Virus record (IMG/VR): IMGVR_UViG_3300025154_000928 | Coordinates: 1-36,858 of that record | Strand: one strand, 5' to 3' | Source: a virus | DNA: 36,858 nt | In this document: piece after piece, positions 1 through 36,858 of the stretch | How the letters are laid out: the number at the start of each line of letters is the position of its first letter | How positions within the stretch are numbered: the first letter of the stretch is position 1 | Made by a program: the position numbers and the translations under genes | Notes under the pieces: generated by a model | The model's database searches: none | The model's input: the letters and a program-made list of their open reading frames with translations, nothing else | What the model was told of the DNA's origin: nothing

Positions 1-77
1 GCGAGAAACATATATAATCGGCAAAACGAATTGTGCCTTAAAAGTAAAACAAATTGTGTAAAAAAAAACACGCGTTT
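1..77. repeat. Mu-like right-type transposon end (two adjacent end repeats)
   Basis: Two direct copies of a 13-bp motif lie close together: AAAACGAATTGTG at 23-35 and AAAACAAATTGTG at 46-58, start to start 23 bp. The same motif appears inverted at the other end of the window (36735-36747 and 36827-36839). In Mu the transposase sites R1 and R2 are adjacent at the late-gene end while L1 and L2 are separated at the early end; the spacing here (23 bp against 92 bp) has the same asymmetry. I infer transposase-binding sites. The exact terminus and a target-site duplication could not be found in the 22 bp outside the first copy. Confidence 0.75.
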
Positions 78-566
78 CTAAATTTTGGGATCATAGGTCG
101 AATAGCGCTCCTCCTGAGGCACTCGATGTATAAAGCCATAGTCTAAGGCCTCTAAACACCTTTTTAAAGTCCTTTCTAATGCTGGTATAATATGTGTCTC
201 ATAAAAAGCACGAGGTGACATCGAGTATTCAATTTTTATGATCTCCAACTCGCAGATATCCCCAGCGTCAAGTTTATCATTAGCCCAGAACCAACATGCG
301 GCTGCTATAGGCTCATGACGGCGATAGGCCCATTTTAACGCGCTCGCTCCTCTTCCATAAGGTAATGGGCTCGGATGAAAGATAAGCGTGCCTAATCGCG
401 GCTTATGCAGCTCTTCAAGGCTAACTTTGACTGTCAACAGTGGGGCAACGGCAAGATCCCATTCTTCGCCCTCCGTATAAGGTAGCCGGTGACCCATCTT
501 CTGGATTACCTCAAGGGATATTTTATAAGCCATCGTCTCCTGGCTCCCCAAAATATTAATGATCAT
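78..566 (-). CDS. truncated formyltransferase-fold protein
   Basis: This 162-aa protein carries the formyltransferase signature: residues 64-73 read HPSPLPYGRG, followed by DKLDAGDI at 97-104. These match the HPSLLPxxRG and LDxGD blocks of methionyl-tRNA and glycinamide-ribonucleotide formyltransferases. The His (H64) and Asp (D100) of the usual Asn-His-Asp catalytic set are present, but the Asn position is Ile62. The protein is much shorter than a ~310-aa Met-tRNA formyltransferase and lacks its C-terminal tRNA-binding domain. I chose the ATG at 566 because a perfect AGGAGGT lies at 577-571, 4 nt upstream; a start at 641 would overlap the previous gene by 86 bp. It overlaps the ABC-GNAT gene by 11 bp, so the two are probably translationally coupled. 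Its substrate is unknown. A role in DNA base modification is inferred from context only. Confidence 0.75.
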   Translation of the reverse strand: MIINILGSQETMAYKISLEVIQKMGHRLPYTEGEEWDLAVAPLLTVKVSLEELHKPRLGTLIFHPSPLPYGRGASALKWAYRRHEPIAAACWFWANDKLDAGDICELEIIKIEYSMSPRAFYETHIIPALERTLKRCLEALDYGFIHRVPQEERYSTYDPKI

Positions 567-1692
567 GGCCACCTCCTGTATACTCAAATCCCTGAACTGC
601 TCTAAAGTGGCCTCCAAAGCCTCCTGACTTAGGCTTTTCACCCCTGGCCACTGATGCTCTCCGAAGCGTATTAATCGATTTACCCTTGTTTGCTCCGATT
701 AACTTGCCGCTTACCTGGCGCCATTTAGGTGATTTTCTGAGGGCATTGCATAACTGAGGGTGAGAGGTATGGAACAATGTGGTATACTTATGGCCGTTTC
801 GGCTTTGGCCTTCCAGGTGAAGTCTGCATACCTCATTCAGAAAGGCCACACCCACACCGATACCCTGCCACTCCGGCATGACTACAAGCCTGGTGGCTCT
901 ATAGTGGCCACCTTGAAACATCGGACAAACGGCCAGATGTGCAACCGGTTCCGCTCCAACGGCCCCAATAAAATATTGAGCAGCGACCGGGTAAGGCAGA
1001 TCTAAATAATAATGCGGTTTAAAATAGCTCCATTTCGTTCCAGGAACTCGGTAAATGTCGAGTTGAATTTCCGGTCGCCGAAGGCAGTCACGGTTGAAAA
1101 ACCGCGCCTCTTTCGTGTCATAAATCCAGTCCGGCTGAAGCCATTCGATAATATCATAGTGACAGCTCAACAGAACCACCTGGGCGGAGGATCTTCTCCA
1201 CGATTTGGCAAAGGCAGCCGCGCCTACCCGGGCGATCTGTCGGTCAATAACACTGGTAAACTCATCAATTACCGTTACCTGGGGATGGTCACACATAAGC
1301 CTGGCCAGACCGGCCCGGAACTGCTCTCCATTACTAAGCACCTTGAAGGGCCGTAGCCATGATGGCACATCGCCAAGCCCAACGGCGGCCAGGGCACCGG
1401 TGACCTGGTTAAAGTCTCCTCCCGGTGCAATAGCATCGATGATCGGCTTATTCTGTGGCCAATCTGCATAGAGATCATGAATGGAAACATTTGGGAACAG
1501 GGACTTTCCGATGCTGGTCTTTCCTGATCCGGAAGGGCCTACAATAAGGCCAATCTTCCAGGGTAAGCCTTCAATAGGAAAATCGGCTGAGTGTGACCAA
1601 GTATATCCGTTTTCGGCGTTGAACAATGATTTAACGCGTGCAGCTCTATAGCTGTCAAAATTAACGCAGGAATGTTTAACTTCAATTTTCAT
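556..1692 (-). CDS. ABC-type ATPase fused to GNAT acetyltransferase domain (COG2401-like)
   Basis: This 378-aa protein has an N-terminal ABC ATPase: Walker A GPSGSGKT at 52-59, signature LSNGEQ at 119-124, Walker B VTVIDEF at 139-145 and an H-loop His at 178. There are no membrane segments, so it is not a transporter. The C-terminal half has a GNAT acetyl-CoA-binding loop, WQGIGVG at 275-281, in the context LVVMPEWQGIGVGVAF. The architecture matches the family described as an ABC-type ATPase fused to a predicted acetyltransferase. It lies at the far late end of the genome, where Mu carries mom, whose product is itself GNAT-like and modifies adenine in phage DNA. A function in DNA modification or anti-restriction is therefore plausible but inferred. 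Start and stop overlap both neighbours (ATGA upstream, 11 bp downstream), giving a tight three-gene operon. Confidence 0.85.
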   Translation of the reverse strand: MKIEVKHSCVNFDSYRAARVKSLFNAENGYTWSHSADFPIEGLPWKIGLIVGPSGSGKTSIGKSLFPNVSIHDLYADWPQNKPIIDAIAPGGDFNQVTGALAAVGLGDVPSWLRPFKVLSNGEQFRAGLARLMCDHPQVTVIDEFTSVIDRQIARVGAAAFAKSWRRSSAQVVLLSCHYDIIEWLQPDWIYDTKEARFFNRDCLRRPEIQLDIYRVPGTKWSYFKPHYYLDLPYPVAAQYFIGAVGAEPVAHLAVCPMFQGGHYRATRLVVMPEWQGIGVGVAFLNEVCRLHLEGQSRNGHKYTTLFHTSHPQLCNALRKSPKWRQVSGKLIGANKGKSINTLRRASVARGEKPKSGGFGGHFRAVQGFEYTGGGHDH

Positions 1693-1832
1693 ACGACAAC
1701 GATTTTAAGTTCAAGTGACCGCTCTTTCAATTGATTATACAGCTGGATCTGGTGTGTTTCATCACGGCAGATAACCACGATACCATATTGCGGTTTATAG
1801 GTATAATTGCTTTTTTTAGTTTGTTTTTCCAT
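1689..1832 (-). CDS. small conserved protein at head of the modification-like cassette
   Basis: This 47-aa protein starts at the ATG at 1832. An in-frame GTG at 1877 is possible, but it lies inside the upstream hairpin. The core reads YGIVVICRDETHQIQLYNQL and ends in a run of hydrophobic beta residues (KIVVV). I recognise this as resembling short proteins with a YxVVVxCxDExxQ pattern seen in mobile elements, but no function is established to my knowledge. Its stop overlaps the ABC-GNAT start by 4 bp (ATGA), so it is co-translated with that gene. By position it parallels com, the small regulator ahead of mom in Mu. However it has only one Cys and no zinc-finger pattern, so homology to Com is not supported. 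Confidence 0.65.
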   Translation of the reverse strand: MEKQTKKSNYTYKPQYGIVVICRDETHQIQLYNQLKERSLELKIVVV

Positions 1833-1865
1833 ATCTTTGTTGAGTCTCAATTTTACATAAAAATA

Positions 1866-1915
1866 GTGCGTGAACACCTGTAAGGCTTTGGGCCTTTGCC
1901 GTGGTGTTCACGCAC
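1866..1915 (-). promoter_or_regulatory. large nested hairpin in the leader of the modification-like cassette
   Basis: A perfect 13-bp inverted repeat pairs 1866-1878 with 1903-1915 (GTGCGTGAACACC and its complement). Inside the loop a second stem pairs AAGGC (1882-1886) with GCCTT (1892-1896). The structure ends about 34 nt upstream of the small gene's ATG at 1832 on the transcribed strand. No U tract follows, so it is not a simple intrinsic terminator. It may be an attenuator, an operator for a dimeric regulator, or a translational switch like the one controlling mom. Confidence 0.7.
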
Positions 1916-1950
1916 CTTTATGTTGTATGCCGCTTGAGACCGGCTGCAAT

Positions 1951-1972
1951 GAGGCGAAGGCCTCTTTTTTTT
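1951..1972 (+). terminator. terminator-like hairpin plus T8, plus strand
   Basis: GAGGC (1951-1955), loop GAAG and GCCTC (1960-1964) form a 5-bp GC-rich stem followed by eight T residues (1965-1972). Read on the plus strand this is a canonical intrinsic terminator, but all neighbouring genes are on the minus strand. It would block plus-strand (antisense or host-derived) transcription from the left. The rest of the gap between the cassette and the fibre gene holds AT-rich palindromes (AAATGATCATTT at 1973-1984) and no ORF. Confidence 0.5.
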
Positions 1973-2004
1973 AAATGATCATTTTAAAACTATTTAAATT
2001 GATT

Positions 2005-2814
2005 TTAAACAGGCTCGACTTCAAGTGTCATTTGGCCATAAAGATAAGCACTCGTAAGTGCTGGTAAATCAGCATTATATTCCGTGAAACGAATGGCAGA
2101 AACATAGCTCATGATCAATATCGGGCCATCATCTCCTGTCATTTTCCGTATTCCGGCCGCTGGACGAAAGTAATCAGGAGATTTATAACCAGTTGCAGCG
2201 GCAAGGCTAAATGTCAATATCGACGAGTCCATCGAGGTGACAGACAGGCGGAATGATAAGTGCATAGTGCTGCCAATGCGCTTGTAAAAGATCTTTGTGT
2301 TTGTTCCGTCCATAACCAGATTGGTTCCGGAAAAATATAAGGCGTTATAGGGTATCTCTGTCCAAGCGGTGCTTAACTCCAAATGTGCACTAATTACATT
2401 GATCAAGCTATTGGCATTATAAGGCATCTCATTCGTGTATGAGCTCGCCTGGTAAAGCACCGCAACCCTTTTCTGATAACACTCCACGGTATTACCATTA
2501 CTGTCCTGTTCGGTTCCGGATGCGTCATCAGTTTCCTGGAGGCGCCATACGACAGGTGAGGACCCGTCATAACTTATGGAATGAGCATCTACCTTCAGGA
2601 TCTCACCGTTGAGTGAGATGTATCCTGCAGTCGTTGATGCGCTGGATGGCCCAATTGTAACCACACATCCGCTCAGGATGAAGCTCTCATCTGGATCAAT
2701 GCCAAAGGTGCTCAGGATGCCATATAATGCGTCCCTGGTGGCATCCTGCATCCATGCAAGATCATCCCAGTTAAAGTCGACGCCGGCTGCGTATAATGTT
2801 TTTAACTTATTCAT
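2005..2814 (-). CDS. putative tail fibre / receptor-binding accessory protein
   Basis: This 269-aa protein is the last of the tail genes, directly after two baseplate genes, the usual place for fibre proteins. The N-terminus (LKTLYAAGVDFNWDDLAWMQ) resembles the adaptor segment of Bacteroidota phage fibre-like proteins. The remainder is Ser/Thr/Gly-rich with many predicted beta stretches. No enzymatic motif is visible. It starts 2 nt after the stop of the preceding gene. Assignment rests on position and composition, not on a recognised domain. Confidence 0.5.
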   Translation of the reverse strand: MNKLKTLYAAGVDFNWDDLAWMQDATRDALYGILSTFGIDPDESFILSGCVVTIGPSSASTTAGYISLNGEILKVDAHSISYDGSSPVVWRLQETDDASGTEQDSNGNTVECYQKRVAVLYQASSYTNEMPYNANSLINVISAHLELSTAWTEIPYNALYFSGTNLVMDGTNTKIFYKRIGSTMHLSFRLSVTSMDSSILTFSLAAATGYKSPDYFRPAAGIRKMTGDDGPILIMSYVSAIRFTEYNADLPALTSAYLYGQMTLEVEPV

Positions 2815-2816
2815 TG

Positions 2817-3308
2817 TTAGATAGATTGAATTTCATAGCGTTTTCCAGCGAATTTATAATCGTCAATTAAGGCCATCATTTGATTTATGTTGATGGTTCC
2901 TATCAGCATGGCAGGCACTTTGACCACAAAATCAAGCTGAGCGACATAGCTTGATTTGCTGTAAACCCATAATTCATCATGCGTCACAGCTTTATTGTAG
3001 ACATATACAGGTTCGTATCCCAGGATCTTGTTTGCGATGTAAACTGGGCTGATCCCTGAGACATCCTCGATATAGATCCTGCGATGGACATTATCAAAAA
3101 GATCATTCAGCATCTTCTCCATAGCGATCTTCTGAAAGGTGATCGAGGCGTAGTACATCTTCTCATCCTTGTACGTCAGAAATGATGCGTACAGCGTTCT
3201 GATGGGCTTTGTAAGGGCCTTCAGCCAGTCCAGGTGAATGGTCTGCCGGTACACTGGCGGGACCAGGACCTTGATCACATTGTTCCAGTCGAAGTCGAAG
3301 TTAAACAC
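2817..3308 (-). CDS. putative baseplate protein, Mu gp48 position
   Basis: This 163-aa protein lies between the gpJ-like gene, which it overlaps by 8 bp, and the fibre gene. That is the position of gp48/gpI-type baseplate proteins in Mu- and P2-like phages. Its N-terminus is rich in aromatic residues (MFNFDFDWNN), followed by mixed alpha/beta sequence and YIANKILGYEPVYVYNKAV. I do not recognise the family. It could be a Bacteroidota-specific replacement of gp48. Confidence 0.45.
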   Translation of the reverse strand: MFNFDFDWNNVIKVLVPPVYRQTIHLDWLKALTKPIRTLYASFLTYKDEKMYYASITFQKIAMEKMLNDLFDNVHRRIYIEDVSGISPVYIANKILGYEPVYVYNKAVTHDELWVYSKSSYVAQLDFVVKVPAMLIGTININQMMALIDDYKFAGKRYEIQSI

Positions 3309-4173
3309 TTGCTGTATAAGTTAAGGTTGCTGATAATGGATATCCTGTCGCAATGGTCATATACCCTGCAACACTGTAATAATTGCTCACTATGGTAGTA
3401 TAAGAGGCTGCTGCGTTTGCTTTGGCATAGCATGTACCAGGAACAATGTCAACCACTCCGGAGACGGCCTGAACGGCATCCTGGAACTTGCGCATGTTGA
3501 ATTTGCCATCCCATTCGATGCCGGCCAGGTAAGAGCTGATTGCATCTTCGACCGGGAACACGGCAATGTCCAGGATACTGCTGCCATCAGAATTCAGCAC
3601 CTGAGGGTCATAAATGATCTCAGCATATAGCTTGAGCAGGTCAGGATCTGTGCTGATCACCAGGACAGTCTCACCCGGAGGCTTTAAGTCGGTAATGTAC
3701 GCATTAAAGGCTGCCAGCTCTCCTGAGGTGAGCTTTACCGGTGTGGTACCGCTCAGCTTAGCTACCTTGATCCGGATCTGGCCATCCGATACCACTGCAG
3801 CTGCACGTTTGATGATCTGCTTGGAAGTATCAATAACGGCATACTGGAACTTATAACTGATATAGGCCAAGGCATCACCATACTGAAATAGCAGTGCTAT
3901 TTCCTGGTACCAGGGAAGGGTACCGAAGCGGGTGCTGGAGATCAGATCTTCTATCTCTGCCTTGAACATATCCTGGACCTTTTCAAACATCCATATACCA
4001 TATGCAATCAGCCACACCCACAGGCGCCATACGGCGATCTTGCTGGAGCTGCTGATGTCAGCTAAAAGATTTGAAAAGATGTCCGGGAAGGGGGTCAGCT
4101 GCGTGCGTAGTTTCGTCAGTGACTCCTTTTCGGTGATGATCTCATTGTAGATATCGTTCAGGTTGCGTGCCAT
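3301..4173 (-). CDS. baseplate J-like protein
   Basis: This 290-aa protein ends with the pattern typical of gpJ-like baseplate wedge proteins: a block around residues 165-195 (PPGETVLVISTDPDLLKLYA), then VEDAISSYLAGIEWDGKF and a closing segment with SGVVDIVPG. The N-terminal part (residues 1-110) is long and helical and holds a Trp-rich segment (VWRLWVWLIAYGIWMFE) conserved in Bacteroidota Mu-like phages as I remember them. In the contractile tail the product would form the wedge that triggers sheath contraction. It follows the small membrane protein gene by 3 nt and overlaps the next gene by 8 nt. Confidence 0.65.
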   Translation of the reverse strand: MARNLNDIYNEIITEKESLTKLRTQLTPFPDIFSNLLADISSSSKIAVWRLWVWLIAYGIWMFEKVQDMFKAEIEDLISSTRFGTLPWYQEIALLFQYGDALAYISYKFQYAVIDTSKQIIKRAAAVVSDGQIRIKVAKLSGTTPVKLTSGELAAFNAYITDLKPPGETVLVISTDPDLLKLYAEIIYDPQVLNSDGSSILDIAVFPVEDAISSYLAGIEWDGKFNMRKFQDAVQAVSGVVDIVPGTCYAKANAAASYTTIVSNYYSVAGYMTIATGYPLSATLTYTASV

Positions 4174-4176
4174 GGC

Positions 4177-4431
4177 TTATTTTTCGGTATTCATTTTTTT
4201 ATCGATGGTTTCTGACTTATCGGCACTCGATTTGGAACTGCCATAGAAGTACCCGACGACCGCTCCAAATGCAGCCAGAAGTGAGCCAACAGAGACCACC
4301 AATACATCACGTAACGGGCTGTCGGGATGTTTTAAAACCACAACCAACAACATTCCGATTAAAATGAATGTACCGATGACGATCAAGCTACCCAGTACGT
4401 ACATAAATAATTCTTTTCCTTTGTTTTTCAT
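4177..4431 (-). CDS. small two-helix membrane protein, candidate holin
   Basis: This 84-aa protein has two hydrophobic segments, residues about 10-33 and 43-64 (YVLGSLIVIGTFILIGMLLV and VVSVGSLLAAFGAVVGYFYG). A charged Lys/Asp/Glu-rich tail follows. Size and topology fit a class II holin. It sits between the tail spike and baseplate J genes rather than next to the endolysin at 15.0-15.6 kb. The other candidate lysis membrane proteins are at 15593-15838 and 14369-15004. Membrane location is well supported; the holin role is inferred. Confidence 0.5.
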   Translation of the reverse strand: MKNKGKELFMYVLGSLIVIGTFILIGMLLVVVLKHPDSPLRDVLVVSVGSLLAAFGAVVGYFYGSSKSSADKSETIDKKMNTEK

Positions 4432-4462
4432 GATTTTGAATATTAAATTGTTAGAACCCAGG

Positions 4463-7400
4463 TCATCTGATCAGCGGCCCCAAGTATAAGTCCATGTAAT
4501 CAATATGAAGCAGATTGATGCCGGCACCCGAACCCGTATGCTCTTTTGTACATATAACTCCATGGCCCGTAGCACCAGTTGGGATATTTGTAGTCAAAAA
4601 ATCCGTCCATAAAACTGTTCCTGATTCATTAATTAAATAATAATCTACCTGGGTTGCCGTCGAATTGACAACTATTTTCAATCTATACCACGTGTTTAAA
4701 GCACACAGATAACTTGTTCCAGTCGTTGAACCCGATGAAGATGACATTGTTTTACCCCAGAGAACCGAATCTGGTCCTATTTCGAAATACACTCCATCAA
4801 CGGGAGCCGTTGAAGTTGTTGCATCATGAAATCCGAAACGAGTAGTGATAGAATCGAGTACCGAAAACCTAATTATCACATTAGTGATCTCCCCTCCATG
4901 GACACCTATGATTACATTTGATTCAGCATAAAATCGGTACCCACTATTTGTAGTAGTGCTCGATACAAACCTACCAATTCCAGGATGGTTTACCGATGTG
5001 CCGCCCGCCGGACCCCCAATGGTTCCACTTGCTACACCCGCGCCTGTCCATGGGTCATTTGCAGATGGTCCGTAATATAACCAATCGGCATAATAAAACG
5101 GTCTTAACCTAAAATTTTCCATCCAAGTTACAGGACTGGTCATATTAAGATCTTCTATTGTGGCAACATCAACATTATTTAGATTGAAATTGGCCAGATC
5201 TAAATCGTCATCTGCGGTATTCATAAAATCGTGGATGACATAAAGGTTTGTCGGTTCTTTATTTGAAAAGAGATCCGATATGCTTGTATTTTCCCAATTA
5301 CCAACGGTTGCATTCGTCACTACACCAAAGTTTGTGACCAATGGGTAAGCACCGGTGCCGGTTGCATACACGCTACCGATTTCAAAAACATCGATAGTAT
5401 CTCTCACATATATTGCCTGGCTGACGGATTCCGTATTATTTATTACAAGGTTGCCGATTCTGAAATAATCAATATCAGCACCTAAATCGGCAATTTTTGA
5501 TTTTACTGAATTGGCATGCCAATCGTCGATAACCAGGCTTTTAAGGTTTGCCCAGGTTTCCATGCAGTTGATATTGACATTATCCCCCTTCGTGATTAAT
5601 TTACCGATCCTGATATCAGGAGGGGATGTCATTGTGCCTGGCTGAACGTAGAGTGCTGCGCGGTTGCAACTTAATTTTTGAATATTAATAAAGGAAGTGG
5701 TGGTGGTATTCCAGACATAAAGCCCCCTTCCATTGTTCGTTTCGAGTGAACCTATTTGCAATGATTGATCAATAGATGTATTATTTAGACTTAAAAGATA
5801 ATTCGACTTGAATGCCTGGTCGTTGATCTGTACCACATTATCAATTGATGAATTATAGACAGGGTATGTGCTCAATAGTATTGCTATTGGTACATTGTAA
5901 CAAGTTAATCCATCAATGATGATATTTTCCAAGGTATCAACCGAATTCTGAACTGCAGTGTATGCATTATAAACCTGGCAATTTCTAATCGTAATATTTG
6001 AACATCTCAATGTCCATGCAGTATGGGCGATCAGACTGTTACTATATAATCCCCAGTAGGGAGAAACATTATAGTCCACGGTTATTGTGTCTGGAGGGAT
6101 ATTAGTGCCAGGTCTTTTGGCCTTAAAAAGGGTCTTATGGAAAAGCACTATATCATCAATGCTATATGCCACCCCATCATCCCAAAGGCCTTTATAATGA
6201 GTTGTATCCTGTTCAGGCATCCCGGCAATAGCAGTGCAATTTTCCCATATAACTGAACCAGTACTTTCATGGGCATCAAAAACAGAATAACCAAATGATG
6301 TTCCGGTCGTATTTGTTACAAGGCTATTCCATGGATATCCACCAGATCCGTCACCCCCATGGGCGACGGCATGCCGGCAATAGCAGAAATTACATCCATC
6401 AATAATTGGGTTAGTTGTAGCCCCATAAATACTGGCTCCATAACCAGTTCCTGTATAATAATCGTTAGAAGAGGAACAATGCAATAATTTGGGAGAATAG
6501 CAATCGTAGAATGCATAACTTGCATATTTTGCTTTCCCGACAAATACATTTTCACAAACAACATCTTGACATCGTCCGAAATAAATTCCAAATGACCAAT
6601 CGGCCTCACCGGTTTGAATAAGATTCAGATTCCTGATCTGTGGCTCAATGGGATTTACCTGCTGAGCTCTCACCACGTCTGCCACAAGGTATGAGTCAAA
6701 AAATGGTTGTGTAAAATAGACTATATTTCCAATAACCTTATTTACCTTCTTCATTTCCCCATTGTTATAAATGGCATCAACCTTATAATTGCTTATTATT
6801 TTCACTAAATCACCAGGTGTTAAATCCAACAAGGTCGACCCTAGATCTGCTTCCATAAAAAATGATCCTTTTGCAATATCAAGAGACAATGTGTCCCAGG
6901 ATCCGGCGCTACCTGAATATCTGATCATGTAGGCACAAGCCGAGTCAGTAGCCACAAATGTTGCATGATTTCCGTCTATGCTGATGCTGCCGTAAATATC
7001 TGCTGGCTGGGTGGCAAATGAATATGTCTTATTCCCAAATACAACTTTCTTCCCTGTTGTGATACCGGCAAATGCCATTAGCTTATTGAACTTAGCCGTC
7101 TGACTGCCAGATTCATTCAATCCAAACCAATCAGAATACACTTCATCCACTATCCAAGTTCCTGATAGCGTGACATTATCATCAAATATTTTTGTCAACC
7201 CGGCAACTAATCGGGTCGAATCGCCAACAAGATTAAATGTGCCGGTCAGCATACCGCCCTCAGAGACTTTTAATGTTGAGTTTCGAGGCATTGTTACAGT
7301 TGCTACGCTAACACTATATGTTCCGGCACTTAATTCAATAACTTGACTTGCGGTTGCTGCTGTTACCGCAGTGTAAAAGACGCTGTACTGTTCATTGTTT

Positions 7401-8011
7401 GACCCGACTGTAATTATATTGGATTTTTGGTAAGTATTCCCTAAAACAACGCCTGAAAATTCAACACTGTCAGGAAAAATCAAATGTGTAGGAGTGGTGT
7501 AGTAGTCATAAAACACCCCGATAATATACCAGGCACTGCCATCTGATTGCAAAATGGCACCGGTCATTGTCTTGCTTAGAAAGAATGTGGTATATCCAGT
7601 TGATTTGTAGTAAATACCCGGTGTTCCCGTAATTACCACGGAGTTGGTATAGTCTGTCCGGGCCACGTAGATCTGATCACCCGATCGGGTTGTTGCGCTG
7701 CCCAGGAACAGGGTATCGTTCCAAATGTTCAGGTCGACAAAGGCCACAGACTCACTGCCTGATGTGCTGGTGTAGTTGGTTGTAGTAGCCGTCATGGGTA
7801 TGCTGGAGCTGATAGAATCCCGCATCCATCCCAGCAGCTCATTGGCCGTGGTGTGGTAGTTGTAGGCGCTGTCATCCTCAACAAAAAACATATCCGTTCC
7901 TACTATCGAATCCTTCAATGGCAGTTCACCGATCGAGGTAGTCTCAACTGCCTGGCCCAGGCTCAGCATGGAGCTTAAAAGCAAAATGTATAATACAAAA
8001 TATTTTTTCAT
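4463..8011 (-). CDS. large tail spike with beta-helix and jelly-roll C-terminus
   Basis: This 1182-aa protein starts with a Sec-type signal-like sequence (MKKYFVLYILLLSSMLSLGQA, residues 1-21). A short adaptor typical of Bacteroidota phage fibres follows (SIGELPLKDSIVGTDMFFVE). The central ~600 residues are repetitive, rich in Asn, Gly and short hydrophobic strands (NPIIDGCNFCYCRHAVAHGG), as in right-handed parallel beta-helix proteins of the pectate-lyase superfamily. The last ~190 residues look like a concanavalin-type jelly-roll (FRFSV-like strands, ALNTWYRLKIVV). It probably binds and may degrade a surface glycan. The codons from ~4.5 to 7.8 kb are visibly more AT-rich than flanking tail genes, suggesting a horizontally acquired receptor module. 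It overlaps the LysM-like gene by 4 bp (ATGA). Confidence 0.7.
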   Translation of the reverse strand: MKKYFVLYILLLSSMLSLGQAVETTSIGELPLKDSIVGTDMFFVEDDSAYNYHTTANELLGWMRDSISSSIPMTATTTNYTSTSGSESVAFVDLNIWNDTLFLGSATTRSGDQIYVARTDYTNSVVITGTPGIYYKSTGYTTFFLSKTMTGAILQSDGSAWYIIGVFYDYYTTPTHLIFPDSVEFSGVVLGNTYQKSNIITVGSNNEQYSVFYTAVTAATASQVIELSAGTYSVSVATVTMPRNSTLKVSEGGMLTGTFNLVGDSTRLVAGLTKIFDDNVTLSGTWIVDEVYSDWFGLNESGSQTAKFNKLMAFAGITTGKKVVFGNKTYSFATQPADIYGSISIDGNHATFVATDSACAYMIRYSGSAGSWDTLSLDIAKGSFFMEADLGSTLLDLTPGDLVKIISNYKVDAIYNNGEMKKVNKVIGNIVYFTQPFFDSYLVADVVRAQQVNPIEPQIRNLNLIQTGEADWSFGIYFGRCQDVVCENVFVGKAKYASYAFYDCYSPKLLHCSSSNDYYTGTGYGASIYGATTNPIIDGCNFCYCRHAVAHGGDGSGGYPWNSLVTNTTGTSFGYSVFDAHESTGSVIWENCTAIAGMPEQDTTHYKGLWDDGVAYSIDDIVLFHKTLFKAKRPGTNIPPDTITVDYNVSPYWGLYSNSLIAHTAWTLRCSNITIRNCQVYNAYTAVQNSVDTLENIIIDGLTCYNVPIAILLSTYPVYNSSIDNVVQINDQAFKSNYLLSLNNTSIDQSLQIGSLETNNGRGLYVWNTTTTSFINIQKLSCNRAALYVQPGTMTSPPDIRIGKLITKGDNVNINCMETWANLKSLVIDDWHANSVKSKIADLGADIDYFRIGNLVINNTESVSQAIYVRDTIDVFEIGSVYATGTGAYPLVTNFGVVTNATVGNWENTSISDLFSNKEPTNLYVIHDFMNTADDDLDLANFNLNNVDVATIEDLNMTSPVTWMENFRLRPFYYADWLYYGPSANDPWTGAGVASGTIGGPAGGTSVNHPGIGRFVSSTTTNSGYRFYAESNVIIGVHGGEITNVIIRFSVLDSITTRFGFHDATTSTAPVDGVYFEIGPDSVLWGKTMSSSSGSTTGTSYLCALNTWYRLKIVVNSTATQVDYYLINESGTVLWTDFLTTNIPTGATGHGVICTKEHTGSGAGINLLHIDYMDLYLGPLIR

Positions 8012-8319
8012 TTCTTTATCTTGATTTTGATGTACTTGCCTGTGTTAGTTAAGATAGCTTTCCCGTCTGCTGTTCCCAGTACCTGGATTGTGAGTGCAAG
8101 GCCGTTGCCGGGCTTAGTTTTGTTCGCTTGATAATTGTTCACGATGCTCTGATCAAGGGTGGAATGGTTGATCACCAGTTGCTGGCCGCTGGTAAGCTCT
8201 GAGCTCAGTGTGAGGGTATTGTTATCGATCAGTATATCAAATACTGCTTCGGCATTGCCTGACTGTTGAAGGGCAATATCAAACACGGTCTGCTGTTCGA
8301 GTGATGCTATCAGTTTCAT
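8008..8319 (-). CDS. LysM-like tail protein X homologue
   Basis: This 103-aa protein contains VFDIALQQSGNAEAVFDIL followed by LTLSSELTSGQQLVI. That is the pattern of LysM-like gpX tail proteins, where a short helix-loop is followed by a GxxLxI strand. In Mu- and P2-like phages such proteins help join the tail tube and baseplate. It overlaps both neighbours by 4 bp. Confidence 0.6.
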   Translation of the reverse strand: MKLIASLEQQTVFDIALQQSGNAEAVFDILIDNNTLTLSSELTSGQQLVINHSTLDQSIVNNYQANKTKPGNGLALTIQVLGTADGKAILTNTGKYIKIKIKK

Positions 8320-8603
8320 ATCTCTACCACCATGGCCCCGCTATTATCAATGGTTAATGTTTTGGGCTGATAACCATCGCTGGCCAGTTGGAGTTTGATA
8401 TCACGCCTGGCTGATACGTCGAGCTTGCCGGAGATCAGCGAGCGGATATTGGCACCGATCAGCGGGTGCTGTTTAAAAGCACCTGGTGCGCTGATCAGGA
8501 TCACCTCGACATGATGCAGATCGGCAACGCCATAGAGCAGATCTCCGTTGTGGATCTTCAGGTCGTTATCCGTGTCCAAAATTATGTCGATGCGATCAGC
8601 CAT
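8316..8603 (-). CDS. baseplate wedge protein, Mu gp46 / T4 gp25-like
   Basis: This 95-aa protein sits in the gp46 position, after the gpV-like gene. The sequence GAFKQHPLIGANIRSLISG and the closing DIKLQLASDGYQPKTLTID resemble gp46/gp25-type wedge proteins, which nucleate sheath polymerisation. It overlaps the upstream gpV-like gene by 8 bp and the downstream LysM gene by 4 bp. Confidence 0.6.
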   Translation of the reverse strand: MADRIDIILDTDNDLKIHNGDLLYGVADLHHVEVILISAPGAFKQHPLIGANIRSLISGKLDVSARRDIKLQLASDGYQPKTLTIDNSGAMVVEI

Positions 8604-9096
8604 GTTTCACCGTGTCGTTAGTAATGTCAGAAAGATCAGCGGTCTGCAAGGTGGTTGATATGGCAGTCCAGGCAGTCTTCAAAGCTGCACCGCCATCATT
8701 GGGAACCGGGACCCAGCTGTCGAGGATCTGCTTGAGCTGATCCAGGAACTGGCTGTTCTTGTCGATCTGTTCTTTCAGCTTGTCATAAATGATCAAGCCT
8801 TTGTATTGATCTCCATTAAGCTGGATCTCATCCACCTGGCTGGTCATGCTTACAAAGGCAGCGTTCTTATTTAACCAGGTGACAATTACAAAGCTGTCCA
8901 CTGCCGGTATTTGGAGCAGTCCTGATGTTTGATCGATGGCAGCCTGAAGCCTGCACGCCGGAATGTTGGCACCACCTGACAAAGGTTCTACCTCGCAGGT
9001 GCGCTCATCCAGATCCACGCTGATCACCTTACAGACTTTGCTGTAAATCTGATCACCACTCTCGGCCAGTTTCTTTATGAGTTCAGAGATGGTCAT
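8596..9096 (-). CDS. baseplate assembly / spike protein, gpV (Mu gp45)-like
   Basis: This 166-aa protein starts with a helical segment. An OB-fold-like stretch follows (YSKVCKVISVDLDERTCEVE, then VDSFVIVTWLNKNAAFVSMT), the pattern of P2 gpV and Mu gp45 central spike proteins. The C-terminal half lacks the long beta-helix repeats of large spikes and looks helical, so the membrane-piercing tip may be short. It overlaps the hub gene by 4 bp. Confidence 0.6.
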   Translation of the reverse strand: MTISELIKKLAESGDQIYSKVCKVISVDLDERTCEVEPLSGGANIPACRLQAAIDQTSGLLQIPAVDSFVIVTWLNKNAAFVSMTSQVDEIQLNGDQYKGLIIYDKLKEQIDKNSQFLDQLKQILDSWVPVPNDGGAALKTAWTAISTTLQTADLSDITNDTVKHG

Positions 9097-10043
9097 ACCT
9101 TTGGTCCTAATTCAATCTTTTGACGATAGCCACGGGTACCGAAGCGATACTCCACACTTTTTACCAGGTAACTCCCATCCTTTTCAGGATAGTCCGGATC
9201 TGATATGGCGACCACATCACCTTTGATTACATAAGGTTCACCAAAGATCATCAGTGATCCCTTCAGTCCGGTATACTTCAGCTTCTTGATTTCTTCCTGT
9301 GCCACACTTTCCAGGCTGGCCAGAGGTACATCATAGAAATGCAGGGTGCGCAGATCTCCATCCGGGTCACCATATTCCTTTTCGATCTTGGTATTGTTCT
9401 TCTGGATGCTAACCGCCTTCACCTTGATCTTCACATCTTCTTCCCGGATGAATTCAACACTGGAGTCATCGATGATGTTGTGCTTGAACTTCAGGATATG
9501 AGTAGCGGCATCATCCGGCCAGTATGCGAAGCCTGAGTAAAGGGTTTCATCTTTGAAGTAAGAGAAGATCCCGAAGTCAGTTTGAAGCTGCTCGAGGACC
9601 TTGGCCGGAGTCATGTTATTGATCAGGATCTGGCCCAGCTCCATGTTGACCGGCTTGATGGTGGTGCTGGATGGAAGGATGTCCTGGAGCAGGGAAGCCA
9701 GGTCAGTGCTCTTATAACTTTTGGTGATCGGGTTTTGCTTGAGATTGTACATCTCATTCTCGCAGGTGAGCTTGACCCTGACACCCGGTTTAATGTGTTT
9801 TAAATAGCCTTTGAATACGGTTTGAAGGCCGTTATCATAACCTATTTTTACGATTACCCGGTCACCAGTTTTGATCAGGCCATCGGTACCCAGGGCAATG
9901 GTTTTGCCTTTCCAGGATAACTTGCTGGGCAATTCAATAGTGCAGGTATCGGTAAGCTGATCAATGGAGGTGTTGACCGTAAGCTCTACCACATGGGTAA
10001 AGGCGTACTTACCTATCTTGATATTACAGGTTAGTTTCATCAT
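9093..10043 (-). CDS. tail hub protein, gpD / Mu gp44-like
   Basis: This 316-aa protein has the features of late-control gpD/gp44 hub proteins: an N-terminal beta domain (KIGKYAFTHVVELTVNTSID), GDRVIVKIGYDNGLQTVFKG around residues 72-91, and a C-terminal PDYPEKDGSYLVKSVEYRFG. The trimeric hub connects the tail tube to the spike. The gene overlaps the DUF6046-like gene by 20 bp and gpV by 4 bp. Confidence 0.7.
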   Translation of the reverse strand: MMKLTCNIKIGKYAFTHVVELTVNTSIDQLTDTCTIELPSKLSWKGKTIALGTDGLIKTGDRVIVKIGYDNGLQTVFKGYLKHIKPGVRVKLTCENEMYNLKQNPITKSYKSTDLASLLQDILPSSTTIKPVNMELGQILINNMTPAKVLEQLQTDFGIFSYFKDETLYSGFAYWPDDAATHILKFKHNIIDDSSVEFIREEDVKIKVKAVSIQKNNTKIEKEYGDPDGDLRTLHFYDVPLASLESVAQEEIKKLKYTGLKGSLMIFGEPYVIKGDVVAISDPDYPEKDGSYLVKSVEYRFGTRGYRQKIELGPKV

Positions 10044-10605
10044 CGATTGTCAATTCTATAGGTTCATCACTGTATCCTCTTATTTCGAATAACTGTGAGC
10101 TCATATTGCCAACACGCTGGCCCATGTTGTAAGAAGCCACGGCAATATTGTACACGTTGAACAGTTGCACGAAGTCACAGGATATGTACAGCGCTTCTTC
10201 TTTGTTCAGTATCTTGATCAACTGATTGACCTGGTCAGAAGGAAACTGCTCCGGATCCCGTGAAAAGAAACCACCTTTAAGGACAATGTAATAATCGCCC
10301 ATGGATATGAACTCTTTCACTGTTCCTGGCTTGCCCGCCACTTCAGTACGCACAATATTCTTTGACTGGTTGATCTCCACCAGGACCGTATCCAGGGTAA
10401 TAGTGATTTCCTTGGCCTGATCCTGAAGGACCACTTCGCCAAAGACTGGTGTGCCCATCCAGCTCGACAAATCGCTCTTGGCAAACTCAGCCTGCTGAAG
10501 CGGGTAATCACCGCCGTCAGTTGCAAGCATCTGGCCACCCTTGTACAGGTAAGGCTTCAACGTTGCCAGTCCAAAGCTGCCCGCTATGAGTTGGTACTTG
10601 CTCAT
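10024..10605 (-). CDS. DUF6046-like tail protein
   Basis: This 193-aa protein lies between tape measure and hub, the position of gp43 (DNA circularisation protein) in Mu. Its central block (KEFISMGDYYIVLKGGFFSR, then QFPSDQVNQLIKILNKEEAL) matches what I recall of DUF6046, a family of Bacteroidota phage tail proteins. The function is unknown; position suggests a tail-to-baseplate adaptor. It overlaps the tape measure stop by 4 bp and the hub start by 20 bp. Confidence 0.6.
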   Translation of the reverse strand: MSKYQLIAGSFGLATLKPYLYKGGQMLATDGGDYPLQQAEFAKSDLSSWMGTPVFGEVVLQDQAKEITITLDTVLVEINQSKNIVRTEVAGKPGTVKEFISMGDYYIVLKGGFFSRDPEQFPSDQVNQLIKILNKEEALYISCDFVQLFNVYNIAVASYNMGQRVGNMSSQLFEIRGYSDEPIELTIDDETNL

Positions 10606-12215
10606 CCGGCGATCATATTAGCATTATTGACTGCGGAGAGAAGAACTCTTTGTACTTCTTCCTTCATATCCTCCAACCCACTCTGAACATTGGTAGCATT
10701 GAATTCCAGTTTTTCAATCAAGCTGTGGATGGTAATGTTGATGTTTTTTTTATTTTCAGTCCCGGAGAATGATCCGATGGCAGCAGCTGTGCCGTCTCCA
10801 TCGCCACCGGGTACATCAGGATTGCCACCACCCCCGGCATAGATACCTTTTACACCTGGTGAAGTTTCATCACCGGCTACCTGGTCCACGCCTTCATTGT
10901 AACCCGTGGCGAAGCTCTCGCCAACCTTCTTGCCATAGTCAACAAACCCGCTTTTGAGCTTATCCAGTCCGGCAGATATTTTATCCTGGTCAAATGTGAA
11001 GATGCCGATTAACAGATCACCAATACCACCAAGCACATTCATGGCCAGTTCCTTCAGGTTCATGAACACAGCCTTGAAGCTTTCCCATAGTCCCAACAAA
11101 AAGCCCCTAAATCCCTCGAAAGTATTCCATAGGTACACCACTATTCCAACCAATGCAATGACTGCTACGATGATGGCACCGATTGGATTGGCGGTCATGG
11201 CCAGGTTTAAAAGCCATTGTACACCGGTCCATATCTTGACCGCTCCGACAACTAAGAGAATAGCACCGACGAATGATCCAAGGTAAGCAACTAAAAAGCC
11301 TACCAATTTGGAATGCTCACCTATCCAGCCCGCGGTTTTCTCAAGCAGCGTGGCAAAGCCTGTAAACATAGGCATGAGCCGTTCCAGTCCATTGCTGATC
11401 AGGCCACCGATAGATTCTTTAATCTCACCAAAGCGGTTCTTTAGCCTTTCGAGCGGGTTGGCTGCCAGGAGGGCAGCGCGTGCCGATCCACCAAACTCAG
11501 TCTCAAGCTCTTTCAGGATCAATGCCTGGGCTTCTTCAACCCTGCCAGCTTTGACCAGAGATTCGATCATTGATCTTTGTGAGTCATCAAATGTCACACC
11601 TACCCTGGACAATGCCTGCATCCCTCTTATGGGATCATTAAGAGCTTTCCCTACCTGTATTGATGCACTCTTCAAACCTTCCGGACCTCCTCCCATGGCC
11701 TGTGCCATATCAAGGATGGCCGGGATAGACCGATCGTAGACCTCACCCCTCACTTTGGTGAAGGTCAGCATAAGGTTCTGTGCTCCCTGAATTTGATCAT
11801 CCCCAAAGAGGGTGACACCCATCAAATCACTGGCTTGTTTTTGCAATCCTTCCAAGGACTTGCCAGCCACATTGTTGGTAGAAGCCAGTACGGCCATGGT
11901 CTGTGCATTGGCCTTGGCCTGGTTGTCATATTCCTGGAGTGATTGTTTTCCTTGCTGAAATAAAGTGAAGATGGAGAAGCCTGCGAACAGGGCACTGAAG
12001 GTTGAACTGAGTATGCTACCTGAGCTGTTGAGACCTTTCATCTTGGAGTTCATCCGGTCCATACCGGTAGCACTCTCATTGGTCTCTGCCTGGAATTTAT
12101 CCTGCATGCTGTTCAGCTTTGCCCAGGTTGATGTGCCTGTACCGGCAATCTTATTCAGCCCGGAAACAAACTGATCCTCCTTAAGAACTGCTATGTATTG
12201 AACCTGTTCACTCAT
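10602..12215 (-). CDS. tail tape measure protein
   Basis: This 537-aa protein follows the tail assembly chaperone pair, as tape measures do. Helical segments fill residues 1-130. A TMP-type core follows (GAQNLMLTFTKVRGEVYDRS, then GKALNDPIRGMQALSRVGVT), with hydrophobic helices around residues 305-380 that could insert into the host membrane, then a low-complexity Gly-rich linker near residue 470. The ATG at 12215 is preceded by AAAGGAAGAA, a good Shine-Dalgarno sequence, and lies inside the end of the frameshifted chaperone frame (stop at 12210-12208). It is short for a tape measure, implying a short tail. Confidence 0.8.
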   Translation of the reverse strand: MSEQVQYIAVLKEDQFVSGLNKIAGTGTSTWAKLNSMQDKFQAETNESATGMDRMNSKMKGLNSSGSILSSTFSALFAGFSIFTLFQQGKQSLQEYDNQAKANAQTMAVLASTNNVAGKSLEGLQKQASDLMGVTLFGDDQIQGAQNLMLTFTKVRGEVYDRSIPAILDMAQAMGGGPEGLKSASIQVGKALNDPIRGMQALSRVGVTFDDSQRSMIESLVKAGRVEEAQALILKELETEFGGSARAALLAANPLERLKNRFGEIKESIGGLISNGLERLMPMFTGFATLLEKTAGWIGEHSKLVGFLVAYLGSFVGAILLVVGAVKIWTGVQWLLNLAMTANPIGAIIVAVIALVGIVVYLWNTFEGFRGFLLGLWESFKAVFMNLKELAMNVLGGIGDLLIGIFTFDQDKISAGLDKLKSGFVDYGKKVGESFATGYNEGVDQVAGDETSPGVKGIYAGGGGNPDVPGGDGDGTAAAIGSFSGTENKKNINITIHSLIEKLEFNATNVQSGLEDMKEEVQRVLLSAVNNANMIAG

Positions 12216-12725
12216 TTTCTTCCTTTATAAGCTTGCGAACCCAGACTAACTCTTGCCACATTTTTGTAAATTGGTCATCATCGAGCTGGTCTGGGTCCAC
12301 ATTGAAATAGTACCTTAGCAAAGCACTTATCTTTCTTATATCATCTTTCCCGTCATTTGGATCGACCGGGTAGTCATCTAATTTTTTTTTACCTCGCCAG
12401 TCCGGATCTTGATGATTTCCTGGATTAACGCACCGGCTGCCAGGAACAGATCATCATCATCGAGGATGCTCTTGTCGCCTTCCAGCCAACATGAGCGCAG
12501 GATGATCTCATTTGCCTTCAACGGATTTTTGCTCATCTCGCTCATGGCTGCACCCAGGATCTGCCGGGTGGGTTTCTTGATATATCCGACCGCATGCTCA
12601 GTGGCTTCATCATTGAGCGGGATCCTGATCATGTAGACCTTCTCCTGCTTATGCCGCTTGGCTACCTCGTTGATCAGATCCACGTCCGGATCCACCACCA
12701 CCTTTTCAATTTCTTCTTTTGCCAT
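12208..12725 (-). CDS. tail assembly chaperone, -1 frameshift product (gpGT-like)
   Basis: If the ribosome slips -1 on the A9 run (12390-12382), reading continues past the TAG at 12378. It adds 57 codons beginning LDDYPVDPNDGKDDIRKIS and ending WVRKLIKEENE with TGA at 12210-12208. The total is 172 aa. The extension frame has no usable start codon until a late ATG near 12262, and the tape measure start (12215) overlaps its end. The +1 frame closes within about 14 codons, so only -1 gives an extended product. In lambda-like and Mu-like phages this G-GT ratio controls tail assembly. The frameshift is seen as an open frame plus a slippery tract; its use is inferred. Confidence 0.75.
12378..12725 (-). 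CDS. tail assembly chaperone, unshifted form (gpG-like)
   Basis: This 115-aa protein lies between the tail tube and tape measure genes, where lambda-type gpG and its Mu counterpart sit. It is acidic and helical (GYIKKPTRQILGAAMSEMSK, then DDDLFLAAGALIQEIIKIRT). Its last codons run over an A9 tract (12390-12382) just before a TAG at 12380-12378. That is the expected site for programmed frameshifting into the downstream frame, listed separately. Confidence 0.7.
   Translation of the reverse strand: MAKEEIEKVVVDPDVDLINEVAKRHKQEKVYMIRIPLNDEATEHAVGYIKKPTRQILGAAMSEMSKNPLKANEIILRSCWLEGDKSILDDDDLFLAAGALIQEIIKIRTGEVKKN
12382..12390 (-). promoter_or_regulatory. slippery A9 tract for -1 frameshifting
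   Basis: Nine consecutive A residues on the coding strand, read GTA AAA AAA AAT TAG in the zero frame, lie directly before the stop codon. A7 or longer runs are efficient -1 slippery sites in bacteria. The open -1 frame downstream supports function. Confidence 0.7.
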
Positions 12726-12744
12726 AGTATAGATTGATTAAGAT

Positions 12745-13170
12745 TTATGAAGCCCACTCTATATGAGAGATGATCAGATCCAGCTCGATGCTTAGACTCT
12801 TGTCACCCTTCTTTGCGTCACGGGCATTTTTCTTGAACTGACAATTCTTCAGTGTGTCAGTGGTTACCGCTCCACCCTCGGGCATGTAGGCCACGATGAT
12901 ATCGAACGGCGGAATGGCCTGGAGCCTTTTACCAGGGGCGGCAGCTTGCAACGCTACCACTTCCTCGGCATGCAGCGTGACGGATCCTTCGGCCTTGATC
13001 TGACCGTAGCCACGCGAGACCGGCAGCTTTCCAGCGCCGTAGTTATCTTGGATCTCCTGTTCGTCGGAGTATTTGATCGCATCGATCCCAGCTACCGGGG
13101 TGCCCAGCACGTTGACTGTTATGTCAGCCCAGCCGTAAGCGGTCCCGTTTATTAATACTGTTTCAGCCAT
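12745..13170 (-). CDS. tail tube protein, gp40/gpM-like
   Basis: This 141-aa protein directly follows the sheath gene and precedes the chaperone pair, the canonical tail tube position. It contains the tube-like pattern LINGTAYGWADITVNVLGTP, a central segment ending with GSVTLHAEEVVALQAA, and a C-terminal strand pair KSLSIELDLIISHIEWAS. It would polymerise inside the contractile sheath. Confidence 0.65.
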   Translation of the reverse strand: MAETVLINGTAYGWADITVNVLGTPVAGIDAIKYSDEQEIQDNYGAGKLPVSRGYGQIKAEGSVTLHAEEVVALQAAAPGKRLQAIPPFDIIVAYMPEGGAVTTDTLKNCQFKKNARDAKKGDKSLSIELDLIISHIEWAS

Positions 13171-13188
13171 TTTTATGATTGATTAAGA

Positions 13189-14364
13189 TTAGACAGAGGT
13201 GGTGAATCCAACGGTGACGCTGATGCTGCGTGCGGTGCCAAACGGCACCAGGTCAACCTGAATGTCCAGGTTGCTGTTTGAAAGCACATCCTGCTCCGGA
13301 TCGATGTAAACATCATACCCGCTCAGGTCGCCTTCGCTCTGCATCTGGGCCAGCGGTCGCTTGGCCAACGCTTCAAAGTACTTTATCGTGTCGATGGCCA
13401 GGGTACCGGCAGTTGCATCAATACGCAGCTTGCCATTAAGCTCAGGGAGAATAAACGTGCGGATCCCGCGGATCGCTTTGTCGATGGTCCTGACATTATC
13501 AATATAAGCATAGTCGCTGGTGACCAGGGCGCAGGTGTGGTTGTCGTTGAAATAACTACCGGTCAGGCCCACAAATTTGCGCAGGAAGACATATCCCTTC
13601 ACCCCGATGGCAGTAAGCACGGTTGTGGTAAGATCCTTCACCAGGGTTCCTTCACCCAGCGCCGGGCTATCAAGCTCGGTGCCTGATACCATGTTAAACT
13701 TCTTTACCCAGGCTATGGATTCTGATACGGCTGCCAGGGATAAAGCACCCAGTGCTGCACCCAGACATCCGATGGTGATATCTAAGGCATCAAACAACAC
13801 CTTGCCAGCGCCAGCTCCATCCTGACCCAGGATCACGCTCACATTGGGAGCGGCCAGGGCACGCAGATCGCTAAGCGCACTCAGATCACTGACAGCATGA
13901 AAGTCCGCGACGAGCAGAATGCTCAGCGGCATGTGATCATCCTCCAGATCATCAGCGACTCCCTGGAGCAGGGTCACCTGGCTGGTGGCAAAAGCATTGT
14001 CACAAAATACACCTACCTGGCGAATCTTGCCACCGGCAAATGCCTGGAGTTCCTTGATCTCTTCAAAGTCAGGAGCACCCACAGCAGGTTCAGCAATGAT
14101 CTGAACGTAAAGCGTAGCAGAGGGATTGATCCGGAAGAACTCGCCAATGTGATAGTGCAGCACCTTGTAGGCCGCTGCTGATGCAGTGATTCCTTGCGCT
14201 TCGGCATCATAGATGTCGGTAATTACCTTGATCTCACTGGTTCCAAAACCGGCAGGTAATGCGGTGCCGTTGGGTGTCAGGTACATGATCCCGGAGATGT
14301 GATCTTCTCCGGTTAGTACCCTCGCCAGGTTACCGTTGCTCTTGGTGAATGTGACGTCGTTCAT
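13189..14364 (-). CDS. tail sheath protein, DUF2586-like
   Basis: This 391-aa protein resembles the DUF2586 family of sheath proteins found in Bacteroidota Mu-like phages. It has an N-terminal strand region (GEDHISGIMYLTPNG), the Ala-rich core GAALGALSLAAVSESIAWVK near residues 200-220, and a C-terminal VDLVPFGTARSISVTVGFTT that ends in the beta hairpin used for inter-subunit handshake in sheaths. Its presence makes this a myovirus. A tube gene follows within 20 bp. Confidence 0.75.
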   Translation of the reverse strand: MNDVTFTKSNGNLARVLTGEDHISGIMYLTPNGTALPAGFGTSEIKVITDIYDAEAQGITASAAAYKVLHYHIGEFFRINPSATLYVQIIAEPAVGAPDFEEIKELQAFAGGKIRQVGVFCDNAFATSQVTLLQGVADDLEDDHMPLSILLVADFHAVSDLSALSDLRALAAPNVSVILGQDGAGAGKVLFDALDITIGCLGAALGALSLAAVSESIAWVKKFNMVSGTELDSPALGEGTLVKDLTTTVLTAIGVKGYVFLRKFVGLTGSYFNDNHTCALVTSDYAYIDNVRTIDKAIRGIRTFILPELNGKLRIDATAGTLAIDTIKYFEALAKRPLAQMQSEGDLSGYDVYIDPEQDVLSNSNLDIQVDLVPFGTARSISVTVGFTTSV

Positions 14365-14368
14365 CCGA

Positions 14369-15004
14369 TTATTTTTTATTGTTTTTTGTTATCTCAATGT
14401 ATAGTGGATACTGGATCTGAGTATCCGGATTGGCAAAATTGATTACCTGGTGAGCCTTTCGTTTGCTCCAGAACTCAGCAGTCCAGAATTTCATGCCGCG
14501 TTTCTCCAGGTATACGATCTGGGTCATCTTATCGCGGTAAACGATCTTGATGGCCACACTGTCAGTGTTTATGTAATGCCTTATCTTAATGTCATAAAAA
14601 GGCGTGGTCGTGTCAAGGTAATGGATAGGCACTTGGTTGATTAGTAGAGAATCTTTGAAGAAGGTATTGATATCGTTCATCGTGACGGTTGATGCTGAGG
14701 ATACGCTCTTAATATTTCGTACCTTCAGGTTCATCTCCTGGATCATGCCCTGCAACTCCTGTATTTGTTTTGTAGATGCGTGCTTGAATTCCGTTACTGA
14801 TAAGCTAAGCGCGCCTAAAGATGCTACGTTGGAGGAATCCTTTAGCTTGAAGTACTGCACCTGGCTAAGCAGGGTCTCCTGGTTCTGTCCCAGGCGCACG
14901 TTATCCCTGCGAGAGTGCAGCCATGACCTACCCAAATAGAAGATCACCACCATAAGGATGATCAGCATAATTGTTTTCCAATATTTTAAGATCATGATCA
15001 TCAT
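14369..15004 (-). CDS. single-pass membrane protein in the lysis module, candidate spanin-like
   Basis: This 211-aa protein has one N-terminal transmembrane segment (ILKYWKTIMLIILMVVIFYL), then a periplasmic coiled-coil-like region (residues ~45-100) and a beta-rich C-terminus. It directly follows the endolysin. I chose the ATG at 15004 because it overlaps the endolysin TGA as ATGA and has AAAGGG just upstream; a start at 15022 is possible. Topology and position are those of an inner-membrane spanin, but the length is large and the family (possibly DUF6549) is uncertain. Confidence 0.5.
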   Translation of the reverse strand: MMIMILKYWKTIMLIILMVVIFYLGRSWLHSRRDNVRLGQNQETLLSQVQYFKLKDSSNVASLGALSLSVTEFKHASTKQIQELQGMIQEMNLKVRNIKSVSSASTVTMNDINTFFKDSLLINQVPIHYLDTTTPFYDIKIRHYINTDSVAIKIVYRDKMTQIVYLEKRGMKFWTAEFWSKRKAHQVINFANPDTQIQYPLYIEITKNNKK

Positions 15005-15600
15005 ATTACCCTTTCCGTCCATCCAAATAAAAAAGTCTCCTGGTTCTCATCCTTTTGAACCAGATCCATATAGCGCCTCATCTGAAAGTAGTTCATCAGT
15101 TTAAGTAATGCTTTAACTACTTTATTATAACTCCTTGCAGGATACTTAGCTGTTGCGATCAGGGAGTCATAATTTGACAGAGTCAGCGGTCCGATGCCAC
15201 CATCAACTGATAAATTGGGATAATCCTTTTGATTGCGGTTTAAGGCATTGAGTGAATACTGGAAGTACTTTATGGCTGTGCCCAGGCCCTGGTTCACACC
15301 GGTGTCAAATATCTCATTGGCCACATCCTGGTCAAGGCGGTCAAACTGTGCATGCCAGAAGTTCTCTTTGTAAAAAGCCCGTACCATTTTCTGAAGCTGC
15401 ACATTATCGGAAAGCATATCGCTAAAAGACTTCTGATGTACATTGCCTTTATAATTGTCGATGATTGCCCAGCCGCCCCAGTCAGGGAAGTTCTTCCGGC
15501 TGATACCCATATACGTCTCACCACCACGGTCGGCAGCCACATTACTGTAGCCACCCTCGGCAGTCATTGTGTTCTCGTATGCGTAATTAAAATCAGCCAT
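15001..15600 (-). CDS. endolysin, GH108-type N-acetylmuramidase
   Basis: This 199-aa protein begins MADFNYAYENTMTAEGGYSN. The EGGYSN followed by DRGGETYMGISR is the hallmark of glycoside hydrolase family 108, with E15 the expected catalytic acid. The C-terminal half (VDGGIGPLTLSNYDSLIA) matches the peptidoglycan-binding domain usual in this family. There is no signal peptide, so release needs a holin. The ATG at 15600 overlaps the end of the upstream membrane gene by 8 bp; an in-frame TTG at 15612 is less likely. Confidence 0.85.
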   Translation of the reverse strand: MADFNYAYENTMTAEGGYSNVAADRGGETYMGISRKNFPDWGGWAIIDNYKGNVHQKSFSDMLSDNVQLQKMVRAFYKENFWHAQFDRLDQDVANEIFDTGVNQGLGTAIKYFQYSLNALNRNQKDYPNLSVDGGIGPLTLSNYDSLIATAKYPARSYNKVVKALLKLMNYFQMRRYMDLVQKDENQETFLFGWTERVI

Positions 15601-15838
15601 TTTTATTTTCAAGTCTTCTTATTCGAGTAGAATGATCAGTGAATCTCGTATCGCCACTTCTAAGCCGGTCATTAATGAACTCGATCTCCTTTTCGTGTTC
15701 TATTTCTTTTAAAGCCAGCTTTTGAATCGCCTGAATAAGCTCATCAATTTTACTTATCAATTGCTTGATCCCATAGCCGACGATCGTAATCAGGATTATG
15801 GCAAGGCTTCGGTATACCCAGATTTCAAAATCACTCAT
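15593..15838 (-). CDS. small membrane/coiled-coil protein upstream of endolysin, candidate holin
   Basis: This 81-aa protein has one N-terminal transmembrane helix (VYRSLAIILITIVGYGIKQL) followed by a long charged coiled coil. The pattern is like XhlA/hemolysin-type phage lysis proteins, although in those the helix is C-terminal. It overlaps the endolysin start by 8 bp, which strongly suggests joint expression for lysis. It begins 13 nt after the tRNA gene on the same strand. Confidence 0.55.
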   Translation of the reverse strand: MSDFEIWVYRSLAIILITIVGYGIKQLISKIDELIQAIQKLALKEIEHEKEIEFINDRLRSGDTRFTDHSTRIRRLENKNG

Positions 15839-15851
15839 TGGAAAATCTTTG

Positions 15852-15923
15852 TTGCGGAAGCGGGACTCGAACCCACGACCTCCAGGGTATGAACCTGACG
15901 AGCTACCACTGCTCTATTCCGCG
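15852..15923 (-). tRNA. tRNA-Met(CAU), initiator-like
   Basis: The minus strand folds into a full cloverleaf of 72 nt. Acceptor G2-A7 (GCGGAA) pairs with TTCCGC, D-stem GAGC pairs with GCTC, the anticodon stem is TCAGG/CCTGG with loop TTCATAC (anticodon CAU), and the T-arm is GTGGG-TTCGAGT-CCCGC. Position 1 is C and position 72 is A, the unpaired C1:A72 that marks bacterial initiator tRNAs. The three G-C pairs of the initiator anticodon stem are reduced to two (A-U at 29:41). CCA is not encoded. It sits between the capsid gene and the lysis genes, co-oriented with both. Confidence 0.85.
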
Positions 15924-15929
15924 GTGAAG

Positions 15930-15957
15930 AAATGCCGCCGCTTAACTGGCGGCATTT
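15930..15957 (-). other. 10-bp hairpin between capsid gene and tRNA
   Basis: A perfect inverted repeat pairs 15930-15939 with 15948-15957 (AAATGCCGCC and its complement) around an 8-nt loop. It lies between the capsid stop (15998) and the tRNA 5' end (15923). No U tract follows on the minus strand, so it may be an mRNA-stabilising or tRNA-processing hairpin, or a weak terminator. Confidence 0.6.
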
Positions 15958-15997
15958 CGCAATATAACTATGACAAAAAACTAAAAGGGTTTACAAG

Positions 15998-17053
15998 TTA
16001 TGGGGTGGTCTGAATTAAAGCTGCCACACCTTTACCACCATTTTCGATAAATCTTCCCCCTGCATTGACAAGCAGTGAGTAGATATCTCCATAGTAGGTT
16101 GGGTTATTAAGATCTTCAAAGATGTTTGTAGTGCCTATGGCACGCTCTATGTAATCTTTCTGCCATGCAAGTCCAGCTCCATTAGCCGTAGTCAGGTCAG
16201 CCGCTCCCGGAAGTCTGAGTACCGGAGTTGCCGCATTGGTGTATGATAGCACCGTTGATCTTTCGATGATTTGAAATCCATACAATTTCCCAACAACACC
16301 GGTTTTTGCATCAAAGTATTGGCTGAAATCTTTGTAAGCGGTCGCATCCATAGCATCCGTAAGCTGCTGGTACATGTCTGAATCCAACATTAGATACCTG
16401 TCATTCTTCGGGATGTTCCATTTATTGAACTTAGTCATCAAACTTTTAATGTCAGCCAGCACTACTACTTTTCTATTTCCGGTGGCTCCAGTCACATGTG
16501 CGGTAGCGTTGGCTCCTGTAGTCCTCACATAAGAGGTCGATTCTGTGGCACCAGGTGCCCATGCGTATAATACCCATTCTGCAACGAGCTCTGTTATGGC
16601 ACCCATATCCTGGCCCATCGCGGAGCTCATTTTGTCGTATGACAAAATCTTTTCAGCATGCGAGATTAACCTGGGATCAGTAGTGAATTCATCCAGTGCG
16701 TAAGTCACATCGACATCAGTTCTCTGGGTCACCGTTGCGGGTAAAGAGGTTCTGTTTCGCGATGTGCCTGATGCAGACCCGGCATTTGGGATATGAACGA
16801 CTTTCCCCATTAACACATATTCATCTGCGTTGCGGGCGAAGTTCAAAAATTGATTATCCTTAAATAGTGTATCCAGGATCCAGGGTTTCCAGATCTCGAC
16901 ATCAAGAGCCATCATGGCTACACCTTTAGGTCTGGGGAATAATGAAGCGGCTCCTATTGCACCTCCAACGGCAAATGCTGTGAAACCGGTTGCACTGGCG
17001 ATGAGCATGGTCACCACCAGGAGGAAAAGAGATTTTGTGATGAAATTTTTCAT
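15998..17053 (-). CDS. major capsid protein with signal-like N-terminus
   Basis: This 351-aa protein lies downstream of the protease/scaffold gene, where capsid genes sit. The body from residue 48 (MALDVEIWKPWILDTLFKDN) through QDMGAITELVAEWVLYAW and WNIPKNDRYLMLDSDMY resembles HK97-fold capsid proteins of phage families whose N-terminus is trimmed. The first 46 residues are unusual: MKNFITKSLFLLVVTMLIAS plus further hydrophobic residues look like a Sec signal peptide. An internal start at 16915 (Met47), with AAAGGTG at 16927-16921, would give a 305-aa protein, the size of Mu gpT. Either a dual start or a processed leader is possible. Confidence 0.75.
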   Translation of the reverse strand: MKNFITKSLFLLVVTMLIASATGFTAFAVGGAIGAASLFPRPKGVAMMALDVEIWKPWILDTLFKDNQFLNFARNADEYVLMGKVVHIPNAGSASGTSRNRTSLPATVTQRTDVDVTYALDEFTTDPRLISHAEKILSYDKMSSAMGQDMGAITELVAEWVLYAWAPGATESTSYVRTTGANATAHVTGATGNRKVVVLADIKSLMTKFNKWNIPKNDRYLMLDSDMYQQLTDAMDATAYKDFSQYFDAKTGVVGKLYGFQIIERSTVLSYTNAATPVLRLPGAADLTTANGAGLAWQKDYIERAIGTTNIFEDLNNPTYYGDIYSLLVNAGGRFIENGGKGVAALIQTTP

Positions 17054-17061
17054 GGTTATGT

Positions 17062-17451
17062 TTAATTGATTTGCGCTGAAGAAACTAATTTATACCCCCC
17101 TCGATATACAAAAGTGAGTATCCTGGTCTTTGATGCCGTGAAGGTTGTGGATGGCCCCGTTAACCCACTGAACGTAACGGTTCGGTTGGTACCATCAGCG
17201 GCCAGTTCTACATAAAGAATGGCACCATTGGTGATATGACTTGCCACAGTAGCTTTCACCACAGTCGTGGAGTCAATGGAGCTGTATACCCAGCTCACCC
17301 GGTTGGATACAGTGAACTGTACGCTATCGTTGGTGGCAGTGACACTCTGGTATTCTGCGGCACCAAACGGGTATTGAAGTGTCTGTGCCTGGCTCTGCGC
17401 GGCGATGACCATCCCGGTCATCATTACCGCAAATATGAGAAACTTTTTCAT
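17062..17451 (-). CDS. small virion-cluster protein with signal peptide, candidate capsid decoration protein
   Basis: This 129-aa protein starts with a textbook Sec signal peptide (MKKFLIFAVMMTGMVIAAQS, with QA at 21-22 as probable cleavage site). A Ser/Thr-rich all-beta domain follows (AILYVELAADGTNRTVTFSG). It lies between the prohead protease and the capsid gene, the position of decoration proteins such as gpD of lambda. The ATG at 17451 is 7 nt after the protease stop; an upstream in-frame start at 17478 would overlap it. Decoration is inferred from position; export is inferred from the N-terminus. Confidence 0.55.
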   Translation of the reverse strand: MKKFLIFAVMMTGMVIAAQSQAQTLQYPFGAAEYQSVTATNDSVQFTVSNRVSWVYSSIDSTTVVKATVASHITNGAILYVELAADGTNRTVTFSGLTGPSTTFTASKTRILTFVYRGGYKLVSSAQIN

Positions 17452-17458
17452 CGATATC

Positions 17459-18586
17459 TTATTTGGGTTCTGAACCAAATGAATTCTTGTACAGGATTTT
17501 GTACGCCTCCGGGTTGGATGCTTTTAGCTTTTCAAGGCCCTTGCCATCCTGGCGCTGCCAGTCGGTGAAGCTCCAGTCTTTCCGGGCTTCCGGAATACCT
17601 TCAACAGCATCATCAACGCCGGGGACCTTGGTCAACGGCTGGTAAGCCTTCAGGCTGTCAAGCACGGCCCTGGTATTTTCGTAATCCTTTTCAAAGAGGG
17701 CATTGTAAGCAGCGCGCTGATCTTCGGTGATCTTCTTTGAAGTGATAGCTGCATCGAGTAAGTTCTTGATCTCAAGCTCAAGGGCCTGTTTAGCCTGGGC
17801 TTTAAGATTGACGGTTTCAGTTTTGAGGTTCGACACCTCGGTTTTCAGATTGGCATTCTCGGCAACCACGTTGCTTACGAATTCCAGTGCCTGGTCTTCG
17901 GTGCTTGTGGCAGCCAGTCCAAGCTTTGCAAGTAACTTTGTAAAATCCATGTCCGTATGATTATAATTTGAAATTTGCTCTTCGTAAAAATTGAAAATTG
18001 CTATAGGCTCCGTGAGGTTCTTGGGCTCTGATTTAACCATACCGTCAACAATCTGGTCAATCAGTTTTGCATCCAGGGCCTGCTGGGGAGTAAGCCAGTG
18101 ATCCTTGCCATCAAACCATTTGGCTTTGACAGCTTCGTCATCCAGGCCGGTGCGATCTGACACGATTTCGCGAAGTGTCACTTCAAAGTCGTCCATCATC
18201 TGGGCATACTGGCGCATATCCTCTGATGTGCCTGAAGCATATCCGCTGGGGACGTGCATCATCATCTTTGAATACTTGCTCATGAGCCGCTTGGCTTTAG
18301 GTACCTGTACCAGGATAGCAGCCATCGAAGCAGCTATACCATCGACAATGATCTCCAGCTCCATCGTCGTGTTGCAAAGGACCGAGTGAATGGCGATCCC
18401 TTCGGTGATCTGGCCACCATTGGAATTAATGTGAAGCACGCACTTAGAGTATTTCTTCTCCAGTTCGGCGAATTGCTTGGATATATTGGCAGGCTGTACC
18501 TCTCCCCAGGAGGAGATATCACCATACAGGTATATGTCCGCCACTTTCGGATCCTTTACGCTCCTGATGTCAAGTTTAAAAGCCAT
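17459..18586 (-). CDS. ClpP-like prohead protease fused to scaffold domain
   Basis: This 375-aa protein has an N-terminal ClpP/S49-type serine protease: INSNGGQITEGIAI provides the oxyanion region, DGIAASMAAI carries the catalytic Ser, and MMMHVPSGY carries the catalytic His. After residue ~210 comes a long coiled coil (LKTEVSNLKTETVNLKAQAK) and a C-terminal KDWSFTDWQRQDGKGL segment, the usual scaffold part. It corresponds to Mu I/Z or lambda C/Nu3: it matures the procapsid and guides assembly. The ATG at 18586 (MAFKLDIRSV) is preferred over an upstream start at 18619. Confidence 0.85.
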   Translation of the reverse strand: MAFKLDIRSVKDPKVADIYLYGDISSWGEVQPANISKQFAELEKKYSKCVLHINSNGGQITEGIAIHSVLCNTTMELEIIVDGIAASMAAILVQVPKAKRLMSKYSKMMMHVPSGYASGTSEDMRQYAQMMDDFEVTLREIVSDRTGLDDEAVKAKWFDGKDHWLTPQQALDAKLIDQIVDGMVKSEPKNLTEPIAIFNFYEEQISNYNHTDMDFTKLLAKLGLAATSTEDQALEFVSNVVAENANLKTEVSNLKTETVNLKAQAKQALELEIKNLLDAAITSKKITEDQRAAYNALFEKDYENTRAVLDSLKAYQPLTKVPGVDDAVEGIPEARKDWSFTDWQRQDGKGLEKLKASNPEAYKILYKNSFGSEPK

Positions 18587-18753
18587 CAATTTCAATCGTT
18601 GAGGATGCAAACTTAGCATATAACAATCTTCAAAAAAAATATTATATTAATGATATACAGTATAGTAGATGTCATTACTTAAATTATATATATAATAATA
18701 AGCGCTTAATGTCTTAGCCTGTAAAACTTTGTAAGTTTGTCAAAATTTACACA
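18587..18753. promoter_or_regulatory. divergent late promoter region
   Basis: This very AT-rich gap separates the minus-strand capsid/tail operon from the plus-strand packaging operon. The octamer TAAGTTTG occurs once facing each gene: 18732-18739 on plus, 15 bp before the ATG at 18754, and 18615-18608 on minus, 22 bp before the ATG at 18586. It fits the Bacteroidota -7 consensus TAnnTTTG. No good TTG box lies 19-20 bp upstream of either copy, so an activator may be needed, as with Mu protein C at late promoters. Confidence 0.55.
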
Positions 18754-19203
18754 ATGGGCTTATCGATCAAACAGAAGCAGGATTATGCCAAACTGCTCTA
18801 CCTGAAGACCACCATGACTCAGAAGGAGATCGCTGAGAAGATCAGCGTGACTGAAAAAACTCTTGGCTCATGGGTCAGAAAGGGAGACTGGGAGGTACTC
18901 AGGGCATCGTATACGGTGACCAAGGAGCAGGAGCTGCGCAGGATCTACATGCAGATCAATGCCCTTAATGACAAAATCACGTCTCGTCCGGAGGGACAGC
19001 GCTTTGCCACCAGCATGGAGGCCGATATCCTGAGCAAGCTGGCATCTACTGCCAGGAGCCTTGAAACGGAAACCGGGCTGTCATCCATTGTCGACTCCGG
19101 GATCTTGTTTTTGGACTGGCTCCGTCCGGTTGATTTTGAGCTGGCCCAGAAGGTCAGTGAATACTACGACGGGTTTATTAAAGATCGTTTAAGCCGTTTC
19201 TAA
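18754..19203 (+). CDS. small terminase-like protein (DUF1804-like)
   Basis: This 149-aa protein has an N-terminal helix-turn-helix (MTQKEIAEKISVTEKTLGSW) and ends with LAQKVSEYYDGFIKDRL, as in DUF1804 proteins that precede the large terminase in Mu-like phages. It would recognise the packaging site in the integrated phage DNA. Its TAA overlaps the terminase ATG by 1 bp. Confidence 0.75.
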   Translation: MGLSIKQKQDYAKLLYLKTTMTQKEIAEKISVTEKTLGSWVRKGDWEVLRASYTVTKEQELRRIYMQINALNDKITSRPEGQRFATSMEADILSKLASTARSLETETGLSSIVDSGILFLDWLRPVDFELAQKVSEYYDGFIKDRLSRF

Positions 19204-20702
19204 TGAGTCTCCAGGATAAAAATACGCTTGCACGTTGGGAGAAGTTCCGAGAGAGCATGATCCGGGACACCCCGGCTCCCATTGGTGAATCCGCCAAGGA
19301 TAAGAAGGACAGGATTGAAAAACTGGAAGCAGATCCGGAAAGCTGGTTCGCCTACTATTTCAAAAAGTTCTATACCTCTGAACCTGCTGACTTTCAGAAA
19401 CGCGCTTCAAAGCGTATCTTCAAAAATTACAAACGCTGGTATGAGGTCCGTGCGTGGTCCAGGGAACTGGCCAAGAGTACCCGCACCATGATGGAAGTAA
19501 CTAAGCTGATGCTTACCGGCAAGTTACGCAACATGCTGCTGGTATCGCACAGCTATGATAATGCCTGTGAGCTTTTGATGCCTTACATGATTGCTCTGGA
19601 GTCCAACCCGAGGATCTTGAACGACTATGGTATGCAGAAGGGATTCAGATCTTGGGAGATGGGTAAGTTTATCACCCGCAACGGAGCCGCCTTCCGTGCC
19701 CTGGGATCAGGACAATCACCCCGTGGTACCCGTAACGAGGAAGCCAGGCCCGACATCATTGTTATCGATGATATCGATACTGATGAAAAGGGCCGCAACC
19801 AGAAGCGGATCGAAGATACCTGGAAGTGGATCGAGCGTGCCCTGATCCCTGCCATGAGCGTGGCTGGTAATAAGCTGATCATCTTTTGCGGCAACATCAT
19901 TTCTAAGGAAAGTGTAATCGTTAAAGCTTCCCGGGTTGCTGACTACTTCGAGCTGATAAACATCCGGGATAAGAATGGTAAGTCAAACTGGCCACAGAAG
20001 AACAGCGAGGCTGATATCGATTATATCCTGAGCAAGATCTCTTATACTTCGGCTCAGCAGGAGTATTATAACAACCCGATCACTGAAGGGACTGTCTTCA
20101 AGGAAATTCAATATAAGAAGATGGACCCGATAGAAAACTATCGTTTCCTGGTAGCTTATGGAGACCCCAGCTTTAAGAGCACCAGAAAGAACGATTATAA
20201 GGCTGTGATCCTGATAGGCAAGGTACGCAATGAATATCATGTATTGAAAGCCTTTGTGGAGCAAACCACCACGGCCACCATGGGAAGCTGGTACAAGGCT
20301 ATGTTTGATTATGTCAACGACCGGGTCCCACTGTACCTGTATATTGAGGCCAATGCCACCCAGGATACCATCATGGAACAGGTGCAGAAAACGATCGTGG
20401 AAAACGGGTGGGCCTTTTCTATCACTCCGGATTACCGGGCCAAGGGAGATAAGTTCTCAAGGATCGAAGCGGCCCTGGAGCCTATCAACTCCAACGGCAC
20501 GTTCTGGTTTAACATAGCCGAGAAAAAGGATCTTCACATGAAGCGCCTGGAGGATCAGTTCCTGGCACTGGAACCATCGCTGAGCGCACATGATGATGGA
20601 CCTGATGCAGTGGAAGGTGGCAAATGGATACTTGACCGCAAGATCCTGTCATCGAAAGGTATTGACCTGGGTAAACGTGGTCGTAACAAAAAAAAGTATT
20701 AA
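19203..20702 (+). CDS. large terminase subunit, Mu gp28-like
   Basis: This 499-aa protein carries an ATPase Walker-A variant SRELAKSTRT (residues ~85-94) and Walker B IIVIDDID (~184-191). A nuclease domain follows with AYGDPSFKS and YIEANATQD blocks and a final DDGPDAVEGG. It drives ATP-dependent packaging and cuts DNA. In transposable phages it packages headfuls from integrated copies, which would include host flanks. The length is typical. Confidence 0.85.
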   Translation: MSLQDKNTLARWEKFRESMIRDTPAPIGESAKDKKDRIEKLEADPESWFAYYFKKFYTSEPADFQKRASKRIFKNYKRWYEVRAWSRELAKSTRTMMEVTKLMLTGKLRNMLLVSHSYDNACELLMPYMIALESNPRILNDYGMQKGFRSWEMGKFITRNGAAFRALGSGQSPRGTRNEEARPDIIVIDDIDTDEKGRNQKRIEDTWKWIERALIPAMSVAGNKLIIFCGNIISKESVIVKASRVADYFELINIRDKNGKSNWPQKNSEADIDYILSKISYTSAQQEYYNNPITEGTVFKEIQYKKMDPIENYRFLVAYGDPSFKSTRKNDYKAVILIGKVRNEYHVLKAFVEQTTTATMGSWYKAMFDYVNDRVPLYLYIEANATQDTIMEQVQKTIVENGWAFSITPDYRAKGDKFSRIEAALEPINSNGTFWFNIAEKKDLHMKRLEDQFLALEPSLSAHDDGPDAVEGGKWILDRKILSSKGIDLGKRGRNKKKY

Positions 20703-20703
20703 T

Positions 20704-20994
20704 ATGAGGACATTACCTATGATATTGCTTAAAGGAAAATTACGCAGGGCTCTGCGTAAAGCGAAGAACACTTTCATCTTCCTGTGGGAATACCCTAAAT
20801 TCAAAGCATCTTGTCGCCGGGCCAGGCAGGCCAGCGAAATGCACAACAGGCGCAAGTACTATAGCATGAAGTTAAAAGGCAGCTATTATGAATTTTGCCG
20901 CGACGACATCAACAGCCTTAAACGTAAAGGAGTTATGAGAAAGGAACTGACCTTCCTGGACATTCAAAAGTATGCATGTTATCAAACAACATAA
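20704..20994 (+). CDS. small basic hypothetical protein
   Basis: This 96-aa protein is rich in Lys and Arg (GKLRRALRKAKNTFIFLWEY) with a C-terminal KELTFLDIQKYACYQTT. It begins right after the terminase stop and ends 3 nt before the DUF1320 gene. An upstream in-frame ATG at 20590 lies wholly inside the terminase and is unlikely. I do not recognise the family. Confidence 0.55.
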   Translation: MRTLPMILLKGKLRRALRKAKNTFIFLWEYPKFKASCRRARQASEMHNRRKYYSMKLKGSYYEFCRDDINSLKRKGVMRKELTFLDIQKYACYQTT

Positions 20995-20997
20995 ATC

Positions 20998-21417
20998 ATG
21001 GCATTTTTAACCGAAGCAGAATTAAAAACCAGGTCTCACATGGAGATCATCGAAGCTATTACCGAAGGTGATGATACTATCGTGCCTATCATCATTTCTG
21101 AATGCATCACCCAGATGAAAGGGTATCTATCCAGCCGGTATGATGCCGATGCCATCTTTGCCAGTCCTGGTGAAACTGATACCAGGGATCCTGTGGTTTT
21201 AAAGATGCTCAAGAACCTGGTGATCTATGAGATCTATTCCCTGCATAATCCTCAGATGATGACCAAGATCGTGGACGACAACCACAAGCTGGCGATTGAA
21301 TGGCTCAAGAATGTGCAGGCGCAGAAGATCAACCCTGACCTTCCCCTGGTCGATTCATCTAATCCGATCACTTACATTCAGGGCGGTGGGAATCCCAGGC
21401 GCGTAAGTCACTTTTAA
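20998..21417 (+). CDS. DUF1320 (Mu gp36-like) head completion protein
   Basis: This 139-aa protein matches the gp36/DUF1320 pattern: an N-terminal MAFLTEAELKTRSHMEIIEA, then IISECITQMKGYLSSRYDAD, then VLKMLKNLVIYEIYSL. In Mu-like phages this is a head-tail connector component. Confidence 0.75.
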   Translation: MAFLTEAELKTRSHMEIIEAITEGDDTIVPIIISECITQMKGYLSSRYDADAIFASPGETDTRDPVVLKMLKNLVIYEIYSLHNPQMMTKIVDDNHKLAIEWLKNVQAQKINPDLPLVDSSNPITYIQGGGNPRRVSHF

Positions 21418-21442
21418 AGACTCTTTAAATATCATTTGAATC

Positions 21443-22705
21443 ATGGCAGAAAGAAAAGCCGGGAAGAAGAACCCGAACATATTAATCCAGCAGATCGACA
21501 TCCGTCAGGTCAACAGATCTATTGTAGATATCGACACCTGGCGCAATGCCATCCGTGCAGCGGAAAGCATCATCAACCCAAACCGCAAGCTACTCTATGA
21601 GCTTTACACGGATATTATGCTTGATGGCAGGCTCAGCTCAGCAATATCGAAAAGGATCATGTCTATCACCACCACGGACCTTAAATTCGTGGATAATGAT
21701 AAAGATGTTGATCTGATCAATGATCTGATCGATACCGAAGAATTCGCCTCGCTCCAGGAGCAGATCCTGGAAAGCATCTTCTGGGGATACAGCCTGATCA
21801 ACCTTGATTTCCTGCCTGACAAAATCACCCCAACGCTGATTGATCGTCGCCATGTGAAGCCTGAGCTTGGCCTGGTGGTGCGTAACCCTGGTGATACGGC
21901 TGGCATTAGTTACCTGGAACCGCCTCATACCGACTGGACTTTGGCCGTTGGTAATCCCAAAAACCTGGGCAAGATCCTGGCAGCTTGCCAGTATGTGATC
22001 TACAAGCGCGGAAACTTTGGCGACTGGGCGCAGTTTGCTGAGCTGTTCGGTATGCCGTTCCGCAAAGGCACTTATAACGGCTATGATGAAGTCGCACGCC
22101 AGAAGCTGGTGCAGGCCCTGGATGAAATGGGATCTGCTGCTTACTGCGTGATCCCGGAAGGTACAAACATTGAGATACCGCAGAACTATGGTAATGCAGG
22201 GAGCAATGCCGTGTACAAGGAGCTGCGTAACGCTTGCAACGAAGAGATCTCTACCATCATCGTTGGCCAGACCCTGACCATGACCCAGGGTGATAAGGGA
22301 GCCCGCAGCCTAGGCGAAGTACATAAGGATGTAGAAGATGCCATCTACCTGAATGACCGCAAGTTCATCCTGAAGGTCCTTAACAATAAGCTCAAGCCGC
22401 TATTGATCAAGCACGGCTATCCTGTTGGTAATGGAAAGTTTGTTTATCCTGAACAGGAAAATATAGCCAAGCAGGACCGGCTGAAAATGGATCTCGATAT
22501 TGCCAAGCAGGTACCGGTTAGTGACGAGTACTTCTATGAAACTTACGGAGTGCCTAAGCCTGACAATTATGAGCAGATCAAGAAGGAGAAGAAGGAAAGC
22601 TCCGATGTTATCAAGAAGCTGGCTGAAAAGACTGCAACCGATCCGGTCAAAAATAGCCTGATCAAGAAACTGGTTGACTTTTTCTCCGACGAGCCCTCAC
22701 GCTGA
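21443..22705 (+). CDS. portal protein, DUF935 (Mu gp29-like)
   Basis: This 420-aa protein fits DUF935 portal proteins: LDGRLSSAISKRIMSITTTD, GYSLINLDF, WAQFAELFGMPFRKGTYNG and TMTQGDKGARSLGEVHKD are typical blocks. It would form the dodecameric ring through which DNA is packaged. Its end overlaps the possible ATG start of the MuF gene by 32 bp. Confidence 0.85.
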   Translation: MAERKAGKKNPNILIQQIDIRQVNRSIVDIDTWRNAIRAAESIINPNRKLLYELYTDIMLDGRLSSAISKRIMSITTTDLKFVDNDKDVDLINDLIDTEEFASLQEQILESIFWGYSLINLDFLPDKITPTLIDRRHVKPELGLVVRNPGDTAGISYLEPPHTDWTLAVGNPKNLGKILAACQYVIYKRGNFGDWAQFAELFGMPFRKGTYNGYDEVARQKLVQALDEMGSAAYCVIPEGTNIEIPQNYGNAGSNAVYKELRNACNEEISTIIVGQTLTMTQGDKGARSLGEVHKDVEDAIYLNDRKFILKVLNNKLKPLLIKHGYPVGNGKFVYPEQENIAKQDRLKMDLDIAKQVPVSDEYFYETYGVPKPDNYEQIKKEKKESSDVIKKLAEKTATDPVKNSLIKKLVDFFSDEPSR

Positions 22706-23981
22706 TCACCACAGTGTGAGGGAGTATTGGCTAATCCAGGCAGCCGACCCGGTGAAACTTTCCAAAGCTGATAATGATCTGGTCAAGAAGCTTTTTGACC
22801 AGGAGAACATCCCTTATCATCCCGACACCATGTTCCAGGACACCGACCAGCTTGCCAAAGCATTGCTGAAAGGTTTCGGCCCCACAGCACATGATTATGC
22901 AAGCGCGGACAACCTGGCCTATAGCATGATGGAGATCAACCTGAACCGTTTCGGTTTTAATAAGAATACTGCCGAGATCGTGGAGCTGAACAATGCACTC
23001 AGGCAGAGCAGCGGCTTACAGGAGTTTAAGGATAAGGCCAAGGATATCATCGGCACGTTCAAGACTCATCACCTCCGGACTGAGTATGACCTGGCGGTGG
23101 CCACCGGGCAGAATTCAGCCAGGTACTTAAACCAGTTGTCTGAAGCTGCCGTGTTCCCATACCTGCAATACCAGACGGCAGGCGATGACAAAGTAAGAGA
23201 AGAGCATGCTGTACTGGATGGCAAGGTATTCGGCATCAATGATCCGGAGCTGTCGGCCATATACCCGCCTAATGGTTTTAATTGTCGCTGTGAAATGGTG
23301 CAGATCGACAGTGATGAAGCCGCTGGCATTGGCATCACCACCGGTAGCGAAGGCAAGGGATTGATGGGTGAAGCATGGGACCAAATGCAGAAGTATGGCT
23401 TTGACCGCAACCCGGCTGAGACCGGCGAGATCTTCGACCTGAACCGCATCTATGCACAGCAGCTTGAGCAGGCTACCACTAAGGACCTGTACGATCTGAC
23501 CTTTAACGATATCAACCTGCCGATGGCTGATTCCCTGAAGGCCACGCTGAAGCACCACTCTATAGTCATCAGCGAAATGAGCCAGGAGTCGATACTGAAA
23601 GCATTTGACAAGGTGGCCGTTGATATTAATGGAAAGAAGTTCAAGGTGTTCCAAGACTATGCCCAGCGGCCTGTTGGGCTCCAGCGTGAGACGGTGATCG
23701 GACAGACATCCGGATCATTTGTGTCACCTCAGGAGCAGCGCCACGCTTTATGGATGTACCTGAGAGAGGTTGTCGATAAGCCGGATGAAGTGTGGCTGAT
23801 TCCGCTTGAAAATAACGCGTACAAGCAGATTTACATCCGGTATTACAAGAATGAAACCATGATGGTCACCACCCTGGTGGATATGGAAGAAGGTCGCAGG
23901 ATCTCTTCCTGGTCGCGTATGAAACAGGAAGTACCCAACCGGAGTGGACTACTAATCTATAAGAGCTATGGCAGCAAATAA
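22674..23981 (+). CDS. MuF-type head morphogenesis protein (Mu gp30-like)
   Basis: This protein is up to 435 aa. Its MuF core lies around residues 155-225: NQLSEAAVFPYLQYQTAGDD, then REEHAVLDGKVFGINDP and the conserved PPNGFNCRCEMVQID with its two Cys. The start is uncertain: ATG 22674 overlaps the portal gene by 32 bp, while GTG 22716 lies 10 bp after the portal stop and inside a 7-bp hairpin (22694-22700 with 22716-22722). The C-terminal ~140 residues (HALWMYLREVVDKPDEVWLI, then YYKNETMMVTTLVDMEEGRR) look like an added domain of the kind that is often a toxin or nuclease in MuF proteins, but I cannot name it. Confidence 0.8.
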   Translation: MTFSPTSPHADHHSVREYWLIQAADPVKLSKADNDLVKKLFDQENIPYHPDTMFQDTDQLAKALLKGFGPTAHDYASADNLAYSMMEINLNRFGFNKNTAEIVELNNALRQSSGLQEFKDKAKDIIGTFKTHHLRTEYDLAVATGQNSARYLNQLSEAAVFPYLQYQTAGDDKVREEHAVLDGKVFGINDPELSAIYPPNGFNCRCEMVQIDSDEAAGIGITTGSEGKGLMGEAWDQMQKYGFDRNPAETGEIFDLNRIYAQQLEQATTKDLYDLTFNDINLPMADSLKATLKHHSIVISEMSQESILKAFDKVAVDINGKKFKVFQDYAQRPVGLQRETVIGQTSGSFVSPQEQRHALWMYLREVVDKPDEVWLIPLENNAYKQIYIRYYKNETMMVTTLVDMEEGRRISSWSRMKQEVPNRSGLLIYKSYGSK

Positions 23982-24504
23982 CCTGGACTGGAATAAGAAG
24001 ATGAAGATCGGCCAGGTGCGCACGGCCTTCAGGAACATACCCGCCAAGATGGGCAACCTGGCTGAGCGGCATTTCAAAGAGTCATTCCGCCAGAAAGGTT
24101 TCATGGATGAGAGCCTACAGGCTTGGCCAGCGCGTAAGAATGCAGGGCGTGGATCGCTGATGATTGTCAGCGGTGCACTCAAGCGCTCCATACGCAGAAC
24201 CAACCTGACAGCCAACAGCGTGACCATCGTGGCCGGTGATGGCATGGTCCCTTATGCCAGGATCCACAATGAAGGTGGTACCGTACATCCAAAGGTGACA
24301 GACAAGATGCGCAAGTTTGCCTGGGCCATGTCGAACCGTTCTGCAAATGGAGGTCAGGCGGGCATGTGGAAAGGATTGGCACTGACCAAGCAGTCAACGC
24401 TGAACATCAATATCCCGCAACGTAAATATATGGGCCAGTCCGGTGAGCTTGACCGCAAAACCCTCGCAATGATTACCAGTGAACTTAATAAGGTATTCCA
24501 ATGA
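23968..24504 (+). CDS. virion morphogenesis protein, Mu gpG-like
   Basis: This 178-aa protein matches the phage virion morphogenesis family: FRNIPAKMGNLAERHFKESF, GRGSLMIVSGALKRSIRRT, VPYARIHNEGGTVHPKVT and a closing PQRKYMGQSGEL. It acts in joining heads and tails. It overlaps its neighbours by 14 and 4 bp. Confidence 0.8.
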   Translation: MAANNLDWNKKMKIGQVRTAFRNIPAKMGNLAERHFKESFRQKGFMDESLQAWPARKNAGRGSLMIVSGALKRSIRRTNLTANSVTIVAGDGMVPYARIHNEGGTVHPKVTDKMRKFAWAMSNRSANGGQAGMWKGLALTKQSTLNINIPQRKYMGQSGELDRKTLAMITSELNKVFQ

Positions 24505-25364
24505 TCGACGTATTATATGAATCAATCAGGGCGAAGATCAAGCAGGATCTTCCCGGAGTGAAGTGGATCGACCTGGACTCAGGACAGCTCGACAACCCGG
24601 AACAGAATTACCCGTTTCCATTCCCGGCAGTGTTTGTGGATTTCCCGAACATCGACTGGGTGGATGCAGGTGAGCGCATGCAGAACGGTGCGGTACAGGT
24701 TAACGTAAGGATCGCCTTCAGGATCTATAACCAGACCCATAGCAATACCCAGGACAATGCCTATGATACCTTTGGCAAAGCCATGGATGCCCTGGCTATG
24801 GTCACCACCATCCACTCCAAGATGCAAGGCTTCAGCGACGGACTTACCTTTAACCGGCTCACAAGGGTAAGCACAAGCACTGAGAAGCGCTCTGACGGGC
24901 TGAAGGTGCTTAATATGATCTACGCTTGCAGTGCCAGGGATAAGAGCGCCATGAAGCAGTATGATATCGTTACGGTGCCGACGATCACTATCAGGGAAAA
25001 TATTAATAAAAGTCACCTAGTGATGGGCATGAGTGTTAATGATCTCACTCCACTGGTTGGATCTAATGTGATCTTTACTTTGACCGTAGAAAACATAGGT
25101 ACTGAGAGCGGCACAGGTGCCCTGGTAACTGATGTGTTACCGGCAGGGTTTACATTTGTGTCAGATGATGGGCTTTATGCTGGTGGTGTTTGGACCGTTG
25201 GTACCGTCACTGCCGGTCAAACAAAAACGCTGCATATCACAGCGTTGGTAAATGAATTGGGAAGCCATACGAATGTGGCTACGCTCACTTATATCGAGCA
25301 GCCAAGCCCGGCCAGCCATGCTACTGCATCGGTCATAGTGGTACCGGAGATACCGCCATCGTAA
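24501..25364 (+). CDS. tail-terminator/connector-like protein with C-terminal DUF11 (Ig-like) domain
   Basis: This 287-aa protein has an N-terminal ~170-residue region (MIDVLYESIRAKIKQDLPGV, then FPAVFVDFP) in the position of the Mu gp37-type connector. From residue ~175 it carries a DUF11 repeat: PLVGSNVIFTLTVENIGTES, VTDVLPAGFTF, GGVWTVGTVTAGQTKTLHI and HTNVATLTYIE. DUF11 domains are Ig-like and common on Bacteroidota surface proteins. Here the domain probably protrudes from the particle and may bind glycans. This fusion is unusual for a connector protein. It is the last gene of the plus-strand operon. Confidence 0.7.
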   Translation: MIDVLYESIRAKIKQDLPGVKWIDLDSGQLDNPEQNYPFPFPAVFVDFPNIDWVDAGERMQNGAVQVNVRIAFRIYNQTHSNTQDNAYDTFGKAMDALAMVTTIHSKMQGFSDGLTFNRLTRVSTSTEKRSDGLKVLNMIYACSARDKSAMKQYDIVTVPTITIRENINKSHLVMGMSVNDLTPLVGSNVIFTLTVENIGTESGTGALVTDVLPAGFTFVSDDGLYAGGVWTVGTVTAGQTKTLHITALVNELGSHTNVATLTYIEQPSPASHATASVIVVPEIPPS

Positions 25365-25402
25365 ACTACCATTTTGGTGACGTCAACGAAATGGTATAAA
25401 CG

Positions 25403-25433
25403 AAAAGACCCAGGCTAATCACCTGGGTCTTTT
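25403..25433. terminator. strong bidirectional terminator
   Basis: A perfect 12-bp stem pairs 25403-25414 (AAAAGACCCAGG) with 25422-25433 around a 7-nt loop. It has T-rich sequence at the plus-strand exit and a T4 at the end of the minus-strand stem. It lies between the convergent packaging operon (+) and the DGR/early operon (-), so it separates the two transcripts. Confidence 0.9.
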
Positions 25434-25442
25434 GTTTTTCCG

Positions 25443-25838
25443 TCACAAATTGACGAAATCTAATTCCTGCCAGTTTCGTCGATCAGCCCAATCCCCACCC
25501 GTGTATTGCATCTTTATTACAAAATTCATTCTTATCATAGCGCCAAAGCTATTCTGACTATCAACATGTCCTTGAATAATGATGACGGAATCCTTTTCAA
25601 TTTTATATCCATCTTCCGCATATGGAAAGTCCGCAGTCGATGGGCTTTTTAGTTTATCTTTCACCATACTTTTGGCAATCTGCCAGCCCCTGGAATTTGT
25701 AACCTCAGATTTAACTATCTTTTCCTTATCATCGCCACCGCCACAGGTAGCTACTCCTACTACAATCCATATCAGCAAAATGCCAAAAATGATGCTGTAG
25801 GTAATCTTGTTAATTTTTCTTTTAGTTTGTGTGTCCAT
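25443..25838 (-). CDS. membrane-anchored hypothetical protein, possible moron
   Basis: This 131-aa protein has one N-terminal hydrophobic helix (KITYSIIFGILLIWIVVGVA) followed by TCGGGDDK, a weak lipobox-like site. An exported domain follows with VKDKLKSPSTADFPYAEDGY and VDSQNSFGAMIRMNFVIKMQ. Proteins with this KSPSTAxFP motif are widespread single-domain envelope proteins of unknown function. It is the last gene of the minus-strand operon. Role unknown; a lysogenic-conversion or host-envelope role is possible. Confidence 0.5.
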   Translation of the reverse strand: MDTQTKRKINKITYSIIFGILLIWIVVGVATCGGGDDKEKIVKSEVTNSRGWQIAKSMVKDKLKSPSTADFPYAEDGYKIEKDSVIIIQGHVDSQNSFGAMIRMNFVIKMQYTGGDWADRRNWQELDFVNL

Positions 25839-25854
25839 TGGATTAAATTTTTAG

Positions 25855-26181
25855 TTAGTAAATATAATTCTTTTTTTGTGTGAACTTAAACCTGTCGTTT
25901 TCCTCAATGATAACGGTACTGAAAGGAAAATCCTCTTCGGGGATTTGTTGAATAGCTTCTATTAATGCTACGGCGCCGGAAAATACAATATGCTTTACAT
26001 CATTTAATGATATTTGCATGTGTAAACATTTGCCTGTTCCCCTATCCGGAAATACTTTGCTATCCTCCAGTTTAAAATCATGCACTACGATTTCACGATT
26101 CAGGACCTTAGCCATCTTGATCTTGTCACCTTCAAATCCCTTCCTCTTGATTTCAATATTAAATTGGCTGAACTGGTTCAT
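25855..26181 (-). CDS. hypothetical protein downstream of the DGR reverse transcriptase
   Basis: This 108-aa protein has mixed alpha/beta sequence (KCLHMQISLNDVKHIVFSGA, then IPEEDFPFSTVIIEENDRFK). Its start overlaps the reverse transcriptase stop by 23 bp, so it is translationally linked to it. DGRs normally need a small accessory protein such as Avd, a helical basic barrel. This one is not obviously helical or strongly basic, so it is not an evident Avd. It may be an unrelated gene or a different accessory factor. Confidence 0.55.
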   Translation of the reverse strand: MNQFSQFNIEIKRKGFEGDKIKMAKVLNREIVVHDFKLEDSKVFPDRGTGKCLHMQISLNDVKHIVFSGAVALIEAIQQIPEEDFPFSTVIIEENDRFKFTQKKNYIY

Positions 26182-27127
26182 AATTTAGCTTTCTGAGTAA
26201 ATTAATGGAATTACAATGCTTTGCCCATCCGGCATAAGATGCAAGGCTCTGCCTGTTTTTGCCACTGGACACTGCCCTGGCAAAACTTTTCTTGATGCTT
26301 TTTCTTAGCCTGGTGTGCGAATGATAGAATACATATCCGACAAAATCAATACCTCTGGCATCAACTGGGAATACTTGGTAGTTTTCCTTTACGGTAAGGT
26401 GTAATTGATCCTTTAGATAGCTCCTGATCTCACCAAGCAGCCAGTGCAGATATGGCTTAGAATCTGATAAAATCACCAGGTCATCCGCATACCTGAAGTA
26501 ATGCCGGACACGCAGCTCTTCCTTTATCCAATGATCAAATCCGGTAAGGTAAAAGTTTGCAAAGTACTGGCTTAGATAATTGCCGATTGGCAGACCTTCA
26601 GCGCTGTCGATGATGCCATCGAGCAGCCAGAACAAATCATCATCCTTGATCTTACGACGTAACATCACCTTCAGTACCTGGTGATCCACGCTCGGGTAAA
26701 ATTTCTTGATGTCAAGCTTGAGACAATATCGGGTACCCTGATCATCTTTCAATGCCCGCCTGACCGCATTAGCCGCTGCGTGAATGCCTCTGCGCTTGAT
26801 ACAGCTATAAGTATCCGCTGTGAACATTGAGACGAAGACAGGTTCCAGGATAATCATGACAGCATGATGAACAATGCGGTCCGGAAAATAAGGCAGCCTG
26901 AAAATAAGCCTTTCTTTGGGCTCATGAATTGTGAAGGTCGTATAGGCTGATGTGGTGTAGGCTTTGTTAACCAGGCTTTGATGCAACTGCATAAGATTAC
27001 ACTCCCGGTTTCGGTCATGCTCGATCACACCCGGTTGTTTCAGTTTTCCTTTCCTGGCTATCTGATCGGCCAGCATCAGGTTATCAATGCTGCAAATCTG
27101 TTGATATAATTTGTTTTTTCTTTTCAT
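26159..27127 (-). CDS. diversity-generating retroelement reverse transcriptase
   Basis: This 322-aa reverse transcriptase has motif A YCLKLDIKKFYPSV (D139), motif B GLPIGNYLSQYFANFYL (residues 178-194) and the catalytic YADD at 213-216 in RYADDLVIL. The SQ after the IGN motif, in place of SP, is the diagnostic DGR variant. There is no maturase or endonuclease domain, which rules out a mobile group II intron. It reads the RNA of the template repeat just upstream (27229-27309) and makes adenine-mutagenised cDNA that replaces the variable repeats. Its ATG overlaps the TR-containing ORF by 4 bp. N-terminal residues 1-60 are helical and Lys-rich. Confidence 0.92.
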   Translation of the reverse strand: MKRKNKLYQQICSIDNLMLADQIARKGKLKQPGVIEHDRNRECNLMQLHQSLVNKAYTTSAYTTFTIHEPKERLIFRLPYFPDRIVHHAVMIILEPVFVSMFTADTYSCIKRRGIHAAANAVRRALKDDQGTRYCLKLDIKKFYPSVDHQVLKVMLRRKIKDDDLFWLLDGIIDSAEGLPIGNYLSQYFANFYLTGFDHWIKEELRVRHYFRYADDLVILSDSKPYLHWLLGEIRSYLKDQLHLTVKENYQVFPVDARGIDFVGYVFYHSHTRLRKSIKKSFARAVSSGKNRQSLASYAGWAKHCNSINLLRKLNYEPVQPI

Positions 27128-27327
27128 GGCTTTGCATTCAAAAGGTCACGTTCCCCACAGGTACCAGCGCCCTCTATCACAATGTTATTTTTTGCCAAGC
27201 TGGCAAGGTCTACGCTGCAATCTTTTTCGCATAGGTGCGAACTGACATTCGTATTCGTATTCGTATAGTTGTAATTCGAATTATCGAACCTGAACCTGGA
27301 GGACAAAACTGACAGCTCACTCAGCAT
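27124..27327 (-). CDS. small ORF containing the DGR template repeat
   Basis: This is an open 67-codon frame from 27327 that encodes the template repeat as SSRFRFDNSNYNYTNTNTNV. It has the Asn-rich AAY-coded look expected of DGR templates, then LCEKDCSVDLASLAKNNIV. It overlaps the reverse transcriptase start by 4 bp (ATGA). It may be a true short protein or only the translated reading of the template RNA. The first residues and everything after the repeat do not resemble the target proteins, so it is not a truncated copy of them. Confidence 0.4.
   Translation of the reverse strand: MLSELSVLSSRFRFDNSNYNYTNTNTNVSSHLCEKDCSVDLASLAKNNIVIEGAGTCGERDLLNAKP
27229..27309 (-). repeat. DGR template repeat (TR)
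   Basis: This 81-bp block aligns without gaps to 27425-27505 (VR1) and, over its first 79 bp, to 27817-27895 (VR2). The plus strand of the TR holds 23 T residues (adenines on the coding strand). VR1 differs at 16 positions, all at those T residues, and the 58 other positions are identical. VR2 differs at 19 of the 23 plus a single other base. This adenine-specific pattern defines which copy is the template. Homology stops abruptly at both edges. Confidence 0.95.
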
Positions 27328-27343
27328 ACAACCTGTTTATTAA

Positions 27344-27748
27344 TTATTCCGAATAAAGAAAATAATCTTTGTACTCAGCCTCAAACTGCTTGGCTATGTA
27401 CATAGCTTTTTCGCTGGTGTCAGTGCAAAGGCGCGAACCGACAGCCGAATGCGCAGTCGTAAAGTAGTAACCCGAATAATCGAACCCGAACCCGGAGGAC
27501 AAAACCCAATACCATGGGTAATACTTGTACTGATTTACCTTGCTCCAGTCTGGTCTCCAGCCATTATTGATAGCCCTAAAAATGATTAGGAGTTTATAAT
27601 AAGCCAGCATGGGCTTATGGAATTCTTCAGGCACCTTTGCCAGGTGGGGAAGATGTTCAGGGTCGATGCCAAGAGTGGTGCAGGCATCCTGGAATGTTTT
27701 GATCGTGCGGTAATCGAACTGATCTTTCTTTGTTTTCTTTGTTGTCAT
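27344..27748 (-). CDS. DGR target protein 1 (variable protein)
   Basis: This 134-aa protein has a conserved N-terminal region (FQDACTTLGIDPEHLPHLAK), then AYYKLLIIFRAINNGWRPDW and YYPWYWVLSSGFGF. The variable segment ends in VGSRLC, and the C-terminus is a fixed helix (IAKQFEAEYKDYFLYSE). The variable repeat 27425-27505 covers roughly LSSGFGFDYSGYYFTTAHSA to SRLC. It is a paralogue of the next gene, with the same domain order. It has no signal peptide or membrane segment. I expect a C-type-lectin-like variable fold by analogy with other DGR targets. Its start overlaps the stop of target 2 (ATGA). Confidence 0.85.
   Translation of the reverse strand: MTTKKTKKDQFDYRTIKTFQDACTTLGIDPEHLPHLAKVPEEFHKPMLAYYKLLIIFRAINNGWRPDWSKVNQYKYYPWYWVLSSGFGFDYSGYYFTTAHSAVGSRLCTDTSEKAMYIAKQFEAEYKDYFLYSE
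27425..27505 (-). repeat. DGR variable repeat 1 (VR1)
   Basis: This 81-bp repeat aligns ungapped to the template repeat with 16 substitutions. Every one is at a template adenine (T on plus), and seven template adenines are unchanged. It lies inside target gene 1, about 27 codons from its end, so the gene has a constant C-terminal part after the variable segment. Confidence 0.95.
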
Positions 27749-28197
27749 AATAAAAATTGTTTGTATAAATCAATGAACTGAGTAGCGCAGTAATCTGACT
27801 GTTCTTTTGTTTTAAAGCAAAGGCGCGAACCGACAAACGTAGCCGTACCCATAAAGTAGCAAAGCGAAAGACCGAACCCGAACCCGGAGGACAAACGAAA
27901 CCATGGCCACCATTTCTTCTGTTCTGTATCATCCCAGTTCGGCGCCCATCCGTTGTTTATTGCCCTGGCAATAATTACCAGTTTTTTATACGCAACGACA
28001 TGGTCATCATCTGTAGCACCAAATAATGGAACATCAGGGCTTATTCCAAGATGGATACATGCATCATCGAATGACTTGATGTCTGTGTGTTTGAACTCTA
28101 CAAATGACTCAACGCCAAATGCATTCACAAGCTCTTTCTGAAACCATCCTGGGACTTCATTAAAAAGCCTTTTTGCTGTTTGTTTTTCGATTTTCAT
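27745..28197 (-). CDS. DGR target protein 2 (variable protein)
   Basis: This 150-aa paralogue of target 1 has an extra N-terminal segment (KIEKQTAKRLFNEVPGWFQK), then FDDACIHLGISPD, AYKKLVIIARAINNGWAPNW and KWWPWFRLSSGFGF. The variable segment GLSLCYFMGTATFVGSRLC follows, and the end is KTKEQSDYCATQFIDLYKQF. The Trp/Tyr-rich PWF strand and fixed FGF/GSRLC frame suggest a scaffold displaying ~12 variable residues. It is the first gene of the DGR block and overlaps target 1 by 4 bp. It is not linked to tail genes, so its ligand is unknown. Confidence 0.85.
   Translation of the reverse strand: MKIEKQTAKRLFNEVPGWFQKELVNAFGVESFVEFKHTDIKSFDDACIHLGISPDVPLFGATDDDHVVAYKKLVIIARAINNGWAPNWDDTEQKKWWPWFRLSSGFGFGLSLCYFMGTATFVGSRLCFKTKEQSDYCATQFIDLYKQFLL
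27817..27895 (-). repeat. DGR variable repeat 2 (VR2)
   Basis: This 79-bp block aligns ungapped to the template with 20 substitutions. Nineteen are at template adenines; one (plus-strand G to A at 27851, template 27263) is not. VR1 and VR2 share the same replacement at several positions (for example both C opposite template T at 27236, 27243, 27291 and 27297), which may reflect selection or common descent. Confidence 0.93.
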
Positions 28198-28209
28198 AAA
28201 TTAACTATT

Positions 28210-28470
28210 TTAGGGTTGGAATAAATTACAAACATGATTGTACCTGATGTCTGTGTTAACACAGTTTGACGTGCCGATATACTTACATTTCCAGTATCTG
28301 GCACCTTTGCCATATCCCTTCACTACACAATGCCTGCATAAGCCGCATCGCTCACCACTTCCACGTTCCGCCTTCCTGTAGTTATGAAATTTTGTCCACC
28401 GCCCCAGTATAGTTTCCTTACTGGATGGCTTATCGTTGACAGGGATATCTGTTCCAAATAAATCAGGCAT
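28210..28470 (-). CDS. Cys-rich small protein, probable zinc-binding
   Basis: This 86-aa protein has six cysteines in the C-terminal half: CGLCRHC, then KCKY, SNC and HVC near the end, a pattern that could bind one or two zinc ions. The first 40 residues are polar. It lies 12 bp upstream of target 2 in the same direction. I recognise similar Cys-rich proteins from Bacteroidota phages, without known function. Confidence 0.5.
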   Translation of the reverse strand: MPDLFGTDIPVNDKPSSKETILGRWTKFHNYRKAERGSGERCGLCRHCVVKGYGKGARYWKCKYIGTSNCVNTDIRYNHVCNLFQP

Positions 28471-28476
28471 GGTGCT

Positions 28477-28764
28477 TTAGCATTTCTTCCACGAGTGTGG
28501 GTTATCTTCGAAATGGAATGCGGGGAACCTGGCCTGAAGGTCCTTAATCGTAGGCTTCTCTTTGGCCAGTTTGGTATAAACATCATCATCATTTCTGATG
28601 ATAACATCGATGGTGGCGGTGCGAATAAAGAACTCCTCATTTTCAAGGGTCTCGAGCACGCGCTCGTGCTTGCGCTGCCAGATCTCACTCCAGTAATAGT
28701 AGCGGGTGACCAGCGCGATGTTGCGCTTAACAATCGAATCCTGGTGTCTTCCTTTTTTCGGCAT
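28477..28764 (-). CDS. hypothetical early protein
   Basis: This 95-aa protein begins MPKKGRHQDSIVKRNIALVT. The ATG at 28764 falls 11 bp after the upstream stop; an earlier start at 28788 would overlap that gene by 13 bp. It is helical and highly charged, with RYYYWSEIWQRKHERVLETL in the middle. The basic N-terminus and size fit a DNA-binding regulator, but there is no clear HTH. Function unknown. Confidence 0.5.
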   Translation of the reverse strand: MPKKGRHQDSIVKRNIALVTRYYYWSEIWQRKHERVLETLENEEFFIRTATIDVIIRNDDDVYTKLAKEKPTIKDLQARFPAFHFEDNPHSWKKC

Positions 28765-28775
28765 AGTTATGTAGT

Positions 28776-29192
28776 TTAGTTGTTCCACTGCTCGGCATTC
28801 AGATAGGTCTCAGCATACTTCTTTTCAGTCCCTTTGGGTCGGTTCGCTTCATAGGTGGAGATGTAGACATAGGCCTTCACCTGGTCAGCTTGCGACAAAC
28901 GGTTCCATATCTTTTCCGACTTCTTCTTTGACGACCGGTCCCTGTCATTATAGCGTTTCCAGAACGTATCGAAGGTGATCTCCTGGTTCACCTCATTAAG
29001 CTTGGCGGTGCTATTGGTGATCAGCAATTTTAAATCCTCCAACCCGGTCGGTAGCCTCTTCAAAAACCAAGTATGCTGTTGCAGGGTAAGTTGCGCCTGG
29101 GTGAGGTCGCAATTGGTAAGCATTTCAAGGTCGTTATAAACGAGTCTGATCTCTCCTTTAAATGCTGAGCTTGTCATGAGGAAGGTTCTCAT
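28776..29192 (-). CDS. replication-protein-like (C-terminal replisome organiser domain)
   Basis: This 138-aa protein has a C-terminal half, FDTFWKRYNDRDRSSKKKSE through QADQVKAYVYISTYE to ETYLNAEQW, that resembles the short domain found at the C-terminus of phage replication organisers (pattern FWxxY...KKxAxKxWxxL...YLxxxxW). The N-terminus is helical. It follows the DnaA-domain gene by 1 bp and probably acts with it in recruiting replication proteins during transposition-replication. Distant and inferred. Confidence 0.5.
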   Translation of the reverse strand: MRTFLMTSSAFKGEIRLVYNDLEMLTNCDLTQAQLTLQQHTWFLKRLPTGLEDLKLLITNSTAKLNEVNQEITFDTFWKRYNDRDRSSKKKSEKIWNRLSQADQVKAYVYISTYEANRPKGTEKKYAETYLNAEQWNN

Positions 29193-29193
29193 T

Positions 29194-30045
29194 TTAATGC
29201 TGTTTATAGGTCGATAAAGTGCTCTTTAAAAGCTTTTCAAACTGGGTGACCAGCGTGGGCAGCTCCAGATAAGTATAATCGTTCAGCTCCTTATGCAGGT
29301 AGCTGTATTTATAAAGCCAGGTTCCCAGTCGTTCCTGATCCACAACATGCCGGTTCTTCTCCGGATCTATAGTAGTCCATCCCAGGGTATAGCAGATGCT
29401 TAGGATGCGTTTACGCATGCGGTCCATCCTGACCATACTTTGATTCTTTAGGCCCTGTTCCTGAGCATCTTTCAGCTTTTGCTCCAGGTGTTTGATAAGC
29501 CCATCCATTTCAAGCTTTATCAGATCACGTACACTTGAGGTTCTTCCGGAGCTGGCATCCATGACCAGGTCTTCTTTCATCCAGCGAATGCCAAGCTGAT
29601 CAAGCAGGAAATACATGTACCTGATCCTTGATGTAGGTATTTCACTCATTTCAATTTCGATTTGTAATTGGTTTAGCCACTCAATGGTCTCGACAACTTT
29701 GAATATCTTTTCAGATACTTCAGGATATATTTTAAAAAATCCTTCTATAACACTTCTTGCATTAAGCACTGTACAATGGTCTTTCCCATATTGTGCTCCG
29801 ATTTCATTCAGGCTTTTGGACTTATCTATGGTCAGGAAATATAATGCCATGTTTCGGGCATCCACAATTTCCCTTTTCCTGTTTTTTTCGTAAATCTGGC
29901 CATTTGTAAGTTTGTACTCATAGCTCACAGCCTGTGTGACTATGTCAATGTCAAGAAGATCATTGGAGATTTGCAATCCTGGCGGTACAATTGTTTCTCT
30001 GCGCTCCCGGCCTTGAGGATGTCTTAAGTGTGTGTGATTTGTCAT
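29194..30045 (-). CDS. DnaA domain-IV-like DNA-binding protein
   Basis: In this 283-aa protein, residues ~57-100 contain REIVDARNMALYFLTIDKSK followed by SLNEIGAQYGKDHCTVLNA. That is the DnaA C-terminal (domain IV) helix-turn-helix signature, which in DnaA reads RxxAMYL...SLxEIGxxFGxRDHSTVxxA. The AAA+ part of DnaA is absent. The remaining ~180 residues are helical and unrecognised. It could bind DnaA boxes to draw the host replication machinery, or act as a transcription regulator. It is followed 1 bp later by the replication-protein-like gene. Confidence 0.7.
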   Translation of the reverse strand: MTNHTHLRHPQGRERRETIVPPGLQISNDLLDIDIVTQAVSYEYKLTNGQIYEKNRKREIVDARNMALYFLTIDKSKSLNEIGAQYGKDHCTVLNARSVIEGFFKIYPEVSEKIFKVVETIEWLNQLQIEIEMSEIPTSRIRYMYFLLDQLGIRWMKEDLVMDASSGRTSSVRDLIKLEMDGLIKHLEQKLKDAQEQGLKNQSMVRMDRMRKRILSICYTLGWTTIDPEKNRHVVDQERLGTWLYKYSYLHKELNDYTYLELPTLVTQFEKLLKSTLSTYKQH

Positions 30046-30068
30046 AACCCTTTGTGTTTTTAGTCTTG

Positions 30069-30140
30069 CTCCCTATGGGGGACTCGAACCCTCATTCCCC
30101 AGCCCTCAGCCGGGATCCCATCCAATTAGATTAATAGGGA
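30069..30140 (-). tRNA. tRNA-like gene, anticodon position reads GAG (class I shape)
   Basis: The minus strand folds as follows: acceptor TCCCTAT/ATAGGGA (7 bp), U8 A9, D-stem ATCT/GGAT with a loop holding GG, anticodon stem CCCGG/CUGGG with loop CUGAGGG (U33, anticodon GAG), a 4-nt variable loop, and T-arm GAGGG-TTCGAGT-CCCCC with one A-C mismatch, discriminator G. GAG would be leucine, yet tRNA-Leu normally has a long variable arm and discriminator A. It may be a recoded, divergent or decaying tRNA. It lies between two early-region genes. Confidence 0.6.
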
Positions 30141-30250
30141 GAACCATGTTGACTTTTGCAGGAGTAATCTTCTTCATGTAAACCTACCGAGGACCTCCGA
30201 AGCTACATTACTTCGCGCCAACACAACTCACGGTATAATTTGAAAGAACG
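30141..30250 (-). other. gene-free structured intergenic stretch
   Basis: This 110-nt gap lies between DUF3164 and the tRNA-like gene. It contains a 5-bp hairpin CGAAG/CTTCG around 30197-30214 and an outer 7-bp pairing of 30223-30217 with 30153-30147 that would close a 77-nt element. The D-arm-like geometry hints at a tRNA relic, but there is no T-arm or plausible anticodon loop. No ORF is present. Confidence 0.35.
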
Positions 30251-30898
30251 TTATAAACTTGCAAACGTCAAAGGGATCAACTGATCCTTATCCTGACCAT
30301 CCTTCTTGTAAAAGCTTACCGACATACTGATGAAGATGTTGTTGTAGCTTTCCTTGAACAGCTTCATGGCCTTTACCCAGCGCTCATCATCATAATTATC
30401 TTCCACGCTCAGCAGGCTGTTGATCGAGACCGGGTTGAACTGTCCGGTCTTTGAGTTGCGGGTGATCAGCGCCATGATGGTCTGGTATGCTTTCTTGTCT
30501 CTCTTTTTCACCTTGTCTGCCAAAAACTCTCTCAGGAGCTGCTCGGCCAGGTCGGCGCGTTCATCATACTCGCTCTTGGTATTGCGGTCATAGCTTACCA
30601 TAAGCTGCTGATCACTGCTGCGAAGCGAAAAGCCTCCCTTTGAATTGCTCCGGATTTCACCATATTCCTGGGCTACTTTGCGGAACTCTTCCAGCTTGGC
30701 GACGGCCTCATTTTTGAACGCGACCATCTCGTGATGGAGCTTATTGGCCTTAATGATCATATCCACAACCAGGGTGTCGCGGTGGGCCTCATATGTTTCC
30801 CGGGCCAGGCGGGCCTGTTCTTTCTGTTCCTGTTTCCGCTTGGCCAAAAGCCTCTCCAGCTCCTCGGTCGACAGGTCATTGATTTTTTCTTCACTCAT
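30251..30898 (-). CDS. DUF3164-like protein of transposable phages
   Basis: This 215-aa protein has a strongly coiled-coil N-terminus (LSTEELERLLAKRKQEQKEQ) and a C-terminal half with KGGFSLRSSDQQLMVSYDRN and YQTIMALITRNSKTGQFNPV. These match DUF3164, a family found in the early region of Mu-like phages. The biochemical role is not established. It is co-transcribed with the transposition genes. Confidence 0.75.
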   Translation of the reverse strand: MSEEKINDLSTEELERLLAKRKQEQKEQARLARETYEAHRDTLVVDMIIKANKLHHEMVAFKNEAVAKLEEFRKVAQEYGEIRSNSKGGFSLRSSDQQLMVSYDRNTKSEYDERADLAEQLLREFLADKVKKRDKKAYQTIMALITRNSKTGQFNPVSINSLLSVEDNYDDERWVKAMKLFKESYNNIFISMSVSFYKKDGQDKDQLIPLTFASL

Positions 30899-30902
30899 GA
30901 TT

Positions 30903-31094
30903 TCAATTATTATAAGGTTCTACAGTTACTTTAATTTCCTTTACGATCTGCACCCGTCCGCTACCCTTGCATGTGGTGCAGGGTATATGACACAGTGGAA
31001 ATTCCGATTCCCCACTTCCCTTACATGATCTGCAAATAGCCACGTACCTGCTACGGTACTGCTTATCTCCGAGACGTTCAAATATGTTGGGCAT
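30903..31094 (-). CDS. small DnaJ-type zinc-finger protein
   Basis: This 63-aa protein carries two CxxCxGxG-type motifs, CRSCKGSG and CTTCKGSG, separated by ~13 residues. This is the pair that binds one zinc in the DnaJ cysteine-rich domain. The rest is short and basic. The ATG at 31094 overlaps the upstream gene by 17 bp; an in-frame start at 31118 is possible. It may be a small regulator or chaperone-like adaptor. Confidence 0.6.
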   Translation of the reverse strand: MPNIFERLGDKQYRSRYVAICRSCKGSGESEFPLCHIPCTTCKGSGRVQIVKEIKVTVEPYNN

Positions 31095-31476
31095 GGCTTC
31101 GGGTTTTAGTAATAACATCTTGACTCATCTTCTGATAGGATTCGTGGATCTGGTCCCAGATCACAGGGTCAGGATATACATCGATATCCTCGTGGAACTT
31201 GATATATATGGCCTGAATATCATCTTTGTCATGCTGGCCTTTCATCTTAACAAGAAAGAGCTGGTCCATCATGCTCCATTGCTGCTGCCACCAGGCCCAG
31301 AATAAGGGTTCCTTCAGGAAGGTATCGGCAAGCTGATTACCGGCAAGCCTTTCGATATACTGCACGCCGGTATTAAAAATGATTTCCATGACATTTTCAT
31401 GGGTCAACCCAGTTTTATAACTGACCTGGTCAGTCACGTCCTGGTGCATGTGTTTTAGTTGTTCTACAATTGTCAT
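31078..31476 (-). CDS. hypothetical early protein
   Basis: This 132-aa helical protein is rich in Gln, Trp and Asp (FWAWWQQQWSMMDQLFLVKM, then KFHEDIDVYPDPVIWDQIHE). It overlaps the RecA-like ATPase gene by 4 bp (ATGA) and the zinc-finger gene downstream. I see no motif that identifies a function. Confidence 0.5.
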   Translation of the reverse strand: MTIVEQLKHMHQDVTDQVSYKTGLTHENVMEIIFNTGVQYIERLAGNQLADTFLKEPLFWAWWQQQWSMMDQLFLVKMKGQHDKDDIQAIYIKFHEDIDVYPDPVIWDQIHESYQKMSQDVITKTRSHAQHI

Positions 31477-32102
31477 AGTGGTTTTGCTCCTTTCCAGTAT
31501 TTTTCAGACCCTTCCGGCCAGATTGTATATGGTGCCCCGCCACCATACCTGCTCACGGGAAATGCCCTGAAGCCTTCCACCCATACCTTAATAAAGGCAT
31601 CGAAGTGGATGCTCTTGGCGATACGGCCTTCAGGACGTTTTCCGTCTGCATGGCTGATGAGAATAAACAGTTTATTGCGGTGCCGCTCGATCATGCGGGT
31701 ATATTGCGCGTAGGTCAATCCCATGTACTGGATCGAGTCGATAATCACGATGTCAGGCGACCGGCGCTTATCGAGCATCTCCATCAGCTCGGGCATACGT
31801 ACCTTATCCAGGATGATCATTCTGCCACTGCACTCCTGCATGTTCTCGCTTTTAAATGCTGACTGAAGGCTCAGGCTGCGGCCTTCCTCCAGGCTGTTGT
31901 AAGCTACCCTGCCAAATGATGACAGGTGCTTGCCCAACTGCACCGCGAAACGTGTCTTCCCATTACCAGGACTTCCCCAAATAATCCAGGCACCGGTTAA
32001 ATGCGGGCATCCAAAGGCTGCCTTCCATTCATCCTGGAGAGGAAGACCTTTGAAGCCCATATTTAAGAAGTTGCTCATAGAAATTACCCGGTTCTGATTC
32101 AT
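31473..32102 (-). CDS. RecA/KaiC-like P-loop ATPase
   Basis: This 209-aa protein has Walker A GSPGNGKT at 43-50 and Walker B DIVIIDSIQYM around 117-127 with D122. It also has the ILISHADGKRPEGRIAKSIH stretch typical of RecA/DnaB-type cores. It lies directly after MuB and may be a second ATPase acting in transposition target handling or as a replication helicase loader. It begins 3 nt after the MuB stop. Confidence 0.65.
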   Translation of the reverse strand: MNQNRVISMSNFLNMGFKGLPLQDEWKAAFGCPHLTGAWIIWGSPGNGKTRFAVQLGKHLSSFGRVAYNSLEEGRSLSLQSAFKSENMQECSGRMIILDKVRMPELMEMLDKRRSPDIVIIDSIQYMGLTYAQYTRMIERHRNKLFILISHADGKRPEGRIAKSIHFDAFIKVWVEGFRAFPVSRYGGGAPYTIWPEGSEKYWKGAKPL

Positions 32103-32105
32103 AGA

Positions 32106-32957
32106 TTAATTAGCTTGTGCTAACAATGAGTGTATCTTACGGTTCACACGGCGCAGATCGCTGTCGGAGTCTTCCATCACCTTGCGGATCTGCTGCTGAT
32201 CCTGAATGCCGTTAGCCATGCAGATGGCCATGATATCGCTGGTAGATGGCCCTGTCATTTCGATGAAGCGACGGGCGATCCTGGAATAGATCTCCTTGTA
32301 GCCTTTGCGGTTCTTGCGCAAGCCTGCCATGATCCGCTTTGCCAGGTGATCTGTAGCGATCAGGATGATGCCGCAATGATCTTCCAGCCTGTTGTATAGG
32401 GTGATAAAGAAATACATCACCGGATCGACCAGCTTGTCAGCTTCATCCAGGATGATCAGCGGACGGTCCTGAGACTTCAAAGTCCTTACCACTTCATTCA
32501 TCATGTCGTTCACGTTCAGCCCGGAGTGATCCCGGCCCATCGAGGAGAGCAGCTCCTGAAGAAATATCTTGCGGTTCCAAAAGTCAGCGCACTGGATGGC
32601 ATAAACTCTTTTATGCGATTCGGTATATAGCCTGATTGTATGGCTCTTTCCGGTACCGGCTTCGCCCGTGATGGCAAACACGTTGCTGTTATCCTGGGCA
32701 TCGGTCAATAGCTGGGTAAGCATCTTATAATCCCTGGTCTCAACGCTGGCCCATTCCTTCTTATTCAGGCGCAGGTGTGCGGCGATTCCTCTCCACATTT
32801 CCTCTGAAATCAAATCCCAGTTGCGGTTCATGATCTGGCTCACCGTTCCGTTTGAAATCTTCAAGGCAGTAGCGGCCTTATTCTGCGACCCCATCCGCTC
32901 AACAAATGCGGTCAAATGCTCAGTGATTAATCCCTTAGTAGTTTCTGCTGTTTCCAT
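32106..32957 (-). CDS. MuB-like transposition ATPase
   Basis: This 283-aa AAA+ ATPase has an N-terminal HTH (residues ~25-60, NKAATALKISNGTVSQIMNR), Walker A GEAGTGKS at 98-105, Walker B LIILDEADK with D171 E172, and a C-terminal MuB-type domain (SDSDLRRVNRKIHSLLAQ). MuB binds target DNA, delivers it to the transposase and gives target immunity. The order transposase then MuB is that of Mu A-B. Confidence 0.85.
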   Translation of the reverse strand: METAETTKGLITEHLTAFVERMGSQNKAATALKISNGTVSQIMNRNWDLISEEMWRGIAAHLRLNKKEWASVETRDYKMLTQLLTDAQDNSNVFAITGEAGTGKSHTIRLYTESHKRVYAIQCADFWNRKIFLQELLSSMGRDHSGLNVNDMMNEVVRTLKSQDRPLIILDEADKLVDPVMYFFITLYNRLEDHCGIILIATDHLAKRIMAGLRKNRKGYKEIYSRIARRFIEMTGPSTSDIMAICMANGIQDQQQIRKVMEDSDSDLRRVNRKIHSLLAQAN

Positions 32958-32968
32958 AGTTAGCTATA

Positions 32969-34966
32969 TTACATTAGTTTATAGATGTCGATTTCCTCAT
33001 TGTCATCCACCGGTACCGCGTTGCTGATGGCTTTATACACCTTGCCGATGGTCTTTGACTTTTGCTTGCCGATGCCCGGAACGCTGGCTGCTACCAGTCC
33101 GTAATCCTCCGGGTGCATCTTGAACTCGCGCATGATCTCCTCGATCTTATCTTTGCTCTTGATGATCTCTACTTTGTTGATGTGATTCACCTGGGTAATG
33201 AAGGAGGCTTCATCACCGGTCTGTTCCTGCTTGCCACGAGCAACGGTAACTTTTACCGTTGCCTCCGTGACAAAGCGCAGCCTGCCGGATCCGTCCTGGT
33301 CGTATAGCATCACCAGCGACATGTCGTCCGGGTCGTATTTTACATGAAACTTCTTATCGATATTCTTACGCAGCCATTCCACGTCAGGCACCCCGTCGCG
33401 GTAAACCATATAATCATGGCGCACCTTCTTCTCTGTAAAGCTCAGCCCGTAAGCCGACATCATAATAGGTCCCAGCCTGGTGATCCAGAAGATCTCCACC
33501 ATATCCCACATGTTGATCTTCACAGCTTGCGGATTGTGGCTTGTCTTGTACATCTCTATCCTGGGCTTGCCTGTAGCTGAATGTGTTCCCTGGTTCCATT
33601 CCGTGCGGCGCTCGGCATAGATTTTCTTCACCTGGTCAAGTGTAGGTAGATTGTTTTTGTTGGAGAGGATGAATTCACGGTTGGCACGGCTTTCCAGTTT
33701 CTTGGCCGTGATGTTCTGACCCGTGAAGAACCAGTCGCGCTTGAGATACTGTGACTGGTACCTGGAGAAAGCATTCTCAATGGTCTTGGATTTCCCGTTG
33801 TAAGGCTGAGTCTTGATAGCCAGATGGGCAATCTTATTCAGGAAATTTCCATTCTCGAGTTTCTTATGGCCTCCCTGGTTGTCGTAAGTCACCTGGTAAG
33901 GCTTATGGCCTGAAAACTGCAAGGCCATTTTATAAGCGGCATATTGTGCCTGATAATCTTCACTCTTGCTGATGTGATATCCCAAGAGCACTTCACTATA
34001 AGAGTCCATAACTTCATACACCATGCAGGTCTCGATCTTGCCTTCATTGTTCAGGTAGAAATAATTCAGTTTTGTTCCATCTGAATACCACAGGCTGTCA
34101 CGCATGGAGGGCAGTCGGGTGGAGTGCTGCATCGCAAATTTGTTCTTGGCATCAATGTGGCCGTAACGAACTCCCCACCACAGGTGTTTCACTTCGGGAT
34201 CAAACAGGAAGTTGCGCACGGTGGATACGCTTTGAAGCTGCTTCCAGCCACGTTGTTCAGCCTGTTGGTTATAAAGTTCCATGAGATGCTCCGGAGATGT
34301 GGCCTTCTCGATCATATTGGCCCAGCGGGCGAGCAGCCAGCGGCGTGATTCTTCGCTCAGCTTTTCAGTGTTGCGGTTGCCATAGCCTTTGTGTACCAGG
34401 CAGGAAAGTCCTTCCGTAAGATAGCGGTTCAGCTTCTCGCGCAGGCGCACGGGATGAGTAGGTAGCGTGTGTGGGAACAGGGTGCGGTCCAGGGTCTGGA
34501 GTTCTTCGGCCAATTCGGCCCACATGCCGGTGATGGAACCGCCACTGGCGCGGCGTGCACCTTTGAGCCTGTTAGCCATTTGGAAAATGGTGTTTAGAAT
34601 GTCGGCATTGGTGCAGTACTCTTCGATCGCGCCGTCGGGCAGCGATTCGCCGTTAGGCAAGCGATGTGAGGAAAAGAAATCAAGTGCGTCAGGGTGCTTT
34701 TCTATGGAGCGGGCTATGCCATTCTCCAGTGTGCGGCGCCGTGGATCCCACCCGAGCTGAGCAATGATCTTATCCATGTACCTGGACGGCACGCTCTCGA
34801 ATTCGATCAAAGCCGGAGTGTTGCGACAGGCACGCCGGACCACATGTATCCGCTTTCTTTTGGACAAATTCTTATAGTCGTATATACTCATCACCCCGTC
34901 TGGATTTTCCGGGCTGTTGATCAGCTCTGACCCGCTGACACATAGTTTATTCTGGTAGTATTCCAT
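32969..34966 (-). CDS. MuA-like DDE transposase
   Basis: This 665-aa protein has a D-D-E catalytic triad: D296 in YSDGTKLNYF, D362 in TYDNQGGHKK and E397 in SKTIENAFSR (spacing 65 and 34 residues). This is the rve-type core, followed by a MuA-type beta-barrel and C-terminal region. It ends with PVDDNEEIDIYKLM, probably a MuB-contact tail. The length equals Mu A (663 aa). It should bind the end repeats, cut and join them to target DNA, for both integration and replicative transposition. The ATG overlaps the HD gene stop by 1 bp (TAATG). Confidence 0.92.
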   Translation of the reverse strand: MEYYQNKLCVSGSELINSPENPDGVMSIYDYKNLSKRKRIHVVRRACRNTPALIEFESVPSRYMDKIIAQLGWDPRRRTLENGIARSIEKHPDALDFFSSHRLPNGESLPDGAIEEYCTNADILNTIFQMANRLKGARRASGGSITGMWAELAEELQTLDRTLFPHTLPTHPVRLREKLNRYLTEGLSCLVHKGYGNRNTEKLSEESRRWLLARWANMIEKATSPEHLMELYNQQAEQRGWKQLQSVSTVRNFLFDPEVKHLWWGVRYGHIDAKNKFAMQHSTRLPSMRDSLWYSDGTKLNYFYLNNEGKIETCMVYEVMDSYSEVLLGYHISKSEDYQAQYAAYKMALQFSGHKPYQVTYDNQGGHKKLENGNFLNKIAHLAIKTQPYNGKSKTIENAFSRYQSQYLKRDWFFTGQNITAKKLESRANREFILSNKNNLPTLDQVKKIYAERRTEWNQGTHSATGKPRIEMYKTSHNPQAVKINMWDMVEIFWITRLGPIMMSAYGLSFTEKKVRHDYMVYRDGVPDVEWLRKNIDKKFHVKYDPDDMSLVMLYDQDGSGRLRFVTEATVKVTVARGKQEQTGDEASFITQVNHINKVEIIKSKDKIEEIMREFKMHPEDYGLVAASVPGIGKQKSKTIGKVYKAISNAVPVDDNEEIDIYKLM

Positions 34967-35463
34967 TACCGGTGAGCTAATTTGTAATAGGTGTCAATGA
35001 ATAACTGTTCCGCCTGTTTTGATGTCCAGTATATGCCTGGGCCTCCATCAAAGAATAGTTTGAATTCGCGCTGGAGCATCCACTCGTCAGCGTGATGAAT
35101 GATTTCAGGGAAAGGATAGGGGAGACCGAAAGCTGCTGCAATAACCTGATGCATATTGTTTTCGATCTCCATGTATTTATCCAGTAACCTTTTCAATGGC
35201 CTGGGAACATCTACCATATAAGCTTCAGGAGCATCGTGCAGCAAAGCGGTCATTCTAAGCTCTTCGGGAATGAAATCAAGCTCTGACATGATTACACAAT
35301 GTTGGGCGACTGAATAAAGCTGATCGGTATGACCGCCAAAACGGCAAAGCTGACTGAGAGAGTGAGCAATGTCTTCAATAAAGATCTGTGTCGGATCTGG
35401 ATTCAACACATCAACGATCAGCCCGTGGTAAGTTCTTACAGCCGTTGCAGGAATGCTCTTCAT
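34966..35463 (-). CDS. HD-domain phosphohydrolase, YfbR-like
   Basis: This 165-aa protein has H34, then QLYSVAQHCVIMSE with H55, then TALLHDAPEAYMVDVPRPLK with the paired H76-D77, the metal site of HD-type 5'-deoxynucleotidases. In phages such enzymes adjust nucleotide pools or remove signalling nucleotides. Unusually it sits inside the early regulatory block between an HTH regulator and the transposase, with 1-bp overlaps (TAATG) on both sides. Confidence 0.75.
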   Translation of the reverse strand: MKSIPATAVRTYHGLIVDVLNPDPTQIFIEDIAHSLSQLCRFGGHTDQLYSVAQHCVIMSELDFIPEELRMTALLHDAPEAYMVDVPRPLKRLLDKYMEIENNMHQVIAAAFGLPYPFPEIIHHADEWMLQREFKLFFDGGPGIYWTSKQAEQLFIDTYYKLAHR

Positions 35464-35726
35464 TACCGGAGCCTCCTTTTTCTATTTATTGATATAATCG
35501 GCACGTTTGTACTATGCTTTTCTGCCTCCGGGCAGAGCTTAAGAAACTCTTTCAAAACGATATCAGGCATGCGGCGACGACCTTTGAATATTGCCGTCAG
35601 GTGGCTTCGTGTATAGCCTGTGAATTGAGATAATTTTGTTAGATCAAGATAATGGAGGTGCTTCGCAAGGACCTCATTTTCAGGATAGCTGTAAACATAT
35701 TTTTTTGAACCCTTGACTTTTGTCAT
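35463..35726 (-). CDS. small HTH regulator, Ner/Cro-like position
   Basis: This 87-aa basic protein has a helix-turn-helix around residues 30-58 (LTKLSQFTGYTRSHLTAIFK, then GRRRMPDIVLKEFL). It is the first gene of the early operon, divergent from the repressor. This is the position of Ner in Mu, which represses the repressor promoter and tunes early transcription. Confidence 0.65.
   Translation of the reverse strand: MTKVKGSKKYVYSYPENEVLAKHLHYLDLTKLSQFTGYTRSHLTAIFKGRRRMPDIVLKEFLKLCPEAEKHSTNVPIISINRKRRLR
35623..35634. repeat. 12-bp repeat in the switch region, copy 1
   Basis: AATTGAGATAAT occurs here, inside the HTH gene, and again at 35771-35782, where it overlaps the repressor ATG. A shorter related element (AATGAGATA) lies at 35802-35810. 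These may be operators for the repressor or the Ner-like protein, although copy 1 could be chance coding sequence. Confidence 0.4.
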
Positions 35727-35743
35727 TTTATTATATAGTTTTG
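35713..35743 (+). promoter_or_regulatory. candidate repressor promoter
   Basis: On the plus strand TTG at 35713-35715 is followed after 20 bp by TAGTTTTG (35736-35743), matching the Bacteroidota promoter pattern TTG-N19/20-TAnnTTTG. It would start transcription about 30 bp before the repressor ATG at 35781. Confidence 0.5.
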
Positions 35744-35756
35744 TTTAATGATTAGG

Positions 35757-35786
35757 CAAAGATAATCACAAATTGAGATAATGCAA
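35757..35786 (-). promoter_or_regulatory. candidate early operon promoter
   Basis: On the minus strand TTG (35786-35784) is followed by exactly 19 bp and TATCTTTG (35764-35757), a perfect match to the Bacteroidota TTG-N19-TAnnTTTG consensus. It drives toward the HTH gene at 35726. Its upstream box overlaps the repressor start codon, and the repeat at 35771-35782 lies between its two boxes, so binding there would block it. Confidence 0.6.
35771..35782. repeat. 12-bp repeat in the switch region, copy 2
   Basis: This is a second exact copy of AATTGAGATAAT. It lies between the TTG and TATCTTTG boxes of the early promoter and ends on the first bases of the repressor ATG. It is a good candidate operator for autoregulation and early repression. 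Confidence 0.45.
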
Positions 35787-36191
35787 GAAAAAAATACAAA
35801 AAATGAGATATATTTTATAATTGATCGGTTAAAGTCTTATTTTCAAGTAAATAACGACTACCAATTGGCTTATAAATTAGGGGTTAAACAGAACACAATT
35901 TCTGGTTGGAAGAAAAGAGACACACTGGATCACGCTTTGATTATCTCAAAATGCAAGGATATTAATCTCAATTGGGTATTTTTAGGCACTGGTGATATGA
36001 TTTATAAAGATGTCTCTGAATCGTATATAAATAAGGACCTCCCACCTGGACCATGTCAAGAGTGCAAGTCAAGAGAAAAAGTACTTAACGCACAGGCTGA
36101 CACCATTGCGGCATTGAAAAAAACAAACGAGTTGCTGGAGTCCCTTAGCTATAATTATTCGGAAGGGCAAAAAAGAAAGAATGTCGGGTGA
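35781..36191 (+). CDS. CI-type phage repressor (HTH)
   Basis: This 136-aa protein has a CI-repressor HTH in residues ~25-60 (NDYQLAYKLGVKQNTISGWK, then the pattern NLNWVFLGTGDM that ends this family's domain). A short C-terminal part has CQECKSREK and a coiled coil (AQADTIAALKKTNELLESLS) probably used for oligomerisation. No LexA-like peptidase domain is present, so SOS self-cleavage is unlikely. It is divergent from the early operon near the transposase-binding end, as repressor c is in Mu. Confidence 0.75.
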   Translation: MQEKNTKNEIYFIIDRLKSYFQVNNDYQLAYKLGVKQNTISGWKKRDTLDHALIISKCKDINLNWVFLGTGDMIYKDVSESYINKDLPPGPCQECKSREKVLNAQADTIAALKKTNELLESLSYNYSEGQKRKNVG

Positions 36192-36256
36192 TTTACATGA
36201 CATTGCTTCGCTAACCCGGTAATCCAGGCACATTTTCACATCAAAAGCCATCATCC

Positions 36257-36269
36257 AAAACGAACTGTA
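36257..36269 (+). repeat. end-type motif in forward orientation
   Basis: AAAACGAACTGTA differs from the end consensus AAAACGAATTGTG at two positions and lies about 0.6 kb inside the right end, in the orientation of the opposite end. The 37 bp from here resemble 46-82 at the left end, including a CACGTTT/CACGCGTTT block. Confidence 0.45.
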
Positions 36270-36387
36270 CAAAACACACACACGTTTTGAAGGCTATCAT
36301 CTTAGGCTTACAGCCTGCTAATTACTATATTTCAATAACTTAAACGTTTATTTATAATCATTTTAATGGCTTCTTTTTATACCAAAC

Positions 36388-36396
36388 GGGGGGGGG
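36388..36396. repeat. G9 homopolymer tract
   Basis: Nine G residues follow CCAAAC in a non-coding stretch downstream of the repressor gene. Such tracts are prone to slippage; here it lies outside any gene. Confidence 0.6.
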
Positions 36397-36473
36397 ATAA
36401 CGTCAATTATTGGCCTTTTCGGTGGCTTTTTTGACCAAACGACCCCCTTTTTAGCCTATCTTTTTACCAACTT

Positions 36474-36509
36474 TTGACTACCCAATTGACTACCCAATTG
36501 ACTACCCAA
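36474..36509. repeat. three tandem 12-bp iterons
   Basis: TTGACTACCCAA is repeated three times without any spacer. One helical turn is 10.5 bp, so three bound proteins would lie nearly on the same face. The site is between the repressor gene and the outer end repeats and may be an operator array or an accessory transposition site. Confidence 0.8.
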
Positions 36510-36734
36510 TGAAAAACGTACCGCATTTTAAGTAATTCGTATCCTGGTTAAATATGCCCCGGCAAGGAGCCTGATTAGCCCAGCGGTGGCGGTATATTAT
36601 TACGGTAAGCCCAATAACCACGCTGAAAGGCTTATTTTGCGTAAATATGGGATGTTTAACCACTGGTATGGTAGGAAGGTAGTATATTTGTTTTTTGAAT
36701 ACCGGTTAAATGGTAGTTGAATGATATGGAATAA

Positions 36735-36747
36735 CACAATTCGTTTT
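36735..36747 (-). repeat. inner right-hand end repeat
   Basis: CACAATTCGTTTT is the exact inverted complement of the outer left-end motif at 23-35. It is the inner of two copies at this end. Confidence 0.75.
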
Positions 36748-36826
36748 GGTGCCACTCCCGGCGAAAAAATCAGGAAACCCGCAATTATAAAAGAAAAACC
36801 GGCAAATTTATGTTTAATAATAGTTT

Positions 36827-36839
36827 AACAATTCGTTTT
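36827..36839 (-). repeat. outer right-hand end repeat
   Basis: AACAATTCGTTTT differs at one position from the inverted left-end motif and lies 19 bp from the window edge, mirroring the 22 bp before the first copy at the left end. I infer the outermost transposase site. Confidence 0.75.
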
Positions 36840-36858
36840 GGCCCCCTTATTATTTTAC

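Follow-up and report, generated by a model that had tools for sequence, protein, structure and literature searches.

The window analysed in this study, an IMG/VR virus record examined at its full length (36,858 bases), almost certainly carries a diversity-generating retroelement (DGR) in which a single template serves to mutate two paralogous target genes. The cassette reads, on the minus strand, in the order T2, T1, template repeat (TR), spacer, reverse transcriptase (RT) and a 108-aa open reading frame (Table 1). The initial annotation had proposed a complete DGR with two targets and one template in a Mu-like phage, and this reading was borne out by A-specific differences between TR and the variable repeats (VRs), by an RT of the DGR clade and by VR variation among relatives; what it had overlooked were the accessory gene and the folded spacer RNA. 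DGRs of this basic kind are known, and it is the conserved helper protein and the folded RNA that depart from the textbook DGR.

Table 1. Features of the DGR cassette and of its phage
Feature	Position	Strand	Details
IMG/VR virus record	36,858 bases		cassette at 25855-28197, minus strand
T2, upstream target gene	27745..28197	(-)	150 aa; phrog_11581 1.4e-27; VR2 in frame
T1, downstream target gene	27344..27748	(-)	134 aa; phrog_11581 2e-29; VR1 in frame
TR (template repeat)	27229..27309	(-)	81 bp; repeat search and TR/VR comparison
VR1 in T1	27425..27505	(-)	compared with TR; counts in text
VR2 in T2	27817..27895	(-)	compared with TR; counts in text
IMH*-like TR 3' end, AGTTCGCACCTATGC (read as)	27229..27243	(-)	three fixed TR/VR differences, one synonymous (CTA/CTT), 111 pairs
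VR counterparts of the IMH*-like end, GGTTCGCGCCTTTGC	27425-27439 and 27817-27831	(-)	
TR-RT spacer, structured RNA (RT-17-like)	27128..27228	(-)	~100 nt; covariation
Hairpin P1 (UUGCC...GGCAA)	27192..27206	(-)	RNAalifold and covariation
Stem P2, invariant internal loop (G/A)GUA...GAA	27142..27174	(-)	RNAalifold and covariation
REVERSE TRANSCRIPTASE, DGR type	26159..27127	(-)	322 aa
Accessory protein, predicted OB-fold	25855..26181	(-)	108 aa; overlaps RT 3' end by 23 bp
Mu-like transposase and DNA transposition protein	32106..34966	(-)	phrog_310 2.4e-68; phrog_296 4.4e-53

Results

One template and two variable genes

The two target genes overlap by 4 bp and encode paralogues of one family of unknown function. 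The three 81-bp copies of the repeat were recovered by an independent repeat search, ungapped and at the positions assigned initially. VR1 differed from TR at 16 of 81 positions, and all 16 differences fell among the 23 template A (hypergeometric p = 7e-12). Over the 79 bp of VR2 there were 20 differences, comprising 19 at template A and one C>T (p = 1e-13).

The borders of the mutated segment were analysed in 111 TR-VR pairs from relatives, aligned at a common anchor. In the core of the repeat, template A was changed to any base. A fixed 3' border was marked by A>G at position 0 (109/111 pairs), A>G at +7 (99/99) and A>T at +11 (93/95), and a fixed 5' border by A>G at -48 (67/68) and at -54/-55 (48/50). 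Five A-differences in each VR of the window fall at these family-fixed positions, which leaves about 18 template A in the core. Random A-mutagenesis thus accounts for about 11 differences in VR1 and about 14 in VR2, five fewer in each case than the raw 16 and 19 suggest. The fixed positions either delimit the segment that is replaced or reflect constraint on the protein. Because the change at +11 turns CTA into CTT, both of which encode leucine, protein selection cannot explain this difference; the 5' border, however, could equally reflect protein constraint (SSGFGF). The 15-nt element at the 3' end is read as a putative counterpart of the IMH*/IMH of BPP-1. No conserved hairpin was found behind the VRs (130 VR flanks; mean best stem 3.96 versus 3.81 in triplet-shuffled flanks), and a hairpin or cruciform of the BPP-1 style was rejected.

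The RT possesses both the YADD and the IGNYLSQ motif, as had been noted initially, and it matched PF00078 (1.3e-15) and phrog_1423 (2.5e-123). Its best match among solved structures was 8ub7 (328 aa, E 8e-46), compared with 5e-17 for a group II intron RT, and it is 35% identical to BPP-1 bRT, also of 328 aa. In a maximum-likelihood tree, the RT of the window grouped with the DGR RTs of crAss, ANMV-1, vir525 and BPP-1 against three other, non-DGR RTs from Bacteroidota genomes, with 100/100 support.

The record also encodes MuA/MuB-type transposition genes (phrog_310 and phrog_296), and on these sequence matches the phage is assigned to the Mu-like transposable type. The cassette sits between transposition/replication genes and packaging and head genes. 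The weight first given to two targets in a Mu-like phage was nevertheless too great: DGRs with several VRs were already known, two or more being present in about a seventh of DGRs (PMC3521204), and so was a Mu-like Bacteroides phage with a DGR, the hankyphage (PMC6199706).

Relatives and activity in nature

A scan of IMG/VR with the RT returned 338 relatives, of which 80 (67-76% identity) were kept. With a custom finder, TR was located about 90-145 nt upstream of the RT, at the same position relative to the RT in most of the 80, and the VRs lay at nearly constant spacing. Of the 58 non-redundant IMG/VR loci whose sequence extends 1.2 kb or more beyond the RT on its upstream side, 57 had two or three VRs, which indicates that two tandem targets are the standard form of the lineage and no peculiarity of the window. 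In the pooled relatives, 2265/2304 mismatches (98%) were at template A, a proportion that is not independent evidence because the TR/VR finder penalises non-A mismatches.

Contigs L004 and L006-L009 came from different metagenomes and were 99.1-99.96% identical over several kilobases. Their three VRs contained 37 variable sites, 35 of them at template A, a base that makes up about a quarter of TR, and outside the VRs the same contigs showed two scattered variable sites, setting aside the contig-end clusters of L005 and L006. Such variation at template A among near-identical relatives shows that the lineage is active in nature, and the population comparison proposed in the initial annotation thus came out as expected in close relatives of this phage. 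For the phage itself, a search with an exact spacer pattern found no near copy, so activity is known from its relatives. The accessory gene of one locus, L108, is 99% identical to that of the window, and its contig ends before TR.

That the DGR of this phage was once functional and has since decayed, so that the VR differences are old, is very improbable. The one C>T in VR2 and the absence of near-identical relatives of the window showing current change would fit such decay, but the open frames of the RT, the accessory gene and the targets are all intact and lack none of the motifs, the spacer RNA is intact in the window, and close relatives vary now.

A folded RNA between template and reverse transcriptase

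The spacer was aligned in 64 sequences, and its structure was predicted with RNAalifold. Two elements, P1 and P2, emerged, and in P2 five pairs were each changed on both sides yet remained paired in 11 to 31 sequences. The internal loop of P2 resembles a bulged-G (loop E) motif. Pairing was kept through two-sided changes in 133 cells, versus 31.5 in shuffles, and the covariation score was 0.462, compared with 0.188 for shuffled and at most 0.107 for slid alignments. The covariance model R1 built from the spacer scored 117.6 bits in the window (27116-27242, minus strand), which is one of its training sequences. Outside the training set, R1 was found just upstream of the RT in 22/24 genome loci (E 9e-7 or better), and weaker matches were obtained in crAss-like DGRs (E 3e-6 to 0.07) and vir525 (0.05). 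Rfam family RT-17 (RF03020), which lies beside an RT and has the same hairpin and a UGGUA...GAA element, matched the window with 34.9 bits (E 1.4e-4), below the gathering score of 40.4, and crAss cr6_1 with 44.5 bits, above it. Between TR and RT there is, then, a structured RNA with covarying pairs that is related to RT-17 and shared with the DGRs of crAss-like phages, and RT-17-type RNA is here assigned as a DGR spacer.

It is hardly credible that TR instead belongs to a coding gene. TR of the window does lie within an open frame (MLSELS...LLNAKP*) whose stop overlaps the RT start (ATGA); among relatives, however, the spacer length varies freely, and the frame is open from the TR start to the RT start in only 29/76, for which reason a coding TR was rejected.

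A protein linked to the reverse transcriptase

The 108-aa open frame followed the RT directly in 77/80 RT-selected loci, whereas the neighbours of the cassette in the window, o131 (25443-25838) and o86 (28210-28470), recurred in 0/80. Its family has a mean column identity of 59%, compared with 28% for the targets. When bacterial genomes and IMG/VR were searched with the accessory protein alone, a DGR RT was found directly upstream wherever the contig reached that far. A few divergent loci, such as L097 and L107, are exceptions to this linkage. The named genomes with the accessory gene belong to Bacteroidota (Prolixibacteraceae, Dyadobacter, Niastella, Pedobacter, Flavobacterium and others) and Ignavibacteria; related prophages are present, for example, in Dyadobacter sp. 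Leaf189 and Niastella caeni (loci L089, L090). Homologues also follow the RT immediately in two archaeal viruses, ANMV-1 (hhalign E 9e-18) and vir525 (9e-19).

The accessory protein gave no Pfam, NCBIfam or PDB sequence match and matched only phrog_19665, of unknown function. Its AlphaFold2 model had a pLDDT of 84.7, and the structural neighbours of this model (VIA-align) were mostly OB-folds, many of them ssDNA-binding, at modest Z scores of 4 to 6.3; the top OB-fold neighbours were SSB 3lgj (Z 5.5), Rim1 6cqm (5.4) and LEF-3 7ypo (5.1). The 108-aa protein is a dedicated DGR accessory with a predicted OB-fold. The SSB-like proteins among its neighbours would also suit a general phage ssDNA-binding protein that stands behind the RT by chance and has no part in the DGR. 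This is quite improbable, however, given that nearly every locus from the accessory-only search had a DGR RT immediately upstream, that the remaining neighbour genes are not conserved, and that the linkage extends over bacterial phages and two archaeal viruses.

The Avd profiles PF05635 and PF22296 gave no match in the 36.9-kb record, which is possibly incomplete; the same search recovered BPP-1 Avd, as the positive control, at 7e-36. The predicted OB-fold protein probably stands in for Avd, binding single-stranded cDNA, template RNA or the RT. Two candidate counterparts were also considered: BPP-1 bbp4 gave no match as a homologue, and crAss gp060 was rejected. A possible fused OB domain at the C-terminus of the crAss RTs cr55_1 and LMMB is similar by eye, and hhalign assigned it a probability of only 8% (E 0.004) and 0.1%, respectively.

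Nature of the target proteins

In the AlphaFold2 model of T2, which consists largely of helices, the VR forms a low-confidence hairpin; the pLDDT of the target models was 88 overall and about 60 in the VR. A C-type lectin fold around the VR was considered; the targets gave no PDB fold match, an absence that is no sign of a new fold, and their BFVD matches were uncharacterised phage proteins. We infer that T1 and T2 are binding proteins that present the VR hairpin as a contact surface.

In relatives, phrog_846, ATPase, primase, ssDNA-annealing and transposition genes lie upstream of the cassette, and DNA methyltransferases and terminase lie downstream of it; the 25 commonest families on each side include no tail-fibre family. 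Moreover, target homologues without a nearby RT occur in Versailles, LoVEphage and Dulem virus 41, among recombination/replication genes. This position among replication and packaging genes argues, on balance, that the targets are not classical tail fibres. The alternative, to which we give somewhat less than an even chance, is that they serve as receptor-binding proteins of the virion, like the targets of BPP-1 and the hankyphage, and are only encoded away from the tail genes. In its favour, tail proteins are the usual targets in phage DGR clades 1, 4 and 6 (PMC8144416), a hypervariable binding face suits a receptor, and some cassettes adjoin head/packaging genes. This alternative has to be reconciled, however, with flanks of replication, methyltransferase, transposition and terminase genes that have no tail-fibre family among their commonest 25 families on either side, with the small size of the targets (134-150 aa) and with the RT-less homologues in the three phages named above. 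A more specific proposal, that T1 and T2 are non-virion intracellular proteins diversified in pairs against a changing partner, such as a host defence protein, is speculative and must at present be called unlikely. If it held, the DGR would serve counter-defence or host takeover and not receptor binding.

Discussion

By analogy with BPP-1, T2, T1, TR, spacer, RT and accessory gene would be transcribed together, and the folded spacer RNA behind TR would recruit the RT and supply the primer. The RT would copy TR with misincorporation opposite A, and the cDNA would replace the core of VR1 or VR2, the 15-nt IMH*/IMH-like element forming the 3' boundary. In BPP-1, whose DGR has been reconstituted in a laboratory E. 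coli strain, the folded spacer both recruits bRT-Avd and acts as primer for cDNA synthesis (PMC12875486). The spacer of the window likely plays the same recruiting and priming role, the priming being proposed from this likeness.

The DGR of BPP-1 (mtd-avd-TR-brt) resembles that of the window in its related RT, in a TR that shortly precedes the RT, with a structured spacer in between, in A-specific changes and in fixed TR/VR marks of the IMH*/IMH kind. However, BPP-1 has one tail-fibre target, whereas the window has two small paralogous ones, and BPP-1 has Avd where the window has an OB-fold-like protein behind the RT and no Avd was found. Furthermore, judging from relatives, VRs of the window lineage end 72-81 nt before the gene end, unlike those of BPP-1; the hairpin behind the VR of BPP-1 has no conserved equivalent in the lineage; and model R1 does not match BPP-1. 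The hankyphage is likewise a Mu-like phage of Bacteroidota with a DGR, but it has Avd and a single VR, at the C-terminus of a protein of ~2200 aa, the tail fibre (PMC6199706, PMC12135933).

The crAss-like DGRs (e.g. cr55_1, LMMB) share an RT that is 49-58% identical and the same spacer RNA; in these phages, however, a large tail-protein gene adjoins the RT, and no adjacent copy of the accessory gene was recognised. Conversely, the DGR of ANMV-1 has the accessory homologue directly after the RT, but its target, adtA, is 446 aa long and its spacer scored 9.4 bits against model R1, which is not significant. One TR serving two target genes is also known from the nd4/nd12 tentaclins (PMC10743442) and the Bacuni phages (PMC8143477). 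The targets of nd4/nd12 are unrelated and those of Bacuni far apart, whereas the targets of the window are tandem paralogues; in addition, both nd4/nd12 and Bacuni targets have C-lectin folds, and Bacuni has Avd.

Searches of the literature on RT-17, and on DGR and OB-fold together, found nothing on point, and an earlier description is possible. As far as the literature searched shows, three features are new, namely the dedicated OB-fold-like partner, the identification of an RT-17-type RNA as the DGR spacer, and paralogous targets lying in tandem among replication and packaging genes, although priority is not established.

In conclusion, these findings point to a class of DGRs in which an OB-fold-like partner replaces Avd and the template RNA ends in a conserved structure. 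Its members would include Bacteroidota phages, crAss-like phages (by the RNA) and archaeal viruses (by the accessory protein). If so, the orphan Rfam family RT-17 would be explained, and the spacer RNA would mark DGRs in contigs that lack a VR. A small, Avd-free system of this kind would moreover allow tests of cDNA priming and integration, and it raises the question of the role that hypervariable proteins play outside the tail.

Discussion

At 27130-27330 of the window (minus strand), the TR falls within an open frame that is in phase with the VRs, and the stop of this frame overlapped the start of the reverse transcriptase (RT) gene in the tetranucleotide ATGA. An open frame spanned both the TR and the spacer RNA in only 29 of 76 relatives.

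In the crAss-like phage cr55_1 (NC_055869; locus L183), the annotated RT start reaches back into the spacer RNA (3917-4001). The N-terminus of this RT was probably misannotated, because the part homologous to other RTs begins only at 4001. Moreover, the RTs of cr55_1 (L183 4970-5239) and of the crAss-like phage LMMB (L192 2512-2793) carry C-terminal extensions of approximately 90 amino acids; these resembled the accessory protein encoded behind the RT of the window by eye, and a profile comparison was not significant.

The tRNA gene of the window lies within the head/tail gene block and adjoins the major head protein gene. The phrog_11143 gene and the formyltransferase-like ORF lie at the left end of the record, and both are possible cargo genes.

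Other genes of the window
Feature	Position	Strand	Evidence or remark
tRNA gene	15852-15923	-	Rfam RF00005, 62 bits
378-aa protein, phrog_11143 (unknown)	556-1692	-	strong match, 1e-141
Formyltransferase-like ORF	78-641	-	overlaps 378-aa protein gene

An additional, third target gene with its VR was observed upstream in the related loci L002, L006-L008, L045, L067 and L079, at a distance of approximately 3.5 kb in L002. Furthermore, the archaeal virus ANMV-1 (L181), a known DGR virus, contains a further repeat pair at 6330-6445 and 1401-1516, the latter copy falling within a gene annotated as capsid tail fiber. All 6 mismatches between the copies fall at adenines of copy 6330-6445, and the pair is possibly a second TR-VR pair of ANMV-1.
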